DNA of 64,000 bases from Jannaschia seosinensis (GTDB taxonomy: Bacteria > Pseudomonadota > Alphaproteobacteria > Rhodobacterales > Rhodobacteraceae), in the NCBI RefSeq assembly GCF_001408515.1, contig NZ_CYPR01000055.1:62001-126000 (forward strand), in the 5' to 3' direction. The position numbers and the translations under genes were made by a program. This document shows, piece by piece, positions 1 to 64,000 of this stretch. The notes under the pieces were generated by a model. It was not told the origin of the DNA. It ran no database searches and worked only from the letters and a program-made list of their open reading frames with translations. Within the stretch, counting starts at the first letter, position 1. Each line of letters opens with the position of its first letter.

Positions 1-774
1 GTCGATGATCGACGCCACGCGCGGGGTCGGGGCGAATTCCGACATGTCCGAAGCCTGCCCGAAGGTGAAGACGCGGCCGCCATTCTCGTTGGCCTCCTGC
101 GCCGCGGCCTGCGGGGCGGTGGAATCGGTGTGCTGCAGGATCACGTCGACGCCTTGGTCGATCATGGCGCGCGCGGCATCCGCCTCCTTGGCGGGGTCGA
201 ACCAGGTATAGGCCCAGGTCACGACCATCTCGACATCCGGGTTCACCTTCTTGGCGTGCAGGTAGGCGGAGTTGATGCCCTGGATCACCTCGGGGATCGG
301 GAAGGAGCCGATATAGCCGATCTTGTTCGTCTCGGTCAGATGGCCCGCAATCGTGCCCAGCACCGCGCGGCCCTCGTAGAAGCGTGCGTCGTAGGTGGAC
401 ACGTTCGGATGCTCGCGCTTGTAGCCGGTCGCATGCTCGAACTTCACGTCGGGAAATTTGGCGGCGACGGCGTTCGTCGCGTCCATGAACCCGAAGGAGG
501 TGGTGAAGATGATGTCCGCCCCGCCCAGAGCCATCTGCGTGATCGCACGCTCGGCATCGGCACCCTCGGGCACGCTCTCCTGATAGACGGTCTCGACCTG
601 ATCGCCGAAATACTCCTCGACGGCGAGACGTCCTTCGTTGTGCTGATAGGTCCAGCCGCCGTCGCCAATCGGCCCGACATAGATGAAGCCGGCCTTGACC
701 GGATCGTCCTGCGCCATGGCCCCGGAGGCCAGGCCGAGCGTCAGGGCTCCGGCCAGAAATGTCGTGAATCTCAT
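1..774 (-). CDS. BMP family ABC transporter substrate-binding protein (C-terminus cut by window edge)
   Basis: Periplasmic binding protein of the basic membrane protein (BMP/PnrA) type, which binds purine nucleosides or related compounds for ABC import. The start ATG at 774 begins MRFTTFLAGALTLGLASGAMAQ, a clear signal peptide with cleavage near residue 22. The mature part has the family's GFIYVGPIGDGGWTYQHNEG opening and the block GHLTETNKIGYIGSFPIPEV. 258 codons are visible; the family usually has about 330-360, so roughly the last quarter lies outside the window. It is the last gene of a run of minus-strand genes: the permease stops 28 bp upstream. The neighbouring xanthine dehydrogenase genes make a purine or nucleoside substrate likely; that substrate is inferred, the family assignment is seen. 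Confidence 0.9.
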   Translation of the reverse strand, partial: MRFTTFLAGALTLGLASGAMAQDDPVKAGFIYVGPIGDGGWTYQHNEGRLAVEEYFGDQVETVYQESVPEGADAERAITQMALGGADIIFTTSFGFMDATNAVAAKFPDVKFEHATGYKREHPNVSTYDARFYEGRAVLGTIAGHLTETNKIGYIGSFPIPEVIQGINSAYLHAKKVNPDVEMVVTWAYTWFDPAKEADAARAMIDQGVDVILQHTDSTAPQAAAQEANENGGRVFTFGQASDMSEFAPTPRVASIID

Positions 775-802
775 GTGGTTCTCCCCAGTGGTGACCCGCC
801 TC

Positions 803-1732
803 TCAGGCGGAGGCGTGGAACGGTTTGCCGAGATCGGCAGGCGCATTGGCCCGCCCCCCGGCGCGCCCCGATATGAGCACGAGCACGACGATCGTGACAA
901 GGTAGGGGGCGGCACTCAGCAACTCCACCGGCAAACGGGCTCCGGCCGTCTGAAGGTTGAGCTGCAGCACCGTGATGCCGCCGAACAGATACGCCCCGAT
1001 CAGAACCCGCTCCGCCCGCCAGGATGCGAAGACGACGATGGCCAGCGCGATCCAGCCCGCGCCCGCCGTCATGCCCTCGGTCCATTGCGGCACGCGGACA
1101 AGGCTCAGATACGCGCCGCCGAGACCTGCGCAGGCTCCGCCGAACAGGACGGCCAGCATCCGAACGCGCCGCACGTGGTAGCCCAGCGCATGCGCCGCGT
1201 CGTGGCTTTCGCCCACCGCACGCAGGATCAGGCCGGCGCGGCTGTAGCGCAGAAAGGCCCACACGCCCGCAACCAGCGCGAGCGACAGGTAGACGATCGG
1301 ATCGTGCCCGAAGATGATCCGCCCCACCACCGGCAGGTCCGACAGCGGCCCCAGATCGACACGCCGCAGCGTCTGCGCCTTGATGCCGACATATCCCTGC
1401 CCCAACAGGCTCGACAGACCCAGCCCGAACAGCGTCAGCGCCAGCCCCGTCGCCACCTGGTTCGACAGCAGATACTGCGTCAGAAACCCGAAGAGCGCCG
1501 CCATCGCCGCCCCGCCGATTGCCGCCACGAGAAAACCCGCCCAGGGCGATCCCGTCTCGACCCCGGCGACGAACCCGCAGATCGCCCCGGTGATCATCAT
1601 CCCCTCGACCCCGAGGTTCAGCACCCCGGCCCGCTCGACGACCATCTCGCCGATAGCGGCCAGCAGGATGGGCGTTGCCGCAACCATCAGGGACGCGATC
1701 AGCAGGGTGAGGGAGATCGAGGAGAGGTCCAT
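803..1732 (-). CDS. ABC transporter permease, nucleoside/BMP type (second permease)
   Basis: Inner-membrane permease of the BPD_transp_2 family (309 aa), as paired with BMP binding proteins in NupQ/YufQ-like systems. It is highly hydrophobic with about eight to nine membrane segments. The family motif is near residues 25-55: AIGEMVVERAGVLNLGVEGM, then MITGAICGFVAG. It lies between the BMP protein gene (28 bp downstream) and the first permease gene, separated from the latter by 171 bp in which I see no gene. It should form a heterodimer with the product of 1904-2986, driven by the double ATPase of 3125-4639. Confidence 0.93.
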   Translation of the reverse strand: MDLSSISLTLLIASLMVAATPILLAAIGEMVVERAGVLNLGVEGMMITGAICGFVAGVETGSPWAGFLVAAIGGAAMAALFGFLTQYLLSNQVATGLALTLFGLGLSSLLGQGYVGIKAQTLRRVDLGPLSDLPVVGRIIFGHDPIVYLSLALVAGVWAFLRYSRAGLILRAVGESHDAAHALGYHVRRVRMLAVLFGGACAGLGGAYLSLVRVPQWTEGMTAGAGWIALAIVVFASWRAERVLIGAYLFGGITVLQLNLQTAGARLPVELLSAAPYLVTIVVLVLISGRAGGRANAPADLGKPFHASA

Positions 1733-1903
1733 CAGACAGGCTTTCGGGCAGAATTGGCAATTGTGTCGCGCAAATCGCGGTGCGAGCAGGCAGGCGACCC
1801 ACGGCGGCAGAGGACAATGTTTACGCCCAAGGCGACACCCGGAACTTCGGCGACCGGTTGCGGGAGCGTCTCACCGCGCGACGTCCGTTCTCCGCAAATG
1901 ACC

Positions 1904-2986
1904 TCACGCCACGGCCCCGCGTCCGATCTGGATCCGGAAATTCGTCAGCACGTCCACCGCCAGAAGGAAGAACAGCAGCATTCCCTGAAACGCCGAGATC
2001 GCCGCGACCGGCAGGCCGAGATTGGACGCCGCGTTGTCGCCGCCCACGTAGGTCAGCGCCATCAGAAGCCCCGCGGCAACGATGCCCAGCGGGTTCAGCC
2101 GCCCGAGGAACGCCACGATGATCGCCGTGAACCCGTAGCCCGACCCGAAATCGATGGAAATCTGCCCCGCCGGTCCCGTCACCTCGAACAGCCCCGCCAT
2201 GCCCGCCAGAACGCCGGCGATCCCGAGGCAGAACACGACCATTCGCCCGGGAACCATCCCCGCGAAGCGCGCCGCACGCGGGGCGGAGCCAGCCAGCCGG
2301 ATGTGGAACCCCATCAGGTGCCGCGTCAGCATCACATGACCGAGGATCACCGCGATCAGCGCGGCCACCACCCCCCAATGCACCCCGGTATTCGCGAACA
2401 ATTCCGGGTTGGCGGACGATGCCCAGCGCGACAGGTTGCGCGAGCCGGGAAAGCCCACGGATTCCGGATTGCGCAGCCAACTCACGGCGGCCGAGGCAAG
2501 AAGGTTCTCCGCCACATAGACCAGCATCAGGCTGACGAGGATTTCGTTCGTCCCGAACCGCACCTTCAGGAACGCCGGAATCATCGCCCAGAGGAACCCG
2601 CCCAGCGCACCCGCCGCAACCATCAGCGGAAATATGAGCCGCGTCTCCGCAGGGTAGAGCGCGAGCCCCGCCGCCGCGCCGCAGATCGCGCCGATGATGT
2701 ATTGCCCCTCGGCCCCGATGTTCCACACGCCCGCTCGGAATCCCATCGCAAGACCCACCGCGATCAGGATCAGCGGCGCGGCCTTCACAAGAAGCTGGCC
2801 CCGGAAATACCACGCGAACTCGCCGAAGATCGGTTCCCAAAAGATCGTGCGCAGCGCGACCAGAGGATCGGATCCCAGCGCCGCGAACATCGCCGCACCC
2901 ACCGCCATCGTCAGCGCCACGGCAAGCAGGGGCGAAAGCGCGGCCCAGAAGCGCGACGGCGCGGGCCTGCGAACCAGCCGGATCAC
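1904..2986 (-). CDS. ABC transporter permease, nucleoside/BMP type (first permease)
   Basis: Inner-membrane permease of the BPD_transp_2 family, partner of the 803-1732 product. I place the start at the GTG at 2986 (protein begins IRLVRRPAPSRFWAAL after the initiator), giving 360 aa. The same frame stays open to an ATG at 3094, but those extra 36 residues are Arg/Ser/Pro-rich, contain the hairpin repeat at 3037-3056 and do not resemble a permease N-terminus. Family blocks seen: FRAGVWNIGAEGQYIIGAIC, the dimer-loop segment, and about eight membrane segments. The ATPase gene ends 138 bp upstream. Start choice is moderately sure; identity is sure. Confidence 0.88.
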   Translation of the reverse strand: MIRLVRRPAPSRFWAALSPLLAVALTMAVGAAMFAALGSDPLVALRTIFWEPIFGEFAWYFRGQLLVKAAPLILIAVGLAMGFRAGVWNIGAEGQYIIGAICGAAAGLALYPAETRLIFPLMVAAGALGGFLWAMIPAFLKVRFGTNEILVSLMLVYVAENLLASAAVSWLRNPESVGFPGSRNLSRWASSANPELFANTGVHWGVVAALIAVILGHVMLTRHLMGFHIRLAGSAPRAARFAGMVPGRMVVFCLGIAGVLAGMAGLFEVTGPAGQISIDFGSGYGFTAIIVAFLGRLNPLGIVAAGLLMALTYVGGDNAASNLGLPVAAISAFQGMLLFFLLAVDVLTNFRIQIGRGAVA

Positions 2987-3036
2987 GGGTGCCCCCGCGG
3001 CGCATCCGTCTCTGCTTTCGAAACACGGCGGGGAGC

Positions 3037-3056
3037 GCGAGGGGCTGACCCCTCGC
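3037..3056. repeat. Hairpin repeat between ATPase and permease genes
   Basis: Perfect 8-bp inverted repeat GCGAGGGG-ctga-CCCCTCGC, followed on the plus strand by CTCCGACCCTCGAAGG. It resembles a second element at 38876-38910 (G-run, 4-5 nt loop, C-run, then GACCC(CC)TCGAGG-like tail). I recognise this general form as a dispersed intergenic repeat of Rhodobacteraceae. It lies in the mRNA between two coupled transporter genes, so it could act as an attenuator or mRNA-stability element; this is inference. Confidence 0.55.
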
Positions 3057-3124
3057 TCCGACCCTCGAAGGCGCGCGCGGGATGCGCGTTGCATGCACGA
3101 TACCCGGACATTCCTCCGCTCCCG

Positions 3125-4639
3125 TCACGCATCCGCCGCCTCCAGATCATGCGCCCCGCCGAGCATCAGCCCGATCCGCTCCATCGTCAGATCGGCGGTC
3201 GGAACGGATGCGCTCAGCCGCCCCTCGTTCAACGCGGCGAACCGGTCGGAGATCTCCATGAGTTCCTCAAGATCCTGCGAGATCACCACGATGCCGGCAC
3301 CTTGGCTCGCGAGGTCCATCAGCGCCTGCCGGATCGCCGCCGCCGCCGCCGCATCGACGCCCCAGGTCGGCTGGTTGACGACGAGGACGCGCGGCCCTTG
3401 GAGAACCTCCCGGCCGATCACGAATTTCTGCAGGTTCCCGCCCGAAAGGCTCCGGGCGGCCGCCTGCGGGCCCGGCGTTCGCACGTCGAAGGCGTCGATC
3501 ACCTCCTGCGCGAAATCCCGCGTCCGCCGCCAATCGAGAAAGCCGTTGCGCGTGAGGCGCTTGCGCACCGTGCCCGTCAGCGCCGCATTCTCCGTCAGGC
3601 TCATGTCCGGTGCCGCCGCATGGCCCAGACGCTCCTCCGGCGCGCACAGAAGCCCCGCCCGCCGCCGCGCCGTCGGCCGGGCGCGAGAGATGTCGGTGCC
3701 CTCGAGCCGGATGGTGCCGGCGGGCGCGAGGCGTTCGCCCGACAGCGCGGTGAGCAGTTCGTCCTGTCCGTTGCCGGCCACGCCGCCGATACCCAGTACC
3801 TCGCCCGCGCGAACCGAGATCGATACGTCCCGAAGCGCCGCACCGAATTTCGACACCGGTGGCAGGTTCAGCTTCGCGACGTCGAGCACCACATCCCCGA
3901 CCGAGGCGTTCCGCGACTTCGGCGCGGTCAGGGTCTCTCCCACCATCCGCTCCGCCAACTCGCCGGCGGAAACCTCGCGCGGGTCGCATTCCCCCACGAC
4001 CCGGCCGCCGCGCAGGATCGTTGCCGCATCGCAAAGCGCGCGGATCTCCTCGAGCTTGTGCGAGATGTACAGGATCGACGTCCCCTCCCGCGCCAGCTTG
4101 CGCAGCGTGGCGAAAAGAACCTCCACCTCCTGCGGGGTCAGCACGCTCGTCGGTTCGTCCATGATCAGAAGCTTGGGGTCCTGGAGCAGGCAACGGACGA
4201 TCTCCACCCGCTGGCGTTCGCCCGCCGATAGGCCGCCGACCCGGCGCTCGGGGTCCAGCGGCAGGCCGTAGGCGTGAGACACCTCCCAGATGCGCCGGCC
4301 GAGATCGCGCGGGCCCGGCGGGTTCTCCATGCCGAGGCCCACATTCTCGGCCACGCTCAAGGCTTCGAACAGGCTGAAATGCTGGAACACCATCGCGACG
4401 CCCGACGCCCGGGCCGCACGGGGATCGGCCGGCGCATAATCCGATCCATTCAGCCGCATCGTCCCCGCATCGGGTTTGACCAATCCGTAGACCGTCTTGA
4501 CCAGCGTCGACTTGCCGGCCCCGTTCTCGCCCAGAAGCGCGTGAATGCCGCCGCGCGCGATCGAGAACGACACGTCGTCGTTGGCGACCACGCCGGGATA
4601 GGCTTTCGTCAGCCCGTTCAGTTCCAGCAGTTCGCTCAA
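3125..4639 (-). CDS. ABC transporter ATP-binding protein with two nucleotide-binding domains (nucleoside/BMP importer)
   Basis: Cytoplasmic ATPase (504 aa) made of two fused ABC domains, as in RbsA/NupO-type importers. The first domain is complete: Walker A GENGAGKST at 37-45, signature LSAGERQ at 137-143, Walker B LLIMDEP at 157-163. The second has a weak Walker A region (GIGGVAGNGQDE), a good signature (LSGGNLQKF) and a Walker B changed to VLVVNQPTWGVD, so Asp-Glu is replaced by Asn-Gln. A degenerate second site is usual in this subfamily. The start codon overlaps the xdhC stop (ATGA), so translation is probably coupled to the xanthine dehydrogenase genes. Confidence 0.94.
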   Translation of the reverse strand: MSELLELNGLTKAYPGVVANDDVSFSIARGGIHALLGENGAGKSTLVKTVYGLVKPDAGTMRLNGSDYAPADPRAARASGVAMVFQHFSLFEALSVAENVGLGMENPPGPRDLGRRIWEVSHAYGLPLDPERRVGGLSAGERQRVEIVRCLLQDPKLLIMDEPTSVLTPQEVEVLFATLRKLAREGTSILYISHKLEEIRALCDAATILRGGRVVGECDPREVSAGELAERMVGETLTAPKSRNASVGDVVLDVAKLNLPPVSKFGAALRDVSISVRAGEVLGIGGVAGNGQDELLTALSGERLAPAGTIRLEGTDISRARPTARRRAGLLCAPEERLGHAAAPDMSLTENAALTGTVRKRLTRNGFLDWRRTRDFAQEVIDAFDVRTPGPQAAARSLSGGNLQKFVIGREVLQGPRVLVVNQPTWGVDAAAAAAIRQALMDLASQGAGIVVISQDLEELMEISDRFAALNEGRLSASVPTADLTMERIGLMLGGAHDLEAADA

Positions 4640-5520
4640 GCCGCCCCGTCTTTCTTTGCCGCCGCAGGCGTCCGTCGCGACAGTAGCGCCGCCGCCACGC
4701 CGATCGCAATGGCTTGTGGATGCTTGCCCAGCCCCGGATCCCCGATCGGGCAGCGGATCCGGTCGATCGCCGCGCCATCATGGCCCAGCGCGGCGAGCCG
4801 CGACCGGAACCGCGCCCATTTCGTCGCCGACCCGATCAGCCCGCAAAAGGCGAAACCGCGGTTCAGCGCCGCGTGGCAAAGCGCCAGGTCGATCTCGTGG
4901 CTGTACGTGAGAATCAGATGTTCCGCATGTGTGGGAGCACGGGCCATCGCACGCGGCGGTTCCGCGGCGATGAGTTTCGTCACGCCGTCGGGCAAGTCCG
5001 GAAACCTTTTCTCCGACACATCGACCCAAGTCACCTCGATCTCCGGCAGGGGCGCGAGCGTCGCGACCAGCGCCGCGCCCACATGGCCCGCGCCCCACAC
5101 CCAGACCGCGCGCGCCGGCGCGGCGGCCTCCTCCCGAAGCCAGCCATCGCGAAAGGCGAAGCCCCGGAGCGCGGGCGCATCCCGCGCCCCCTCGACCCGC
5201 CGGAGCCAAGGCGTCTCGGGCACCGCCGCGATGCGCTCGACCACCAGCGTCACCGCCCCGCCGCAGCACTGGCCCAAGGCAGGCCCGAGCGGCACCCGCT
5301 CCACGCGGGTGTGGCCGCCGCGCAGCACGTCGCGCGCCACCTCCAGCGCCCGCCATTCCAGCGCGCCGCCGCCGATCGTTCCCGTGAACCCGTCCTCCCA
5401 GACCAGCATGGCCGTCCCGGCCCCGCGCGGCACAGACCCGCGCGCCTCCGCCACGAGGACCCGTGCGACCGGCCCATGCTCCGCCAACGCCCGGTCGAAA
5501 CCCGCGAGGTCGAGCGTCAT
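4636..5520 (-). CDS. xdhC: Xanthine dehydrogenase accessory protein XdhC
   Basis: Molybdenum-cofactor insertion and sulfuration chaperone for XdhB (294 aa). The N-terminal XdhC/CoxI domain has EARGSVPRGAGTAMLVWEDG and the Cys-Cys-Gly-Gly block in GPALGQCCGGAVTLV (about residues 80-95). The C-terminal half is a Rossmann-like domain with VWGAGHVGAALV and ending in the conserved IGSATKWARFRSRL and CPIGDPGLGKHPQAIAIGVAA. The ATG at 5520 overlaps the xdhB stop by ATGA, and its own stop overlaps the ATPase start in the same way. Order xdhA-xdhB-xdhC is the standard alphaproteobacterial order. Confidence 0.95.
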   Translation of the reverse strand: MTLDLAGFDRALAEHGPVARVLVAEARGSVPRGAGTAMLVWEDGFTGTIGGGALEWRALEVARDVLRGGHTRVERVPLGPALGQCCGGAVTLVVERIAAVPETPWLRRVEGARDAPALRGFAFRDGWLREEAAAPARAVWVWGAGHVGAALVATLAPLPEIEVTWVDVSEKRFPDLPDGVTKLIAAEPPRAMARAPTHAEHLILTYSHEIDLALCHAALNRGFAFCGLIGSATKWARFRSRLAALGHDGAAIDRIRCPIGDPGLGKHPQAIAIGVAAALLSRRTPAAAKKDGAA

Positions 5521-7844
5521 GCCATCCGCCGCACCGCGCCCAGAACCCGCTCCGCCGTGGCGGGCGCGTCGAGTGCAGGGTAGCGTCCGCCGCAGGATGC
5601 CACCGCATCCGAGAGCGCCATGAACGCGCTGATCCCGTGCATGAAGGGCGGCTCCCCCACGGCCTTGGAGCGGTAGATCGTCTCCTGCCGGTTTTCCCGG
5701 TGCCACAGCGCGACGTCGAACATCTCCGGCACGTCGGAGGCGCAGGGAATCTTGTAGGTCGACGGCGCGTGGGTCCGCAGCCGCCCCCGGTCGTCCCAGA
5801 CGAGCTCCTCCGTCGTCAGCCAGCCCGCGCCCTGAACGAACCCGCCCTCGATCTGGCCCAGATCCAGCGCCGGGTTCAGCGACGCCCCCGCATCGTGCAG
5901 GATATCGGTGCGCAGGATCCGGTTCTCTCCGGTCAGGACATCGATCACGACCTCGCTGCAGGAGGCGCCATAGGCGAAGTAATAGAACGGCCGCCCCTGC
6001 CCCGCCTCGCGGTCCCAATCGATTTCGGGCGTGGCGTAGAACCCGGTGGCCGAGAGCGACACGCGCGCGGCATAGGCCATCGCGGCGGCCCGCTCGAACG
6101 GATAGGTGGCACCGCCCACGCGAACCTCGTCCCCGGCGAACACGACACTGGCCGGATCGGCCTGATGCGCCGCCGCCAAGGCATCGGCCATGCGGTCCCG
6201 GATCGTGTCGCAGGCCGCCTTGACCGCCATCCCGTTCAGATCCGCGCCCGACGAGGCCGCGGTGGCCGACGTGTTGGGCACCTTCCCGGTATCGGTCGCC
6301 GTGATCTTCACCCGCGCCAGATCGACGCCGAACCGGTCGGCCGCGACCTGCGCCACCTTGGAATGAAGTCCCTGCCCCATCTCCGTGCCGCCGTGGTTCA
6401 GGTGGATCGAGCCGTCCGAATAGACATGCACGAGCGCGCCGGCCTGGTTGAGATGGGTCAGCGTGAAGGAAATTCCGAACTTCACGGGCGTCAGCGCGAT
6501 CCCGCGCTTGAGCACCGGATTCGCCGCGTTCCACTCGGCCACACGCGCGCGCCGCCCCGCATAATCGCAGTCGGCCGCCAAGGTCTCCACCAGTTCATTG
6601 AGGCAGAAATCCGAAACTTCCTGCCCGAAATGCGTGCGTCCGTTCTTCTCCGCTTTCGCAGCACCTCGGAGAGCGCGAGGGGCAGGTGCTTTACCTTCGG
6701 CGGCATCCTCGTAGAAATTCCGCCGCCGCACCTCCAGCGGGTCACGGCCCACCGCATGGGCGACGTGATCGAGCACCCGCTCCACCCCGAGCATGCCCTG
6801 CGGCCCGCCGAACCCACGAAAGGCGGTGGCCGATTGCATGTTCGTCCGCAGCCGCCACGACGAGATCTCCATCGCCGGGATGTCATAGGCGTTATCGGCA
6901 TGCAGCATCGCCCGGTCCGCGACCGGCAGCGACAGATCCTGGCTCCAGCCGCAGCGCGTCCAGTGACGGAAGCGGATCGCGTGGAGACGCCCCTCCGCGT
7001 CGTGGCCAACCTCATAGGCGATGCGGAAATCGTGGCGCTTGCCGGTAACGACGAAATCGTCATCGCGGTCGTAGCGCATCCGGCAGGCGCGCCCCGTCGC
7101 GCGCGCGGCAACCGCGCAGGCGACGGCAAGATGATTGCCCTGGCTCTCCTTGCCGCCGAAACCGCCGCCCATCCGCCGCACCTCGCTCCGCACGGCATGC
7201 ATCGGCACGCCCAGCGCGTCGGCGACCTTGTGCTGGATCTCGGTCGGGTGCTGCGTCGAGGTGAGGACGTGCATCTCTCCCGCCTCGGACGGGATCGCCA
7301 GCGCGGCCTGACCCTCGAGGTAGAAATGCTCCTGCCCGCCGATCTCGATCTCGCCGGTCAGGCGATGCGGCGCGGCGTCGAGCGCGGCATCGACATCGCC
7401 GTCGGACCAGATCCGCGGCCCCCCGTCGAACCAGCTCTCGGCGGCCAAGGCGTCGTCGATGGTCAGGATTGGCGTCTCCTCCGTCACGCGCGCCTCATGC
7501 AGCCGTGCGGCCCGACGCGCGGCGAGGTGACTGTCGGCAACGACCAGATAAAGCGGCTGGCCCGCGTAGTGGATCGCGCCGGTGCACAGAAGCGGCTCGT
7601 CGTGCAGGGACGGCGAGCAATCGGGCACCGGATCGAGATCCTCGGCCGTCAGCACGGCGACCACACCCGGCGCCGCGCGCACCGCATCCAGGTCGAGCCC
7701 GTCGAGCGTGCCCCGCGCGATCTCGGACACCCCGAAGGCGAGGTGCAGGCAGCCCGCCGGTGCGGGCACATCGTCGGTATAGCGCGCGGTCCCCGTGACG
7801 TGGAGCCGGGCACTTTCGTGCGGAAGGGGCTTGGCGACGTTCAT
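5517..7844 (-). CDS. xdhB: Xanthine dehydrogenase molybdopterin-binding subunit XdhB
   Basis: Large molybdenum subunit (775 aa) oxidising hypoxanthine and xanthine to urate, working as an XdhAB heterotetramer in the cytoplasm. Start ATG at 7844 (MNVAKPLPHESARLHVTG) overlaps the xdhA stop by ATGA. Family features seen: N-terminal a/b hammerhead (ARYTDDVPAPAGCLHLAF), the Moco-binding glycine motif RRMGGGFGGKESQ, the arginine-rich substrate region TAFRGFGGPQGM, GTEMGQGLHSKVAQVAADRF, and the catalytic glutamate motif KAVGEPPFMHGISAF near the C-terminus. Length and all motifs fit an intact enzyme. The protein continues in frame into a longer ORF upstream, but the motifs define this start. Confidence 0.96.
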   Translation of the reverse strand: MNVAKPLPHESARLHVTGTARYTDDVPAPAGCLHLAFGVSEIARGTLDGLDLDAVRAAPGVVAVLTAEDLDPVPDCSPSLHDEPLLCTGAIHYAGQPLYLVVADSHLAARRAARLHEARVTEETPILTIDDALAAESWFDGGPRIWSDGDVDAALDAAPHRLTGEIEIGGQEHFYLEGQAALAIPSEAGEMHVLTSTQHPTEIQHKVADALGVPMHAVRSEVRRMGGGFGGKESQGNHLAVACAVAARATGRACRMRYDRDDDFVVTGKRHDFRIAYEVGHDAEGRLHAIRFRHWTRCGWSQDLSLPVADRAMLHADNAYDIPAMEISSWRLRTNMQSATAFRGFGGPQGMLGVERVLDHVAHAVGRDPLEVRRRNFYEDAAEGKAPAPRALRGAAKAEKNGRTHFGQEVSDFCLNELVETLAADCDYAGRRARVAEWNAANPVLKRGIALTPVKFGISFTLTHLNQAGALVHVYSDGSIHLNHGGTEMGQGLHSKVAQVAADRFGVDLARVKITATDTGKVPNTSATAASSGADLNGMAVKAACDTIRDRMADALAAAHQADPASVVFAGDEVRVGGATYPFERAAAMAYAARVSLSATGFYATPEIDWDREAGQGRPFYYFAYGASCSEVVIDVLTGENRILRTDILHDAGASLNPALDLGQIEGGFVQGAGWLTTEELVWDDRGRLRTHAPSTYKIPCASDVPEMFDVALWHRENRQETIYRSKAVGEPPFMHGISAFMALSDAVASCGGRYPALDAPATAERVLGAVRRMA

Positions 7845-9196
7845 GCGCGCACCTCCAGGATCGTGGGCGCATCCGTGGCCAGCCGTCGCAGCATCCCGCG
7901 CGCCGCCTCCAGACGGTACTCCGCCGAGGCGCGCATGTCCGAGAGGGGGGCGAAATCCTCTGCCAGCGCCTCGGCGGCGGCGGCCATCGCGGCGGCATCG
8001 CGCGGCCGCCCCTCCAGCGCGGCTTCCGCATGGCTTGCACGCTTGGGGATTCCGGCCATGCCCCCGAACGCGATCCGCACACCGGCGAGGACCCCGTTCA
8101 CGACGGGCAGGTTGAACGCGCCGCAAACCGCGGAGATATCCTGATCGAAGCGCTTCGACAGCTTGTGGCAGGTCAGGGCATCCTCCTGCCGCGGGATGTC
8201 GATCCCTTCCACAAATTCGCCCGGCCGGCGATCCTGCTTGCCGTAGTCGAGGAAGAACGCCTCGATCGGCATCGACCGCCGCGCATTCCCTTGCCGCAGA
8301 TGCAGCACCGCCCCCAGCGCGATGAGCGGCGGCGGGCTGTCGCCGATGGGCGAGCCGTTGGCCACGTTGCCGCCGATAGTTGCCGCGTTGCGGACCTGAA
8401 CCGACCCGTAGCGGCGCAGAAGCTCCGCAAGGGACGGGTGATGCGGCGCGATGGCGTGGCGGAGCGTTTCCATATCCGTCATCGCGCCGATCTCGATGGC
8501 GGTCTCGGTGACGCGCACGCCCCGGAGGTCGTCGCACCCCGCGAGGAAGGCGAGCTTGCCCATCGGGCGGAACTGCTTGGTGACCCAGAGGCCGATATCG
8601 GTCGCCCCGGCCACGACGGTGGCATCGGGGTTCTCGACGAACCACTCCGCAAGCTCGTCCGCATCCTGCGGGTGGAAATGTTCGGACCCGCTTACCGCCG
8701 CGGGGGCCGCCACGTCGCGCATGTGCGCGGGCACCGGCGCACCCTCGGCCGCCCGCCCGGCGCGCAGGATCGGCGCATAGCCGGTGCAGCGGCAGAGATT
8801 GCCCGCGATCTGGTCCGCATGATCGGTATCGCCGCGCGCATGGGCGGCGGCCATCGTGGTGATGAAGCCCGGCGTGCAGAAGCCGCACTGACTGCCGTGA
8901 TGGGCGACCATCGCATCCTGCACCGGATGCATCGTGCCGTCGGGTCCGGCCAGCCCCTCGACCGTACGGACCGCCCGCCCCGCAAGCTGCGGAAGGAACA
9001 GGATGCAGGCGTTGAACGCGCGCGGCGCGCCGTCCTCGCCGGTGACGATCACGGAACAGGCGCCGCAATCACCCTCGTTGCACCCTTCCTTGGTGCCGGT
9101 CAGCCCGCCCGCGCGCAGCCAGTCGAGAAGCGTCCGGGTCGGATCGTCGGTCGATGCGGTGACATCCTCGCCATTGAGGCGAAAGGGGATCTCCAT
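7841..9196 (-). CDS. xdhA: Xanthine dehydrogenase FAD/iron-sulfur subunit XdhA
   Basis: Small subunit (451 aa) carrying two [2Fe-2S] clusters and FAD, passing electrons from the XdhB molybdenum centre to NAD. The N-terminal plant-ferredoxin domain has GCNEGDCGACSVIV; the second cluster domain has GSQCGFCTPGFI and GNLCRCTGYAPI; the FAD domain has VAGATDIGLWVTKQ and NAATIGGNVANGSPIGDS. I start at ATG 9196 (MEIPFRLNGEDV), preceded by GGCGGG; the frame is open to 9328 but the extra residues are not family-like. It is the first gene of a minus-strand run reaching the window edge, and the 166-bp gap to the divergent PRC-barrel gene must hold its promoter. Confidence 0.94.
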   Translation of the reverse strand: MEIPFRLNGEDVTASTDDPTRTLLDWLRAGGLTGTKEGCNEGDCGACSVIVTGEDGAPRAFNACILFLPQLAGRAVRTVEGLAGPDGTMHPVQDAMVAHHGSQCGFCTPGFITTMAAAHARGDTDHADQIAGNLCRCTGYAPILRAGRAAEGAPVPAHMRDVAAPAAVSGSEHFHPQDADELAEWFVENPDATVVAGATDIGLWVTKQFRPMGKLAFLAGCDDLRGVRVTETAIEIGAMTDMETLRHAIAPHHPSLAELLRRYGSVQVRNAATIGGNVANGSPIGDSPPPLIALGAVLHLRQGNARRSMPIEAFFLDYGKQDRRPGEFVEGIDIPRQEDALTCHKLSKRFDQDISAVCGAFNLPVVNGVLAGVRIAFGGMAGIPKRASHAEAALEGRPRDAAAMAAAAEALAEDFAPLSDMRASAEYRLEAARGMLRRLATDAPTILEVRA

Positions 9197-9234
9197 TGGT
9201 GTTGACCCGCCGCGATACATGTCTGCCCGGAAGC

Positions 9235-9259
9235 CCCCTCCGATGCGGCGTAGGAGGGG
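9235..9259. repeat. Inverted repeat in the xdhA leader
   Basis: CCCCTCC (9235-9241) and GGAGGGG (9253-9259) form a perfect 7-bp stem around an 11-nt loop, 39 bp upstream of the xdhA start. It could be an operator for a purine-responsive regulator or a leader hairpin. No known consensus was matched; function is inference. Confidence 0.35.
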
Positions 9260-9362
9260 CGGACCCTGTCTTGGGCGCATTGGACGGGATGCGGGCCCGG
9301 ATCGCAAGGGCGCGGGAACGTCGCGCATCGCCGCGTCGTTCTATCCCGAAAGGAGACACACC

Positions 9363-9773
9363 ATGCGTCCGTTGCACATCCTGTCGATTCTCACCCTGCC
9401 AATCATACCGATGCCGGCCTCGGCCCAATCGCTTCCGGACCGGCAGGATGTCCTGTCATCGGCCACGGATGTGGCGTCCGAGATCGCGGATGCGGCGGAG
9501 GACCGGCTGCTGATCGCCGACATCCTGGGCCGCGAGATGATCGGCGCGGACGGGAATTCCATCGGCACGGTCGAGAACTTCGTCGTCCTGCCCGGCGGCA
9601 ACCTCGTCGCGGCCGTGATCGCGCGGAAGGACGGCAGCCGGATCGCCCTGCCGTGGAAGGCCGTTCAGGCGGGTCTGGCGGTAGAAGGGAGCGACATAAC
9701 CCTGCCCATGAGCGGTGAAGAGATCGACGGGTCCGAACCCTTGCGCAAGCTGACCGACTCGCTCGATCTGTAA
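9363..9773 (+). CDS. Secreted PRC-barrel domain protein
   Basis: Exported 136-aa protein of unknown role. It begins MRPLHILSILTLPIIPMPASAQ, a signal peptide likely cut after Ala-Gln near residue 22. Residues about 50-120 form a PRC-barrel fold: LIADILGREMIGADGNSIGTVENFV, then LPGGNLVAAVIARKDGSRIALPW. The start ATG at 9363 has an excellent ribosome site (AAAGGAG, 8 nt away). It is a single gene, divergent from xdhA and facing the 9823-10299 gene. PRC barrels occur in photosynthetic reaction-centre H subunits and RimM; secreted forms are common in alphaproteobacteria without assigned function. Confidence 0.85.
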   Translation: MRPLHILSILTLPIIPMPASAQSLPDRQDVLSSATDVASEIADAAEDRLLIADILGREMIGADGNSIGTVENFVVLPGGNLVAAVIARKDGSRIALPWKAVQAGLAVEGSDITLPMSGEEIDGSEPLRKLTDSLDL

Positions 9774-9822
9774 AGGCGCGACGGCGTCCGGCAGTCGAGT
9801 TTCGTCATCCGGCACCGGGCCG

Positions 9823-10299
9823 TCAGTGCAAGGTCGCGTGCCGGTCGCGGTCGAGCGCGACGGCCGTGCGCAGCACCGCCAGCCCCGCCTGCTCCGCCGC
9901 ATGCATCGCCGGAAGCAGCCGGTCGCCCGGAACCAGCAGCGACAGGATCAGCATCGCATCCTCGCGCGCGCCCTCGGCGGCCAGCGCGAGGACATGGGCC
10001 ATGACCGCCTCGTCGGCCCCTACGCATGTGCAGGTCAGGTCGTGCCGCATCAGCGGTCGACGCGGATTGGCCGCCAGAACTTCGGCAAAGTCCGCCCATT
10101 GCAGAATCGCCCCTTCCGCGGCGGAACCGAGGCCCTGACGGAACAGGTCGCCCGCGCGGGCGCGGCCCGCCGGTCCCTCGAACCAGTCGCGAAAGAGAAG
10201 GACGGCAAGCGCCTGCACCCGGCCCAGCGAATGCAGATGCGCGACCGGTGCGGCACCGGGATTTGCGGGCGCCTTGGGCGGCGAAAAGGAGAAGGTCAT
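9823..10299 (-). CDS. Unrecognised 158-aa protein
   Basis: I do not recognise a named family. The protein begins MTFSFSPPKAPANPGAAPVA, has no signal peptide or membrane segment, and is mostly alpha-helical by composition, rich in Ala, Leu and Arg. It contains a Cys pair in RHDLTCTCVGADEAVM near residues 85-100. Codon use matches its neighbours (G/C in third positions) and the start ATG at 10299 is preceded by GGAG on the minus strand, so I take it as real. It is divergent from dnaE with 116 bp between them and convergent with the PRC-barrel gene, so it stands alone. Confidence 0.7.
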   Translation of the reverse strand: MTFSFSPPKAPANPGAAPVAHLHSLGRVQALAVLLFRDWFEGPAGRARAGDLFRQGLGSAAEGAILQWADFAEVLAANPRRPLMRHDLTCTCVGADEAVMAHVLALAAEGAREDAMLILSLLVPGDRLLPAMHAAEQAGLAVLRTAVALDRDRHATLH

Positions 10300-10354
10300 G
10301 GCGGTCTCCGACAGGGATCGCCGAATTTCTGACTAAAGTTATCGGATATGGCAA

Positions 10355-10369
10355 GGGGCATTTTGCCCC
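10355..10369 (+). other. Hairpin in the dnaE leader
   Basis: GGGGCA-ttt-TGCCCC, a 6-bp perfect stem about 46 nt before the dnaE start. It is not followed by a T-run, so it is not an intrinsic terminator. It may fold in the 5' leader of the dnaE mRNA; no function can be assigned. Confidence 0.3.
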
Positions 10370-10415
10370 CACGCAATCCCTTCCGGCGCGGGGACGGGAC
10401 GGGTAGAGTCCGTCC

Positions 10416-13400
10416 ATGGCCGATCCCCGATTCATTCACCTGCGCGTGCACACCGAATATTCGCTGCTCGAAGGCGCGGTTCGGCTCAAGTCGCTGCCCG
10501 ATCTGACGTCGCGCGCGCAGATGCCCGCCGTCGCCGTCACCGACACCAACAACATGTTCGCGGCCCTCGAGGCGGCTTCCCTTTTGGCGGGGCGCGGAAT
10601 CCAGCCGATCATGGGCTGCCAGATCGACGTCATGTGCGATCCCGCTCCGCCGGGCGAACGCCCCCGGGATCCCGCGCCCATCGTTCTGCTGGCGCAGGAC
10701 GAGACGGGCTACGAGAACCTGATGGCGCTGAATTCCTGCCTCTATCTGGTGCGGCCCGACATGGCCGCGCAGGTCACGCTGGAGGAGCTGGCCGAGCATT
10801 CCGACGGTCTGATCTGCCTGACCGGCGGCCCGGACGGTGCGGTCGGGCGGCTGGTCGCCGAGGGACAGGAGGCGAAGGCGGAGGCCGTTCTTGGGCGCCT
10901 TCACGCGATCTACGGCGACCGGCTCTATGTGGAGTTGCAACGCCACCGCGCGCCCGAACCGACCGAGAGATTCCACGTCGAGCAGGCCTATGCCCGCGGT
11001 CTGCCGCTGGTGGCGACGAACGACGTCTACTTCCCCGAGCCGTCGATGCACGAGGCGCATGACGCGTTCCTGTGCATCGCCGAAGGCGCCTATGTCGATC
11101 AGCAGGCACCGCGCCGCCGCGTGACGCCGCGCCACCACTTCGCCACGCAATCGGAGATGGCAGCCCTCTTCGCCGACCTCCCCGAGGCGCTGGAGAATAC
11201 GATCGAGGTCGCGCGCCGCTGCGCGTTCAAGGCCTATGGGCGCGACCCGATCCTGCCGCGTTTCGCCGATGACGAGGTGGCGGAGCTTCGCCGTCAGGCA
11301 CAGGAGGGTCTGCGCGAACGGCTCGCCGTCATTCCCCACGCCGCTCCGGTGGCGGATTACGAGGCCCGGCTGGAATACGAGCTGGGCATCATCGAGGGGA
11401 TGGGGTTTCCCGGCTACTTCCTCATCGTTGCCGATTTCATCAAATGGGCCAAGGATCACGACATTCCCGTCGGCCCCGGCCGCGGGTCGGGCGCGGGGTC
11501 GCTGGTGGCCTACGCGCTGACGATCACCGACCTCGACCCGCTGCGCTATGCGCTCCTGTTCGAGCGGTTCCTGAACCCCGAACGCGTCTCGATGCCGGAC
11601 TTCGACATCGACTTCTGCATGGACCGCCGCGAGGAGGTCATCACCTACGTCCAGAAGAAATACGGTCGCGACAAGGTGGGGCAGATCATCACCTTCGGCG
11701 CGATGCTGTCCAAGGCCGCCGTGCGCGACGTGGGCCGGGTTCTGGGCATGCCCTACGGGCAATGCGACCAGCTGTCGAAGATGATCCCGGTCGAGGGGGT
11801 CAAACCGGTCTCGATCACCAAGGCGCTGGCCGATGAGCCGCGCCTGCGCGAGGCCGCCCGCGAGAGCGAGCAGGACCGGCGCGACGGACGCACGAACCCG
11901 GTCAAGCGGCTGCTCGATTATGCCGAAAAGCTGGAGGGGCTGCTGCGCAACGCCTCGACCCACGCCGCCGGTGTCGTGATCGGGGACAGGCCGCTGGACC
12001 GGCTGGTGCCGCTCTACAAGGACCCGCGGTCGGACATGCCCGCGACCCAGTTCAACATGAAGTGGGTCGAGAAGGCGGGGCTGGTGAAGTTCGACTTCCT
12101 CGGCCTCAAGACTCTGACGCAGGTGCAGAATGCCGTCGAGCTGATCCGTGGGCAGGGCCGCGACCTGCACGTGGCCGCCGATGGACGCGTGATCTACGAG
12201 CCGGCCGAGGGCGCGGAGAACGACGTCAACCTGATCCCCCTCGACGATCCGGGGGCCTACGAGGTCTATGCCAACGCGCGCACCGTCGCCGTCTTCCAGG
12301 TGGAATCGACGGGCATGATGGACGCGCTGCGGCGGATGAAGCCGACCTGCATCGAGGACATCGTGGCGCTGGTCGCGCTCTACCGGCCCGGCCCGATGGA
12401 GAACATTCCGAAATATTGCGAGGTCAAGAACGGCCTGTCGTCGCGCGACAAGCTGCATCCCTCCATCGACCACATCCTCGACGAGACGCAGGGCATCATC
12501 GTCTACCAGGAACAGGTGATGCAGATCGCGCAGGAGATGGCGGGCTACAGCCTCGGCGGCGCCGACCTGCTGCGCCGCGCCATGGGCAAGAAGATCCAGG
12601 CCGAGATGGACGCCCAGCGGCCGCTGTTCCTGTCGGGCGCGGCCAAGAACGGCGTCGGCAAGGAGAAGGCGATCGAGGTCTGGAACCTCCTCGACAAGTT
12701 CGCCAATTACGGCTTCAACAAGTCGCACGCCGCCGCCTACGCCGTCGTCTCCTACCAGACGGCTTGGCTCAAGGCGAACCACCCGGTCGAGTTCATGGCC
12801 GGGATCATGAATTCCGACATCCATCTGACCGACAAGCTCGCGATCTATGCCGAGGAGGTCCGCAAGTCGCGCGATCGCGGCGGGCTGGGCCTCGAGATCG
12901 TGCCGCCCTGCGTGAACCGCTCCGAGGCGTGCTTCACCGTCAAGGACGGCGCGCTGGTCTATGCGCTCGGGGCGCTCAAGAACGTGGGCGTCGAGGCGAT
13001 GCGGATGGTCGTCGCGGGGCGGGGCGACGCGCCGTTCGCGACGCTGTTCGACTTCGCCCGACGGGTGGACCTCAAGCGGGTGGGCAAGCGGTCGCTGGAG
13101 ATGCTGGCCCGCGCCGGCGCCTTCGACGAGATCGACGGCAACCGCGCCCGCGTCCTCGAGGCGCTGGACGGGCTGGTCAGCTATTCGGCCGCGATCCACG
13201 AGCAGCGGGCGTCAAATCAGGTGTCGCTCTTCGGCGAGGCGGGCGAGGACCTGCCCGAGCCGCGCCTTCCCTTCCGCGACGACTGGCTCCCGGCGGAGCG
13301 TCTGGGCGAGGAATTCAAGGCGATCGGCTTCTACCTGTCGGGCCACCCGCTCGACGATTACATGATCGCGCTGCGCCGCCAGGACGTGAAGACCCTGGCC

Positions 13401-13934
13401 GAGGTTCAGCAGGCTTCGGCGCGCGGCCCGCTTCTGGCCAAGCTCGCCGGGATCGTCTCCGCCCGCCAGGAGCGCAAATCGGCACGCGGCAACCGCTTCG
13501 CCTTCCTGCAGGCGAGCGATCCGTCGGGCGCCTACGAGGCGATGGTCTTCTCCGACACGCTCGACGCATCGCGCCACCATCTCGAACCCGGCTGCCGGGT
13601 GATCCTGCAGGTCGAGGCCACGCAGGAATCCGACCAGCTCAAGCTCCTCGCCCGCGCGGTCACGCCAATGGACGAGGCGGTGGATTCCGCGCCCCAGATC
13701 GGTCTGCGCGTGTTCCTCGAGGATGCCGGCGCGGTGACGCCGCTGCACGGTCTGCTCGAACGCCTGTCGGGCGAGAGCGGCGCGCGCGGACGCGGGCCGA
13801 TGCATCTGTGCCTGCTGGGCGACGACCTGCCCGGCGAGGTGGAGTTGCGCCTGCCTGGTGCCTACCCGGTGAACCCGCAGGTCAAGGGCGCGCTGCGCTC
13901 CCTTCCGGGCGTGGCGATGGTCGAGGAGGTCTGA
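10416..13934 (+). CDS. dnaE: DNA polymerase III subunit alpha (replicative)
   Basis: Catalytic subunit of the replicative polymerase (1172 aa). The N-terminal PHP domain opens FIHLRVHTEYSLLEGAVRLK with the conserved His at 12. The C-family polymerase core has GPGRGSGAGSLVAYAL and the catalytic aspartates in MPDFDIDFCMDRRE near residues 392-403. Further blocks are ALYRPGPMENIPKYCEVKNG, GKKIQAEMDAQRPLF and FNKSHAAAYAVVSYQTAWLK. The C-terminal third carries the tandem HhH region, the beta-clamp-binding region (QVSLFGE near 933-940) and an OB domain. Length fits DnaE1 rather than the shorter error-prone DnaE2/ImuC. It is a single-gene unit ending 10 bp before the convergent response-regulator gene. 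Confidence 0.97.
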   Translation: MADPRFIHLRVHTEYSLLEGAVRLKSLPDLTSRAQMPAVAVTDTNNMFAALEAASLLAGRGIQPIMGCQIDVMCDPAPPGERPRDPAPIVLLAQDETGYENLMALNSCLYLVRPDMAAQVTLEELAEHSDGLICLTGGPDGAVGRLVAEGQEAKAEAVLGRLHAIYGDRLYVELQRHRAPEPTERFHVEQAYARGLPLVATNDVYFPEPSMHEAHDAFLCIAEGAYVDQQAPRRRVTPRHHFATQSEMAALFADLPEALENTIEVARRCAFKAYGRDPILPRFADDEVAELRRQAQEGLRERLAVIPHAAPVADYEARLEYELGIIEGMGFPGYFLIVADFIKWAKDHDIPVGPGRGSGAGSLVAYALTITDLDPLRYALLFERFLNPERVSMPDFDIDFCMDRREEVITYVQKKYGRDKVGQIITFGAMLSKAAVRDVGRVLGMPYGQCDQLSKMIPVEGVKPVSITKALADEPRLREAARESEQDRRDGRTNPVKRLLDYAEKLEGLLRNASTHAAGVVIGDRPLDRLVPLYKDPRSDMPATQFNMKWVEKAGLVKFDFLGLKTLTQVQNAVELIRGQGRDLHVAADGRVIYEPAEGAENDVNLIPLDDPGAYEVYANARTVAVFQVESTGMMDALRRMKPTCIEDIVALVALYRPGPMENIPKYCEVKNGLSSRDKLHPSIDHILDETQGIIVYQEQVMQIAQEMAGYSLGGADLLRRAMGKKIQAEMDAQRPLFLSGAAKNGVGKEKAIEVWNLLDKFANYGFNKSHAAAYAVVSYQTAWLKANHPVEFMAGIMNSDIHLTDKLAIYAEEVRKSRDRGGLGLEIVPPCVNRSEACFTVKDGALVYALGALKNVGVEAMRMVVAGRGDAPFATLFDFARRVDLKRVGKRSLEMLARAGAFDEIDGNRARVLEALDGLVSYSAAIHEQRASNQVSLFGEAGEDLPEPRLPFRDDWLPAERLGEEFKAIGFYLSGHPLDDYMIALRRQDVKTLAEVQQASARGPLLAKLAGIVSARQERKSARGNRFAFLQASDPSGAYEAMVFSDTLDASRHHLEPGCRVILQVEATQESDQLKLLARAVTPMDEAVDSAPQIGLRVFLEDAGAVTPLHGLLERLSGESGARGRGPMHLCLLGDDLPGEVELRLPGAYPVNPQVKGALRSLPGVAMVEEV

Positions 13935-13943
13935 GGACGCGCG

Positions 13944-14648
13944 TCAGTCCCAGTCCACGTGCCCCAGAAAGATATAGCCCGCGCCGTAGATCGTCTTGAT
14001 CAGCGCGGGGTTCTTCGGATCCTCGCCCAGCTTGGCGCGCAGCCGCGAGATGCGGACATCCATCGCGCGGTCGAAACTGTCGGATGCCGCGCCGCCGAGA
14101 ACTTCCTGCATCTCGGCGCGCGACAGAAGCCGTCGCGGCCGTTCGAGGAACAGGCGCAGGATTTCCGCCTCGGCCTGACTGATCTGCGCCTCGCCCGCGG
14201 GACCCGACAGGACGAACCGGTCGAAATCCGCGATGAAGCCGCCGAACCGCGCAACCCGCCGGCCGGAGGGCGCGGGAGACGTGCGCAGGCGGGCGCGGAT
14301 GCGCGCGATGATCTCGGCGGGTTCGAACGGCTTGACCACGTAATCGTCCGCGCCGAGGTCGAGCCCCGTGATCCGGTCTTGAAGCTGCCCCCGCCCGGAG
14401 ACGATGATGATTGCCGCGCCCCCTTCCAGCGCCAGCCGGGAGACGACCGCCAGCCCGTCGCGATCCGGCAGACCCAGATCCACGAGGCAGACATCGGGGG
14501 TTCTATCTGCGGGCGTCGTCCGCAGGGCCGCCTCGAACGCGTCGGCGCGGGCATAGGTCGTGGCCTCCATGCCGGCCCCCTCCACCGCGTCCTTCAGGAT
14601 CGCGCGGATGGCCGGATCGTCGTCGAGAATGGCCACGCGCACCGTCAT
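13944..14648 (-). CDS. OmpR-family response regulator
   Basis: DNA-binding response regulator (234 aa), partner of the hybrid kinase encoded just upstream. The receiver domain (1-120) has the acidic pair Asp10/Asp11, the phospho-acceptor Asp57 in CLVDLGLPDRDG, and the switch Lys in DDYVVKPFEPAEI. The C-terminal winged helix (about 135-230) has EAEILRLFLERPRRLLSRAEM and ends with ALIKTIYGAGYIFLGHVDWD. Its ATG overlaps the kinase stop by ATGA, so the two are co-translated. The regulated genes cannot be told from the sequence. Confidence 0.92.
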   Translation of the reverse strand: MTVRVAILDDDPAIRAILKDAVEGAGMEATTYARADAFEAALRTTPADRTPDVCLVDLGLPDRDGLAVVSRLALEGGAAIIIVSGRGQLQDRITGLDLGADDYVVKPFEPAEIIARIRARLRTSPAPSGRRVARFGGFIADFDRFVLSGPAGEAQISQAEAEILRLFLERPRRLLSRAEMQEVLGGAASDSFDRAMDVRISRLRAKLGEDPKNPALIKTIYGAGYIFLGHVDWD

Positions 14649-16552
14649 GCGATCACCGCGGCAAGCTTTTCGACCGAAAACGGCTTGCGCAGGACGGGCC
14701 AGTCCGCGGCCGCCTCGCGGTAGAGCGGCGCGTCCACCGAGAGCGACGTCATCAGCGCCGCCCGCAGCCCCCGCGCCCCGGCCGCACGGGCAAGGTCGAG
14801 GCCGGTCTCCTCGGACTTGAGCATGATGTCCGACAGCACGAGGTCGATCCCGTCGATGTCGAGCAGGTCGCGCGCCTCGGCCACGGTCGCGGCCTCCAGA
14901 ACGGAATGCCCGGCGGTGACGAGCCGGACGCGCACCGCTTCGCGGATATGGGCCGCATCCTCCACCAGCAGGACGAGCATCGGCGCCGGCCCCGGCGGCG
15001 CCGGGCGCAGCGGCAGGCGCAACGCCACGCGGCCGCCGCCGCCCTCGGCCCGCCCCAGCCGGACGCGCCCGCCGGCCAGCTTGACCACGTCATAGACCAT
15101 CGACAGGCCCAGACCCGTCCCGTCCTCGCCCTTCTCCGTGAAAAACGGCTCCAGCCCGTGCGCCAGCGCCTGATCGGAGAAGCCGTGCCCCGTATCGGTC
15201 GCCTCGATCTCAAGCCATGTATCGCGCAGCGCCCGGGCGGTCAGGCGAATGCGGCCCGGCACCTCGCCGATCGCGTCGCGGGCGTTCAGCACGAGGTTGA
15301 GCAACGCGTCGCGCAGCGCCTCGGGGTCCAGCAGGACCGGCGCCTCCAACCCCTCCACGTCCCAGACCAGCTCCTGCCCCTTGGGCAGCGAGGCCCCGCC
15401 GAGAACCGCCGTCTCGGCGAGGAACGCGCGCAGATCCGTCGCGCGCGGCTGCAGGTCGCGGGGCCCCGACAGGCCCGCGATCCGGTCGATCAGCACCCCG
15501 CCCCGCGTCGCGGCCACGCCGATCGCGTCCACCGCCTCACGCGCGGGCGGCGGCAGGTCCATCGTGCCCAGCTTGTCGCGCAGCCCCAGAATCACCGTCA
15601 GCAGATTGGCGAAATCGTGCGCCATGCCGGAGGTCAGCTGCGCGGCCACCTGCCGGCCGGCCGATTGCGACAGGGCGGCGCGGGCCTGCGCCTCCTCGGT
15701 GATATCGACCGACAGGGCATAGACGCCGATCACCGCGCCGTCCTCGTCGCGGTCGGGGGTGAAGCTGACCCGGATGCGGCGTCCCGAGGGGTCGTGGGTG
15801 ATCTCGAACACCTCCGGCTCGCCGTCGAGCGCGCGCGTCAGATGCGGCGCGATGGCGGCGTAGGTCTGCGGCCCGAGCGCGTCCTCCATGGTCAGGCCGA
15901 AGATGTCCGACGCCGCGCCGGGCATCACCGCGGCGAGGCGGCGGTTGGAGAAGGTATAGCGTCGGTCGCGATCCAGCCGGGCGATATGCGCCGGCAGCAT
16001 CTCGGTCGTCAGCTGGATGCGCGCGGCCATGTCGGTCGCCTCGCGGCGGGCCTGCTCCAGCGCGGCATTGGTCGCGGCGAGCTGCCGGTTGGCATGGGCG
16101 AGTTCTTCGTTGCGCGCGATGAGTTGCTCGCTCAGCGTCTCGGAGCGGGCCCGCAGAAGCCGTTCCTGCGCGCGCGTCGCCGTGATGTCGGTATAGACGG
16201 TGACCCAGCCGCCTTCGGGCAGGGGCGAGCCCTCGACCGCAATGACCTGTCCGTTCGGACGCTCTCGCTCGAGGTAATGCGGCTCGAACGTCCGCGCCTG
16301 GGTGAGACGGGCCTCGATCTCGGCGTCGATATCGGCCACGAAACCGTATTCCCCCCGCTCCAGCAGGAACCGCAGCGTATCCGAAAAGCGCGCACCCGGA
16401 CGGGTCAGCGCATCGGGCAGGTCGAACATCGTCGCGAGCATCCGGTTGGAGACGGCCAGCCGCAGATCGGAATCGTAGATCGACAGGCCCTGACCGATGA
16501 GGTTCAGGCCGGCCTGCGTCAGCCGCGCGGTGTTGACCCTGCGATCACTCAT
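14645..16552 (-). CDS. Hybrid PAS-domain sensor histidine kinase with C-terminal receiver
   Basis: Soluble sensor kinase (635 aa; no membrane segment seen). Layout: PAS-like domain about 10-130 (IGQGLSIYDSDLRLAVSNRM), coiled-coil linker about 135-190, second PAS about 195-310, then the dimerisation box SGMAHDFANLLTVILGLRDK with the likely phospho-His near 312. The ATPase domain follows (NLVLNARDAI, TDTGHGFSD, GTGLGLSMVYDVVKLAGG), and a receiver lies at about 520-633 with a likely acceptor Asp in LVLSDIML near 574. The start ATG at 16552 gives MSDRRVNTARLTQAGLNL; upstream codons in frame do not look coding. Soluble architecture suggests a cytoplasmic signal. It forms an operon with the response regulator. 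Confidence 0.9.
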   Translation of the reverse strand: MSDRRVNTARLTQAGLNLIGQGLSIYDSDLRLAVSNRMLATMFDLPDALTRPGARFSDTLRFLLERGEYGFVADIDAEIEARLTQARTFEPHYLERERPNGQVIAVEGSPLPEGGWVTVYTDITATRAQERLLRARSETLSEQLIARNEELAHANRQLAATNAALEQARREATDMAARIQLTTEMLPAHIARLDRDRRYTFSNRRLAAVMPGAASDIFGLTMEDALGPQTYAAIAPHLTRALDGEPEVFEITHDPSGRRIRVSFTPDRDEDGAVIGVYALSVDITEEAQARAALSQSAGRQVAAQLTSGMAHDFANLLTVILGLRDKLGTMDLPPPAREAVDAIGVAATRGGVLIDRIAGLSGPRDLQPRATDLRAFLAETAVLGGASLPKGQELVWDVEGLEAPVLLDPEALRDALLNLVLNARDAIGEVPGRIRLTARALRDTWLEIEATDTGHGFSDQALAHGLEPFFTEKGEDGTGLGLSMVYDVVKLAGGRVRLGRAEGGGGRVALRLPLRPAPPGPAPMLVLLVEDAAHIREAVRVRLVTAGHSVLEAATVAEARDLLDIDGIDLVLSDIMLKSEETGLDLARAAGARGLRAALMTSLSVDAPLYREAAADWPVLRKPFSVEKLAAVIA

Positions 16553-16715
16553 CTGACGCCCATCCGTCCTCCCTGCCCGTGACGGTATCACGCGGGCGGG
16601 CCCCGGCAACCGGTAACAATTCGTTAGGATCCGGCAAAACCCCTGAAGCAATCGGCGATCATGGTGCCCCTGCGCGGCGCATCGGGGAGGGTGTGTCGCC
16701 AAGGGAGGATCGACA

Positions 16716-18668
16716 ATGCCCGAGCTTCGTACGGTACCGGAATACCTGGACCGCAACGCCGAGACATTCGGCGACGCGGCCGCCTACCGCGAGAAGGAGT
16801 TCGGGATCTGGCAGGAATGGACCTGGAGCCGGGCCCGCACCGAGATCGAGGAGATGGCGCTGGGCCTGATCGCCCGGGGCCTCGAGATCGGCGAACACGT
16901 CGCGGTGATCGGCCGCAACCGTCCGCAGCTCTACATGTCCATGGTCGCCGTCCAATGCGCCGGCGGCATTCCCGTCCCGCTCTATCAGGACGCCGTCGGC
17001 GAGGAGATCGCCTATGTCCTGGGCCATTGCGCCGCCAAGTTCGTGATCGCCGGCGATCAGGAGCAGGTGGACAAGGTCATCGAGGTCCGCGACCGGATCG
17101 AGGGCCTGCGTCACATCGTCTATCTCGACGCCCGCGGCATGCGGAAATACGACCATTCGGACATGTCCTCGATGGAGGCCCTGCGGGAGACCGGCCGCGC
17201 CGAACCCCGCGCCGAGATGGAGCGCCGCCGCGCGCAGCAGACCGGCGCCACGACCTGCGTCATGCTATATACCTCGGGCACGACCGGAAAGCCCAAGGGC
17301 GTGGTGCTGAGCCACGACAACATCGTCGCCACCTCGGTCAACTCCGCCGCCTTCGACGATTTGCGCCAGAGCGACGAGGTGCTGGCTTATCTGCCGATGG
17401 CCTGGGTCGGCGATTTCATCTTCTCGGTCGGTCAGGCGATGGTCACGGGCTTCACCGTGAACTGCCCCGAGAGCGCCGACACCGTCATGCACGACCTGCG
17501 CGAGATCGGGCCGACCTACTACTTCGCCCCGCCGCGGGTCTTCGAGACGCAGCTGACGAACGTGATGATCCGGATGGAGGATGCCGGGCGCCTCAAGAAG
17601 CGGATGTTCGACCACTTCATGGCCCATGCCAAACATGTCGGGCCCCGGCTCCTCGACGGCAAGGAGGTGGGGACCTGGGATCGGTTCAAGTACCGTCTGG
17701 GCGAGGTCTTGGTCTACGGTCCGCTCAAGAACACGCTGGGCCTCAGCCGCATCCGCGTCGGCTATACCGCGGGCGAGGCGATCGGGCCGGAACTGTTCGA
17801 CTTCTACCGCTCCATCGGGATCAACCTGAAACAGCTCTACGGCCAGACCGAGGCGTCGGTCTTCATCACCCAGCAAAAGGACGACGAGGTCCGGGCCGAC
17901 ACGGTGGGCACGCCGACGCCGGGGGTGGAGTTGCGGATCGCCGAGAACGGCGAGGTGTTCTACCGCTCGCCCGGCACGTTCCAGGAATATTTCGGCAACC
18001 CCGAAAGCACGGCCTCCACCAAGGACCCGGAGGGCTGGGTCGCCACCGGCGATGCCGGCTTCATCGAGGAATCCACCGGTCACCTGCGGATCATCGACCG
18101 CGCGAAGGATGTGGGCAAGATGGCCGACGGTGCGCTGTTCGCGCCCAAATTCGTGGAGAACAAGCTGAAGTTCTTCCCCGAAATCTACGAGGCGGTCGTC
18201 TTCGGCAACGGCAAGGAGCGCTGCGTGGCGTTCCTCAACATCGACCTGACGGCCGTGGGCAACTGGGCGGAGCGCAACAACATCGCCTATGCGAGCTATC
18301 AGGAGCTGGCCCAGCACCCCCGCGTGATCGAGATCATGCGCGGCCACGTAAACAAGGTGAACGCATCGGTGGCCGAGGACGAGATGCTCTCGGGCTGCCA
18401 GGTCCACCGCTTCCTCGTCCTGCACAAACAGCTCGACGCCGACGACGACGAGATGACCCGCACCCAGAAGGTGAAGCGCCGGCTGATCGAGGAGAAATAC
18501 GCCGACCTGATCGCGGGTCTCTATGGCGGCGCGGACGAGGTCTATACCGAGACCGAAGTCACCTACGAAGACGGGCGCAAGGGCAAGATCCGCGCCACCG
18601 TAAAGTTGGTGGATGCGGAGGTCGTGCCGGTGAATGCGAAGCCGAAGGTGCTGGAGGCGGCGGAATGA
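16716..18668 (+). CDS. AMP-forming long-chain-type acyl-CoA synthetase
   Basis: Acyl-adenylate/acyl-CoA ligase (650 aa) of the ANL superfamily, FadD15/AcsM-like long form. It activates a carboxylic acid with ATP and CoA. Motifs: phosphate-binding loop CVMLYTSGTTGKPKGVVLSH near 182-200, LAYLPMAWVGDFIFSVGQ, LYGQTEASVFITQQ near 371-384, VATGDAGFIEESTGHLRIID with the ribose-binding Asp, and the hinge RAKDVGKMADG. The start ATG 16716 follows AGGGAGG. It heads a 13-kb plus-strand run containing a complete branched-chain-type ABC importer, and its stop overlaps a 37-codon ORF (ATGA). The substrate is unknown; the coupling implies activation of what the importer takes up. Confidence 0.92.
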   Translation: MPELRTVPEYLDRNAETFGDAAAYREKEFGIWQEWTWSRARTEIEEMALGLIARGLEIGEHVAVIGRNRPQLYMSMVAVQCAGGIPVPLYQDAVGEEIAYVLGHCAAKFVIAGDQEQVDKVIEVRDRIEGLRHIVYLDARGMRKYDHSDMSSMEALRETGRAEPRAEMERRRAQQTGATTCVMLYTSGTTGKPKGVVLSHDNIVATSVNSAAFDDLRQSDEVLAYLPMAWVGDFIFSVGQAMVTGFTVNCPESADTVMHDLREIGPTYYFAPPRVFETQLTNVMIRMEDAGRLKKRMFDHFMAHAKHVGPRLLDGKEVGTWDRFKYRLGEVLVYGPLKNTLGLSRIRVGYTAGEAIGPELFDFYRSIGINLKQLYGQTEASVFITQQKDDEVRADTVGTPTPGVELRIAENGEVFYRSPGTFQEYFGNPESTASTKDPEGWVATGDAGFIEESTGHLRIIDRAKDVGKMADGALFAPKFVENKLKFFPEIYEAVVFGNGKERCVAFLNIDLTAVGNWAERNNIAYASYQELAQHPRVIEIMRGHVNKVNASVAEDEMLSGCQVHRFLVLHKQLDADDDEMTRTQKVKRRLIEEKYADLIAGLYGGADEVYTETEVTYEDGRKGKIRATVKLVDAEVVPVNAKPKVLEAAE

Positions 18669-18778
18669 CCGGGCGCTCCGAACCGAAGTCCGTCGCCGAC
18701 GCGACGGCGCCTGTCGCGATCCTCGCGCCCGCCGGCACCATTGCGAATTTTGCCAATGAAGGGCCTGACATCTCATGA
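18665..18778 (+). CDS. Possible 37-aa protein bridging ligase and ATPase genes
   Basis: A short ORF beginning MTGRSEPKSVADATAPVAIL and ending ANEGPDIS. Its ATG overlaps the acyl-CoA synthetase stop (ATGA at 18665-18668) and its TGA overlaps the next ATPase start (ATGA at 18775-18778). This double overlap would allow ribosomes to pass from gene to gene, so the ORF is either a real micropeptide or a translational-coupling relay. No ribosome site of its own is evident. Residues 13-30 are mildly hydrophobic but too weak for a clear membrane segment. I recognise no family. Confidence 0.4.
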   Translation: MTGRSEPKSVADATAPVAILAPAGTIANFANEGPDIS

Positions 18779-19593
18779 ACGCCCATACCGACAGCTTCAC
18801 CACGGATGACGGCCGCACGATCGGCGGCACCGTTCTCGATCTGCGCAACATCACGCTGCGCTTCGGCGGAGTCGAGGCGATCAAGAACATCTCGTTCGAC
18901 ATCCGCGAAGGCGAGATCCGCGCGATCATCGGGCCGAACGGCGCGGGCAAGTCGTCGATGCTGAACGTCATCTCGGGCTTCTATGTCCCGCAGGAGGGCG
19001 AGGTCTGGTTTCGCGGCGAGAAGCGCCCGCAGATGCGTCCCTATCAGGTGGCGCAGCAGGGCGTGGCGCGGACGTTCCAGAACATCGCGCTGTTCGAGGG
19101 GATGAGCGTGCTCGACAACGTGATGTGCGGGCGGCTGGGCTACATGTCGTCGAACATCCTGACCCAGGGCCTCTGGTGGGGCCGCGCCGCGCGGGAGGAG
19201 ACCGAGAACCGCGAGAGCGTCGAGCGCGTCATCGACTTCCTCGAGATCCAGGCGATCCGGAAGACGCCGGTGGGCCGCCTGCCCTACGGCCTCAAGAAGC
19301 GGGTGGAACTGGCCCGCGCGCTGGCCGCCGAGCCGAAGCTTCTCCTCCTCGACGAGCCGATGGCCGGCATGAACGTCGAGGAAAAGGAGGACATGAGCCG
19401 CTTCATCCTCGACGTGAACGACGAGTTCGGCACCACCATCGCCCTGATCGAGCATGACATGGGCGTGGTGATGGACCTGTCGGACCGGGTCGTGGTGATG
19501 GATTACGGCCGCAAGATCGGCGACGGCACGCCCGACGAGGTGCGATCGAACCAGGAGGTGATCGACGCCTATCTGGGGGTGGCGCATGACTGA
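18775..19593 (+). CDS. Branched-chain-type ABC transporter ATP-binding protein (LivG-like)
   Basis: Cytoplasmic ATPase (272 aa) of the HAAT (LivG) family. Walker A GPNGAGKSS at 53-61, Q-loop ARTFQNIALFEGMSVLDNVM, signature region LPYGLKKRVELARALA, Walker B LLLLDEPMAGMN and the switch His in IALIEHDMGVVMDLSDRVVVM. The signature deviates from LSGGQ as is normal for LivG (LSYGxxRxxE). An extra 20 residues precede the domain. It pairs with the LivF-like ATPase at 25200-26063. After its stop there are 101 bp with no obvious gene before the unknown 19695 gene. Confidence 0.93.
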   Translation: MNAHTDSFTTDDGRTIGGTVLDLRNITLRFGGVEAIKNISFDIREGEIRAIIGPNGAGKSSMLNVISGFYVPQEGEVWFRGEKRPQMRPYQVAQQGVARTFQNIALFEGMSVLDNVMCGRLGYMSSNILTQGLWWGRAAREETENRESVERVIDFLEIQAIRKTPVGRLPYGLKKRVELARALAAEPKLLLLDEPMAGMNVEEKEDMSRFILDVNDEFGTTIALIEHDMGVVMDLSDRVVVMDYGRKIGDGTPDEVRSNQEVIDAYLGVAHD

Positions 19594-19694
19594 GGTCGCG
19601 TCCCGCCCGGCGCTCGCTGCGGCCGATCCGCGCGTGGTGCGGAACATCGTCCGCCAGATGCGGTTGAGCTTCTCGACAAAGAGGAGACCTGCAC

Positions 19695-20156
19695 ATGACC
19701 GATCATCACGACTGGCTGAAGAAAACGCTTGCGGACATTCTGGGCGAGGATGCGGGCCTGCCGGATTACACGATCCAGCGTCTGGGTGGCTTCCGGCCCG
19801 AGGATATCGAGGAGCTGCGCATCAACGAGCGCGAGGCTGTGTGGGACGCGATGAAGCGGGTGGCGCATCAGTCGCGGGACATGCGCGGCGCGACGAAGAA
19901 CGAGCCGGGCGAGACGCATCCGCCCTTCGTGGATGGCGATATCGACTGGGGTCTGCGTGCGGCCAAGTCGGCGCTGGAGGCGATCCCCGCCGGCAAGCGG
20001 TCGGAGAAGGCCAACGAATTGCTGACCGCCTGCACCTGTCCGGCGGCGACCGGCCCCAATCCGGGCATCGACGGCGGGACGAGCGCCTACCGCGATCCGC
20101 AGCCCGCGCTGGAGCGGCCCGATCCGGGTTCGCCGCAGAAGCCGCTGCCCTACTGA
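19695..20156 (+). CDS. Unrecognised 153-aa protein inside the ABC transporter cluster
   Basis: Begins MTDHHDWLKKTLADILGEDA after a good ribosome site (AGAGGAG, 8 nt). No signal peptide or membrane segment. The N-terminal half is helical and acidic/basic mixed (GFRPEDIEELRINEREAVWD); the C-terminal half contains two nearby cysteines in LLTACTCPAATGPNPGIDGG and a Pro-rich tail. Codon usage fits the neighbours. It sits between the LivG-like ATPase and the first permease and is followed 35 bp later by a strong hairpin with a T-run, so it may end a sub-operon. I do not recognise the family and assign no function. Confidence 0.65.
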   Translation: MTDHHDWLKKTLADILGEDAGLPDYTIQRLGGFRPEDIEELRINEREAVWDAMKRVAHQSRDMRGATKNEPGETHPPFVDGDIDWGLRAAKSALEAIPAGKRSEKANELLTACTCPAATGPNPGIDGGTSAYRDPQPALERPDPGSPQKPLPY

Positions 20157-20191
20157 CAACCCGCGCGGGCCATCCCGCAGGGACGATCTGG

Positions 20192-20222
20192 AACGCCGTC
20201 CGGGGCCGCCGGGCGGCGTTTT
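20192..20222 (+). terminator. Intrinsic terminator or attenuator within the transporter cluster
   Basis: Arms AACGCCG (20192-20198) and CGGCGTT (20214-20220), a T-G wobble, then inner CCGG/CCGG pairs around a 5-nt loop give a 12-bp stem, directly followed by TT so that the T-run is four long (20219-20222). It lies 35 bp after the 19695-20156 gene and 120 bp before the permease gene, so transcription may partly stop before the membrane components. Confidence 0.6.
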
Positions 20223-20343
20223 GCGTGCCCGGCCCACGCGAAGCGCAACCGCAAACGGCAGCCGGCCCGGCACGTGGGGGACCGGCATCGCCGCACCCCG
20301 ACCGTCGCGCCGGACACCGCGATACATTGGGGGAAGAGTGACA

Positions 20344-21354
20344 ATGCCCGAGACGTTCCTGTTCGCGACCGAGGTGGCGCTCAACGGCCTGATGGCGGGG
20401 GTGATGTATTCGCTCGTGGCCCTCGGCTTCGTGCTGATCTTCAAGGCCTCGGGCATCTTCAACTACGCCCAAGGGGTCATGGCGCTGTTCGCGGCGATGA
20501 CACTCGTGGGCATCCAGCAGGGTCAGGTGCCGTTCGCGCATGCGATCAACGCGACCTTCGGGACCGATATCCACAATTTCGGCTGGCAGGCTCCGGCCCT
20601 GCTGGCGATCCTGCTGACCGTCGGGGTGATGATCGCGCTGGCCTGGGCGGTGAACCGCTACATCTTCCGCCACCTCGTCAACCAGGAGCCGATCATCCTC
20701 TTCATGGCGACGATCGGTCTGGCCTATTTTCTCGAAGGGATCGCCGACCTGATGTGGGGGTCGGAGATCAAGCGTCTCGACGTGGGCCTGCCGCAGGGGA
20801 TCAACACCTGGATCGACGAGACGACCTTCACGATCTTCGGCTACGGCTTCTTCATCGACAATCTCGACATCGTCGCCGCGATCATCGCCGCGCTCCTCGT
20901 GGCCGGGCTGGTGGCCTTCTCGCAATACACCAAGCAGGGCCGTGCGCTGCGCGCCGTGGCCGACGACCATCAGGCGGCGCTGTCGGTCGGCATCTCGCTC
21001 AACTTCATCTGGGTGCTGGTCTGGTCCATCGCAGGCTTCGTCGCACTCGTCGCGGGCATCATGTGGGGCGCGAAGTCGGGGGTGCAGTTTTCGCTCTCGC
21101 TCATCGCGCTCAAGGCGCTGCCGGTGCTGATGCTGGGCGGCTTCACCTCGATCCCGGGCGCGATCGTCGGCGGCCTCATCATCGGCGTGGGCGAGAAGCT
21201 GTTCGAGTTCTGCTTCGGCATCGGCCAGTGCTTCGGCGGCTTCATCAACCTCGGCGGCGCGACGGAGAACTGGTTCGCCTACGTGCTTGCGCTCGCCTTC
21301 CTGGTGTTCCGTCCGCAGGGTCTTTTCGGGGAGAAGATCATTGAGCGGGTCTGA
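20344..21354 (+). CDS. Branched-chain-type ABC transporter permease (LivH-like)
   Basis: Inner-membrane permease (336 aa) of the LivH family with about eight to nine hydrophobic segments. Start ATG at 20344 (MPETFLFATEVALNGLMAGV) follows GGGGGAAGAG; an upstream in-frame start at 20221 lies within the terminator region and is unlikely. Family blocks: YSLVALGFVLIFKASGIFNY with AQGVMALFAA, GRALRAVADDHQAALSVGIS, and LKALPVLMLGGFTSIPGAIV. Compared with typical LivH (about 290-300 aa) it has an enlarged periplasmic region around residues 60-80 and 145-175. It should pair with the LivM-like permease downstream. Confidence 0.93.
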   Translation: MPETFLFATEVALNGLMAGVMYSLVALGFVLIFKASGIFNYAQGVMALFAAMTLVGIQQGQVPFAHAINATFGTDIHNFGWQAPALLAILLTVGVMIALAWAVNRYIFRHLVNQEPIILFMATIGLAYFLEGIADLMWGSEIKRLDVGLPQGINTWIDETTFTIFGYGFFIDNLDIVAAIIAALLVAGLVAFSQYTKQGRALRAVADDHQAALSVGISLNFIWVLVWSIAGFVALVAGIMWGAKSGVQFSLSLIALKALPVLMLGGFTSIPGAIVGGLIIGVGEKLFEFCFGIGQCFGGFINLGGATENWFAYVLALAFLVFRPQGLFGEKIIERV

Positions 21355-21495
21355 ATTCGTGCGCCGGACGACGCAGGAAAAGCTGGTGATCCAATACGTC
21401 GCGGGCCTTCCGAAGGATAACGCAGTTTCACCGGCGCGCGGCGCGACGACCGGAAACCGGCCGAAGACGATCGGCCCGAGAAGGGGAAATGTCTG

Positions 21496-22572
21496 ATGCT
21501 CTACCGTGAAGCCGGCGACTTCAAGACGTCCTACGCCGCGGATGCGCAGACCTTTCCCCTGGCCTTCGACCGGTGGGGCTACTGGGTCCTGCTGGCCCTC
21601 GCCGCGCTCGTCGTGCCGTTCGTCGTCAACGACTACTGGGCCAACGCACTGCTGATCCCGTTCCTGATCTATGCCATCGCCGCGCTCGGCCTGAACATCC
21701 TGACGGGCTATTGCGGGCAGGTTTCGCTCGGCACGGGCGGGTTCATGGCCGTGGGGGCCTATTCCTCCTACAAGCTGATGACGGCCTTTCCGTGGATGGA
21801 CATGGTGTCGGTGACGCTGCTGTCAGGTCTCGTCACGGCCGGTGTGGGCCTGCTGTTCGGCCTGCCCAGCTTGCGGATCAAGGGGTTCTACCTCGCGGTC
21901 GCCACGCTCGCCGCCCAGTTCTTCCTCGTCTGGCTCTTCAACCGGGTGCCGTGGTTCTACAATTACTCGGCTTCCGGCCAGATCAGCGCGCCCGAGCGGG
22001 AGTTGTTCGGGCTCGTGCTGACCGGGCCGAACGCGGCGTCGGCGGTGCAGTACCTGTTCTGTCTGGCCATCGTGATCGCGCTGGCATGGTTCGCGCGCAA
22101 CCTGACGCGCGGCACGGTCGGCCGGAAATGGATGGCGATCCGCGACATGGACATCGCGGCCGAGATCATCGGCGTGAACCCGCTGCGCGCGAAGCTTTCG
22201 GCCTTCGCCATCTCGTCGTTCTTCGTGGGCATCTCCGGCGCGCTGTTCTTCACGATCTATCTCGGGGCGGTGGAGGTCAACTCGGCCTTCGGGATCCAGA
22301 AATCGTTCCTGATCCTGTTCATGGTCATCATCGGCGGGCTCGGCTCGATCTTCGGGTCCTTCGCGGGGGCCGCGTTCCTCGTGCTGCTGCCGGTGGTGCT
22401 CAAGCTGGTGGGCGTCGATCTGCTGGGCTGGCCCACGACGATCGTGGCGCACCTGCAGCTGGTCGTGGTCGGCGGCCTGATCATCTTCTTCCTCGTGGTC
22501 GAGCCGCACGGCCTGGCGCAGCTTTGGCGCCTGACGAAGGAGAAGCTGAGATTGTGGCCCTTCCCGCACTGA
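21496..22572 (+). CDS. Branched-chain-type ABC transporter permease (LivM-like)
   Basis: Inner-membrane permease (358 aa) of the LivM family. Blocks seen: LIYAIAALGLNILTGYCGQV followed by SLGTGGFMAVGAY, LPSLRIKGFYLAVATLAAQF, WMAIRDMDIAAEIIGVNPLR and IGGLGSIFGSFAGAAFLVLL. An amphipathic N-terminal extension of about 25 residues precedes the first membrane helix. The 141-bp gap after the LivH gene is larger than usual for this pair, and no separate gene is evident in it. It forms the channel with the 20344-21354 product. Confidence 0.93.
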   Translation: MLYREAGDFKTSYAADAQTFPLAFDRWGYWVLLALAALVVPFVVNDYWANALLIPFLIYAIAALGLNILTGYCGQVSLGTGGFMAVGAYSSYKLMTAFPWMDMVSVTLLSGLVTAGVGLLFGLPSLRIKGFYLAVATLAAQFFLVWLFNRVPWFYNYSASGQISAPERELFGLVLTGPNAASAVQYLFCLAIVIALAWFARNLTRGTVGRKWMAIRDMDIAAEIIGVNPLRAKLSAFAISSFFVGISGALFFTIYLGAVEVNSAFGIQKSFLILFMVIIGGLGSIFGSFAGAAFLVLLPVVLKLVGVDLLGWPTTIVAHLQLVVVGGLIIFFLVVEPHGLAQLWRLTKEKLRLWPFPH

Positions 22573-22591
22573 CGGGCGGGCCAGAAAACGA

Positions 22592-22607
22592 CCGGGGTCT
22601 CCCCCGG
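22592..22607 (+). other. mRNA hairpin before the binding-protein gene
   Basis: CCGGGG-tctc-CCCCGG, a 6-bp G/C stem in the 67-bp gap between the LivM-like and binding-protein genes. Hairpins at this place often protect the 5' side of a highly expressed binding-protein message after processing; that role here is inference. There is no T-run, so it is not a terminator. Confidence 0.4.
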
Positions 22608-22639
22608 CAAAATCGGACGATCCAGGGAGGACACAACCG

Positions 22640-23920
22640 ATGAAGACACTCACAACCCTGACCGCGGCGGCGACGATGGCCGCCGCACCCGCGCTCGCCG
22701 ATCTGGTGATTCCGGATCTGAGCTATCGCACCGGCCCCTACGCCGCCGGCGGCATCCCGTTCTCGGACGGCTACCAGGATTACTTCACGCTCCTGAACGA
22801 GCGCGACGGCGGCATCGGCGGCGTTCCGATCCGGCTGATCGAATGCGAGACGGCCTACGACACCGAAAAGGGCGTCGAATGCTACGAGGCCACCAAGGAC
22901 GAAGGCGCGCTGGTCTATCAGCCGCTGAGCACCGGCATCACCTACCAGCTGATCCCGAAGACCGCCGCCGACGGCATCCCGATGCACACGATGGGCTATG
23001 GCCGGACATCCGCCGCCAACGGGGAAGTGTTCAACAACATCTTCAACTATCCCGCGAATTACTGGGACGGGGCCTCCGTGGCGATCAACTACCTCCTCGA
23101 TGAGAACGACGGATCGCTCGAGGGCAAGGATATCGCGCTGGTCTATCACAACTCCGCCTACGGCAAGGAGCCGATCCGCACTCTCGAGGCCTTGGCCGCC
23201 AAGCACGGCTTCATCCTCAGCCAGCTTGCCGTCGACCATCCGGGGCAGGAGCAGCGCTCCACCTGGGTCCAGATCCGTCAGCAGCGTCCCGATTATGTCA
23301 TCATGTGGGGCTGGGGCGTGATGAACCAGGTCGCCATTCAGGAGGCGGCCAACATCCGCTTCCCGATGGAGAACTTCATCGGCAACTGGTGGGCCGGCGC
23401 CGAACATGACGTGAGCCCCGCCGGCATGGCCGCCGACGGCTACCTGTCGCTCAACATGAACACGGTTGATCCCGAATTGCCGGTCTTCGACGAGATCCGG
23501 GAGCACGTGATCGGAAGCGGAGAGGCGGCCGGCGACGGCTCCCATGTGGGCTCGGTGCTCTATACCCGGGGCATGTACGCCGCGATGCTGGCCGCCGAGG
23601 CGATCCGCAAGGCGCAGGAGATACACGGCGAAGCCGACATCACCGCGGCGATGATGCGCGACGGGATGGAGGCGCTGACGATGACCGAGGAGCGGATGCT
23701 GGAACTCGGCGCTCCGGGCATCGGGCCGGTCTTCTCCGTCTCCTGCGAGAACCACGGCGGCTCCGGCCAGGCTCTCGTGCAGCGTTGGAACGCCGCCGAG
23801 GGCGTGTTCGAGCCGATCACCGGCTTCATCTCGCCCGACGAGGAGGTGATCGTGCCGCTCGTCGAGGAGGACTCGCTGGCCTATGCCGCGGAGAACGGCA
23901 TCGAGCCGGGCTGCGCCTGA
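22640..23920 (+). CDS. ABC transporter substrate-binding protein, type-1 periplasmic fold (LivK-like superfamily)
   Basis: Periplasmic binding protein (426 aa). The signal peptide MKTLTTLTAAATMAAAPALA is probably cut before Asp21. The mature protein reads as a type-1 ligand-binding fold: DLSYRTGPYAAGGIPFSDGY, GGVPIRLIECETAYDTEKGV, then IALVYHNSAYGKEPIRTLEA in the second lobe. It is longer than amino-acid binding LivK (about 370 aa) and lacks an obvious LivK match beyond the fold, so the ligand is probably not a branched-chain amino acid. Given ligases on both sides of the cluster, an aromatic or aliphatic carboxylate is plausible. Ribosome site CAGGGAGG. Confidence 0.9.
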   Translation: MKTLTTLTAAATMAAAPALADLVIPDLSYRTGPYAAGGIPFSDGYQDYFTLLNERDGGIGGVPIRLIECETAYDTEKGVECYEATKDEGALVYQPLSTGITYQLIPKTAADGIPMHTMGYGRTSAANGEVFNNIFNYPANYWDGASVAINYLLDENDGSLEGKDIALVYHNSAYGKEPIRTLEALAAKHGFILSQLAVDHPGQEQRSTWVQIRQQRPDYVIMWGWGVMNQVAIQEAANIRFPMENFIGNWWAGAEHDVSPAGMAADGYLSLNMNTVDPELPVFDEIREHVIGSGEAAGDGSHVGSVLYTRGMYAAMLAAEAIRKAQEIHGEADITAAMMRDGMEALTMTEERMLELGAPGIGPVFSVSCENHGGSGQALVQRWNAAEGVFEPITGFISPDEEVIVPLVEEDSLAYAAENGIEPGCA

Positions 23921-23965
23921 TCCGGAGACGGCCGGCCGCGGGCGATCGCGGCCGGCCATTTGCCC

Positions 23966-25189
23966 ATGAACCCGCTTCGCATCCTCCTTCCGTGTCTGCT
24001 TCTGACGCTGAGCGCCTGCGCGGTGACGCGGCCGGCATCCGTCGCCTGCCCGACCTTTCCCGGCGCGGACGCGGCGGTGATGTCGACGCAGGGGCCCGCC
24101 GTGCCGCCGCCCGCGGATGACGGGATGATGGCGCGCACACGATCGGAAATCGCGGGCGCCCTGCGGGCCGAACTGGCCGATGCGCCGCGCGGGCCGGTCA
24201 CCTTCCACGTCGTTACCCTGTCCTCCGGCGGACAATATGGGGCCTTCGGGGCGGGGTTTCTCACGGGCTGGTCGGACAACGCCGTCACGCCGCGGCCGGT
24301 CTTCAACCTCGTCACCGGCGTCAGCGCGGGCGCGATTTTGGCGCCCGTGGCCTTTGCCGGCCGCCGCTTCGACCGGCTTCTTGCCGATTATGCCGGTCTC
24401 GGCGCCGACGACCTGCTGCGCCGCCGGGTCCTGCCCGGCCTGCTGCGCGCTCCGTCCCTGGCCTCGCCCGCGCCGCTGGAGGCGTTCCTTGCCAATGCGC
24501 TGTCACCGGATCTGGTGAGCGCGGTCGCCGCCGGCGAAACCGAGGGGCGCAGGCTCCTGATCGGTGCGACCAATATCGACACGGGCGAGGCCGAGATTCT
24601 GGATCTCGGCCGGGCCGCGGGCACGCCGAACGCCGCGCTCTGCCTGCGCGAGGCGATGCTGGCCTCGGCCGCGATTCCCGCCCTGCTGCCGCCGCGCAAC
24701 ATCAACCATGCGCTCTATGCCGATGGTGGCCTGCGCGAGCATGTCTTTCTGCGCGCCCTCGACCAGGCCGTTCGCGATGTCGCCACCGCCTCGGGCCGGG
24801 AGATCCGTGTCGAAGCCTACTTGGTCGTCAACGGCGCGCTTCTGGCCCCCGAAGGCCCCGCGACCGACAGCATGCCAGGCTACGCGCTGCGCTCGGTGGA
24901 GATCCTCGCCGACGAGGTGCTGCGCGATTCCATCCTGGAGGCGGTGTCTTTCGCCGAGACCCGCCCCGACTGGCGCCTGCGGGGGATCAGGGCGGACCTG
25001 CCGGCGCGAACCTGCTGGATCGACACCGACGGCGACAGCACCCCCGACACCGCCCCGGCGGCCGAAATCGGGGGCTTCTCGCCCTGCCTGACCCAAGCCC
25101 TCTTCGAACACGGTCGCGCGGTCGGCGCGGCCACTCCCATCCCCTGGCTTGGCGCGGAAGACTTGCGCGCCCTTGCCCGCGAACTCTAG
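23966..25189 (+). CDS. Patatin-like phospholipase lipoprotein
   Basis: Predicted lipid acyl hydrolase (407 aa) anchored as a lipoprotein: MNPLRILLPCLLLTLSAC has a lipobox (LSAC, Cys18). Catalytic elements of the patatin fold are complete: oxyanion motif SSGGQYGAFGAG near 86-97, nucleophile elbow VTGVSAGAI (Ser near 120), and the catalytic Asp in YADGGLREH near 252. It lies between the binding-protein gene and the second ATPase gene in the same orientation, so it may feed the importer by releasing acyl groups from lipids or esters in the envelope; this link is inference. I prefer the ATG at 23966 over an in-frame TTG six bases upstream. Confidence 0.87.
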   Translation: MNPLRILLPCLLLTLSACAVTRPASVACPTFPGADAAVMSTQGPAVPPPADDGMMARTRSEIAGALRAELADAPRGPVTFHVVTLSSGGQYGAFGAGFLTGWSDNAVTPRPVFNLVTGVSAGAILAPVAFAGRRFDRLLADYAGLGADDLLRRRVLPGLLRAPSLASPAPLEAFLANALSPDLVSAVAAGETEGRRLLIGATNIDTGEAEILDLGRAAGTPNAALCLREAMLASAAIPALLPPRNINHALYADGGLREHVFLRALDQAVRDVATASGREIRVEAYLVVNGALLAPEGPATDSMPGYALRSVEILADEVLRDSILEAVSFAETRPDWRLRGIRADLPARTCWIDTDGDSTPDTAPAAEIGGFSPCLTQALFEHGRAVGAATPIPWLGAEDLRALAREL

Positions 25190-25199
25190 GAGACGCGAC

Positions 25200-26063
25200 A
25201 TGCTCGATCAGACCGACGCCCCCGATCCGACCCTCGACCCCGCAAAAGAGCCGCCGGTGGAAGAGGCGCTGCTGGCCGTCAACAACATCGAGGTGATCTA
25301 CAATCACGTCATCCTCGTGCTCAAGGGCGTCAGCCTGAACGTCCCCAAGGGCGGCATCACCGCGCTTCTGGGCGGCAACGGGGCGGGCAAGACCACGACG
25401 CTCAAGGCGATCTCGAACCTCTTGCGGTCCGAACGCGGCGACGTGACCAAGGGCTCGATCCTCTATCGCGGCGAACCGATCCAGGATCTCCAGCCCGCCG
25501 ACCTCGTCGCCAAGGGCGTCATCCAGGTGATGGAGGGGCGGCATTGCTTCGAGCACCTGACGGTGGAGGAGAACCTGCTGACCGGGGCCTATACCCGCCG
25601 CGACGGCTCCCGCTCGGTCGCCGACGATCTGGAGATGGTCTACGACTACTTCCCCCGCCTCCGGGAGCGGCGGCGCAGCCAGGCGGGCTATACCTCCGGC
25701 GGAGAGCAGCAGATGTGCGCCATCGGCCGCGCGCTGATGTCCCGCCCCGAGACGATCCTGCTCGACGAGCCCTCGATGGGGCTCGCCCCGCAGCTGGTGG
25801 AGCAGATCTTCGGGATCGTGAAGCGGCTGAACGAGGAACAGGGCGTGACCTTCCTTCTGGCGGAGCAGAACACCAACGTCGCCCTGCGCTACGCGCATTA
25901 CGGCTACATCCTGGAATCGGGGCGGGTGGTGATGGATGGTGCGGCCGCCGATCTGCGCGAGAACCCGGACGTGAAGGAATTCTATCTCGGCGTCTCCGAC
26001 GAGGGCCGGAAATCCTTCCGCGACGTGCGCTCCTACCGGCGGCGCAAGCGGTGGCTGTCGTGA
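25200..26063 (+). CDS. Branched-chain-type ABC transporter ATP-binding protein (LivF-like)
   Basis: Second ATPase (287 aa) of the importer, LivF family. Walker A GGNGAGKTT at 58-66, Q-loop GVIQVMEGRHCFEHLTVEEN, signature YTSGGEQQMCAIGRAL, Walker B TILLDEPSMGLAPQLVEQ, switch region FLLAEQNTNVALRYAHYGYI. A 25-residue Asp/Pro-rich N-terminal extension is unusual for LivF (normally about 235 aa), and the C-terminus carries a basic tail (RSYRRRKRWLS). The ATG at 25200 follows AGGAGACGCGAC. Together with 18775, 20344, 21496 and 22640 it completes one importer. Confidence 0.93.
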   Translation: MLDQTDAPDPTLDPAKEPPVEEALLAVNNIEVIYNHVILVLKGVSLNVPKGGITALLGGNGAGKTTTLKAISNLLRSERGDVTKGSILYRGEPIQDLQPADLVAKGVIQVMEGRHCFEHLTVEENLLTGAYTRRDGSRSVADDLEMVYDYFPRLRERRRSQAGYTSGGEQQMCAIGRALMSRPETILLDEPSMGLAPQLVEQIFGIVKRLNEEQGVTFLLAEQNTNVALRYAHYGYILESGRVVMDGAAADLRENPDVKEFYLGVSDEGRKSFRDVRSYRRRKRWLS

Positions 26064-26082
26064 CGGCGGGTCGCTTCGGCGC

Positions 26083-26634
26083 ATGAGGGCCTTCGTCGGC
26101 ATCCCGGTCCCGGAGACGTGGATCACGCCGCTCGTGCGTGCGCAAAAGGCGCTGCCCGGCGGGCGGGACGTGGATCCGGACGATCTGCACGTGACGCTTG
26201 CCTTCCTAGACGATCAGTCCGAGGACCGGCTGGAAGCGATGCACGAGGCGCTCGAGACCCGCGCGCTCGCCGCGGCGCCGTTGCGGCCGGCGGGCATCGC
26301 GACGCTGGGCGACACGCCGCGTGCGGTGGTCCTCGACCTCGCGCCCGATCGCGCGCTGACGGCGCTGCGCGACGCGGTGCGCGGGGCGGCGCGTGCAGCG
26401 GGGATCGACCTGCCGCGCGACCGGTTCCGCCCGCATGTCACGCTGACCCGCTTCGGCGGGCGGGCGAAGCCGGATATGGGCCGCCTGCCCCGCGCGCTGG
26501 AGGGGATCGGGGCGCCGGATCTGGCCGCCGAGGTCGCGCGGCTGGTGGTGCTGTGGTCCTCCACGCTCACGCCGGACGGTCCGGTCTACGAAGTTCTCGC
26601 GAACTACCAACTGCGCGGGGCCGCCGATGCGTGA
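26083..26634 (+). CDS. thpR: RNA 2',3'-cyclic phosphodiesterase (LigT/ThpR)
   Basis: 2H-phosphoesterase (183 aa) hydrolysing RNA 2',3'-cyclic phosphate ends. The two family H-x-T motifs are present: DDLHVTLAFLDD near 34-45 and FRPHVTLTRFGG near 116-127. The N-terminus MRAFVGIPVPETWITPLVRA is typical. It starts 19 bp after the LivF-like gene and may be read through from it, but its function looks unrelated to transport. Confidence 0.92.
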   Translation: MRAFVGIPVPETWITPLVRAQKALPGGRDVDPDDLHVTLAFLDDQSEDRLEAMHEALETRALAAAPLRPAGIATLGDTPRAVVLDLAPDRALTALRDAVRGAARAAGIDLPRDRFRPHVTLTRFGGRAKPDMGRLPRALEGIGAPDLAAEVARLVVLWSSTLTPDGPVYEVLANYQLRGAADA

Positions 26635-26679
26635 CCGCCCCGACCCGACACCGGCCCGGTCGCTTTCCGCCCCGCCCGA

Positions 26680-26718
26680 GGTTCCGCCGCGTGCCGGAAC
26701 CGTGCCGCCTTGGCGGCA
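26680..26718 (+). other. Two tandem hairpins before the HhH gene
   Basis: GGTTCCG (26680-26686) pairs with CGGAACC (26695-26701) around an 8-nt loop, and TGCCGCC (26703-26709) pairs with GGCGGCA (26712-26718) around two bases. They fill most of the 108-bp gap after thpR. Neither has a T-run, but together they could pause or end transcription coming from the transporter cluster. Confidence 0.4.
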
Positions 26719-26742
26719 TTGGCTCTCCGCAAGGAGGTGAAC

Positions 26743-27384
26743 ATGAGCAGGCAGGACATCGTACGCGCCCTGATCGAACATCAGGGACAGCTCTATTCCG
26801 AGGAAATCGGCGCCAGCATCGCCCGCGACACGCCGCAGGAGTTGTTCCACTGGCTGATCGGTACGCTGATGCTGTCGGCGCGGATCGATTCCGGCCTTGC
26901 GGTGGCCTCGGCGGCAAAGCTGCGCGAGGCAGGGCTTCACAAGATCGACACCATCCTCGACGCCGATGACGACCGCCTCGTCGAGGTGCTGACCGAAGGC
27001 GGCTATACCCGCTACAGGGAGGTCACGACGGGCTACCTGAAGGATACCGCCGCCTGGGCGAAGGAGGAGTTCGACGGCGATCTGCGCGTCCTGCGCGACC
27101 GGGCCGAAGATGCGGATGCCCTCCTTGAGGCGCTGCAGGGAGCCAAGGGTCTGGGACAGACCGGCGCCGCGATCTTCGCGCGCGAGACGCAGCTTGTCTG
27201 GGACATGCTCTACCCGCGCGCCGACGGGCCCGCGCTGGACGCGGCCCGCGACCTCGGCCTGCCGACCGAAGCGGAGGCCCTGCGCGACCTTGCCGGCGGC
27301 CGCGAGACGTTTACCCGGCTGATTGCCGCCCTGACACGCGCCGCGCTCGACGGGCCGGCCGACGAAGTGAAGGCCGCCGCATGA
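26743..27384 (+). CDS. HhH / endonuclease III-like protein
   Basis: A 213-aa protein resembling the helix-hairpin-helix DNA glycosylase fold. Residues 30-75 (LFHWLIGTLMLSARIDSGLA, LREAGLHKIDTILDADDDRL) look like the endonuclease III N-terminal helices, and LQGAKGLGQTGAAIFARE near 130-147 has the GxG pattern of an HhH hairpin. I see neither the catalytic Lys/Asp pair in a standard position nor the Cys cluster of Nth, so catalytic activity is uncertain. ATG 26743 has a perfect ribosome site (AAGGAGGTGAAC). It runs 7 bp before the App1-type gene and is probably cotranscribed with it. Confidence 0.7.
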   Translation: MSRQDIVRALIEHQGQLYSEEIGASIARDTPQELFHWLIGTLMLSARIDSGLAVASAAKLREAGLHKIDTILDADDDRLVEVLTEGGYTRYREVTTGYLKDTAAWAKEEFDGDLRVLRDRAEDADALLEALQGAKGLGQTGAAIFARETQLVWDMLYPRADGPALDAARDLGLPTEAEALRDLAGGRETFTRLIAALTRAALDGPADEVKAAA

Positions 27385-27391
27385 GGTGCCC

Positions 27392-28405
27392 ATGCTGAAG
27401 CCCCTCGCCCTGCGCGCCGCCCGACCGATGAGGCACCTCTTCGAGCGCGTCGGATCGCGCCCCGGTGCGGAGCCGGTTCTGGAGGCCTATTGCGGCTATG
27501 CCACCGCCGACGGTGCGGTGCTGCGCGGGCGCGTCCTGACGCATCTGCGCGCCGCCGAGCCCGATCCCGGTCAGTCGAAATGGACCAATCTGCGCCAGAT
27601 GACGTCGCTGTTCCTCACCGACGAAGTCGCGGGCGTGGAGGTGGAGAGCGCCGGCATCCGGGCCGTCAGCGACGCCGAAGGCTACATCACGCTGCACGTC
27701 CCGCTCGCCACGCTGCGAACCGATGCGGAGGTCGATACCGGCGGCGCATGGGCAGGCCTGCCCGTCCGCATCGCGGGGCGGCCGGACACCGAAATCGCCT
27801 TTCCCGTCCGCCTGCCCGCCGATGGCGCCACGCATCTCGTCATCTCCGATATCGACGACACGATGATCGAGACCGGTGCGCACAACCTCTGGCGCAACAT
27901 GTGGACCACCTTCACCGGCTCGGCGCATACGCGCGGCGTCCATGAGGACGCGGTTCGCCTGATGCGCGCGCTGACCGACGGCGTGCGCAATCCGGTCTTC
28001 TACGTCTCGTCCTCGCCGTGGAACCTGCACAAGTTCCTCGACATGCTGTTCGCCCGCAACGGCGTTCCGCGCGGGCCGATGTTCCTGCGCGATCTGGGCC
28101 TGACGCGGAACGGGATCGGGGCGAGCCACCTCAGCCACAAGGGCGCGGCGATCGATGCGATCCTCGCCGCCAATCCGGATCTGCCCGCGTGGCTGATGGG
28201 AGATTCCGGACAGCACGACGCACAGGTCTATCTCGACGCCGTCCGTCGCCATCCGGGCCGCATCGCTGGGGTGGCGCTGCGCGAACCCGCGCCCGGCGCG
28301 GGAACCGACGACGCGGCCGCCATGCGCGAGATCGAGGCGACCGGCGTGCCGTGCTTTCACGGTGCGTCCTTCGACGGCACACTCAGACATTGGGGACAGG
28401 AATGA
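27392..28405 (+). CDS. App1 family (DUF2183) phosphatase-domain protein
   Basis: Cytoplasmic 337-aa protein with a HAD-like phosphatase domain of the App1 family, whose yeast founder is a phosphatidate phosphatase. The catalytic motif is HLVISDIDDTMIETGAHN near 148-165, followed by VFYVSSSPWNLHKFLDMLFA and a late motif AWLMGDSGQHDAQVYLDAV. I choose ATG 27392 (GAGG, 4-5 nt upstream) over GTG 27386. Its stop overlaps the next ligase start by ATGA. A role in lipid or phosphate-ester turnover fits the family; the substrate here is unknown. Confidence 0.85.
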   Translation: MLKPLALRAARPMRHLFERVGSRPGAEPVLEAYCGYATADGAVLRGRVLTHLRAAEPDPGQSKWTNLRQMTSLFLTDEVAGVEVESAGIRAVSDAEGYITLHVPLATLRTDAEVDTGGAWAGLPVRIAGRPDTEIAFPVRLPADGATHLVISDIDDTMIETGAHNLWRNMWTTFTGSAHTRGVHEDAVRLMRALTDGVRNPVFYVSSSPWNLHKFLDMLFARNGVPRGPMFLRDLGLTRNGIGASHLSHKGAAIDAILAANPDLPAWLMGDSGQHDAQVYLDAVRRHPGRIAGVALREPAPGAGTDDAAAMREIEATGVPCFHGASFDGTLRHWGQE

Positions 28406-29598
28406 GCCATTACGACGAACTCGAGACCCGGACACCGGACGAGCGCGCCACCGCACAGCTGGAACAGCTTCGCAGGCAGCTCGCGCAGGTCTCGCTCCCG
28501 CCGGGCGGTCTCGCGCCCGAAGACGTCACGGACCTGTCGGACCTCACGCGCCTGCCCGTCCTGCGCAAGGCCGAGATCGCCGCCGCGCAGGCGGTGAACC
28601 GCCCCTTCGGCGGCATCCGCGCCTCGAACGTGGCACATATCTTCCAATCCCCCGGTCCGATCTACGAACCCGGCGCGGTGACGCATGATTGGTGGCGGCT
28701 GGGCCGTTTTCTCCACGCGCTCGGGGTGGGCACGACGGACATCGTGCAGAACTGCTTCGGCTACCACCTCACGCCGGCCGGCCACATCTTCGAGAACGGC
28801 GCACGGGCCGTGGGCGCGGTGACGATCCCGGCCGGCACCGGCCAGACCGACCTGCAGGTCCGCGCGGCCGCGGATCTCGGGGCGACGGTCTATGCGGGCA
28901 CGCCGGATTACCTGAAGGTGATCCTCGACCGGGCGGCCGAGACGGGCGAGGAACTTTCCTTCGCCAAGGCGGCCGTATCGGGCGGGGCATTGTTTCCCTC
29001 GCTGCGGGCGGACTACGCCGATCGCGGGATCGAAACCCGGCAATGCTACGCCACGGCCGATCTGGGCCTCGTCGCCTATGAGAGCGAGGCCAAGGAAGGC
29101 ATGATCGTCGACGAGGGCGTCATCGTCGAGATCGTCCGCCCCGGCACCGGCGATCCCGTCGCACCGGGCGAGGTGGGCGAGGTCGTCGTCACGTCGCTCA
29201 ACCCGGACTATCCGCTGATCCGGTTTGCGACGGGCGACCTCTCGGCCGTTCTCGAGGGCCCCTCCCCCTGCGGGCGCACGAACATGCGCATCAAGGGGTG
29301 GATGGGCCGGGCCGACCAGACGGCCAAGATCAAGGGCATGTTCGTGCGCCCCGAACAGGTCGCCGAACTGGTCGCGCGCCACCCCGAGATCCGCGCCGCC
29401 CGCGTCACCGTCACCCGCGACGGCGAGATGGACGCGATGGCGGTGCAGGTGGAGGCCGATAGCGGCAACGCGGCGGCCTGGGCCGACAGCGCCGCGCAGG
29501 TGCTCAAGCTCAAGGGCCGGGTGGAGCGGGTCGACGCCTTGCCCAATGACGGCATCGTCATCGACGACCGGCGCGATTACGGCGGCACGGATGGCTAA
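28402..29598 (+). CDS. Phenylacetate-CoA ligase (PaaK)-like AMP-binding protein
   Basis: A 398-aa ANL-family ligase resembling PaaK: it begins MSHYDELETRTPDERATAQL (PaaK proteins have a similar start), has a QSPGPIYEPG segment at the usual P-loop place, ATVYAGTPDYLKVILDRAAE, YATADLGLVAYES, RFATGDLSAVLEG and the hinge/C-terminal block GRADQTAKIKGMFVRPEQVA. The usual Ser/Thr/Gly-rich P-loop (SSGTTG) is replaced by QSPGPI, which is common in this PaaK side-branch. It is the last gene of the 13-kb plus-strand run and overlaps the App1 gene by ATGA. Likely activates an aromatic or other carboxylic acid; substrate unknown. Confidence 0.87.
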   Translation: MSHYDELETRTPDERATAQLEQLRRQLAQVSLPPGGLAPEDVTDLSDLTRLPVLRKAEIAAAQAVNRPFGGIRASNVAHIFQSPGPIYEPGAVTHDWWRLGRFLHALGVGTTDIVQNCFGYHLTPAGHIFENGARAVGAVTIPAGTGQTDLQVRAAADLGATVYAGTPDYLKVILDRAAETGEELSFAKAAVSGGALFPSLRADYADRGIETRQCYATADLGLVAYESEAKEGMIVDEGVIVEIVRPGTGDPVAPGEVGEVVVTSLNPDYPLIRFATGDLSAVLEGPSPCGRTNMRIKGWMGRADQTAKIKGMFVRPEQVAELVARHPEIRAARVTVTRDGEMDAMAVQVEADSGNAAAWADSAAQVLKLKGRVERVDALPNDGIVIDDRRDYGGTDG

Positions 29599-29617
29599 TT
29601 CCTGACGGGCCCTTTCG

Positions 29618-29644
29618 CCGGGGCGGCGTCCCGCGCCGCCCCGG
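29618..29644 (+). terminator. Strong hairpin after the ligase gene, probable terminator
   Basis: CCGGGGCGGCG and CGCCGCCCCGG form a perfect 11-bp stem with a 5-nt loop, 20 bp after the last plus-strand gene of the transporter cluster. No T-run follows, so it is a weaker kind of terminator or a 3' protection hairpin. The remaining gap up to the convergent pheT gene (29645-29872) shows no gene. Confidence 0.5.
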
Positions 29645-29872
29645 GCGGAGCCGTCCCTCACTGGGCCGACAGCGCCGCGGATCGTGGCCGTACCGGCATC
29701 CTACGACACGATGTTTCCCGGTGGTGCCGCCGCTATCCCGCGTCACCACGACTGAGGGAGGCAGGCCCGTCGTGAAACCGCCAAAGGTGTCGGCAGGCTA
29801 TTCCCCGGCGCGCCTGATGACGCTTTGCGCCGGGGAGGCCGCCACGACCGATCCGTATCGGTCACGGCACGA

Positions 29873-32266
29873 TCAGCCGCGAAGCGTGCCGCCCGAAGCC
29901 TTTTCGACCTTCTCGACAATCTTGGCGGATACGGCGTCGATCTCCTTGTCGGTGAGTGTCGCCTGATGCGGCTGCAGGCGCACGGCCAGCGCCAGAGACT
30001 TGCGCCCCGCGCCCAGCGTCCCGCCTACGAACTCGTCGAAGATCCGCACATCGTCGATCAGCGTCTTGTCGGCCCCGGCCGCCGCGTTGACGAGGGTCGC
30101 CGCTTCGACATCGGCATCGACGACGAAGGCGAAGTCCCGCTCCACGGCCTGCAGGTCCGGCATCTCGACGGCGCCACGCGACGTGCCGGCCGCCTTCGGG
30201 AAGGGAACCTCCGCCGGCCAGATCGTGAACCCCACGGCCGGCCCCTTCACGTCCATCGCCTTGAGCACGCGGGGATGGATCTCGCCGAAGGCCGCCAGCG
30301 CCTTCTTCGGGCCGAGGCACACGCGCCCCGACCGCCCTGGATGCCACCATTCGGCGGCCCCGCGCAGCACCTGCGCCTTGGCCGGCGCGCCGATGGCCTC
30401 AAGGAGCGCCTCTACATCCGCCTTGGCGTCGAACGTATCGACCGCGCGCCGCGCGCCATGCACGTCCCTTGGCGAACTATGTCCGATCAGCAGTCCCGAC
30501 ACCTCGAAGATTTGATCGCCCGGCTCACCACCGGTAAAGACGTGACCCGCCTCGAAGAGGGCCAGATCCGCGATCCCCCGCGCCTGATTGCGCGACGCCG
30601 CGGCCAGCAGACCGGGCAGGAGCGCGGGCCGCATGTGGCTCATATCCGACGAAATCGGGTTTTCCAGCCGCGTGGCCTCGGTGCCGCCGCCGAACAAAGC
30701 CGCAGAAGCCCGGTCGATGAAGGAATAGGTGACGCATTCGTCATAGCCCAAGGCCGCCGCCGTCCGGCGCGCCGTCCGCTCCCGCCGCTGCATCGCCGTC
30801 AGAACGGGACGCAGCACCTGCGCCGGCCGCCGCATCGGCCGCCCCTCCAGCTTGGTCAGCGACGCGACCCGCGCCACTTCCTCCACCAGATCCGCCTCGC
30901 CCTGCACGTCCGGCCGCCAGGAGGGCACCTGCGCCATATCGCCGTCCAGCCGGAAGCCCAGCGCCTTCAGCGTCGCCCGCTGCGTATCGGCGGGGATGGA
31001 CATGCCCACGAGGCTCTCCACCCGGTCCGTGTCGAGGCGGTAGGCGCGCGACGTGTCCGGCACGGCGCCCGCCACGACCATCTTTGAGACCTCTCCGCCC
31101 GCATGGTCGAGGATCATCCGGCAGGCATGGTCCAACCCCTCGGGGGTGAAGGCCGGGTCGATCCCCCGCTCGAAGCGGTAGCGCGCATCGGAGTTGATCT
31201 TGAGGCGGCGGCCGGTCACGGCGATCTGCACCGGGTCCCAGTAGGCCGACTCGACGAGCACGTTCACCGTATCCGCGGTCACGCCGGTATGGGCGCCGCC
31301 CATGATGCCGGCGATGCTCTCCGAGCCCGCATCGTCCGAGATCACGATGGCGCCCTCGGGCAGCGTGTAATCCTTTTCGTCCAGCGCGTTCAGCGTCTCG
31401 CCCCCCGCGGCCCGGTGCACGCGCAGCGCCCCCGTCACCACGTCGGCGTCGAAGACATGGAGCGGCCGGTTCAGGTCGTGCGTGAACCAGTTGGTGACAT
31501 CCACGAGGAAGCTGATCGGCCGCAAGCCGATGGCGCGGAGCTGATCCTGCAGCCAGTCCGGCGAGGGTCCGTTCCGCACGCCCCGGATCATCCGCATCGC
31601 GAAGATCGGGCAGCCGTCCCGCGTGTCCGCGTCGATCGTCACGCCGACGGGGCTGTCGTAGGTGCCCTCGATCACCAGCGTCTCGATGGGTTGCATCGTG
31701 CCCAGCCCGCGCGCCGCCAGATCCCGGGCGATTCCCCGCACGCCCAGCGCATCAGGCCGGTTCGGCGTGATCGCGATCTCGACCACCGGATCGACCTTGG
31801 CGGGGTCGTTCGCGGCCAGCCATTCGGTGAAGCCCTGCCCGACCTCGCCGGACGGCAGCTCGATGATGCCGTCATGCTCCTCCGACAGCTCCAGCTCCCG
31901 CTCGGAGGCCATCATGCCGAAGCTCTCGATCCCGCGGATCTTGCCGACGCCGATCGTGGTGTCGATGCCCGGCACGTAGACGCCCGGCTTGGCGACGACC
32001 ACGGTGATGCCCGCGCGCGCGTTCGGCGCACCGCAGATGATCTGCTTCACGCCCTCATCGGTCTCGACCTGGCAGACCTGCAGGCGGTCGGCATCGGGAT
32101 GCTTCTCGGCCGAGATGACATGCCCGATGGTGAAGTCGCGCAGCCGTGCCGCCCGGTCCTCGACCCCCTCGACCTCAAGCCCGAGATCGGTCAGCGCCTC
32201 GGCGATCTCCTCCACCGAAGCGGTGGTGTCGAGGTGGCGCTTGAGCCAGGAAAGGGTGAACTTCAT
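29873..32266 (-). CDS. pheT: Phenylalanine-tRNA ligase subunit beta
   Basis: Beta subunit of the heterotetrameric PheRS (797 aa). The N-terminal tRNA-binding domain has FTIGHVISAEKHPDADRLQV (about 45-65) and IGVGKIRGIESFGMMASERE. The B3/B4 editing region lies at about 200-370 (DVTNWFTHDLNRPLHVFDAD), B5 at about 400-475, and the C-terminal anticodon domain (FDX-ACB) at 700-797 with RDFAFVVDADVEAATLVNAA. Start ATG 32266 gives MKFTLSWLKRHLDTTASVEE, the standard start. pheS is not adjacent; the upstream gene is an acetyltransferase. It is probably transcribed alone. Confidence 0.97.
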   Translation of the reverse strand: MKFTLSWLKRHLDTTASVEEIAEALTDLGLEVEGVEDRAARLRDFTIGHVISAEKHPDADRLQVCQVETDEGVKQIICGAPNARAGITVVVAKPGVYVPGIDTTIGVGKIRGIESFGMMASERELELSEEHDGIIELPSGEVGQGFTEWLAANDPAKVDPVVEIAITPNRPDALGVRGIARDLAARGLGTMQPIETLVIEGTYDSPVGVTIDADTRDGCPIFAMRMIRGVRNGPSPDWLQDQLRAIGLRPISFLVDVTNWFTHDLNRPLHVFDADVVTGALRVHRAAGGETLNALDEKDYTLPEGAIVISDDAGSESIAGIMGGAHTGVTADTVNVLVESAYWDPVQIAVTGRRLKINSDARYRFERGIDPAFTPEGLDHACRMILDHAGGEVSKMVVAGAVPDTSRAYRLDTDRVESLVGMSIPADTQRATLKALGFRLDGDMAQVPSWRPDVQGEADLVEEVARVASLTKLEGRPMRRPAQVLRPVLTAMQRRERTARRTAAALGYDECVTYSFIDRASAALFGGGTEATRLENPISSDMSHMRPALLPGLLAAASRNQARGIADLALFEAGHVFTGGEPGDQIFEVSGLLIGHSSPRDVHGARRAVDTFDAKADVEALLEAIGAPAKAQVLRGAAEWWHPGRSGRVCLGPKKALAAFGEIHPRVLKAMDVKGPAVGFTIWPAEVPFPKAAGTSRGAVEMPDLQAVERDFAFVVDADVEAATLVNAAAGADKTLIDDVRIFDEFVGGTLGAGRKSLALAVRLQPHQATLTDKEIDAVSAKIVEKVEKASGGTLRG

Positions 32267-32384
32267 CGGGCGGTCTCCGGAACGGTTTGCGCCCGACTAG
32301 CCTATCGGGAATGGGGATTGAAGTAGGCTGCGCATGCCCACCCGCCGCTCCGGCGGAGGAGAAGGACCGCGCGGCCCGCCGGGC

Positions 32385-32867
32385 CTAGCGCAGATCGAAG
32401 CCGATCCGCCGCGACGCGACCGGAAATCCCACGATTTCGTCGGCCACCGACCCCTCGTCCACGCCCCCGTGACGCAGATAGAACCGGTGCGCCGCCGCGT
32501 TCTCCTCGAGTACCGTGAGACAGGCCCGCGCGAAGCCCCCCTCCCGCAGCACGACCTTCATCGCCTCAAGCAGCTTCCCCCCGGTCCCGCCCGCGCGCAG
32601 GTCGGGCCGCACATGCAGGTTGTCGATCAGCGGCGGCTCCCGCCCGGTCAGGGCGCAAACGAAGCCGGTCATCTCCTTCCCTGTGAACGCCACGAGGGTC
32701 AGTTCCGGCGGCGCGAAAGTGCGCGCTGCCCACTTCGCCGCCAGATCCCCGGCCAGCCCGTCGCGCAGGTATTCCGGGGGCAGGATGCCGGCATAGCTGT
32801 CCTGCCAGGAGGCGAGGTGCAGCGCCGTGATGGCGTCGCGGTCCTCCGGCGTCGCCAGCCGGATCAT
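32385..32867 (-). CDS. GNAT family N-acetyltransferase
   Basis: A 160-aa acyltransferase of the GNAT fold. Start ATG 32867 (MIRLATPEDRDAITALHLAS) overlaps the stop of the MOSC gene by ATGA. The acetyl-CoA binding motif A is IDNLHVRPDLRAGGTGGKLL near 90-110, followed by ACLTVLEENAAAHRFYLRHG, the usual motif B. The substrate cannot be told. Downstream, before pheT, two small hairpins occur (32342-32356 and 32373-32385) that may end the transcript. Confidence 0.9.
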   Translation of the reverse strand: MIRLATPEDRDAITALHLASWQDSYAGILPPEYLRDGLAGDLAAKWAARTFAPPELTLVAFTGKEMTGFVCALTGREPPLIDNLHVRPDLRAGGTGGKLLEAMKVVLREGGFARACLTVLEENAAAHRFYLRHGGVDEGSVADEIVGFPVASRRIGFDLR

Positions 32868-33334
32868 GCCGCCACCGGCAGGACCGCGTCGCCCACCGCC
32901 ACCGCCCCCGGCGTGACGACCTGCGCATACCAGCCGCCGTGATGGCGCACGGCCTGATAGCCGCCCGGCCCCAACTCCTCCTCCATGCGCGAACAGGGCG
33001 GGCACGGGCCGGTCAGGTGCAGCACCGCTGTCCCGATCCGAACGTCCCGCCCCCGCAGCGAGGCGAGGTTGATGCCCGACACGACGAGGTTCCGCCGCAG
33101 CCGCTCCGGCGCGGCCTGTGTGCCACAGAGGGCGGTGATGACCGGCAGATGCTCCGCCTGGATCAGCGTCACGGCCCGCTTGCCCGCATGCCCGTGATCG
33201 CCGGCGAGCCCGTCCTCCGTCACGTCCACGCCATCCACCGCACGGATATCCGCGCGCCGGGCCGAACGCAGGCCGATCCAGTCGACGCGCCCGTCGCGGA
33301 CCTGCCGCGCCATCATCGCCCTGAGGTCGCTCAC
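32864..33334 (-). CDS. MOSC domain-containing protein
   Basis: A 156-aa single-domain MOSC protein, related to the C-terminus of molybdenum-cofactor sulfurase and to YiiM/YuaD. Seen: the lead-in DGLAGDHGHAGKRAVTLIQA, NLVVSGINLASLRGRDVRIG, and the conserved cysteine region LTGPCPPCSRMEEELGPGGY, with the catalytic-type Cys in the second position. It overlaps the acetyltransferase start (ATGA) and the msrC stop (33331-33334), so the three genes are translationally coupled. It may sulfurate or detoxify a molybdenum- or N-hydroxyl-linked substrate; this is family-based only. Confidence 0.9.
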   Translation of the reverse strand: MSDLRAMMARQVRDGRVDWIGLRSARRADIRAVDGVDVTEDGLAGDHGHAGKRAVTLIQAEHLPVITALCGTQAAPERLRRNLVVSGINLASLRGRDVRIGTAVLHLTGPCPPCSRMEEELGPGGYQAVRHHGGWYAQVVTPGAVAVGDAVLPVAA

Positions 33335-33816
33335 CGTGCGAAGACCGCGTCGAGCAGGACCTGCAACTCCCGCGCATCCTCTTCGGTGAACGCGTGGGGG
33401 CGGTCGCTGTCGATATCGAGCACCGCGATCAGATCGCCCGCCCGGTCGCGCACCGGCAGCACGATCTCCGACCGTGTGGAGGACGCGCAGGCGATATGAC
33501 CGGGAAAGGCATCCACGTCCGCGACGATCTGCACCTCGCCCGTGCGCGCGCAGGCCCCGCAGACGCCCCGGTCGAACGGGATCGTCAGGCAGCCATGCCC
33601 GCCCTGATACGGTCCGATCTTCAACAGGCGCGGCGCGACGACCCGGTAGAACCCGGTCCAGTCGAAGCGGTCATCCGCATGGTGGATCTCGCAGGCCAGC
33701 GTTGCCATCAGCGCGACCGCATCGTCCTCCCCTTCGGCAAGGCTCGCGACACTGCGGTGAAGGGCCGGGTAATCGACGGTGACGTCGCCCGCCTTCGAAT
33801 CCGTCCGCTGCTCCAT
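33331..33816 (-). CDS. msrC: GAF-domain free methionine-(R)-sulfoxide reductase
   Basis: A 161-aa GAF protein of the fRMsr type, which reduces free methionine-(R)-sulfoxide. The family pattern is complete: RFDWTGFYRVVAPRLLKIGP then YQGGHGCLTIPFDRGVCGAC, and FPGHIACASSTRSEIVLPV. The three catalytic/resolving cysteines (in HGCL, GVCG and HIAC) are all present. Start ATG 33816 overlaps the thiolase stop by one base (TGATG). It is part of a coupled minus-strand group thiolase-msrC-MOSC-GNAT. Confidence 0.88.
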   Translation of the reverse strand: MEQRTDSKAGDVTVDYPALHRSVASLAEGEDDAVALMATLACEIHHADDRFDWTGFYRVVAPRLLKIGPYQGGHGCLTIPFDRGVCGACARTGEVQIVADVDAFPGHIACASSTRSEIVLPVRDRAGDLIAVLDIDSDRPHAFTEEDARELQVLLDAVFAR

Positions 33817-34994
33817 CACGGCCGCTCGATCGCGATGGCCGTACCCTCGCCGCCGCCGATGCAGATCGCCGCGACGCCGCGCTTGAGATCGCGCGCCTCG
33901 AGCGCATGGAGCAGCGTCACCACGATCCGCGCGCCCGAGGCACCGATCGGATGGCCCAGCGCACAGGCCCCGCCATTCACGTTCACCACCTCGGGAGACA
34001 GGCCCATTTCGTGCATGAAGGCCATCGGCACCACGGCGAAGGCCTCGTTGACCTCCCACAGATCGACATCCTTGACCGACCAGCCGAGCGTATCCAGCAG
34101 CTTCTTCGCCGCGGGCACCGGTGCGGTCGTGAACAGGCCCGGCGCCTGCGCGTGGGAGGCATGGCCCATGATCCGCGCCCGAACCGGCAGCCCCTCCGCC
34201 TCCGCCACAGATCCCGATGCGAGGATCAGCGCCGCGGCGCCATCGGAGATCGACGAGGAATTCGCCGCCGTCACCGTGCCGTCCTTGCGGAAGGCGGGCT
34301 TGAGATGGGGGATCTTCTCGGGCCGCGCCGCGCCGGGCTGTTCGTCCTGCGCGATCACCGTCTCGCCCTTGCGCGTGGCGACCGCGAAGGCCGCGACCTC
34401 CGTGCCGAACCCGCCCGAGGCGATGGCCTCCTGCGCCCGGCTCAGGCTGCGCAGCGCGTATTCGTCCTGCGCGTCGCGGGTGAACTGATACGCCTCGGCG
34501 CAATCCTCGGCAAAGGTGCCCATGAGGCGCCCCTTGTCATACGCATCCTCGAGTCCGTCGAGGAACATGTGGTCAACCGCCTGCCCGTGACCCAGACGCG
34601 CACCGCCCCGCATGCCCGGCAACAGGTAGGGCGCGTTGGTCATGCTCTCCATGCCGCCGGCCACCATCACGCCGGTCCGGCCCAGCGCGATCTGGTCATG
34701 CGCCATCATCGCGGCCTTCATGCCGGATCCGCACATCTTGTTGAGCGTGGTCGCGGGCACCTCCTCGCCCAGGCCCGCGTGAAAACCCGCCTGCCGCGCC
34801 GGCGCCTGCCCCTGCCCCGCCGGCAGGACGCAGCCCATCAGAACCTCTTCGATCCGGCCGGGCGCAACCCCCGCATCGGTCATGGCCGCGGCAATGGCCG
34901 CACCGCCCAGTTCCGACGCCGTGGCGGCCGACAACGCGCCCTGGAACCCGCCCATCGGGGTCCGCTTCGCGCCTGTGATTACGACTCGTTCCAT
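33816..34994 (-). CDS. Acetyl-CoA C-acetyltransferase (thiolase)
   Basis: Degradative or biosynthetic thiolase (392 aa) interconverting two acetyl-CoA and acetoacetyl-CoA, or cleaving 3-ketoacyl-CoA. Catalytic residues are all in canonical places: Cys88 in LNKMCGSGMKAAMM, His348 in CALGHPIGASGARIVV, Cys378 in AICIGGGEGTAIAIER. The N-terminus MERVVITGAKRTPMGGFQGA is typical of AtoB/PhaA-like enzymes. No phaB is adjacent. It heads a four-gene coupled run and is divergent from the STAS gene across 93 bp. Confidence 0.93.
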   Translation of the reverse strand: MERVVITGAKRTPMGGFQGALSAATASELGGAAIAAAMTDAGVAPGRIEEVLMGCVLPAGQGQAPARQAGFHAGLGEEVPATTLNKMCGSGMKAAMMAHDQIALGRTGVMVAGGMESMTNAPYLLPGMRGGARLGHGQAVDHMFLDGLEDAYDKGRLMGTFAEDCAEAYQFTRDAQDEYALRSLSRAQEAIASGGFGTEVAAFAVATRKGETVIAQDEQPGAARPEKIPHLKPAFRKDGTVTAANSSSISDGAAALILASGSVAEAEGLPVRARIMGHASHAQAPGLFTTAPVPAAKKLLDTLGWSVKDVDLWEVNEAFAVVPMAFMHEMGLSPEVVNVNGGACALGHPIGASGARIVVTLLHALEARDLKRGVAAICIGGGEGTAIAIERP

Positions 34995-35087
34995 CTTCGC
35001 CCCCGTAAAGCTTCTGGTAATAACCTGCGCCTAGCTTGCCATTCGCGCGGCCGGGGCACCAGAGGCCGGTAATCGGGAGGACGAGGG

Positions 35088-35423
35088 ATGAACATTTCGT
35101 GCGACACGCGCGGCGGCTTGATGATCCTCGTCGTCAACGAGCCGCGCATCGACGCGGCCGGCGCCGTCGATTTCAAGGACCGTTTCCGCACCCTCGTCGC
35201 CGGCTTCGACGGGCGCGTCATCATCGACATGGCACAGGTCGAGTTTCTCGATTCGAGCGGGCTCGGCGCGCTTGTCGCGGTGATGAAGATGCTCGGCGGC
35301 AATCGGCGGCTTGAACTGGCGCGCTGCGGCGAGGTGGTGCGCAAGGTGCTGACCCTCACGCGCATGGACCGCGTCTTCGTGCTCCACGATTCCCTCGAAG
35401 ATGCCGACCGGGCCGCGGCATGA
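35088..35423 (+). CDS. STAS-domain anti-sigma factor antagonist
   Basis: A 111-aa STAS protein of the SpoIIAA/RsbV type. The phosphorylation site motif FLDSSGLGALVAVMKML lies at 54-70, with the acceptor Ser in the D-S-S-G at 55-58. Start ATG 35088 follows GGGAGGACGAGGG. Its stop overlaps the next gene (ATGA), which encodes the matching ATPase-like partner. In such pairs the kinase phosphorylates the antagonist to control a sigma factor or another effector. No PP2C phosphatase or sigma factor gene is adjacent. Confidence 0.92.
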   Translation: MNISCDTRGGLMILVVNEPRIDAAGAVDFKDRFRTLVAGFDGRVIIDMAQVEFLDSSGLGALVAVMKMLGGNRRLELARCGEVVRKVLTLTRMDRVFVLHDSLEDADRAAA

Positions 35424-35878
35424 CGGACGTGGCCATCCTTCGGGGCGGACACCAAATCGGTGACCTGTTCCACCGGATCCTGCCGGGCACAGAGGCGGAT
35501 GTGCGCCGCACGATTGACGATCTGCGCGCGCATACGGAGTGGATGGACCTCGCGGCGGGGATCGTGACCAACGCGCTGATCGTGCTGAGCGAGGTGCTCA
35601 ACAACATCGTCGAGCATGCGCTGGCCAACCTCCCCTCGGCCCTGATCCAGCTGGATATCTTCCGCATCGATACCGGGCTTCTGATCGTCACGACCGATCC
35701 CGGCCGCCCCCTGCCGCCGACGCTTCTATCCTCACCGAAGCTTCCGGACACGAACGGCGCAGTCGACGACCTCCCGGAAGGCGGCTTCGGCTGGTTCATG
35801 ATCCATACGCTGGCGGGTGACATGATGTACGAACGCGAGGATGGCGCAAACCGGCTGAGCTTCTCCTTCGCCGCCTGA
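35420..35878 (+). CDS. RsbW/SpoIIAB-like ATP-binding anti-sigma kinase
   Basis: A 152-aa GHKL ATPase-fold protein, probable serine kinase of the preceding STAS protein. N-box NALIVLSEVLNNIVEHALAN near 50-69 with the Mg-binding Glu/Asn, a G1-like box TTDPGRPLPP near 91-100, and a G2-like glycine-rich segment LPEGGFGWFMIHTLAGDM near 118-135. Coupled to the STAS gene by ATGA. The target of the switch is not nearby, so the pair may control a distant sigma factor or a non-sigma process, as known in several alphaproteobacteria. Confidence 0.88.
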   Translation: MTDVAILRGGHQIGDLFHRILPGTEADVRRTIDDLRAHTEWMDLAAGIVTNALIVLSEVLNNIVEHALANLPSALIQLDIFRIDTGLLIVTTDPGRPLPPTLLSSPKLPDTNGAVDDLPEGGFGWFMIHTLAGDMMYEREDGANRLSFSFAA

Positions 35879-36047
35879 CGCGGGTTGCAGGGTGACGCGG
35901 CGCCCCGCGGCGACCGCGACGGCGGGTATCGACGATGCCGCGGTTCGGCCCGACCGGGCTCACGGGACGCGACGCGTCGGCACATCATTGGCATCCCGAC
36001 CTCCAGGTCCTAGCGTGCCGCGACATCCACCGCGAAAGACCCTTCCG

Positions 36048-37625
36048 ATGCGCGATTTCCACCTTCCCGGCCGCTCTCCCGTCCTTGCAACCGAAGGGAT
36101 GTGCGCGACGTCCCATCCGCTTGCCGCCCGCGTCGCGGTCGAGACCCTGGCCCGTGGCGGCAACGCTGTCGACGCCGCGATCGCGGGCGCCGTGCTTCTG
36201 GGCGTCTGCGAGCCGCAGATGACCGGACTTGGCGGCGATTGCTTCGTCCTGATCAAGCCGGCCGGATCGGAGGATGTCACCGCGCTCAACGGATCGGGCC
36301 GCGCGCCCGCAGGGGCGGATGCGGCGCGTCTGCGCGGCAGCGACGCGAAGGCCGTGCCCCTCGACACGCATGACGCGGTCACCATACCCGGCGCGGTCGA
36401 CGCGTTCTGCACCCTGTCGGAGCGGTACGGCAAGCTGGGCCTGGCCGACACGCTCGGCCCGGTGATCCCCTATTTCGAGGGAGGCGTTCCGGTCGCGCCC
36501 CGCGTGGCCTTCGACTGGGCGGAGGCGGCGGACCGGCTGCGAGGCACGGCACGCGACGTCTACCTGCCCCAAGGCGCTGCGCCGCTGGTCGGCAGCCGCT
36601 TTGCCCTGCCGGGACAGGCCGACGTGCTGCGCCGGATCGCCCGCGACGGGCGAGCGGGTTTCTACGAGGGCGACGTGGCCGAAGACATGGCGGCCAGTCT
36701 GCGCGCTTTGGGCGGCGTCCATGAGGTCTCCGATTTCTCGGCCTGCGCCTGCGACTGGGGCGACCCCGTCGCGGGCACCTATCGCGGCATCGACTTGCTG
36801 GAGCATCGGCCGAACGGACAGGGCGCCACCGCGATCCTGATGGCGAACATCCTGTCGCATTTCGACATCGCGGCCATGGATCCGGTGGGCGCAGCGCGCG
36901 CGCATGTCGAGGCCGAGGCGGCGAAGCTCGCCTACGACGCCCGGAACCGGTTCCTCGCCGACATGGACCACGTCACGCGGCTGGAACATATGCTGGCCCC
37001 CGAGACGGCGTCGCGGCTCGCCGCCCTGATCGATCCGGCCCGCGCCATGCCCGCTGCCGCGCCGCTGACGGAGGCCGTCCATCGCGACACGGTCTACATC
37101 ACGGTGGTCGACCGCGACCGGATGGCGGTTTCGCTGATCTACTCGATCTTCCATTCCTTCGGCGCCGGGCTGGCGTCCAACCGCTTTGGCATCCTGTTTC
37201 AGAACCGTGGCGCAGGCTTCACCCTCGAGGAAGGCCATCCCAACGAGATGGCGCCGGGCAAGCGGCCGATGCACACGATCATTCCCGCCATGCTGCGCGA
37301 GGGCGGGCGCGTGACGATGCCGTTCGGCGTGATGGGCGGCGCCTATCAGCCCAACGGCCATGTCCGGTTCCTGTCGAACCTCACCGATTTCGGCATGGAT
37401 CCGCAGACCGCCATCGACGCGCCCCGGGCTTTCTCCGATGCCGGGACGCTCAAGGTGGAGCGGGGCTATTCCGACGCCGTGCGCGCCGAACTGGCCGAGA
37501 TGGGCCACGACATCCGGATCCCCGACGGACCGATCGGTGGGGCACAGGCGATCCGGATCGACGCGAGCGGCTATCTGGAGGGCGCGAGCGATGCGCGGAA
37601 GGACGGCTGCGCTCTGGGCTACTGA
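36048..37625 (+). CDS. Gamma-glutamyltransferase family protein
   Basis: Ntn-hydrolase of the gamma-glutamyltranspeptidase family (525 aa). Start ATG 36048 (MRDFHLPGRSPVLATEGMCA); no signal peptide is visible, unlike periplasmic GGT, so it is probably cytoplasmic. Family blocks: GGNAVDAAIAGAVLLGVCEP, TGLGGDCFVLIK, RPNGQGATAILMANIL, and the self-cleavage site where HRDTVYITVVDRDRMAVSLI aligns the new N-terminal Thr with TTHxSVVD. The His of TTH is replaced, and the downstream lid residues differ (FHSFGAGLASNRFG), so the substrate may not be glutathione. The unusual site still keeps the nucleophile Thr. It is a lone gene, convergent with the second thiolase. Confidence 0.88.
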   Translation: MRDFHLPGRSPVLATEGMCATSHPLAARVAVETLARGGNAVDAAIAGAVLLGVCEPQMTGLGGDCFVLIKPAGSEDVTALNGSGRAPAGADAARLRGSDAKAVPLDTHDAVTIPGAVDAFCTLSERYGKLGLADTLGPVIPYFEGGVPVAPRVAFDWAEAADRLRGTARDVYLPQGAAPLVGSRFALPGQADVLRRIARDGRAGFYEGDVAEDMAASLRALGGVHEVSDFSACACDWGDPVAGTYRGIDLLEHRPNGQGATAILMANILSHFDIAAMDPVGAARAHVEAEAAKLAYDARNRFLADMDHVTRLEHMLAPETASRLAALIDPARAMPAAAPLTEAVHRDTVYITVVDRDRMAVSLIYSIFHSFGAGLASNRFGILFQNRGAGFTLEEGHPNEMAPGKRPMHTIIPAMLREGGRVTMPFGVMGGAYQPNGHVRFLSNLTDFGMDPQTAIDAPRAFSDAGTLKVERGYSDAVRAELAEMGHDIRIPDGPIGGAQAIRIDASGYLEGASDARKDGCALGY

Positions 37626-37661
37626 CGCGGGCCGCGGCGGCCGTCCCCGAGGGTGGCCGCC

Positions 37662-38837
37662 TCAGATCCGCTCGATGGCGAGCGCGATGCCCTGACCGCC
37701 GCCGATGCACATCGTGGCGAGCGCGCGGCGCCCGCCCGTCCGCTCCAGCTCATGGAGTGCCTTGACGAGAAGGATCGCGCCCGTCGCACCGACCGGATGG
37801 CCCAATGCGATGGCCCCGCCATTGGGATTCACCCGCGCCGGGTCGAGGCCCAGATCGCGCGTCACGGCGAGGGCTTGGGCGGCAAAGGCTTCGTTCGATT
37901 CGATCACGTCGAAATCCTCCACCGACAGGCCGGTCCGCTCCAGGAGCAGACGGACGGCCGGGACCGGCCCCAGCCCCATCACCTCGGGACGGACGCCGGC
38001 ATGTGCGTAGCCGATGATCCGGGCGCGCGGCGCAAGCCCCGCCGCCTCGGCCGTCTCCGCACGCGCGAGAACCAGCGCCGCCGCACCGTCGTTGATCCCC
38101 GAGGCGTTGCCCGCCGTGACGGAGCCGTCCTTCTGGAATACCGGCCGCAGGTTGGCCAGCGCCTCCGCCGTCGTGGCCTTGGGATGCTCGTCGGTATCGA
38201 ACGCCACTTCCTCGCGCTTGCGGCGCACGGAGACCGGCACGATCTGGTCGGTGAAGTGCCCCGCGGAAATGGCCGCGGCCGCCCGCTCCTGCGACATCAG
38301 CGCAAAGGCGTCCTGATCCTCGCGCGCGATGGTGTGCTCGGCGGCGACATTCTCGGCCGTGACGCCCATATGGCCCGTCCCGAACGGGCAGGTCAGCGCG
38401 CCGAGCATCATGTCGAGCGCCCGGACATCGCCCATCTTCGCGCCCCAGCGCGCATCGGGCAGGATGTGGGGCGACCGCGACATGCATTCCGCCCCGCCGA
38501 CCAGCGCGATGCCGGCATCGCCCATCATCAGCGCCTGCGCGCCCGAGATCACCGCCTGAAGGCCCGAGCCGCAAAGCCGGTTGACGTTCATCGCGGGCGC
38601 CGTTTCCGGCACACCGGCCTGCATGGCGGCAACGCGCGAGAGGTACATGTCGCGCGGTTCGGTGTTGATCACGTGACCGAAGACCGTCGTCTCGACCTGC
38701 GCCGGTTCGATGCCGGCCCGCGTGATCGCCGCACGGGCGACGGTGCTGGCCAGGTCGATCGGCGGCGTTCCGGCGAGACTGCCGCCGAAGGTGCCGATGG
38801 CGGTACGGGCGGCGGAGAGAATGACGATGTCTGGCAT
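37662..38837 (-). CDS. Acetyl-CoA C-acyltransferase family thiolase
   Basis: Second thiolase (391 aa), about the same length as the one at 33816-34994 but clearly divergent in sequence. Catalytic residues: Cys89 in VNRLCGSGLQAVI, His347 in IALGHPVGATGAILLV, Cys377 in TMCIGGGQGIALAIERI. The N-terminus MPDIVILSAARTAIGTFGGS resembles BktB/PhaA-type beta-ketothiolases. Start ATG 38837 has GGAGG upstream. Between it and serA lies the hairpin repeat at 38876-38894, so it may be transcribed apart from the serine genes. Confidence 0.92.
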   Translation of the reverse strand: MPDIVILSAARTAIGTFGGSLAGTPPIDLASTVARAAITRAGIEPAQVETTVFGHVINTEPRDMYLSRVAAMQAGVPETAPAMNVNRLCGSGLQAVISGAQALMMGDAGIALVGGAECMSRSPHILPDARWGAKMGDVRALDMMLGALTCPFGTGHMGVTAENVAAEHTIAREDQDAFALMSQERAAAAISAGHFTDQIVPVSVRRKREEVAFDTDEHPKATTAEALANLRPVFQKDGSVTAGNASGINDGAAALVLARAETAEAAGLAPRARIIGYAHAGVRPEVMGLGPVPAVRLLLERTGLSVEDFDVIESNEAFAAQALAVTRDLGLDPARVNPNGGAIALGHPVGATGAILLVKALHELERTGGRRALATMCIGGGQGIALAIERI

Positions 38838-38875
38838 TTTGGCCTCCGGGGTCTGGGGGGGCGGATCGGACGAAG

Positions 38876-38894
38876 CCGGGGGGCCAGCCCCCGG
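38876..38894. repeat. Rhodobacteraceae-type hairpin repeat upstream of thiolase
   Basis: Perfect 7-bp stem CCGGGGG-gccag-CCCCCGG, followed on the plus strand by ACCCCCGAGGTATTTG. The motif ccccggacccccgaggtattt is one I recognise as a common intergenic element of Rhodobacteraceae genomes. It lies between serA and the thiolase gene (118 bp gap), both read on the minus strand. A weaker relative is at 3037-3056. It may act as a terminator for serA or a transcript-end hairpin. Confidence 0.6.
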
Positions 38895-38955
38895 ACCCCC
38901 GAGGTATTTGTGAAGCAGAGACGCGGGCGCCGAAAGAGAGACGCCGCGTCCCGCT

Positions 38956-40548
38956 TCAGACGTTGAAGCGCAGCGGCGCGACGTTCTTGAACAGGCCCGT
39001 GGTCCGGAGCTTGTCGAGGACGGTCACGGCCGGCTGCTCGTCGAGATAGAGCAGCGCGATCGCATCCCGCCCCCGGTCCGAGCGGCCCAGCGTGAAGTTT
39101 GCGATGTTCACCCCGTTCTCGCCCAGCGTCTGGCCCAACGTGCCGATGATCCCCGGCTCGTCGTGGTTGGTGGTATAGAGCATGTGGGCCCCCACCTCTG
39201 CGTCGATGTTGATGCCCTTGATCTGGATGAAGCGCGGCTTGCCGTCGGAAAAGACCGTGCCCGCGACGGAGCGTTCGCGCTGCGCCGTCTTGACGACCAG
39301 CTTGATATAGCCGTCGAAGACGCCGGACTTGTCCTGCCGAGTGGTGGAGATCTCCACGCCCCGCTCGCGCGCGACGACGGGCGCCGAGACCATGTTCACG
39401 TCCGGATTTGTGGCCTTCATCACCCCCGCGATGGCCGAACAGTTCAGGGCCTCGAGGTTCATCGCGGCGACGGAGCCGTTATAGACGATCTCGATCGACT
39501 TGAGCGGCTCGTCGGTCATCTGGCCCACGAAGGCGCCCAGATGCTCGGCCACCTTGACCCAGGGGCCCATCAGCTTGGCCTCCTCGGCGGTGACCGACGG
39601 CATGTTGAGGGCGTTGGTCACGGCGCCGGTCAGCAGGTAATCCGACATCTGCTCGGCCACCTGCAGGGCGACGTTTTCCTGCGCTTCTGTGGTGGCGGCG
39701 CCCAGATGAGGGGTGACGACGACGTTGGGCAGGCCGAATAGCGGCGAGGCCGTCGCCGGCTCCTCGGCGAAGACGTCGAAGGCGGCGCCGGCGACATGGC
39801 CGGATTTCAGCGCCTCGGCCAGCGCGGCCTCGTCCACGAGACCGCCGCGCGCGCAGTTCACGATGCGCACGCCCTTCTTCGTCCGGGCGAGGTTCTCGGC
39901 CGACAGGATGTTGCGCGTCTGGTCGGTCAGCGGCACGTGCAGCGTGATGACATCGGCGCGCGCCAGAAGCGCATCGAGCTCGACCTTCTCGACGCCCAGC
40001 TTGGTGGCGCGCTCCTCGCTGAGGAACGGGTCGTAGGCTGCGACCTTCATCCCCAGACCCACGGCCTTCTGGCAGACGATGCCGCCGATATTGCCCGCGC
40101 CGATCACGCCCAGAGTCTTGCCGGTCAACTCGACGCCCATGAAGCGGGACTTCTCCCACTTGCCGGCATGGGTCGAGGCGTTGGCCTCCGGGATCTGGCG
40201 CGCGACGGCGAACATCAGGGCGATGGCGTGCTCGGCGGTGGTGATCATGTTGCCGTAGGGCGTGTTCATCACGATCACGCCGCGACGCGACGCCGCTTCC
40301 TTGTCGACGTTGTCGGTGCCTATGCCGGCGCGGCCCACGACCTTGAGGTTGGGCGCCGCCTCCAGCAGCTTTTCGGTGACCTTGGTGGCCGAACGGATGG
40401 CGAGCCCGTCATATTCGCCGATGACGGACAGGAGCTTGTCCTTGTCCTTGCCGAGAGTGGGGTCGAACGTGACGTCGATGCCGCGATCGCGGAAGATCTG
40501 GACGGCGGTTTCCGACAGCTTGTCGGAGACGAGAACCTTGGGGGCCAT
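38956..40548 (-). CDS. serA: D-3-phosphoglycerate dehydrogenase
   Basis: First enzyme of serine synthesis, oxidising 3-phosphoglycerate to 3-phosphohydroxypyruvate with NAD (530 aa, the long form). Start ATG 40548 (MAPKVLVSDKLSETAVQIFR) has a strong ribosome site AAAGGAG. The Rossmann GxGxxG is in TLGVIGAGNIGG (150-155), followed by NCARGGLVDEAALAEALKSG and VVVTPHLGAATTEAQENVAL with the catalytic His. The long intervening (ASB) domain covers about 320-450, and a C-terminal ACT domain about 455-530 (HDEPGIIGTLGQTLGENGVN) suggests serine feedback. It follows serC by 73 bp in one operon. Confidence 0.96.
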   Translation of the reverse strand: MAPKVLVSDKLSETAVQIFRDRGIDVTFDPTLGKDKDKLLSVIGEYDGLAIRSATKVTEKLLEAAPNLKVVGRAGIGTDNVDKEAASRRGVIVMNTPYGNMITTAEHAIALMFAVARQIPEANASTHAGKWEKSRFMGVELTGKTLGVIGAGNIGGIVCQKAVGLGMKVAAYDPFLSEERATKLGVEKVELDALLARADVITLHVPLTDQTRNILSAENLARTKKGVRIVNCARGGLVDEAALAEALKSGHVAGAAFDVFAEEPATASPLFGLPNVVVTPHLGAATTEAQENVALQVAEQMSDYLLTGAVTNALNMPSVTAEEAKLMGPWVKVAEHLGAFVGQMTDEPLKSIEIVYNGSVAAMNLEALNCSAIAGVMKATNPDVNMVSAPVVARERGVEISTTRQDKSGVFDGYIKLVVKTAQRERSVAGTVFSDGKPRFIQIKGINIDAEVGAHMLYTTNHDEPGIIGTLGQTLGENGVNIANFTLGRSDRGRDAIALLYLDEQPAVTVLDKLRTTGLFKNVAPLRFNV

Positions 40549-40621
40549 CTGAGGCTCCTTTTGTACGTATTGGGGGAACCCGCGCGGGGTATTCACATTC
40601 CGGAGCAGGTGCGGACGCGTC

Positions 40622-41758
40622 TCAGGCGGCCTGCGTCGCGGCACGCTCGGCGTGGTAGGCCCATTCGATCCAGGGCATCAGCGCGGCCACGTCGTCGGGC
40701 TCCACCGTCGAGCCGCACCAGATGCGCAGGCCCTCGGGCGCGTCGCGGTAGGAGGCGACGTCGAACGCGACATCCTCCGCCTCCAGCCGCTTGGCCACGC
40801 GCTTGGCGAGACCCGCGGGCGCATCGGTGAACTTCAGGCAGACCGAGGTGGTCGAGCGGGTGGCGGGATCGTCGGCGAGGTTGTCGATCCAGTCGCGCGT
40901 CTCGCAGAAGTCCCAGACGTGGCGCGCGGAGCGGTCGGCCCGGTCGATCAGGCCGGCAAGGCCCAGACCCTCGGCCCAGTCGAGCGCCTTGAGGTAATCC
41001 TCGACGCAGAGCATGGACGGCGTGTTGATCGTCGCGCCCTCGAAGATCCCCTCAATCAGCTTGCCGCCCTTGGTCAGGCGGAAGATCTTCGGCAGCGGCC
41101 ATGCGGGTGTGTAGCTTTCGAGCCGCGCGACCGCACGGGGGCTCAGGATCAGGACGCCATGCGCGCCCTCGCCGCCCAGGACCTTCTGCCAGGAGAAGCT
41201 CGTCACATCGAGCTTGTCCCAGGGCAGGTCCATTGCGAAGCAGGCCGAGGTCGCGTCGCACAGCGTCAGCCCCTCGCGGTCGTCGGCGATCCAGTCGGCA
41301 TTCGGCACGCGCACGCCCGAGGTCGTGCCGTTCCAGGTGAAGCAGATGTCGTGCGACGGATCGACGTGCAGGTCGGGCAGCGCGCCGTAATCGGCGGTCC
41401 GGATCTCGGCGTCGAGTTTGAGCTGCTTGACGGCGTCGGTGACCCAGCCGGAGCCGAAGCTTTCCCAGGCGAGCATGGTGACCGGGCGCGCGCCCAGCAT
41501 CGTCCACATCGCCATCTCGTAGGCGCCGGTATCGGAGGCGGGCACGATGCCGACGCGGTAATCGTCGGGCAGGCCGAGGAGCGCGTGGGTGCGGTCGATC
41601 GCGGCCTTAAGCTTGGCCTTGCCGGCGCTTGCGCGGTGGCTGCGGCCGAGAGGCGCATCGGAGAGTTCGAAGAGATCGAAGCCCGGATGCTTGGCGCAGG
41701 GGCCGGACGAAAAGCGCGGATTGGCCGGCCGCGCGGCCGGGATCGAAATATCGGTCAT
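40622..41758 (-). CDS. serC: Phosphoserine aminotransferase
   Basis: PLP enzyme (378 aa) converting 3-phosphohydroxypyruvate plus glutamate to phosphoserine. The protein starts [20 protein letters not shown]. The PLP lysine is Lys192 in [18 protein letters not shown], with the cofactor-binding Asp in [20 protein letters not shown]. This is the alphaproteobacterial/actinobacterial SerC subtype, not the E. coli one. It is the first gene of serC-serA, diverging from serB over a 150-bp region that contains a probable leader hairpin. Confidence 0.95.
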
Positions 41759-41761
41759 GGT

Positions 41762-41810
41762 ATCCTTGCAGATAATCGCCCCTCGTTGGGGAGGGGTGTC
41801 CCACGGATGG
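41762..41810 (-). ncRNA. Candidate serC leader RNA motif
   Basis: Upstream of serC, in serC orientation, a hairpin CCCCTC-cccaac-GAGGGG (41796-41779) is followed directly by CGATTATCTGCAAGGATACC and the serC start. A structured element upstream of serC-serA operons is known in alphaproteobacteria (the serC motif, Rfam RF00517). Gene context, position and hairpin fit that motif; I cannot run the covariance model, so this is a candidate. Extent is approximate. It probably adjusts serC-serA translation or transcription. Confidence 0.45.
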
Positions 41811-41908
41811 CGTTACGGCCTGCGCGGGGGTCGCACAAGCGCAATTATGACGCTAAGGGCAGCGAAAGCGGCGATGCCTGCCCGCGCCGTCCACTATGGG
41901 AAACAATC

Positions 41909-42787
41909 ATGCCCGTCTGCGTCCTCACCGCCGCGCCCGAACGCCCCGTGATCGAAGCCCCTCTGGTCGAGGCGATGCGCAATGCGTGGGGCGGCGGCGA
42001 GGCCCGGTGGCTCGACCGCGGGGTGGCGGCGGAATTCGACGTCGCGACCGTCCCCGACACGCTGGAGGATGCCCGGGCAGAGATGGACGCGCACGGCATC
42101 GACCTGAACGTCGTGGCGTCGGAGGGACGGCGCAAGCGGCTGCTGCTGGCGGATATGGATTCGACGATGATCCGGCAGGAATGCATCGACGAGTTGGCCG
42201 CCGAGGCGGGCGTGGGCGAGCGGGTCGCGGCGATCACCGCGCGCGCGATGAACGGCGAGGTTGATTTCGAAGGTGCCCTGCGCGAGCGGGTGGCGCTTCT
42301 GGCGGGGCTTGAGGCGGCCGTGATCGAGAAGGTCCTGCGCGAGCGGATCACGATGATGCCTGGCGGCGACGTTCTGGTGGCGACGATGCGGGCGAACGGG
42401 GCGATGGCGGCGCTGGTCTCGGGCGGCTTCACGGCGTTTACCGAGGTCGTGGCGGTGCGGCTCGGCTTTGATCGGCACCGAGCGAACGTGCTCCTGATCG
42501 AGGGCGGGCGCCTGACGGGGCATCCGGGTGAGCCGATCCTCGGGCGCGAGGCGAAGGTCGCCGCGCTGGAGGAGCTTTGCGCGGAGCTGGGCATCGCGGA
42601 GGAGGATGCGCTGGCCGTCGGCGACGGGGCGAACGATCTGGGCATGATCGCACGGGCGGGGCTGGGCGTCGCGCTGCATGCGAAGCCCGCAGTGCAGGCC
42701 GAGGCGCGGTGCCGGATCAATCACGGCGATTTGACGGCGCTCCTGCATCTTCAGGGCTACCGGCGGGACGCGTTCGCGCAGCCGTGA
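41909..42787 (+). CDS. serB: Phosphoserine phosphatase
   Basis: Last step of serine synthesis, hydrolysing phosphoserine (292 aa). An N-terminal regulatory segment (1-75) precedes the HAD phosphatase domain. Catalytic motif I is LLLADMDSTMIRQECIDELA with nucleophile Asp82 and acid Asp84; motif II is ALVSGGFTAFTEVVA; motif III/IV is EDALAVGDGANDLGMIARAG. Divergent from serC-serA, so all three serine genes are together and could share control in the 150-bp gap. The ribosome site is weak (GGGAAACAATC). Confidence 0.96.
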   Translation: MPVCVLTAAPERPVIEAPLVEAMRNAWGGGEARWLDRGVAAEFDVATVPDTLEDARAEMDAHGIDLNVVASEGRRKRLLLADMDSTMIRQECIDELAAEAGVGERVAAITARAMNGEVDFEGALRERVALLAGLEAAVIEKVLRERITMMPGGDVLVATMRANGAMAALVSGGFTAFTEVVAVRLGFDRHRANVLLIEGGRLTGHPGEPILGREAKVAALEELCAELGIAEEDALAVGDGANDLGMIARAGLGVALHAKPAVQAEARCRINHGDLTALLHLQGYRRDAFAQP

Positions 42788-42922
42788 CCGTCACGCGGGC
42801 GCCATCCGGGTGCGCTACAGGTCTGGCCCCCCCTGCCGGAGCGTTGGAATGGCCGAAATCGACCCGCTGACATTCTTACTCGACTTGCTTCTTCCCAAGC
42901 GCCGGAAGACATGACGCGACGG

Positions 42923-42944
42923 GGAATTACCCATGGGTAATTCC
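42923..42944. repeat. 22-bp perfect palindrome in the serB-rlmN gap
   Basis: Half-site GGAATTACCCA is followed directly by its exact reverse complement, with no spacer. It lies between the converging serB and rlmN genes (gap 42788-42974), 136 bp past serB. As RNA it could form a stem only with a few unpaired central bases, with no T-run directly after; as DNA it looks like a dimeric-protein operator or a nuclease/integrase-like site. It is AT-richer than its surroundings. Confidence 0.75.
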
Positions 42945-42974
42945 TGCAACCGGCTGAAACGGCGACATATTTTT

Positions 42975-44156
42975 TCAGAGACCCGCTTCGGCCGAGATCT
43001 GCGCGCGGGATTTTCGGGCGCGCTCCGTCGCCGATTTGAGCTGTCCGCAGGCGGCCATGATATCCTCGCCCCGCGGCGTGCGGATCGGCGAGGCATAACC
43101 CGCCTGCATCAGGATCGTCGCGAAGGCGCGGATGCGGTTGTTTGACGACCGCTTGTAGGGCGCGCCGGGCCATTCGTTGAACGGGATCAGGTTCACCTTG
43201 GCCGGGATCCCCTCGAGCAGCGCGACCAACCGGTGGGCATCGGCGTCGGTATCGTTCACGCCGTCGAGCATCACGTATTCGAATGTGATCCGCTCGCTGT
43301 TGGTGGCCTTGGGATATTCGCGCAGCGCGTCGAGAAGCGTGGCGATGTCCCAGCGTTTGTTGATCGGGACCAGAACGTCGCGCACGTCGTCGGTCGTGGC
43401 GTGGAAGGACACGGCCAGCAGGCAGCCGATCTCCTCAGCGGTGCGCGCGATCTCGGGCACCACGCCGGAGGTGGACAGCGTGATGCGGCGGCGGCCGAGC
43501 GCGATGCCCTCGCCGTCCATGACGATCCGCATCGCGTCGCGGACGTTCTCGAAATTGTAGAGCGGCTCGCCCATGCCCATCAGGACCACGTTGGACAAAA
43601 GCCGCCCCGTCGGATCGTTCGCGGCGCCCTTTTCGGGCCATTCGCCCAGATCGTCGCGCGCCAGCATCACCTGCCCGACGATCTCCGACGCCGTCAGGTT
43701 GCGGACCAGCTTCTGCGTGCCGGTATGGCAGAAGGAGCAGGTCAGGGTGCAGCCCACCTGGCTCGAGACGCAGAGCGTGCCGCGGCCTTCCTCAGGGATG
43801 TAGACCGTCTCGACCTCGTGACCGCCGGCGATGCGGAGGAGGTATTTGCGCGTGCCGTCTGCGGAAACCTGGCGGGTGACGACCTCCGGCAGGGCGATCG
43901 TGAAGTGCCGGGAGAGCGTGGCGCGGAACTCCTTCGACAGGTTCGTCATCGCGTCAAAATCGCGAACGCCCCAATGGTAGACCCATTGCCAGACCTGATT
44001 GACGCGCATCTTCGCCTGTTTCTCGGGCGTGCCGACGGCGATCAGCGCCTCGCGCAGCGCGTCGCGGGTCAGGCCGACGATGTTGCGACGGTCACCCTCG
44101 TTTTCCGCCTCTCGGCGGGGCACGGTCAGCATGTCGGGCGTGACGGGCGCGCGCAT
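42975..44156 (-). CDS. rlmN: 23S rRNA (adenine2503-C2) / tRNA (adenine37-C2) methyltransferase RlmN
   Basis: Radical-SAM methyltransferase (393 aa) acting on A2503 of 23S rRNA and A37 of some tRNAs. The [4Fe-4S] motif CxxxCxxC is Cys136-Cys140-Cys143 in [16 protein letters not shown]. Other blocks: [49 protein letters not shown]. The methyl-carrying C-terminal Cys is in [13 protein letters not shown]. Start ATG 44156 is set by the ribosome site GGAGAG; a longer in-frame start at 44189 lacks one. A lone gene, convergent with serB. Confidence 0.95.
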
Positions 44157-44221
44157 GGCTCTCTCCTGAAGCGGCAACAAGCGCCCCATATGGGGGCGCC
44201 CGTCGCGGAGTGCAAACCGCC

Positions 44222-44755
44222 TCAGCCGGTGCAGCGGGTTTCTGCGTCCTCGACGGCGGCGGTGAAGCCCAGAAGGCTGAACGTGTCCTCGGTCGTGGTG
44301 CCCCGCCCGGAGACGCCGGTCACGACGGCCTCGGCGCCCCGCTTCATGGCGGCGATGATGCGCGCGTCATCGTCGGGCGAGGCCGCCCAGGCCAGCTCTC
44401 CGTCGGTGAACAATTCGAACTTGTCGGACCCGATCTCGATCGTGACGCTGGAGCCGCTGGCATAGGGATAGCCGCCCGTCGCCGAGACCTCGCCGCGCTT
44501 GTCGGAGCCGGGCCAGTAGCTGACGAACAGGCGAATATCGCCGCGTTGCGCCGAGACCTCCCGTCCGTCGCGCAGGTTGCGGATGGACTTGGGCGCGGTC
44601 ACGATCCAGCACTGGGTCGGGTTGTCCTCGATGAAGACGGACCAGTCGGTTTCGGTATTGACCCGGTTCGCACTCTCCTGCGCCGCGGCGGGAGAAACAG
44701 GTGCGAGCGCCATTGTCGCGGCCAGGATGAGCGGTCCGAACGCCTTGGGAATCAT
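44222..44755 (-). CDS. Invasion-associated locus B (IalB) family protein
   Basis: Secreted 177-aa protein. [20 protein letters not shown] is a signal peptide, probably cut after AAAQE near 25. The mature part has the IalB pattern: [60 protein letters not shown] and a late [17 protein letters not shown]. The two cysteines (in TQCW and TRC) would form the family's disulfide. Named after a Bartonella factor, the family is widespread in non-pathogenic alphaproteobacteria, role unknown. It is 66 bp upstream of rlmN in the same direction and divergent from the asparaginase gene. Confidence 0.87.
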
Positions 44756-44916
44756 GTCTGCCTCTGTCGCTTCCGTGGACCGCCGCGCCGCCCGGTTGGT
44801 CCGGGCTGGTCTGCGTGGCGTGTCAGGTTGTGAAAAACTGCCTGTAGATGATAGCGCAGCGATGGGCAGGTCCGAAAGACCGCGTGGCGATTTTTCGCGC
44901 ATAGGGAGTGCATGAG

Positions 44917-54070: not shown

Positions 54071-54099
54071 CTTGACCGTCGCCGGCCCCTCGTCTAGAG
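54071..54099 (+). promoter_or_regulatory. Probable promoter of rpsT
   Basis: CTTGAC (54071-54076), 17-bp spacer, CTAGAG (54094-54099). This fits the alphaproteobacterial housekeeping form CTTGAC-N17-CTATAT (six and four of six bases). It would start transcription near 54106, about 108 nt before the rpsT start. Confidence 0.45.
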
Positions 54100-54213
54100 G
54101 CCGCCCATCATGCGTGTGAGGCCCGCTTTGGCCGGAAGTCGGGTGGCCTTTGCCGCCCTGGCCCTGCGGTTTCCCGCGCGCGACGTCATTCGCATACGCT
54201 ACGAGGAAATCCC

Positions 54214-54480
54214 ATGGCCAATACCCCCCAAGCCAAGAAGCGCGCCCGCCAGAACGAGCGCCGGTTTGCTGTCAACAAGGCGCGCCGCTCGCGCATCCGC
54301 ACCTATCTCCGCCGCGTCGAGGAGGCCATCGCCTCGGGCGATCAGGCCGCGGCCGCCGAAGCGCTGAAGGTCGCGCAGCCGGAGCTGATGCGTGGCGTCA
54401 CCAAAGGCGTCTTCCACAAGAACACCGCCTCGCGGAAGGTCTCCCGCCTGTCCGCCCGCGTGAAGGCGATCGGCGCCTGA
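54214..54480 (+). CDS. rpsT: 30S ribosomal protein S20
   Basis: Primary 16S rRNA-binding protein of the small subunit (88 aa): [20 protein letters not shown], then [19 protein letters not shown] and [20 protein letters not shown]. All typical. It ends with a strong intrinsic terminator (54550-54573). rpsT next to dnaA is a conserved alphaproteobacterial arrangement. Confidence 0.98.
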
Positions 54481-54486
54481 GCGGCC

Positions 54487-54696
54487 GATTCCCGCACATC
54501 CTGTCCGGGCGGCTGCAAGATCGCCCGGCCACAGGTCAAGAGATTCGAGAGCCCGCCATTGGCGGGCTTTTTTGTTCATATGGAACAGGGCCTTGATGGG
54601 GTGTGTGAAGATTCTGTGCCACGCCCCCGCGAGTCAAGATCGAAGAGTCGTTGAGACCCCCCTGCCCCCCCGCTATCTCATCTCAACGAGCGAGTC
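54487..54696. promoter_or_regulatory. Cluster of six GANTC (CcrM-type) methylation sites upstream of rhodanese-dnaA
   Basis: GATTC at 54487, 54542 and 54610, and GAGTC at 54631, 54645 and 54692, six sites within 210 bp; a seventh (54839) is inside the following gene. With this base composition about one site is expected per 300 bp. GANTC is the target of the alphaproteobacterial CcrM methylase, which in Caulobacter ties dnaA transcription to replication. An inverted repeat TCGTTGAGA/TCTCAACGA (54648-54656, 54681-54689) lies among the sites. Confidence 0.6.
54550..54573 (+). terminator. Intrinsic terminator of rpsT
   Basis: AGCCCGCC-att-GGCGGGCT, an 8-bp stem followed by a six-T run. It lies 70 bp downstream of the rpsT stop and is the clearest rho-independent terminator in the window. 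Confidence 0.9.
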
Positions 54697-54711
54697 AGAT
54701 CGCTTCGAAAA

Positions 54712-55170
54712 ATGGGGACATCGATGATGACGGCGGATGCGCCGCGTATTTCCGAGGTTGGACCTCGGGACGCGTGGAAGATATTGTCAGACGACAGGTC
54801 TGCCGTCCTGGTCGACGTCCGGACCCGGCCCGAATGGGGATTCGTCGGCGGACCGGACGTGAGCACGCTGGGCAAGGAGGTCGTTCGTCGTGAATGGCAG
54901 ACCTGGCCCGACATGACCCCAGACCCGGACTTCGCCCGGGCGCTGATGGACGAGATCGGGGAACTTCCCTCCCGCCTTCTGTTCATCTGCCGCTCCGGAG
55001 CACGTTCGATGCGGGCCGCCGAGGCCGTCGCGACCGTCCTTTCTGCCGAGGGCCGGTCTGCGGAATGCATCAACGTCGCGGAAGGGTTCGAAGGCGATCT
55101 CGACCCACTCGGTCACCGGGGGGGCCTGAACGGATGGAAGGCCCATGGTCTGGCTTGGCGCCAGACCTAA
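54712..55170 (+). CDS. Rhodanese-like domain protein
   Basis: Single rhodanese domain (152 aa). LVDVRTRPEWGFVGG near 34-48 and the catalytic loop LLFICRSGARSMRAAEAVAT with Cys93 and following Arg/Ser residues match an active sulfurtransferase. No signal peptide. The gene starts after the GANTC-rich region and ends 33 bp before dnaA, so it probably shares the dnaA transcript. The link to replication is positional only. Confidence 0.9.
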   Translation: MGTSMMTADAPRISEVGPRDAWKILSDDRSAVLVDVRTRPEWGFVGGPDVSTLGKEVVRREWQTWPDMTPDPDFARALMDEIGELPSRLLFICRSGARSMRAAEAVATVLSAEGRSAECINVAEGFEGDLDPLGHRGGLNGWKAHGLAWRQT

Positions 55171-55203
55171 AACGCAACGAGAATATCGGGTAGGGCCGAA
55201 GAC

Positions 55204-56544
55204 ATGAGTATGGACGCATGGGAAACCGCCAAGGGCGGCATTCGCAAGGACGTGGGCACCCACAATTACACCACCTGGATCGAGCCGCTCTCGTTCCGGT
55301 CGCTCGATGAGGGGACACTGAGCCTCGCTTCGCCGACGGAGTTCATCGGCAAATGGGTGATGCAGAACTTCGAGGAGCCGATCCTGCGCCATGTCGGCGC
55401 GACGGGTATGTCGGCCGCGCGCCTCGTCTGCGCCGCCGGCGCCCGCGCCATGCCGGCCGCGGTGCGCGCCACGCCCGACGAGACCGCCCCCCGCGCCCGC
55501 CTGCGCCAGGAGAACACGCTCGACAAGCGGTTCAACTTCGACAGTTTCGTCGTCGGCAAGTCCAACGAGATGGCCCATGCCGCCGCCCGTCGTGTGGCCT
55601 CCGGCGGGGCGGTCAGCTTCAATCCCCTGTTCCTCCACAGCCGTGTGGGGCTTGGAAAGACGCACCTGATGCAGGCCATTGCCTGGGAATTGCAGGAGAC
55701 CCAGCCCGAGAAGAAGGTCATGTACCTGTCGGCCGAGCAGTTCATGTACCGCTTCGTGCAGTCGCTGCGCGAGAAGGCGACGATGGATTTCAAGGAGCTG
55801 TTCCGCACCGTGGACGTGCTTCTGGTGGACGACGTGCAGTTCATCTCCGGCAAGAACAACACGCAGGAGGAGTTCTTCCACACGTTCAACGCGCTGGTCG
55901 ATCAGGGCAAGCAGGTCGTCATCTCGGCCGACCGCTCGCCGGCCGAAATCTCCGACGTGGAGGAGCGGATCACCTCGCGGCTCCAGCAGGGTCTGGTCGT
56001 CGACCTGCACCCCGCAGATTACGAACTGCGTCTCGGGGTGCTGCAGCAGCGCGTCGACGGCTTTGCCGCACAGAATCCGGAATTCGAGATCGCCGACGGT
56101 GTGCTCGAATTCCTCGCCAGCCGGATCACCGCGTCGATCCGGGTGCTTGAGGGCGCGGTCATGCGGCTCTTTGCCTATGCCGACCTCGTCAAGCAGGAAG
56201 TCACGCTGGAGCAGGCGCAGGATGTCCTGAGCGACCTGCTGCGTGCTTCGGAGCGCAAGCTGACCATCGAGCAGATCATGAAGGTGACCTGCGAGCATTA
56301 TGCGCTGCGGATGTCGGACATGACCTCCGCCCGCCGGTCGCGGACCGTGGCGCGGCCGCGGCAGATGGCGATGTTCCTGGCCAAGAAGCTGACCCCCCGC
56401 TCCTATCCCGAGATCGGGCGGAAATTCGGCGGGCGCGATCACACGACGGTGCTCTATGCCGTGCGCAAGATCGAGGAGCTGATGGCTAGCGAGCCGCAGA
56501 TCGCCGAGGATGCGCAATTGCTGCAGCGCAAGCTCGAAGGGTAA
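55204..56544 (+). CDS. dnaA: Chromosomal replication initiator protein DnaA
   Basis: AAA+ initiator (446 aa). Domain I at 1-80 (WETAKGGIRKDVGTHNYTTW), a short linker 80-110, AAA+ core from RFNFDSFVVGKSNEMAHAAA. The P-loop reads HSRVGLGKTHLM near 145-156, where the first Gly of GxxxxGKT is Ser. Walker B is VDVLLVDDVQFISGKNNTQE, and the Arg-finger region is VEERITSRLQQGLVVDL. The DNA-binding domain ends with DMTSARRSRTVARPRQMAMF and YPEIGRKFGGRDHTTVLYAV, the DnaA signature. Start ATG 55204. Probably cotranscribed with the rhodanese gene and controlled by the GANTC-rich region. Confidence 0.97.
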   Translation: MSMDAWETAKGGIRKDVGTHNYTTWIEPLSFRSLDEGTLSLASPTEFIGKWVMQNFEEPILRHVGATGMSAARLVCAAGARAMPAAVRATPDETAPRARLRQENTLDKRFNFDSFVVGKSNEMAHAAARRVASGGAVSFNPLFLHSRVGLGKTHLMQAIAWELQETQPEKKVMYLSAEQFMYRFVQSLREKATMDFKELFRTVDVLLVDDVQFISGKNNTQEEFFHTFNALVDQGKQVVISADRSPAEISDVEERITSRLQQGLVVDLHPADYELRLGVLQQRVDGFAAQNPEFEIADGVLEFLASRITASIRVLEGAVMRLFAYADLVKQEVTLEQAQDVLSDLLRASERKLTIEQIMKVTCEHYALRMSDMTSARRSRTVARPRQMAMFLAKKLTPRSYPEIGRKFGGRDHTTVLYAVRKIEELMASEPQIAEDAQLLQRKLEG

Positions 56545-56615
56545 GTGACGGGCCGGATTTCGAGCCGGGAGACCGGTTCCGGCGAACGCGGACAGGGCGT
56601 GGCGACAACCAGACA

Positions 56616-56643
56616 TTGCACACGGTTCGGACGCCGCTATTCT
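56616..56643 (+). promoter_or_regulatory. Possible dnaN promoter
   Basis: TTGCAC (56616-56621), 16-bp spacer, TATTCT (56638-56643), 29 bp before the dnaN start. Four of six bases match at each element. The 127-bp dnaA-dnaN gap makes a separate dnaN promoter plausible. Confidence 0.35.
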
Positions 56644-56671
56644 GCGCGCCCGGACAGGCGAGGACCAGAAG

Positions 56672-57790
56672 ATGAAATTCTCCATCGAGCGCGCTGCGCT
56701 TCTTGACGCCGTAAGCCAGGCGCAGGCCGTGGTCGAACGTCGGAACACGATCCCGATCCTCGCCAACGTATTGATGAAGGCCGATGGCGACGGCGTCAGC
56801 TTCAAGGCCACCGACCTCGATATCGAGGTGATCGACACGGCCGTGGCGCAGGTCGAGCAGGCGGGCGGCACGACGGTTTCCGCGGTCCTGTTCCACGAGA
56901 TCGTGCGAAAGCTTCCCGATGGCGCACTGGTACAGCTGCGCGAGGATCAGGCGCAGGGCCGTCTGGAGGTCACGGCGGGTCGGTCGCACTTCTCGCTGGC
57001 GACGCTGGACGAGCAGGATTTCCCCGTCATGGCCTCGTCGGATTACGCGGCGAACTTCTCGTGCAAGGGCTCGGTGCTGCGCAGGCTCTTCGACAAGACG
57101 CGCTTCGCCATCTCGACGGAGGAGACGCGCTACTACCTCAACGGCGTGTACATGCATGTGGCAGAAACCGGTGACGGCCAGATGCTGCGCGCGGTGGCGA
57201 CGGACGGGCACAGGCTCGCCCGCGTGGATGCGCCCCTGCCCAAGGACGCCGAGGGGATGCCCGGGGTGATCGTGCCGCGCAAGACGGTCGATCAGGTCCG
57301 CAAGCTTCTGTCCGACGACGACGCCGAGATCGCCGTCTCGGTCAGCGAGACGAAGATCCGGTTCGCCACGCCCGCCATCACGCTGACCTCCAAGGTCATC
57401 GACGGAACCTTCCCCGATTACGCCCGCGTCATCCCCTCGGGCAACACGCGCGAGATGAAGGTGGATGCCGCCGATTTCGCCAAGGCGGTGGACCGGGTCG
57501 CGACGGTGTCCTCGGAGCGGTCGCGGGCCGTGAAGCTGAGCCTCGACGAGGACCGGCTGACGCTGTCGGTCAATGCGCCGGATTCGGGCGCGGCGGAGGA
57601 GGAGCTGGCCGTCGCCTATAGCGACGAGAAGCTCGAGATCGGCTTCAACGCCAAGTACCTGCAGGAGATCGCCGCGCAGGTCGACCGCGAGAATGCCGTG
57701 TTCCTGTTCAACGATGCGGGCGACCCGACGCTGATGCGCGAGGGCGACGACCAGAGCGCCATCTACGTCGTCATGCCGATGCGTGTCTGA
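56672..57790 (+). CDS. dnaN: DNA polymerase III subunit beta (sliding clamp)
   Basis: Processivity clamp (372 aa), three repeats of the clamp fold. The N-terminus MKFSIERAALLDAVSQAQAV with VVERRNTIPILANVLM, the middle ETRYYLNGVYMHVAETGDGQ, and the end DPTLMREGDDQSAIYVVMPM and RV are all standard. It overlaps recF by 8 bp (GTG start inside its last codons), so the two are coupled. Confidence 0.97.
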   Translation: MKFSIERAALLDAVSQAQAVVERRNTIPILANVLMKADGDGVSFKATDLDIEVIDTAVAQVEQAGGTTVSAVLFHEIVRKLPDGALVQLREDQAQGRLEVTAGRSHFSLATLDEQDFPVMASSDYAANFSCKGSVLRRLFDKTRFAISTEETRYYLNGVYMHVAETGDGQMLRAVATDGHRLARVDAPLPKDAEGMPGVIVPRKTVDQVRKLLSDDDAEIAVSVSETKIRFATPAITLTSKVIDGTFPDYARVIPSGNTREMKVDAADFAKAVDRVATVSSERSRAVKLSLDEDRLTLSVNAPDSGAAEEELAVAYSDEKLEIGFNAKYLQEIAAQVDRENAVFLFNDAGDPTLMREGDDQSAIYVVMPMRV

Positions 57791-58897
57791 GGGGGGCGGC
57801 GCCGACCGGGTCGGCGCGCTCGCGCTCTCGCATTTCCGCTCCCACCGCCGCACGCGGCTGACCTTCGACGGCCGGCCTGTGGCGATTCACGGCCCGAACG
57901 GGGCGGGCAAGACGAACCTTCTCGAAGCGGTCTCGCTCCTGTCGCCCGGCCGGGGCATGCGGCGCGCCGCCGCCGAGGAGATCATCCGCCGCCCGGAGGC
58001 GATCGGCTGGCGGATTGCGGCCGCGATCCGGGACCACGAGATCGAGTTGCGCGCCGAGCCGGGCCAGCCCCGCACCACACGGATCGACGGGAAAGCCGCC
58101 CCGCAGGTGGCGCTGGCCCGCCTGCTGCGCGTGTTATGGCTGGTGCCATCGATGGACCGGCTCTGGCTGGAGGGTGCGGAAGGCCGGCGGCGGTTTCTCG
58201 ACCGGGTGACGCTGAGCTTCCTGCCCGATCATGCGGAGGGGGTGCTGGCCTACGAGAAGGCGATGCGGGACCGCAACCGGCTTCTGAAGGACGGGGTGCG
58301 CGATCCGCATTGGTACGAGGCGCTGGAGGTGCAGATGGCCACCCACGGCGCGGCGATCGATGCCCGGCGGCGCGACGCGCTGACCCGGCTCGAAGCCGCG
58401 CAGGAGGAGGGCGGGCCGTTTCCGACCGCCGCGCTCGCCCTCACCCGCCCGGAGGAGGACGGGGTGACGGGCGCCGCGCTGGACGAGGCCGCTCTGCGCG
58501 ATGCGCTTGCCGGCTCACGCGGACGCGACATGGCGGCCGGGCGCACCTTGGTCGGACCGCATCGCGCCGACCTCGCCGGCACTTACGCGGCAAAGGGGAT
58601 CGAGGCGCGGCTCTGCTCCACCGGGGAACAGAAGGCGCTGCTGATCTCGCTCATCCTCGCCAATGCCCGTGCGCTGCGCGCCGAGACGGAGTCCGCGCCG
58701 GTCCTGCTTCTCGACGAGGTGGCCGCGCACCTGGACGCCGATCGCCGCGCCGCGCTCTATTCGGAGTTGCGGATGCTCGGCGCACAGGCGTTTCTGACGG
58801 GAACTGAGCCGGATTTGTTCGCAGAGCTGGGGGCGAATGCCCTGCACCTGTGCGTCACGGAAAATGACGGCGAGAGCCATACGGAGGAGGTCGCACC

Positions 58898-58901
<4 letters not shown>
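57783..58901 (+). CDS. recF: DNA replication/repair protein RecF
   Basis: SMC-like ATPase that loads RecA at gaps (372 aa). GTG start at 57783 overlapping dnaN. Walker A HGPNGAGKTNLLEAVSLLSP with GPNGAGKTN at 37-45; the conserved RRFLDRVTLSFLPDH, the VGPHRADL segment, the ABC-type signature in CSTGEQKALLISLILANARA and Walker B VLLLDEVAAHLDADRRAALY are present. Its stop overlaps the next ORF start (ATGA). Confidence 0.96.
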
Positions 58902-61814
<2,913 letters not shown>

Positions 61815-61918
61815 ACCTGTGTAGGATCGCGTGTAATCGTGCGCGAAACCCATAAGTTTGCGCGATTTGCCTAAAGTCATCACACTACACGACTCCGCAG
61901 GGCTTTTGAGAACGGCGG

Positions 61919-61983
61919 TGCAAAAGTCTGCCACGGTAGCGGCGGGATGAGCCTGCTGCGGGCGGCGTAAAAGTCGTCCACCT
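61919..61983 (+). repeat. Terminal repeats of the IS21 element
   Basis: TGCAAAAGTCTGCCACGG (61919-61936) is repeated as CGTAAAAGTCGTCCACCT (61966-61983) 47 bp further in. Multiple terminal repeats of this kind bind the IstA transposase in the IS21 family. Confidence 0.7.
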
Positions 61984-62024
61984 TTACCCTCTCTGGCGGC
62001 AGGGAGGGCGGGAGGATTTTCACC

Positions 62025-63512
62025 GTGGATTTGTATCGTAAGGTGCGATTGGCCTGTGCGGAGGGCATGAGCCAGCGGGCGGCGGCGCATCACTTCGGGA
62101 TTTCGCGCGACAGCGTTCAGAAGATGTTGGCGTTCTCGATTCCTCCAGGATACCGGCGAACGGCGCCCGTGAAGCGGCCGAAGCTGGACGGGTTCACCGG
62201 GATCATCGACGGCTGGCTGGATGGCGATCGCGAGGTCCATCGCAAGCAGCGGCACACGGCGAAGCGGTTGTTCGAACGGCTCCGCGATGAGCATGGTTTC
62301 ACCGGCGGCTATACGATCGTGAAGGACTACATGCGGGAGCGCGAGCGGCGCGGCCGAGAGATGTTCGTGCCGCTGGCGCATCCGCCCGGTCATGCCCAGG
62401 CCGACTTTGGCGAGGCGGTGGTCATCATCGACGGCGTCGAGCAGAAGGCGCATTTCTTCGTCATGGACCTGCCGCACAGCGATGCCTGCTTTGTGCGCGC
62501 TTATCCCGCGGCGACAGCGGAAGCCTGGATTGATGGCCACGTCCACGCCTTCGCGTTCTTTGGCAAGGTGCCCGCATCGGTCCTCTACGACAACGACCGC
62601 TGTCTGGTTGCGAAGATCCTGCCGGACGGGACGCGTCAGCGGGCCACGCTCTTCAGCGGGTTCCTGTCGCATTACCTGTTCCGCGACCGCTACGGGCGGC
62701 CCGGAAAGGGCAACGACAAGGGCAACGCGGAAGGGCTGGTCGGCTATTCCCGCCGCAACTTCATGGTGCCGATCCCGCGGGTCGCAACCTGGGACGCGTT
62801 CAACGCCCATCTGGAGGAGCAGTGCCGCAGGCGCCAAGCAGATGTCCTGCGGGGCCAGTCCGAGACGATCGGTCAACGTCTCGCGCGGGACCTGGCCGCG
62901 ATGGCCGACCTGCCGGCCGCGCCATTCGACGCCTGCGATCAGACCACCGGACGGGTCAGCTCCCAAGCGCTGGTGCGCTACAAGACCAACGATTATTCCG
63001 TGCCGGTTGCTTACGGCCACCGCGACGTCTGGATCAGGGGCTATGTCGATCAGGTCGTTATCGGCTGCGGTGGTGAAGTCATCGCACGCCATCCCCGCTG
63101 CTACGGTCGCGAGGACATGGTCTTTGATCCAATGCATTACCTGCCGCTAATCGAGCGCAAGATCAACGCTTTGGATCAGGCAGCACCTCTGGCGGAATGG
63201 GACTTGCCGCCGGAGTTTGCGACCCTGCGCCGCCTGATGGAAGCGCGGATGATCAAGGCGGGACGCCGCGAGTATGTCCAGGTTCTGCGCCTTCTGGAGA
63301 CCTTCGACATCGTCGATCTCCATGCCGCCGTGAAGAAGGCCCTGCAACTGGGCGCGGTCGGCTTCGATGCGGTCAAGCACCTCGTTCTCTGTCAGGTCGA
63401 GAGGCGGCCGCCGAAGCTCGACCTCGACGTCTACCCCTACCTGCCGCGTGCCGATGTCGCGACCACCTCGGCGGCCAGCTACATGTCTCTGCTGTCGGAG
63501 GATGCGGCATGA
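62025..63512 (+). CDS. istA: IS21 family transposase IstA
   Basis: DDE transposase (495 aa). Start is GTG 62025 with ribosome site GGAGG nine nt upstream. The N-terminal helix-turn-helix is LACAEGMSQRAAAHHFGISR (11-30). The rve-type catalytic core has the first Asp in PGHAQADFGEAVVIIDGVEQ (near 123-140), the second in SVLYDNDRCLVAK (near 187-195) and the Glu in GKGNDKGNAEGLVGYSRRNF. The C-terminal Mu-type domain follows (ALVRYKTNDYSVPVAYGHRD). Intact in frame. Coupled to istB by ATGA. Confidence 0.95.
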   Translation: MDLYRKVRLACAEGMSQRAAAHHFGISRDSVQKMLAFSIPPGYRRTAPVKRPKLDGFTGIIDGWLDGDREVHRKQRHTAKRLFERLRDEHGFTGGYTIVKDYMRERERRGREMFVPLAHPPGHAQADFGEAVVIIDGVEQKAHFFVMDLPHSDACFVRAYPAATAEAWIDGHVHAFAFFGKVPASVLYDNDRCLVAKILPDGTRQRATLFSGFLSHYLFRDRYGRPGKGNDKGNAEGLVGYSRRNFMVPIPRVATWDAFNAHLEEQCRRRQADVLRGQSETIGQRLARDLAAMADLPAAPFDACDQTTGRVSSQALVRYKTNDYSVPVAYGHRDVWIRGYVDQVVIGCGGEVIARHPRCYGREDMVFDPMHYLPLIERKINALDQAAPLAEWDLPPEFATLRRLMEARMIKAGRREYVQVLRLLETFDIVDLHAAVKKALQLGAVGFDAVKHLVLCQVERRPPKLDLDVYPYLPRADVATTSAASYMSLLSEDAA

Positions 63513-64000
63513 CCGACACCCCGAAGATCCTGCTCGCGGAGCATCTGAAGACGTTGAAGCTGCCTACCTTGCCTCGCGGGAGTATGAAAAGCTCGCCCGC
63601 CAGTGCGCCGCCGAGGGGCTGGATCATGTCCAGTTCCTGGCGCGTCTGGTCGAGCTGGAACTGATCGACCGCGAGCGGCGAATGATCGAGCGCCGCATCA
63701 AGGCCGCGAAGTTCCCGGCCACCAAGAGCCTGGACAGCTTCGAGTTCAAGGCAATCCCGAAGCTCAACAAGATGCAGGTGCTGGAGCTTGCCCGGTGTGA
63801 GTGGATAAATCGGCGCGAGAACGTCATCGCCCTCGGCCCGAGCGGCACGGGCAAGACCCATGTTGCCCTCGGGTTGGGGTTGGCCGCCTGCCAGAAAGGG
63901 CTGTCGGTCAGCTTCACCACCGCCGCGACCCTAGTCAACGAGCTGATGGAGGCGCGCGACGAGCGCCGTCTGCTCCGCCTGCAAAAGCAGCAGGCCGCCG
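63509..64000 (+). pseudogene. istB: IstB transposition ATPase, frameshifted and cut by window edge
   Basis: DnaA/DnaC-like helper ATPase of IS21. It starts MTDTPKILLAEHLKTLKLPT normally at 63509. After codon 21 (near 63571) the frame breaks: the annotated frame ends at 63664, while the family sequence continues in the -1 frame as REYEKLARQCAAEGLDHVQF, then ELIDRERRMIERRIKAAKFP, and Walker A ALGPSGTGKTHVALGLGLA near 63835. One missing G after ACCTTG would restore LPTLASREYEKL. The right part is outside the window. Either the element copy is inactive, or this is a sequencing error. Confidence 0.8.

Follow-up and report, generated by a model that had tools for sequence, protein, structure and literature searches.

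The gene dnaA is preceded, in most of the Rhodobacteraceae that we sampled, by a conserved module of about 110 bp in which GANTC, the target of the methylase CcrM, occupies fixed positions. Read from its upstream end, the module consists of GATTC (at about -76), GTCAA, 13 bp, the TTG of a -35 element, 17-18 bp, a weak -10 element, a second GANTC (at about +6) and a run of G. That this is a conserved dnaA promoter element is close to certain, and a role of methylation at the promoter is likely. The more specific reading, that the dnaA promoter is read through CcrM methylation and that the module belongs to a rhodanese-dnaA transcription unit, is one that we hold with moderate confidence. The arrangement suggests that initiator synthesis in these cells is timed by DNA methylation.

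The GANTC cluster upstream of dnaA

The six GANTC sites of Table 1 lie within 210 bp (54487-54696) of the window, by which we mean the whole 64-kb stretch of DNA analyzed here, and a seventh, at 54839, falls within the rhodanese gene. The window contains 85 GANTC as compared with 337 (sd 17) in shuffled versions, an approximately fourfold depletion, and a sample of about 7% of the genome, made up of the window and 20 other stretches, contains 334 in 252,676 bases, or 1.32 per kb. The number expected in 210 bp is 0.27-0.28. The preliminary description had claimed a density several times the expected one, and this is confirmed: the cluster is the densest in the sample and the only place there with six sites within about 210 bp, the runner-up clusters (its own sub-clusters excluded) having four. 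The Poisson value for the six sites is about 5e-7, a figure calculated after the fact for one window position. A comparable density in random intergenic DNA would have refuted the preliminary description, but in the same sample the density between crude open reading frames is 1.28 per kb and therefore not raised.

Table 1. Features of the region from rpsT to dnaA, in window coordinates.
Feature	Position	Strand	Support
Gene resembling rpsT (ribosomal protein S20); precedes the promoter	54214..54480	+	open reading frame
GANTC site 1, shortly after the rpsT stop codon, no fixed column	54487..54491	.	
GANTC site 2, inside conserved GTCAAGAGATTCGA, before the rpsT terminator	54542..54546	.	column in 16/20 genus loci
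rpsT intrinsic terminator	54547..54571	+	consensus scan
GANTC site 3 (GATTC), about -76; the family module's upstream site	54610..54614	.	17/20 genus loci
GANTC site 4, overlaps the invariant GTCAA	54631..54635	.	17/20 genus loci
GTCAA motif, about -53, 13 bp ahead of the -35 TTG	54633..54637	+	
GANTC site 5, adjoins the -35, particular to the window's genus	54645..54649	.	15/20 genus loci
Predicted -35, TTGAGA	54651..54656	+	TTG kept in genus and family
Predicted -10, TATCTC, spacer 17, weak	54674..54679	+	conserved TA
Dyad AGCGAGTCAGATCGCT around site 6	54689..54704	.	pairing largely kept
GANTC site 6 (GAGTC), about +6; the family module's start-site GANTC	54692..54696	.	20/20 genus loci
G-run GGGGACA, likely ribosome-binding site here	54714..54720	+	kept in relatives without the open reading frame
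Gene for a rhodanese-like protein; alternative starts at 54724 or 54727	54712..55170	+	Pfam PF00581
dnaA	55204..56544	+	Pfam PF00308, PF08299, PF11638

The upstream neighbor is a gene that we take, from features of its sequence, to be rpsT-like. Downstream, the rhodanese-like gene and dnaA are co-directional and separated by a gap of 33 bp; the match of the former to Pfam PF00581 (Rhodanese; E 0.0012, 19.7 bits) is below the cut-off of 22.2, and its CRSGARS stretch is presumably an active-site-like loop. All six sites had been described as lying upstream of the rhodanese-dnaA unit. Four of them are indeed in and around its predicted promoter, while the sites at 54487 and 54542 precede the rpsT terminator, so that only four belong to the promoter. 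The -35 and -10 elements of the window were read from the sequence, a consensus promoter scan having reported nothing here, the -10 included, and the predicted transcription start would be near 54686. GTCAAGAGATTCGA (54535-54549), which is strongly conserved in the genus, resembles the GTCAA plus GANTC part of the dnaA promoter.

To compare the locus within the window's genus we aligned about 3.8 kb around dnaA from 20 genomes. The GANTC columns common to at least 10 of the 20 are those of sites 2 to 6 and one at 57581 (13 genomes), which is inside dnaN. For seven other palindromic five-base patterns, the equally shared columns are intragenic, with the exception of one that overlaps site 6. 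The start-site GANTC aligns in all of the genus loci, which carry up to 4 extra bases there. We located rpsT in 19 of the genus loci (all except L006), and 18 of these have an equivalent of site 1 between -2 and +33 nt of the end of the rpsT stop codon, L021 being the locus without one. GANTC sites are thus found at conserved promoter positions, as they would be in a promoter regulated by CcrM. The idea of a chance cluster in one genome, for which nothing speaks beyond the after-the-fact choice of the window, deserves practically no credence, since five of the six sites occupy the same columns in 15-20 of the 20 genus genomes and the outer two sites of the promoter are conserved across the family.

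A smaller group of four GANTC in 179 bp was observed at the start of gyrB (59442-59620). Its first site recurs in 18 and its last in 15 of the 18 genus loci with gyrB located; both encode Asp-Ser codons, so that coding can explain the recurrence.

With a query that we take to represent a DnaA box (TTATNCACA, at most one mismatch), no match was found within 8 kb, and four were found in the window against 6.7 expected. Because a cluster of DnaA boxes is missing, a replication origin at this place was rejected. GANTC is enriched around ori in four orders including the Rhodobacterales, according to the available part of one study (PMC9836097), and dnaA is close to ori in three orders, by implication including the Rhodobacterales, according to that of another (PMC8116508). 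These reports would fit a cluster that marks an origin or a general intergenic excess of GANTC. We nevertheless consider that explanation very improbable, given the lack of DnaA-box-like sequence, an intergenic density that is not raised and the promoter anatomy of the module.

A promoter module of the Rhodobacteraceae

For the family as a whole we took one genome per genus, and a dnaA match was obtained in 147 of 149. We fetched 60 regions upstream of dnaA, chiefly from genomes that rank high by dnaA similarity, and nine more; 20 further regions were then added, among them some from lower-ranked and ccrM-negative genomes and two of the window's genus. As most of the loci come from genomes at the head of that ranking, this sampling favors finding the module. 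A profile was built on 61 of the first 69 loci, in which two GANTC are 76-82 bp apart with GTCAA between them. The profile reaches at least 25 bits in 63 of these 69 loci. Among named Rhodobacteraceae records it does so in 31 of 33, among the extra family loci in 9 of 13 and among the ccrM-negative ones in 3 of 5. The named records are those among the matches listed in one named-genome scan, where DnaA identity was 60% at the highest, two being duplicates by their last 200 bases and four by their core. Contigs or sequence that named records have in common with the sampled genomes identify the family as Rhodobacteraceae. Two of the genomes behind the 13 extra loci have a ccrM that is truncated or was not found. 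The profile from 61 loci of other genera also finds all 20 genus loci, 18 of them at E <=8.8e-8.

In addition to the genus loci, the module is present at dnaA in 106 of the 120 other family loci fetched, a few duplicates included. The other 14 score below 25 bits, which means that some lineages do not share it. None of the 47 records fetched outside the family contains the module, although three of these are too short for it to show reliably, L192 having no DNA before dnaA and L181 and L189 fewer than 400 bases there.

Since the 61 profile loci had been selected for GANTC, figures from a core-only placement are less biased. The outer GANTC columns were omitted from this profile, and a GANTC was then sought in the flanks, within about 28 and about 18 bases. 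This placed the core in 29 of 33 named records (25 of them non-duplicate), 8 of 13 extra loci, 4 of 8 untrained loci, 17 of the 20 loci of the genus and 2 of 5 ccrM-negative loci. Where it was found, the upstream GANTC was present in 23/25 named, 8/8 extra, 4/4 untrained, 15/17 genus and 1/2 ccrM-negative loci, and the start-site GANTC in 24/25, 8/8, 2/4, 13/17 and 2/2, respectively, the four genus misses at the start site being due to too narrow a search window.

GTCAA is present in all 122 non-duplicate modules scoring at least 25 bits, and the gap between it and TTG is 13 in 111 of these and 14 in 5, TTG not being found in 6. In 99 distinct family modules the start-site GANTC has G in 99, A in 98, T in 99 and C in 99, with a center that is T in 74, G in 17 and C in 7. 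A variable center within four fixed bases is the pattern expected of a CcrM target. Purifying selection on the module is strong in most of the Rhodobacteraceae.

The same conservation could belong to a dnaA promoter that is worked by ordinary transcription factors, with GANTC incidental and methylation playing no part. Several features are in line with this. GTCAA does not vary, stands at a rigid distance from TTG and, outside the genus, is kept more strictly than the preceding GA that makes a GANTC of site 4; the upstream family site is GATTC almost without exception, its central base not being free; and both outer sites are retained in two ccrM-negative genomes. What is more, NtrX binds the dnaA promoter of Sinorhizobium and a homologue may bind that of R. 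sphaeroides, according to the available part of one report (PMC9223101). The NtrX motifs published there, CAAN2-5TTG and GCAN9TGC, do not fit a gap of 13 bp, however, and NtrX was rejected as the GTCAA binder. Ordinary factors would also leave unexplained why the start-site center can be T, G or C when the four bases that CcrM requires are fixed, and why the genus has two more conserved GANTC (54542 and 54645) in a window that otherwise holds about a quarter of the expected number. The second of these sites has no equivalent in the family consensus. On balance we regard a promoter without methylation as rather unlikely.

The module appears to be confined to dnaA. A sequence model made from 29 family modules, excluding the window's genus, was searched in 80 whole genomes and matched at dnaA in 41 of the 48 family genomes (E <=3.4e-6), comprising 20 of 20 in the genus and 21 of 28 others, several of the 28 being in the training set of the model. 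Any other matches in the family genomes had E values of 0.06 or worse, and the best in 32 genomes of other families was 0.08. This search used stricter filters, with at most 46 candidates scored per genome. A genus model found one place in the window's genome, at dnaA, with 150 of 1165 candidates scored. Both searches scored the best first-look candidates alone (at most 46 and 150 per genome) and could therefore have overlooked weak additional copies.

CcrM, GcrA and the proposed reading of the promoter by methylation

A genome without ccrM would likewise have refuted the preliminary description, but the window's genome encodes a CcrM-like protein of 370 aa, with a RAMA domain that scores over its cut-off and 78% identity, over nearly the full length, to proteins of three other family genomes. 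The adjoining gene is one that we presume to be rnhB-like. GcrA is encoded in the same genome. Of the 149 family genomes, 141 encode a protein with a RAMA domain, which we take to be CcrM, and all 149 encode GcrA. Five genomes with at least 95% completeness are ccrM-negative (G072, G152, G145, G033 and G102), and the gene may be missing from these drafts. Both outer GANTC sites are kept in G072 and G152; G145 keeps the start-site GANTC and not the upstream one; G033 (locus L193) gives a weak partial core match of 11 bits and is missing the start-site GANTC; and no module match was obtained in G102. Where outer sites occur without ccrM, the gene may be missing from the draft, or something other than CcrM may account for their retention.

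We propose that RNA polymerase would start near 54686 and that CcrM would methylate two sites, the GATTC near -76 and the start-site GANTC, which would be about 6 bp inside the transcript. The state of these sites, full after remethylation and half after fork passage, would change promoter output, and as a result dnaA synthesis would follow replication. The promoter is probably activated by a second factor, bound to GTCAA at a constant 13 bp from the -35 TTG, and GcrA or another regulator may read the methyl mark. A bolder version of this proposal, which we consider possible though doubtful, is that the Rhodobacteraceae possess a dedicated promoter of this methylation-read type, used solely at dnaA. 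The GANTC sites inside the transcript and near -76 would then bracket the GTCAA-N13-TTG activator site, the switch at dnaA, and not ctrA, would be the main link between fork passage and the cell cycle, and GcrA with an altered motif, or another protein, would read the mark.

In E. coli, the dnaA promoter contains Dam GATC sites and is subject to SeqA, so that there, too, the adenine methylation state of an initiator promoter matters. The idea works alike, but the methylase and the motif are different. The primary account of the Caulobacter dnaA promoter, its CcrM site and the DNA methylation ratchet is a paper of 2007. The ratchet model shares with our case the gene, the methylase target and the proposed logic that ties initiator to methylation, as far as can be judged from the available parts of two papers (PMC2877005, PMC3973325). 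At the level of the model, our case differs in having two to four fixed promoter sites and a GTCAA-N13-TTG core. From the parts of the sources available, Caulobacter dnaA is listed as methylation-responsive (PMC3973325), and mutating the GANTC of its promoter hardly alters activity (PMC3885167).

The GcrA/CcrM promoters of Caulobacter (ctrA P1, mipZ, podJ and ftsN) likewise have GANTC at or near core promoter elements, and the window's genome resembles that system in encoding both GcrA and a CcrM-like protein. Unlike those promoters, the present one has no YGAKTCG, its GANTC sites are outside the interval between -35 and -10, and its gene is dnaA. YGAKTCG is the motif quoted for GcrA-activated Caulobacter promoters in the portion of PMC7987155 available; the window has nine copies, none of them in 54487-54696, and the usual family start site reads CGATTCA.

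In the available part of an earlier study, the few GANTC in the ctrA promoters of the Rhodobacterales, together with the place of ctrA near ter, are the grounds on which a major role of methylation in the order is doubted (PMC8116508). GANTC at fixed positions in the dnaA promoter of most sampled family members points against that inference. GANTC upstream of cell-cycle genes has been counted in many alphaproteobacteria, with no conclusion on control in the part of the source at hand (PMC2877005). Supplementary tables such as those counts aside, no description of the module was found in the openly licensed literature searched or in the available text of the papers cited here and of PMC3667746, PMC4287350, PMC2217572 and PMC6473078. 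The conserved module names the exact bases to change.

Secondary elements and the gene served

The inverted repeat that had been reported among the sites (TCGTTGAGA/TCTCAACGA, at 54648-54656 and 54681-54689) is exact in the window, where its left arm is made up of the end of a GANTC and the TTGA of the -35. The repeat is not conserved, however. All 9 pairs are present in the window only, the other 19 genus loci keeping 1-5 of the 9, and it was rejected as a regulatory element.

The dyad around site 6, AGCGA-N6-TCGCT, retains pairing in 90.0% of cells in the genus and in 82.8% in 29 family sequences, both above slid versions. Covariation was no better than in shuffles for either set, no Rfam match was found in 54000-55300, and an RNA hairpin at the 5' end was rejected on these grounds. 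Behind it, some 20 bp into the predicted leader, the G-run GGGGGGACA persists in relatives with no long open reading frame following. A short leader open reading frame after the G-run was also discarded: many relatives have ATG and then an early stop, and others have no ATG, so that the G-run rather than a reading frame seems to be conserved.

The pairing and the persistence of the G-run could both be accommodated if selection acted at the start site on a dyad in RNA or DNA (GCGA-N6-TCGC), or on the 5' end of an mRNA carrying a G-run, with GANTC as a by-product. This is improbable in our view. The T and C of the GANTC fall in the loop of the dyad and are nonetheless invariant in the 99 family modules, neither covariation nor an Rfam match supports it, and the site at -76 would be left unexplained.

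The element belongs to dnaA. No rhodanese frame precedes dnaA in 95 of the 106 module-bearing loci outside the genus, and in 2 of the 20 genus loci rhodanese is missing and the module present. Rhodanese sits in the leader of this element, and because the module persists without the gene, a rhodanese-specific promoter was rejected. By their conserved positions the sites go with the dnaA promoter and not with rhodanese. Among family loci outside the genus, the module scores below 25 bits in 9 of 20 that keep rhodanese versus 5 of 100 that do not.

Rhodanese is followed by dnaA in 9 of the 14 family loci that lack the module and in 4 of the 47 records from outside the family. In the latter (L155, L164, L170 and L188) a rhodanese open reading frame is located shortly before dnaA. 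Its occurrence outside the family makes this gene order look old.
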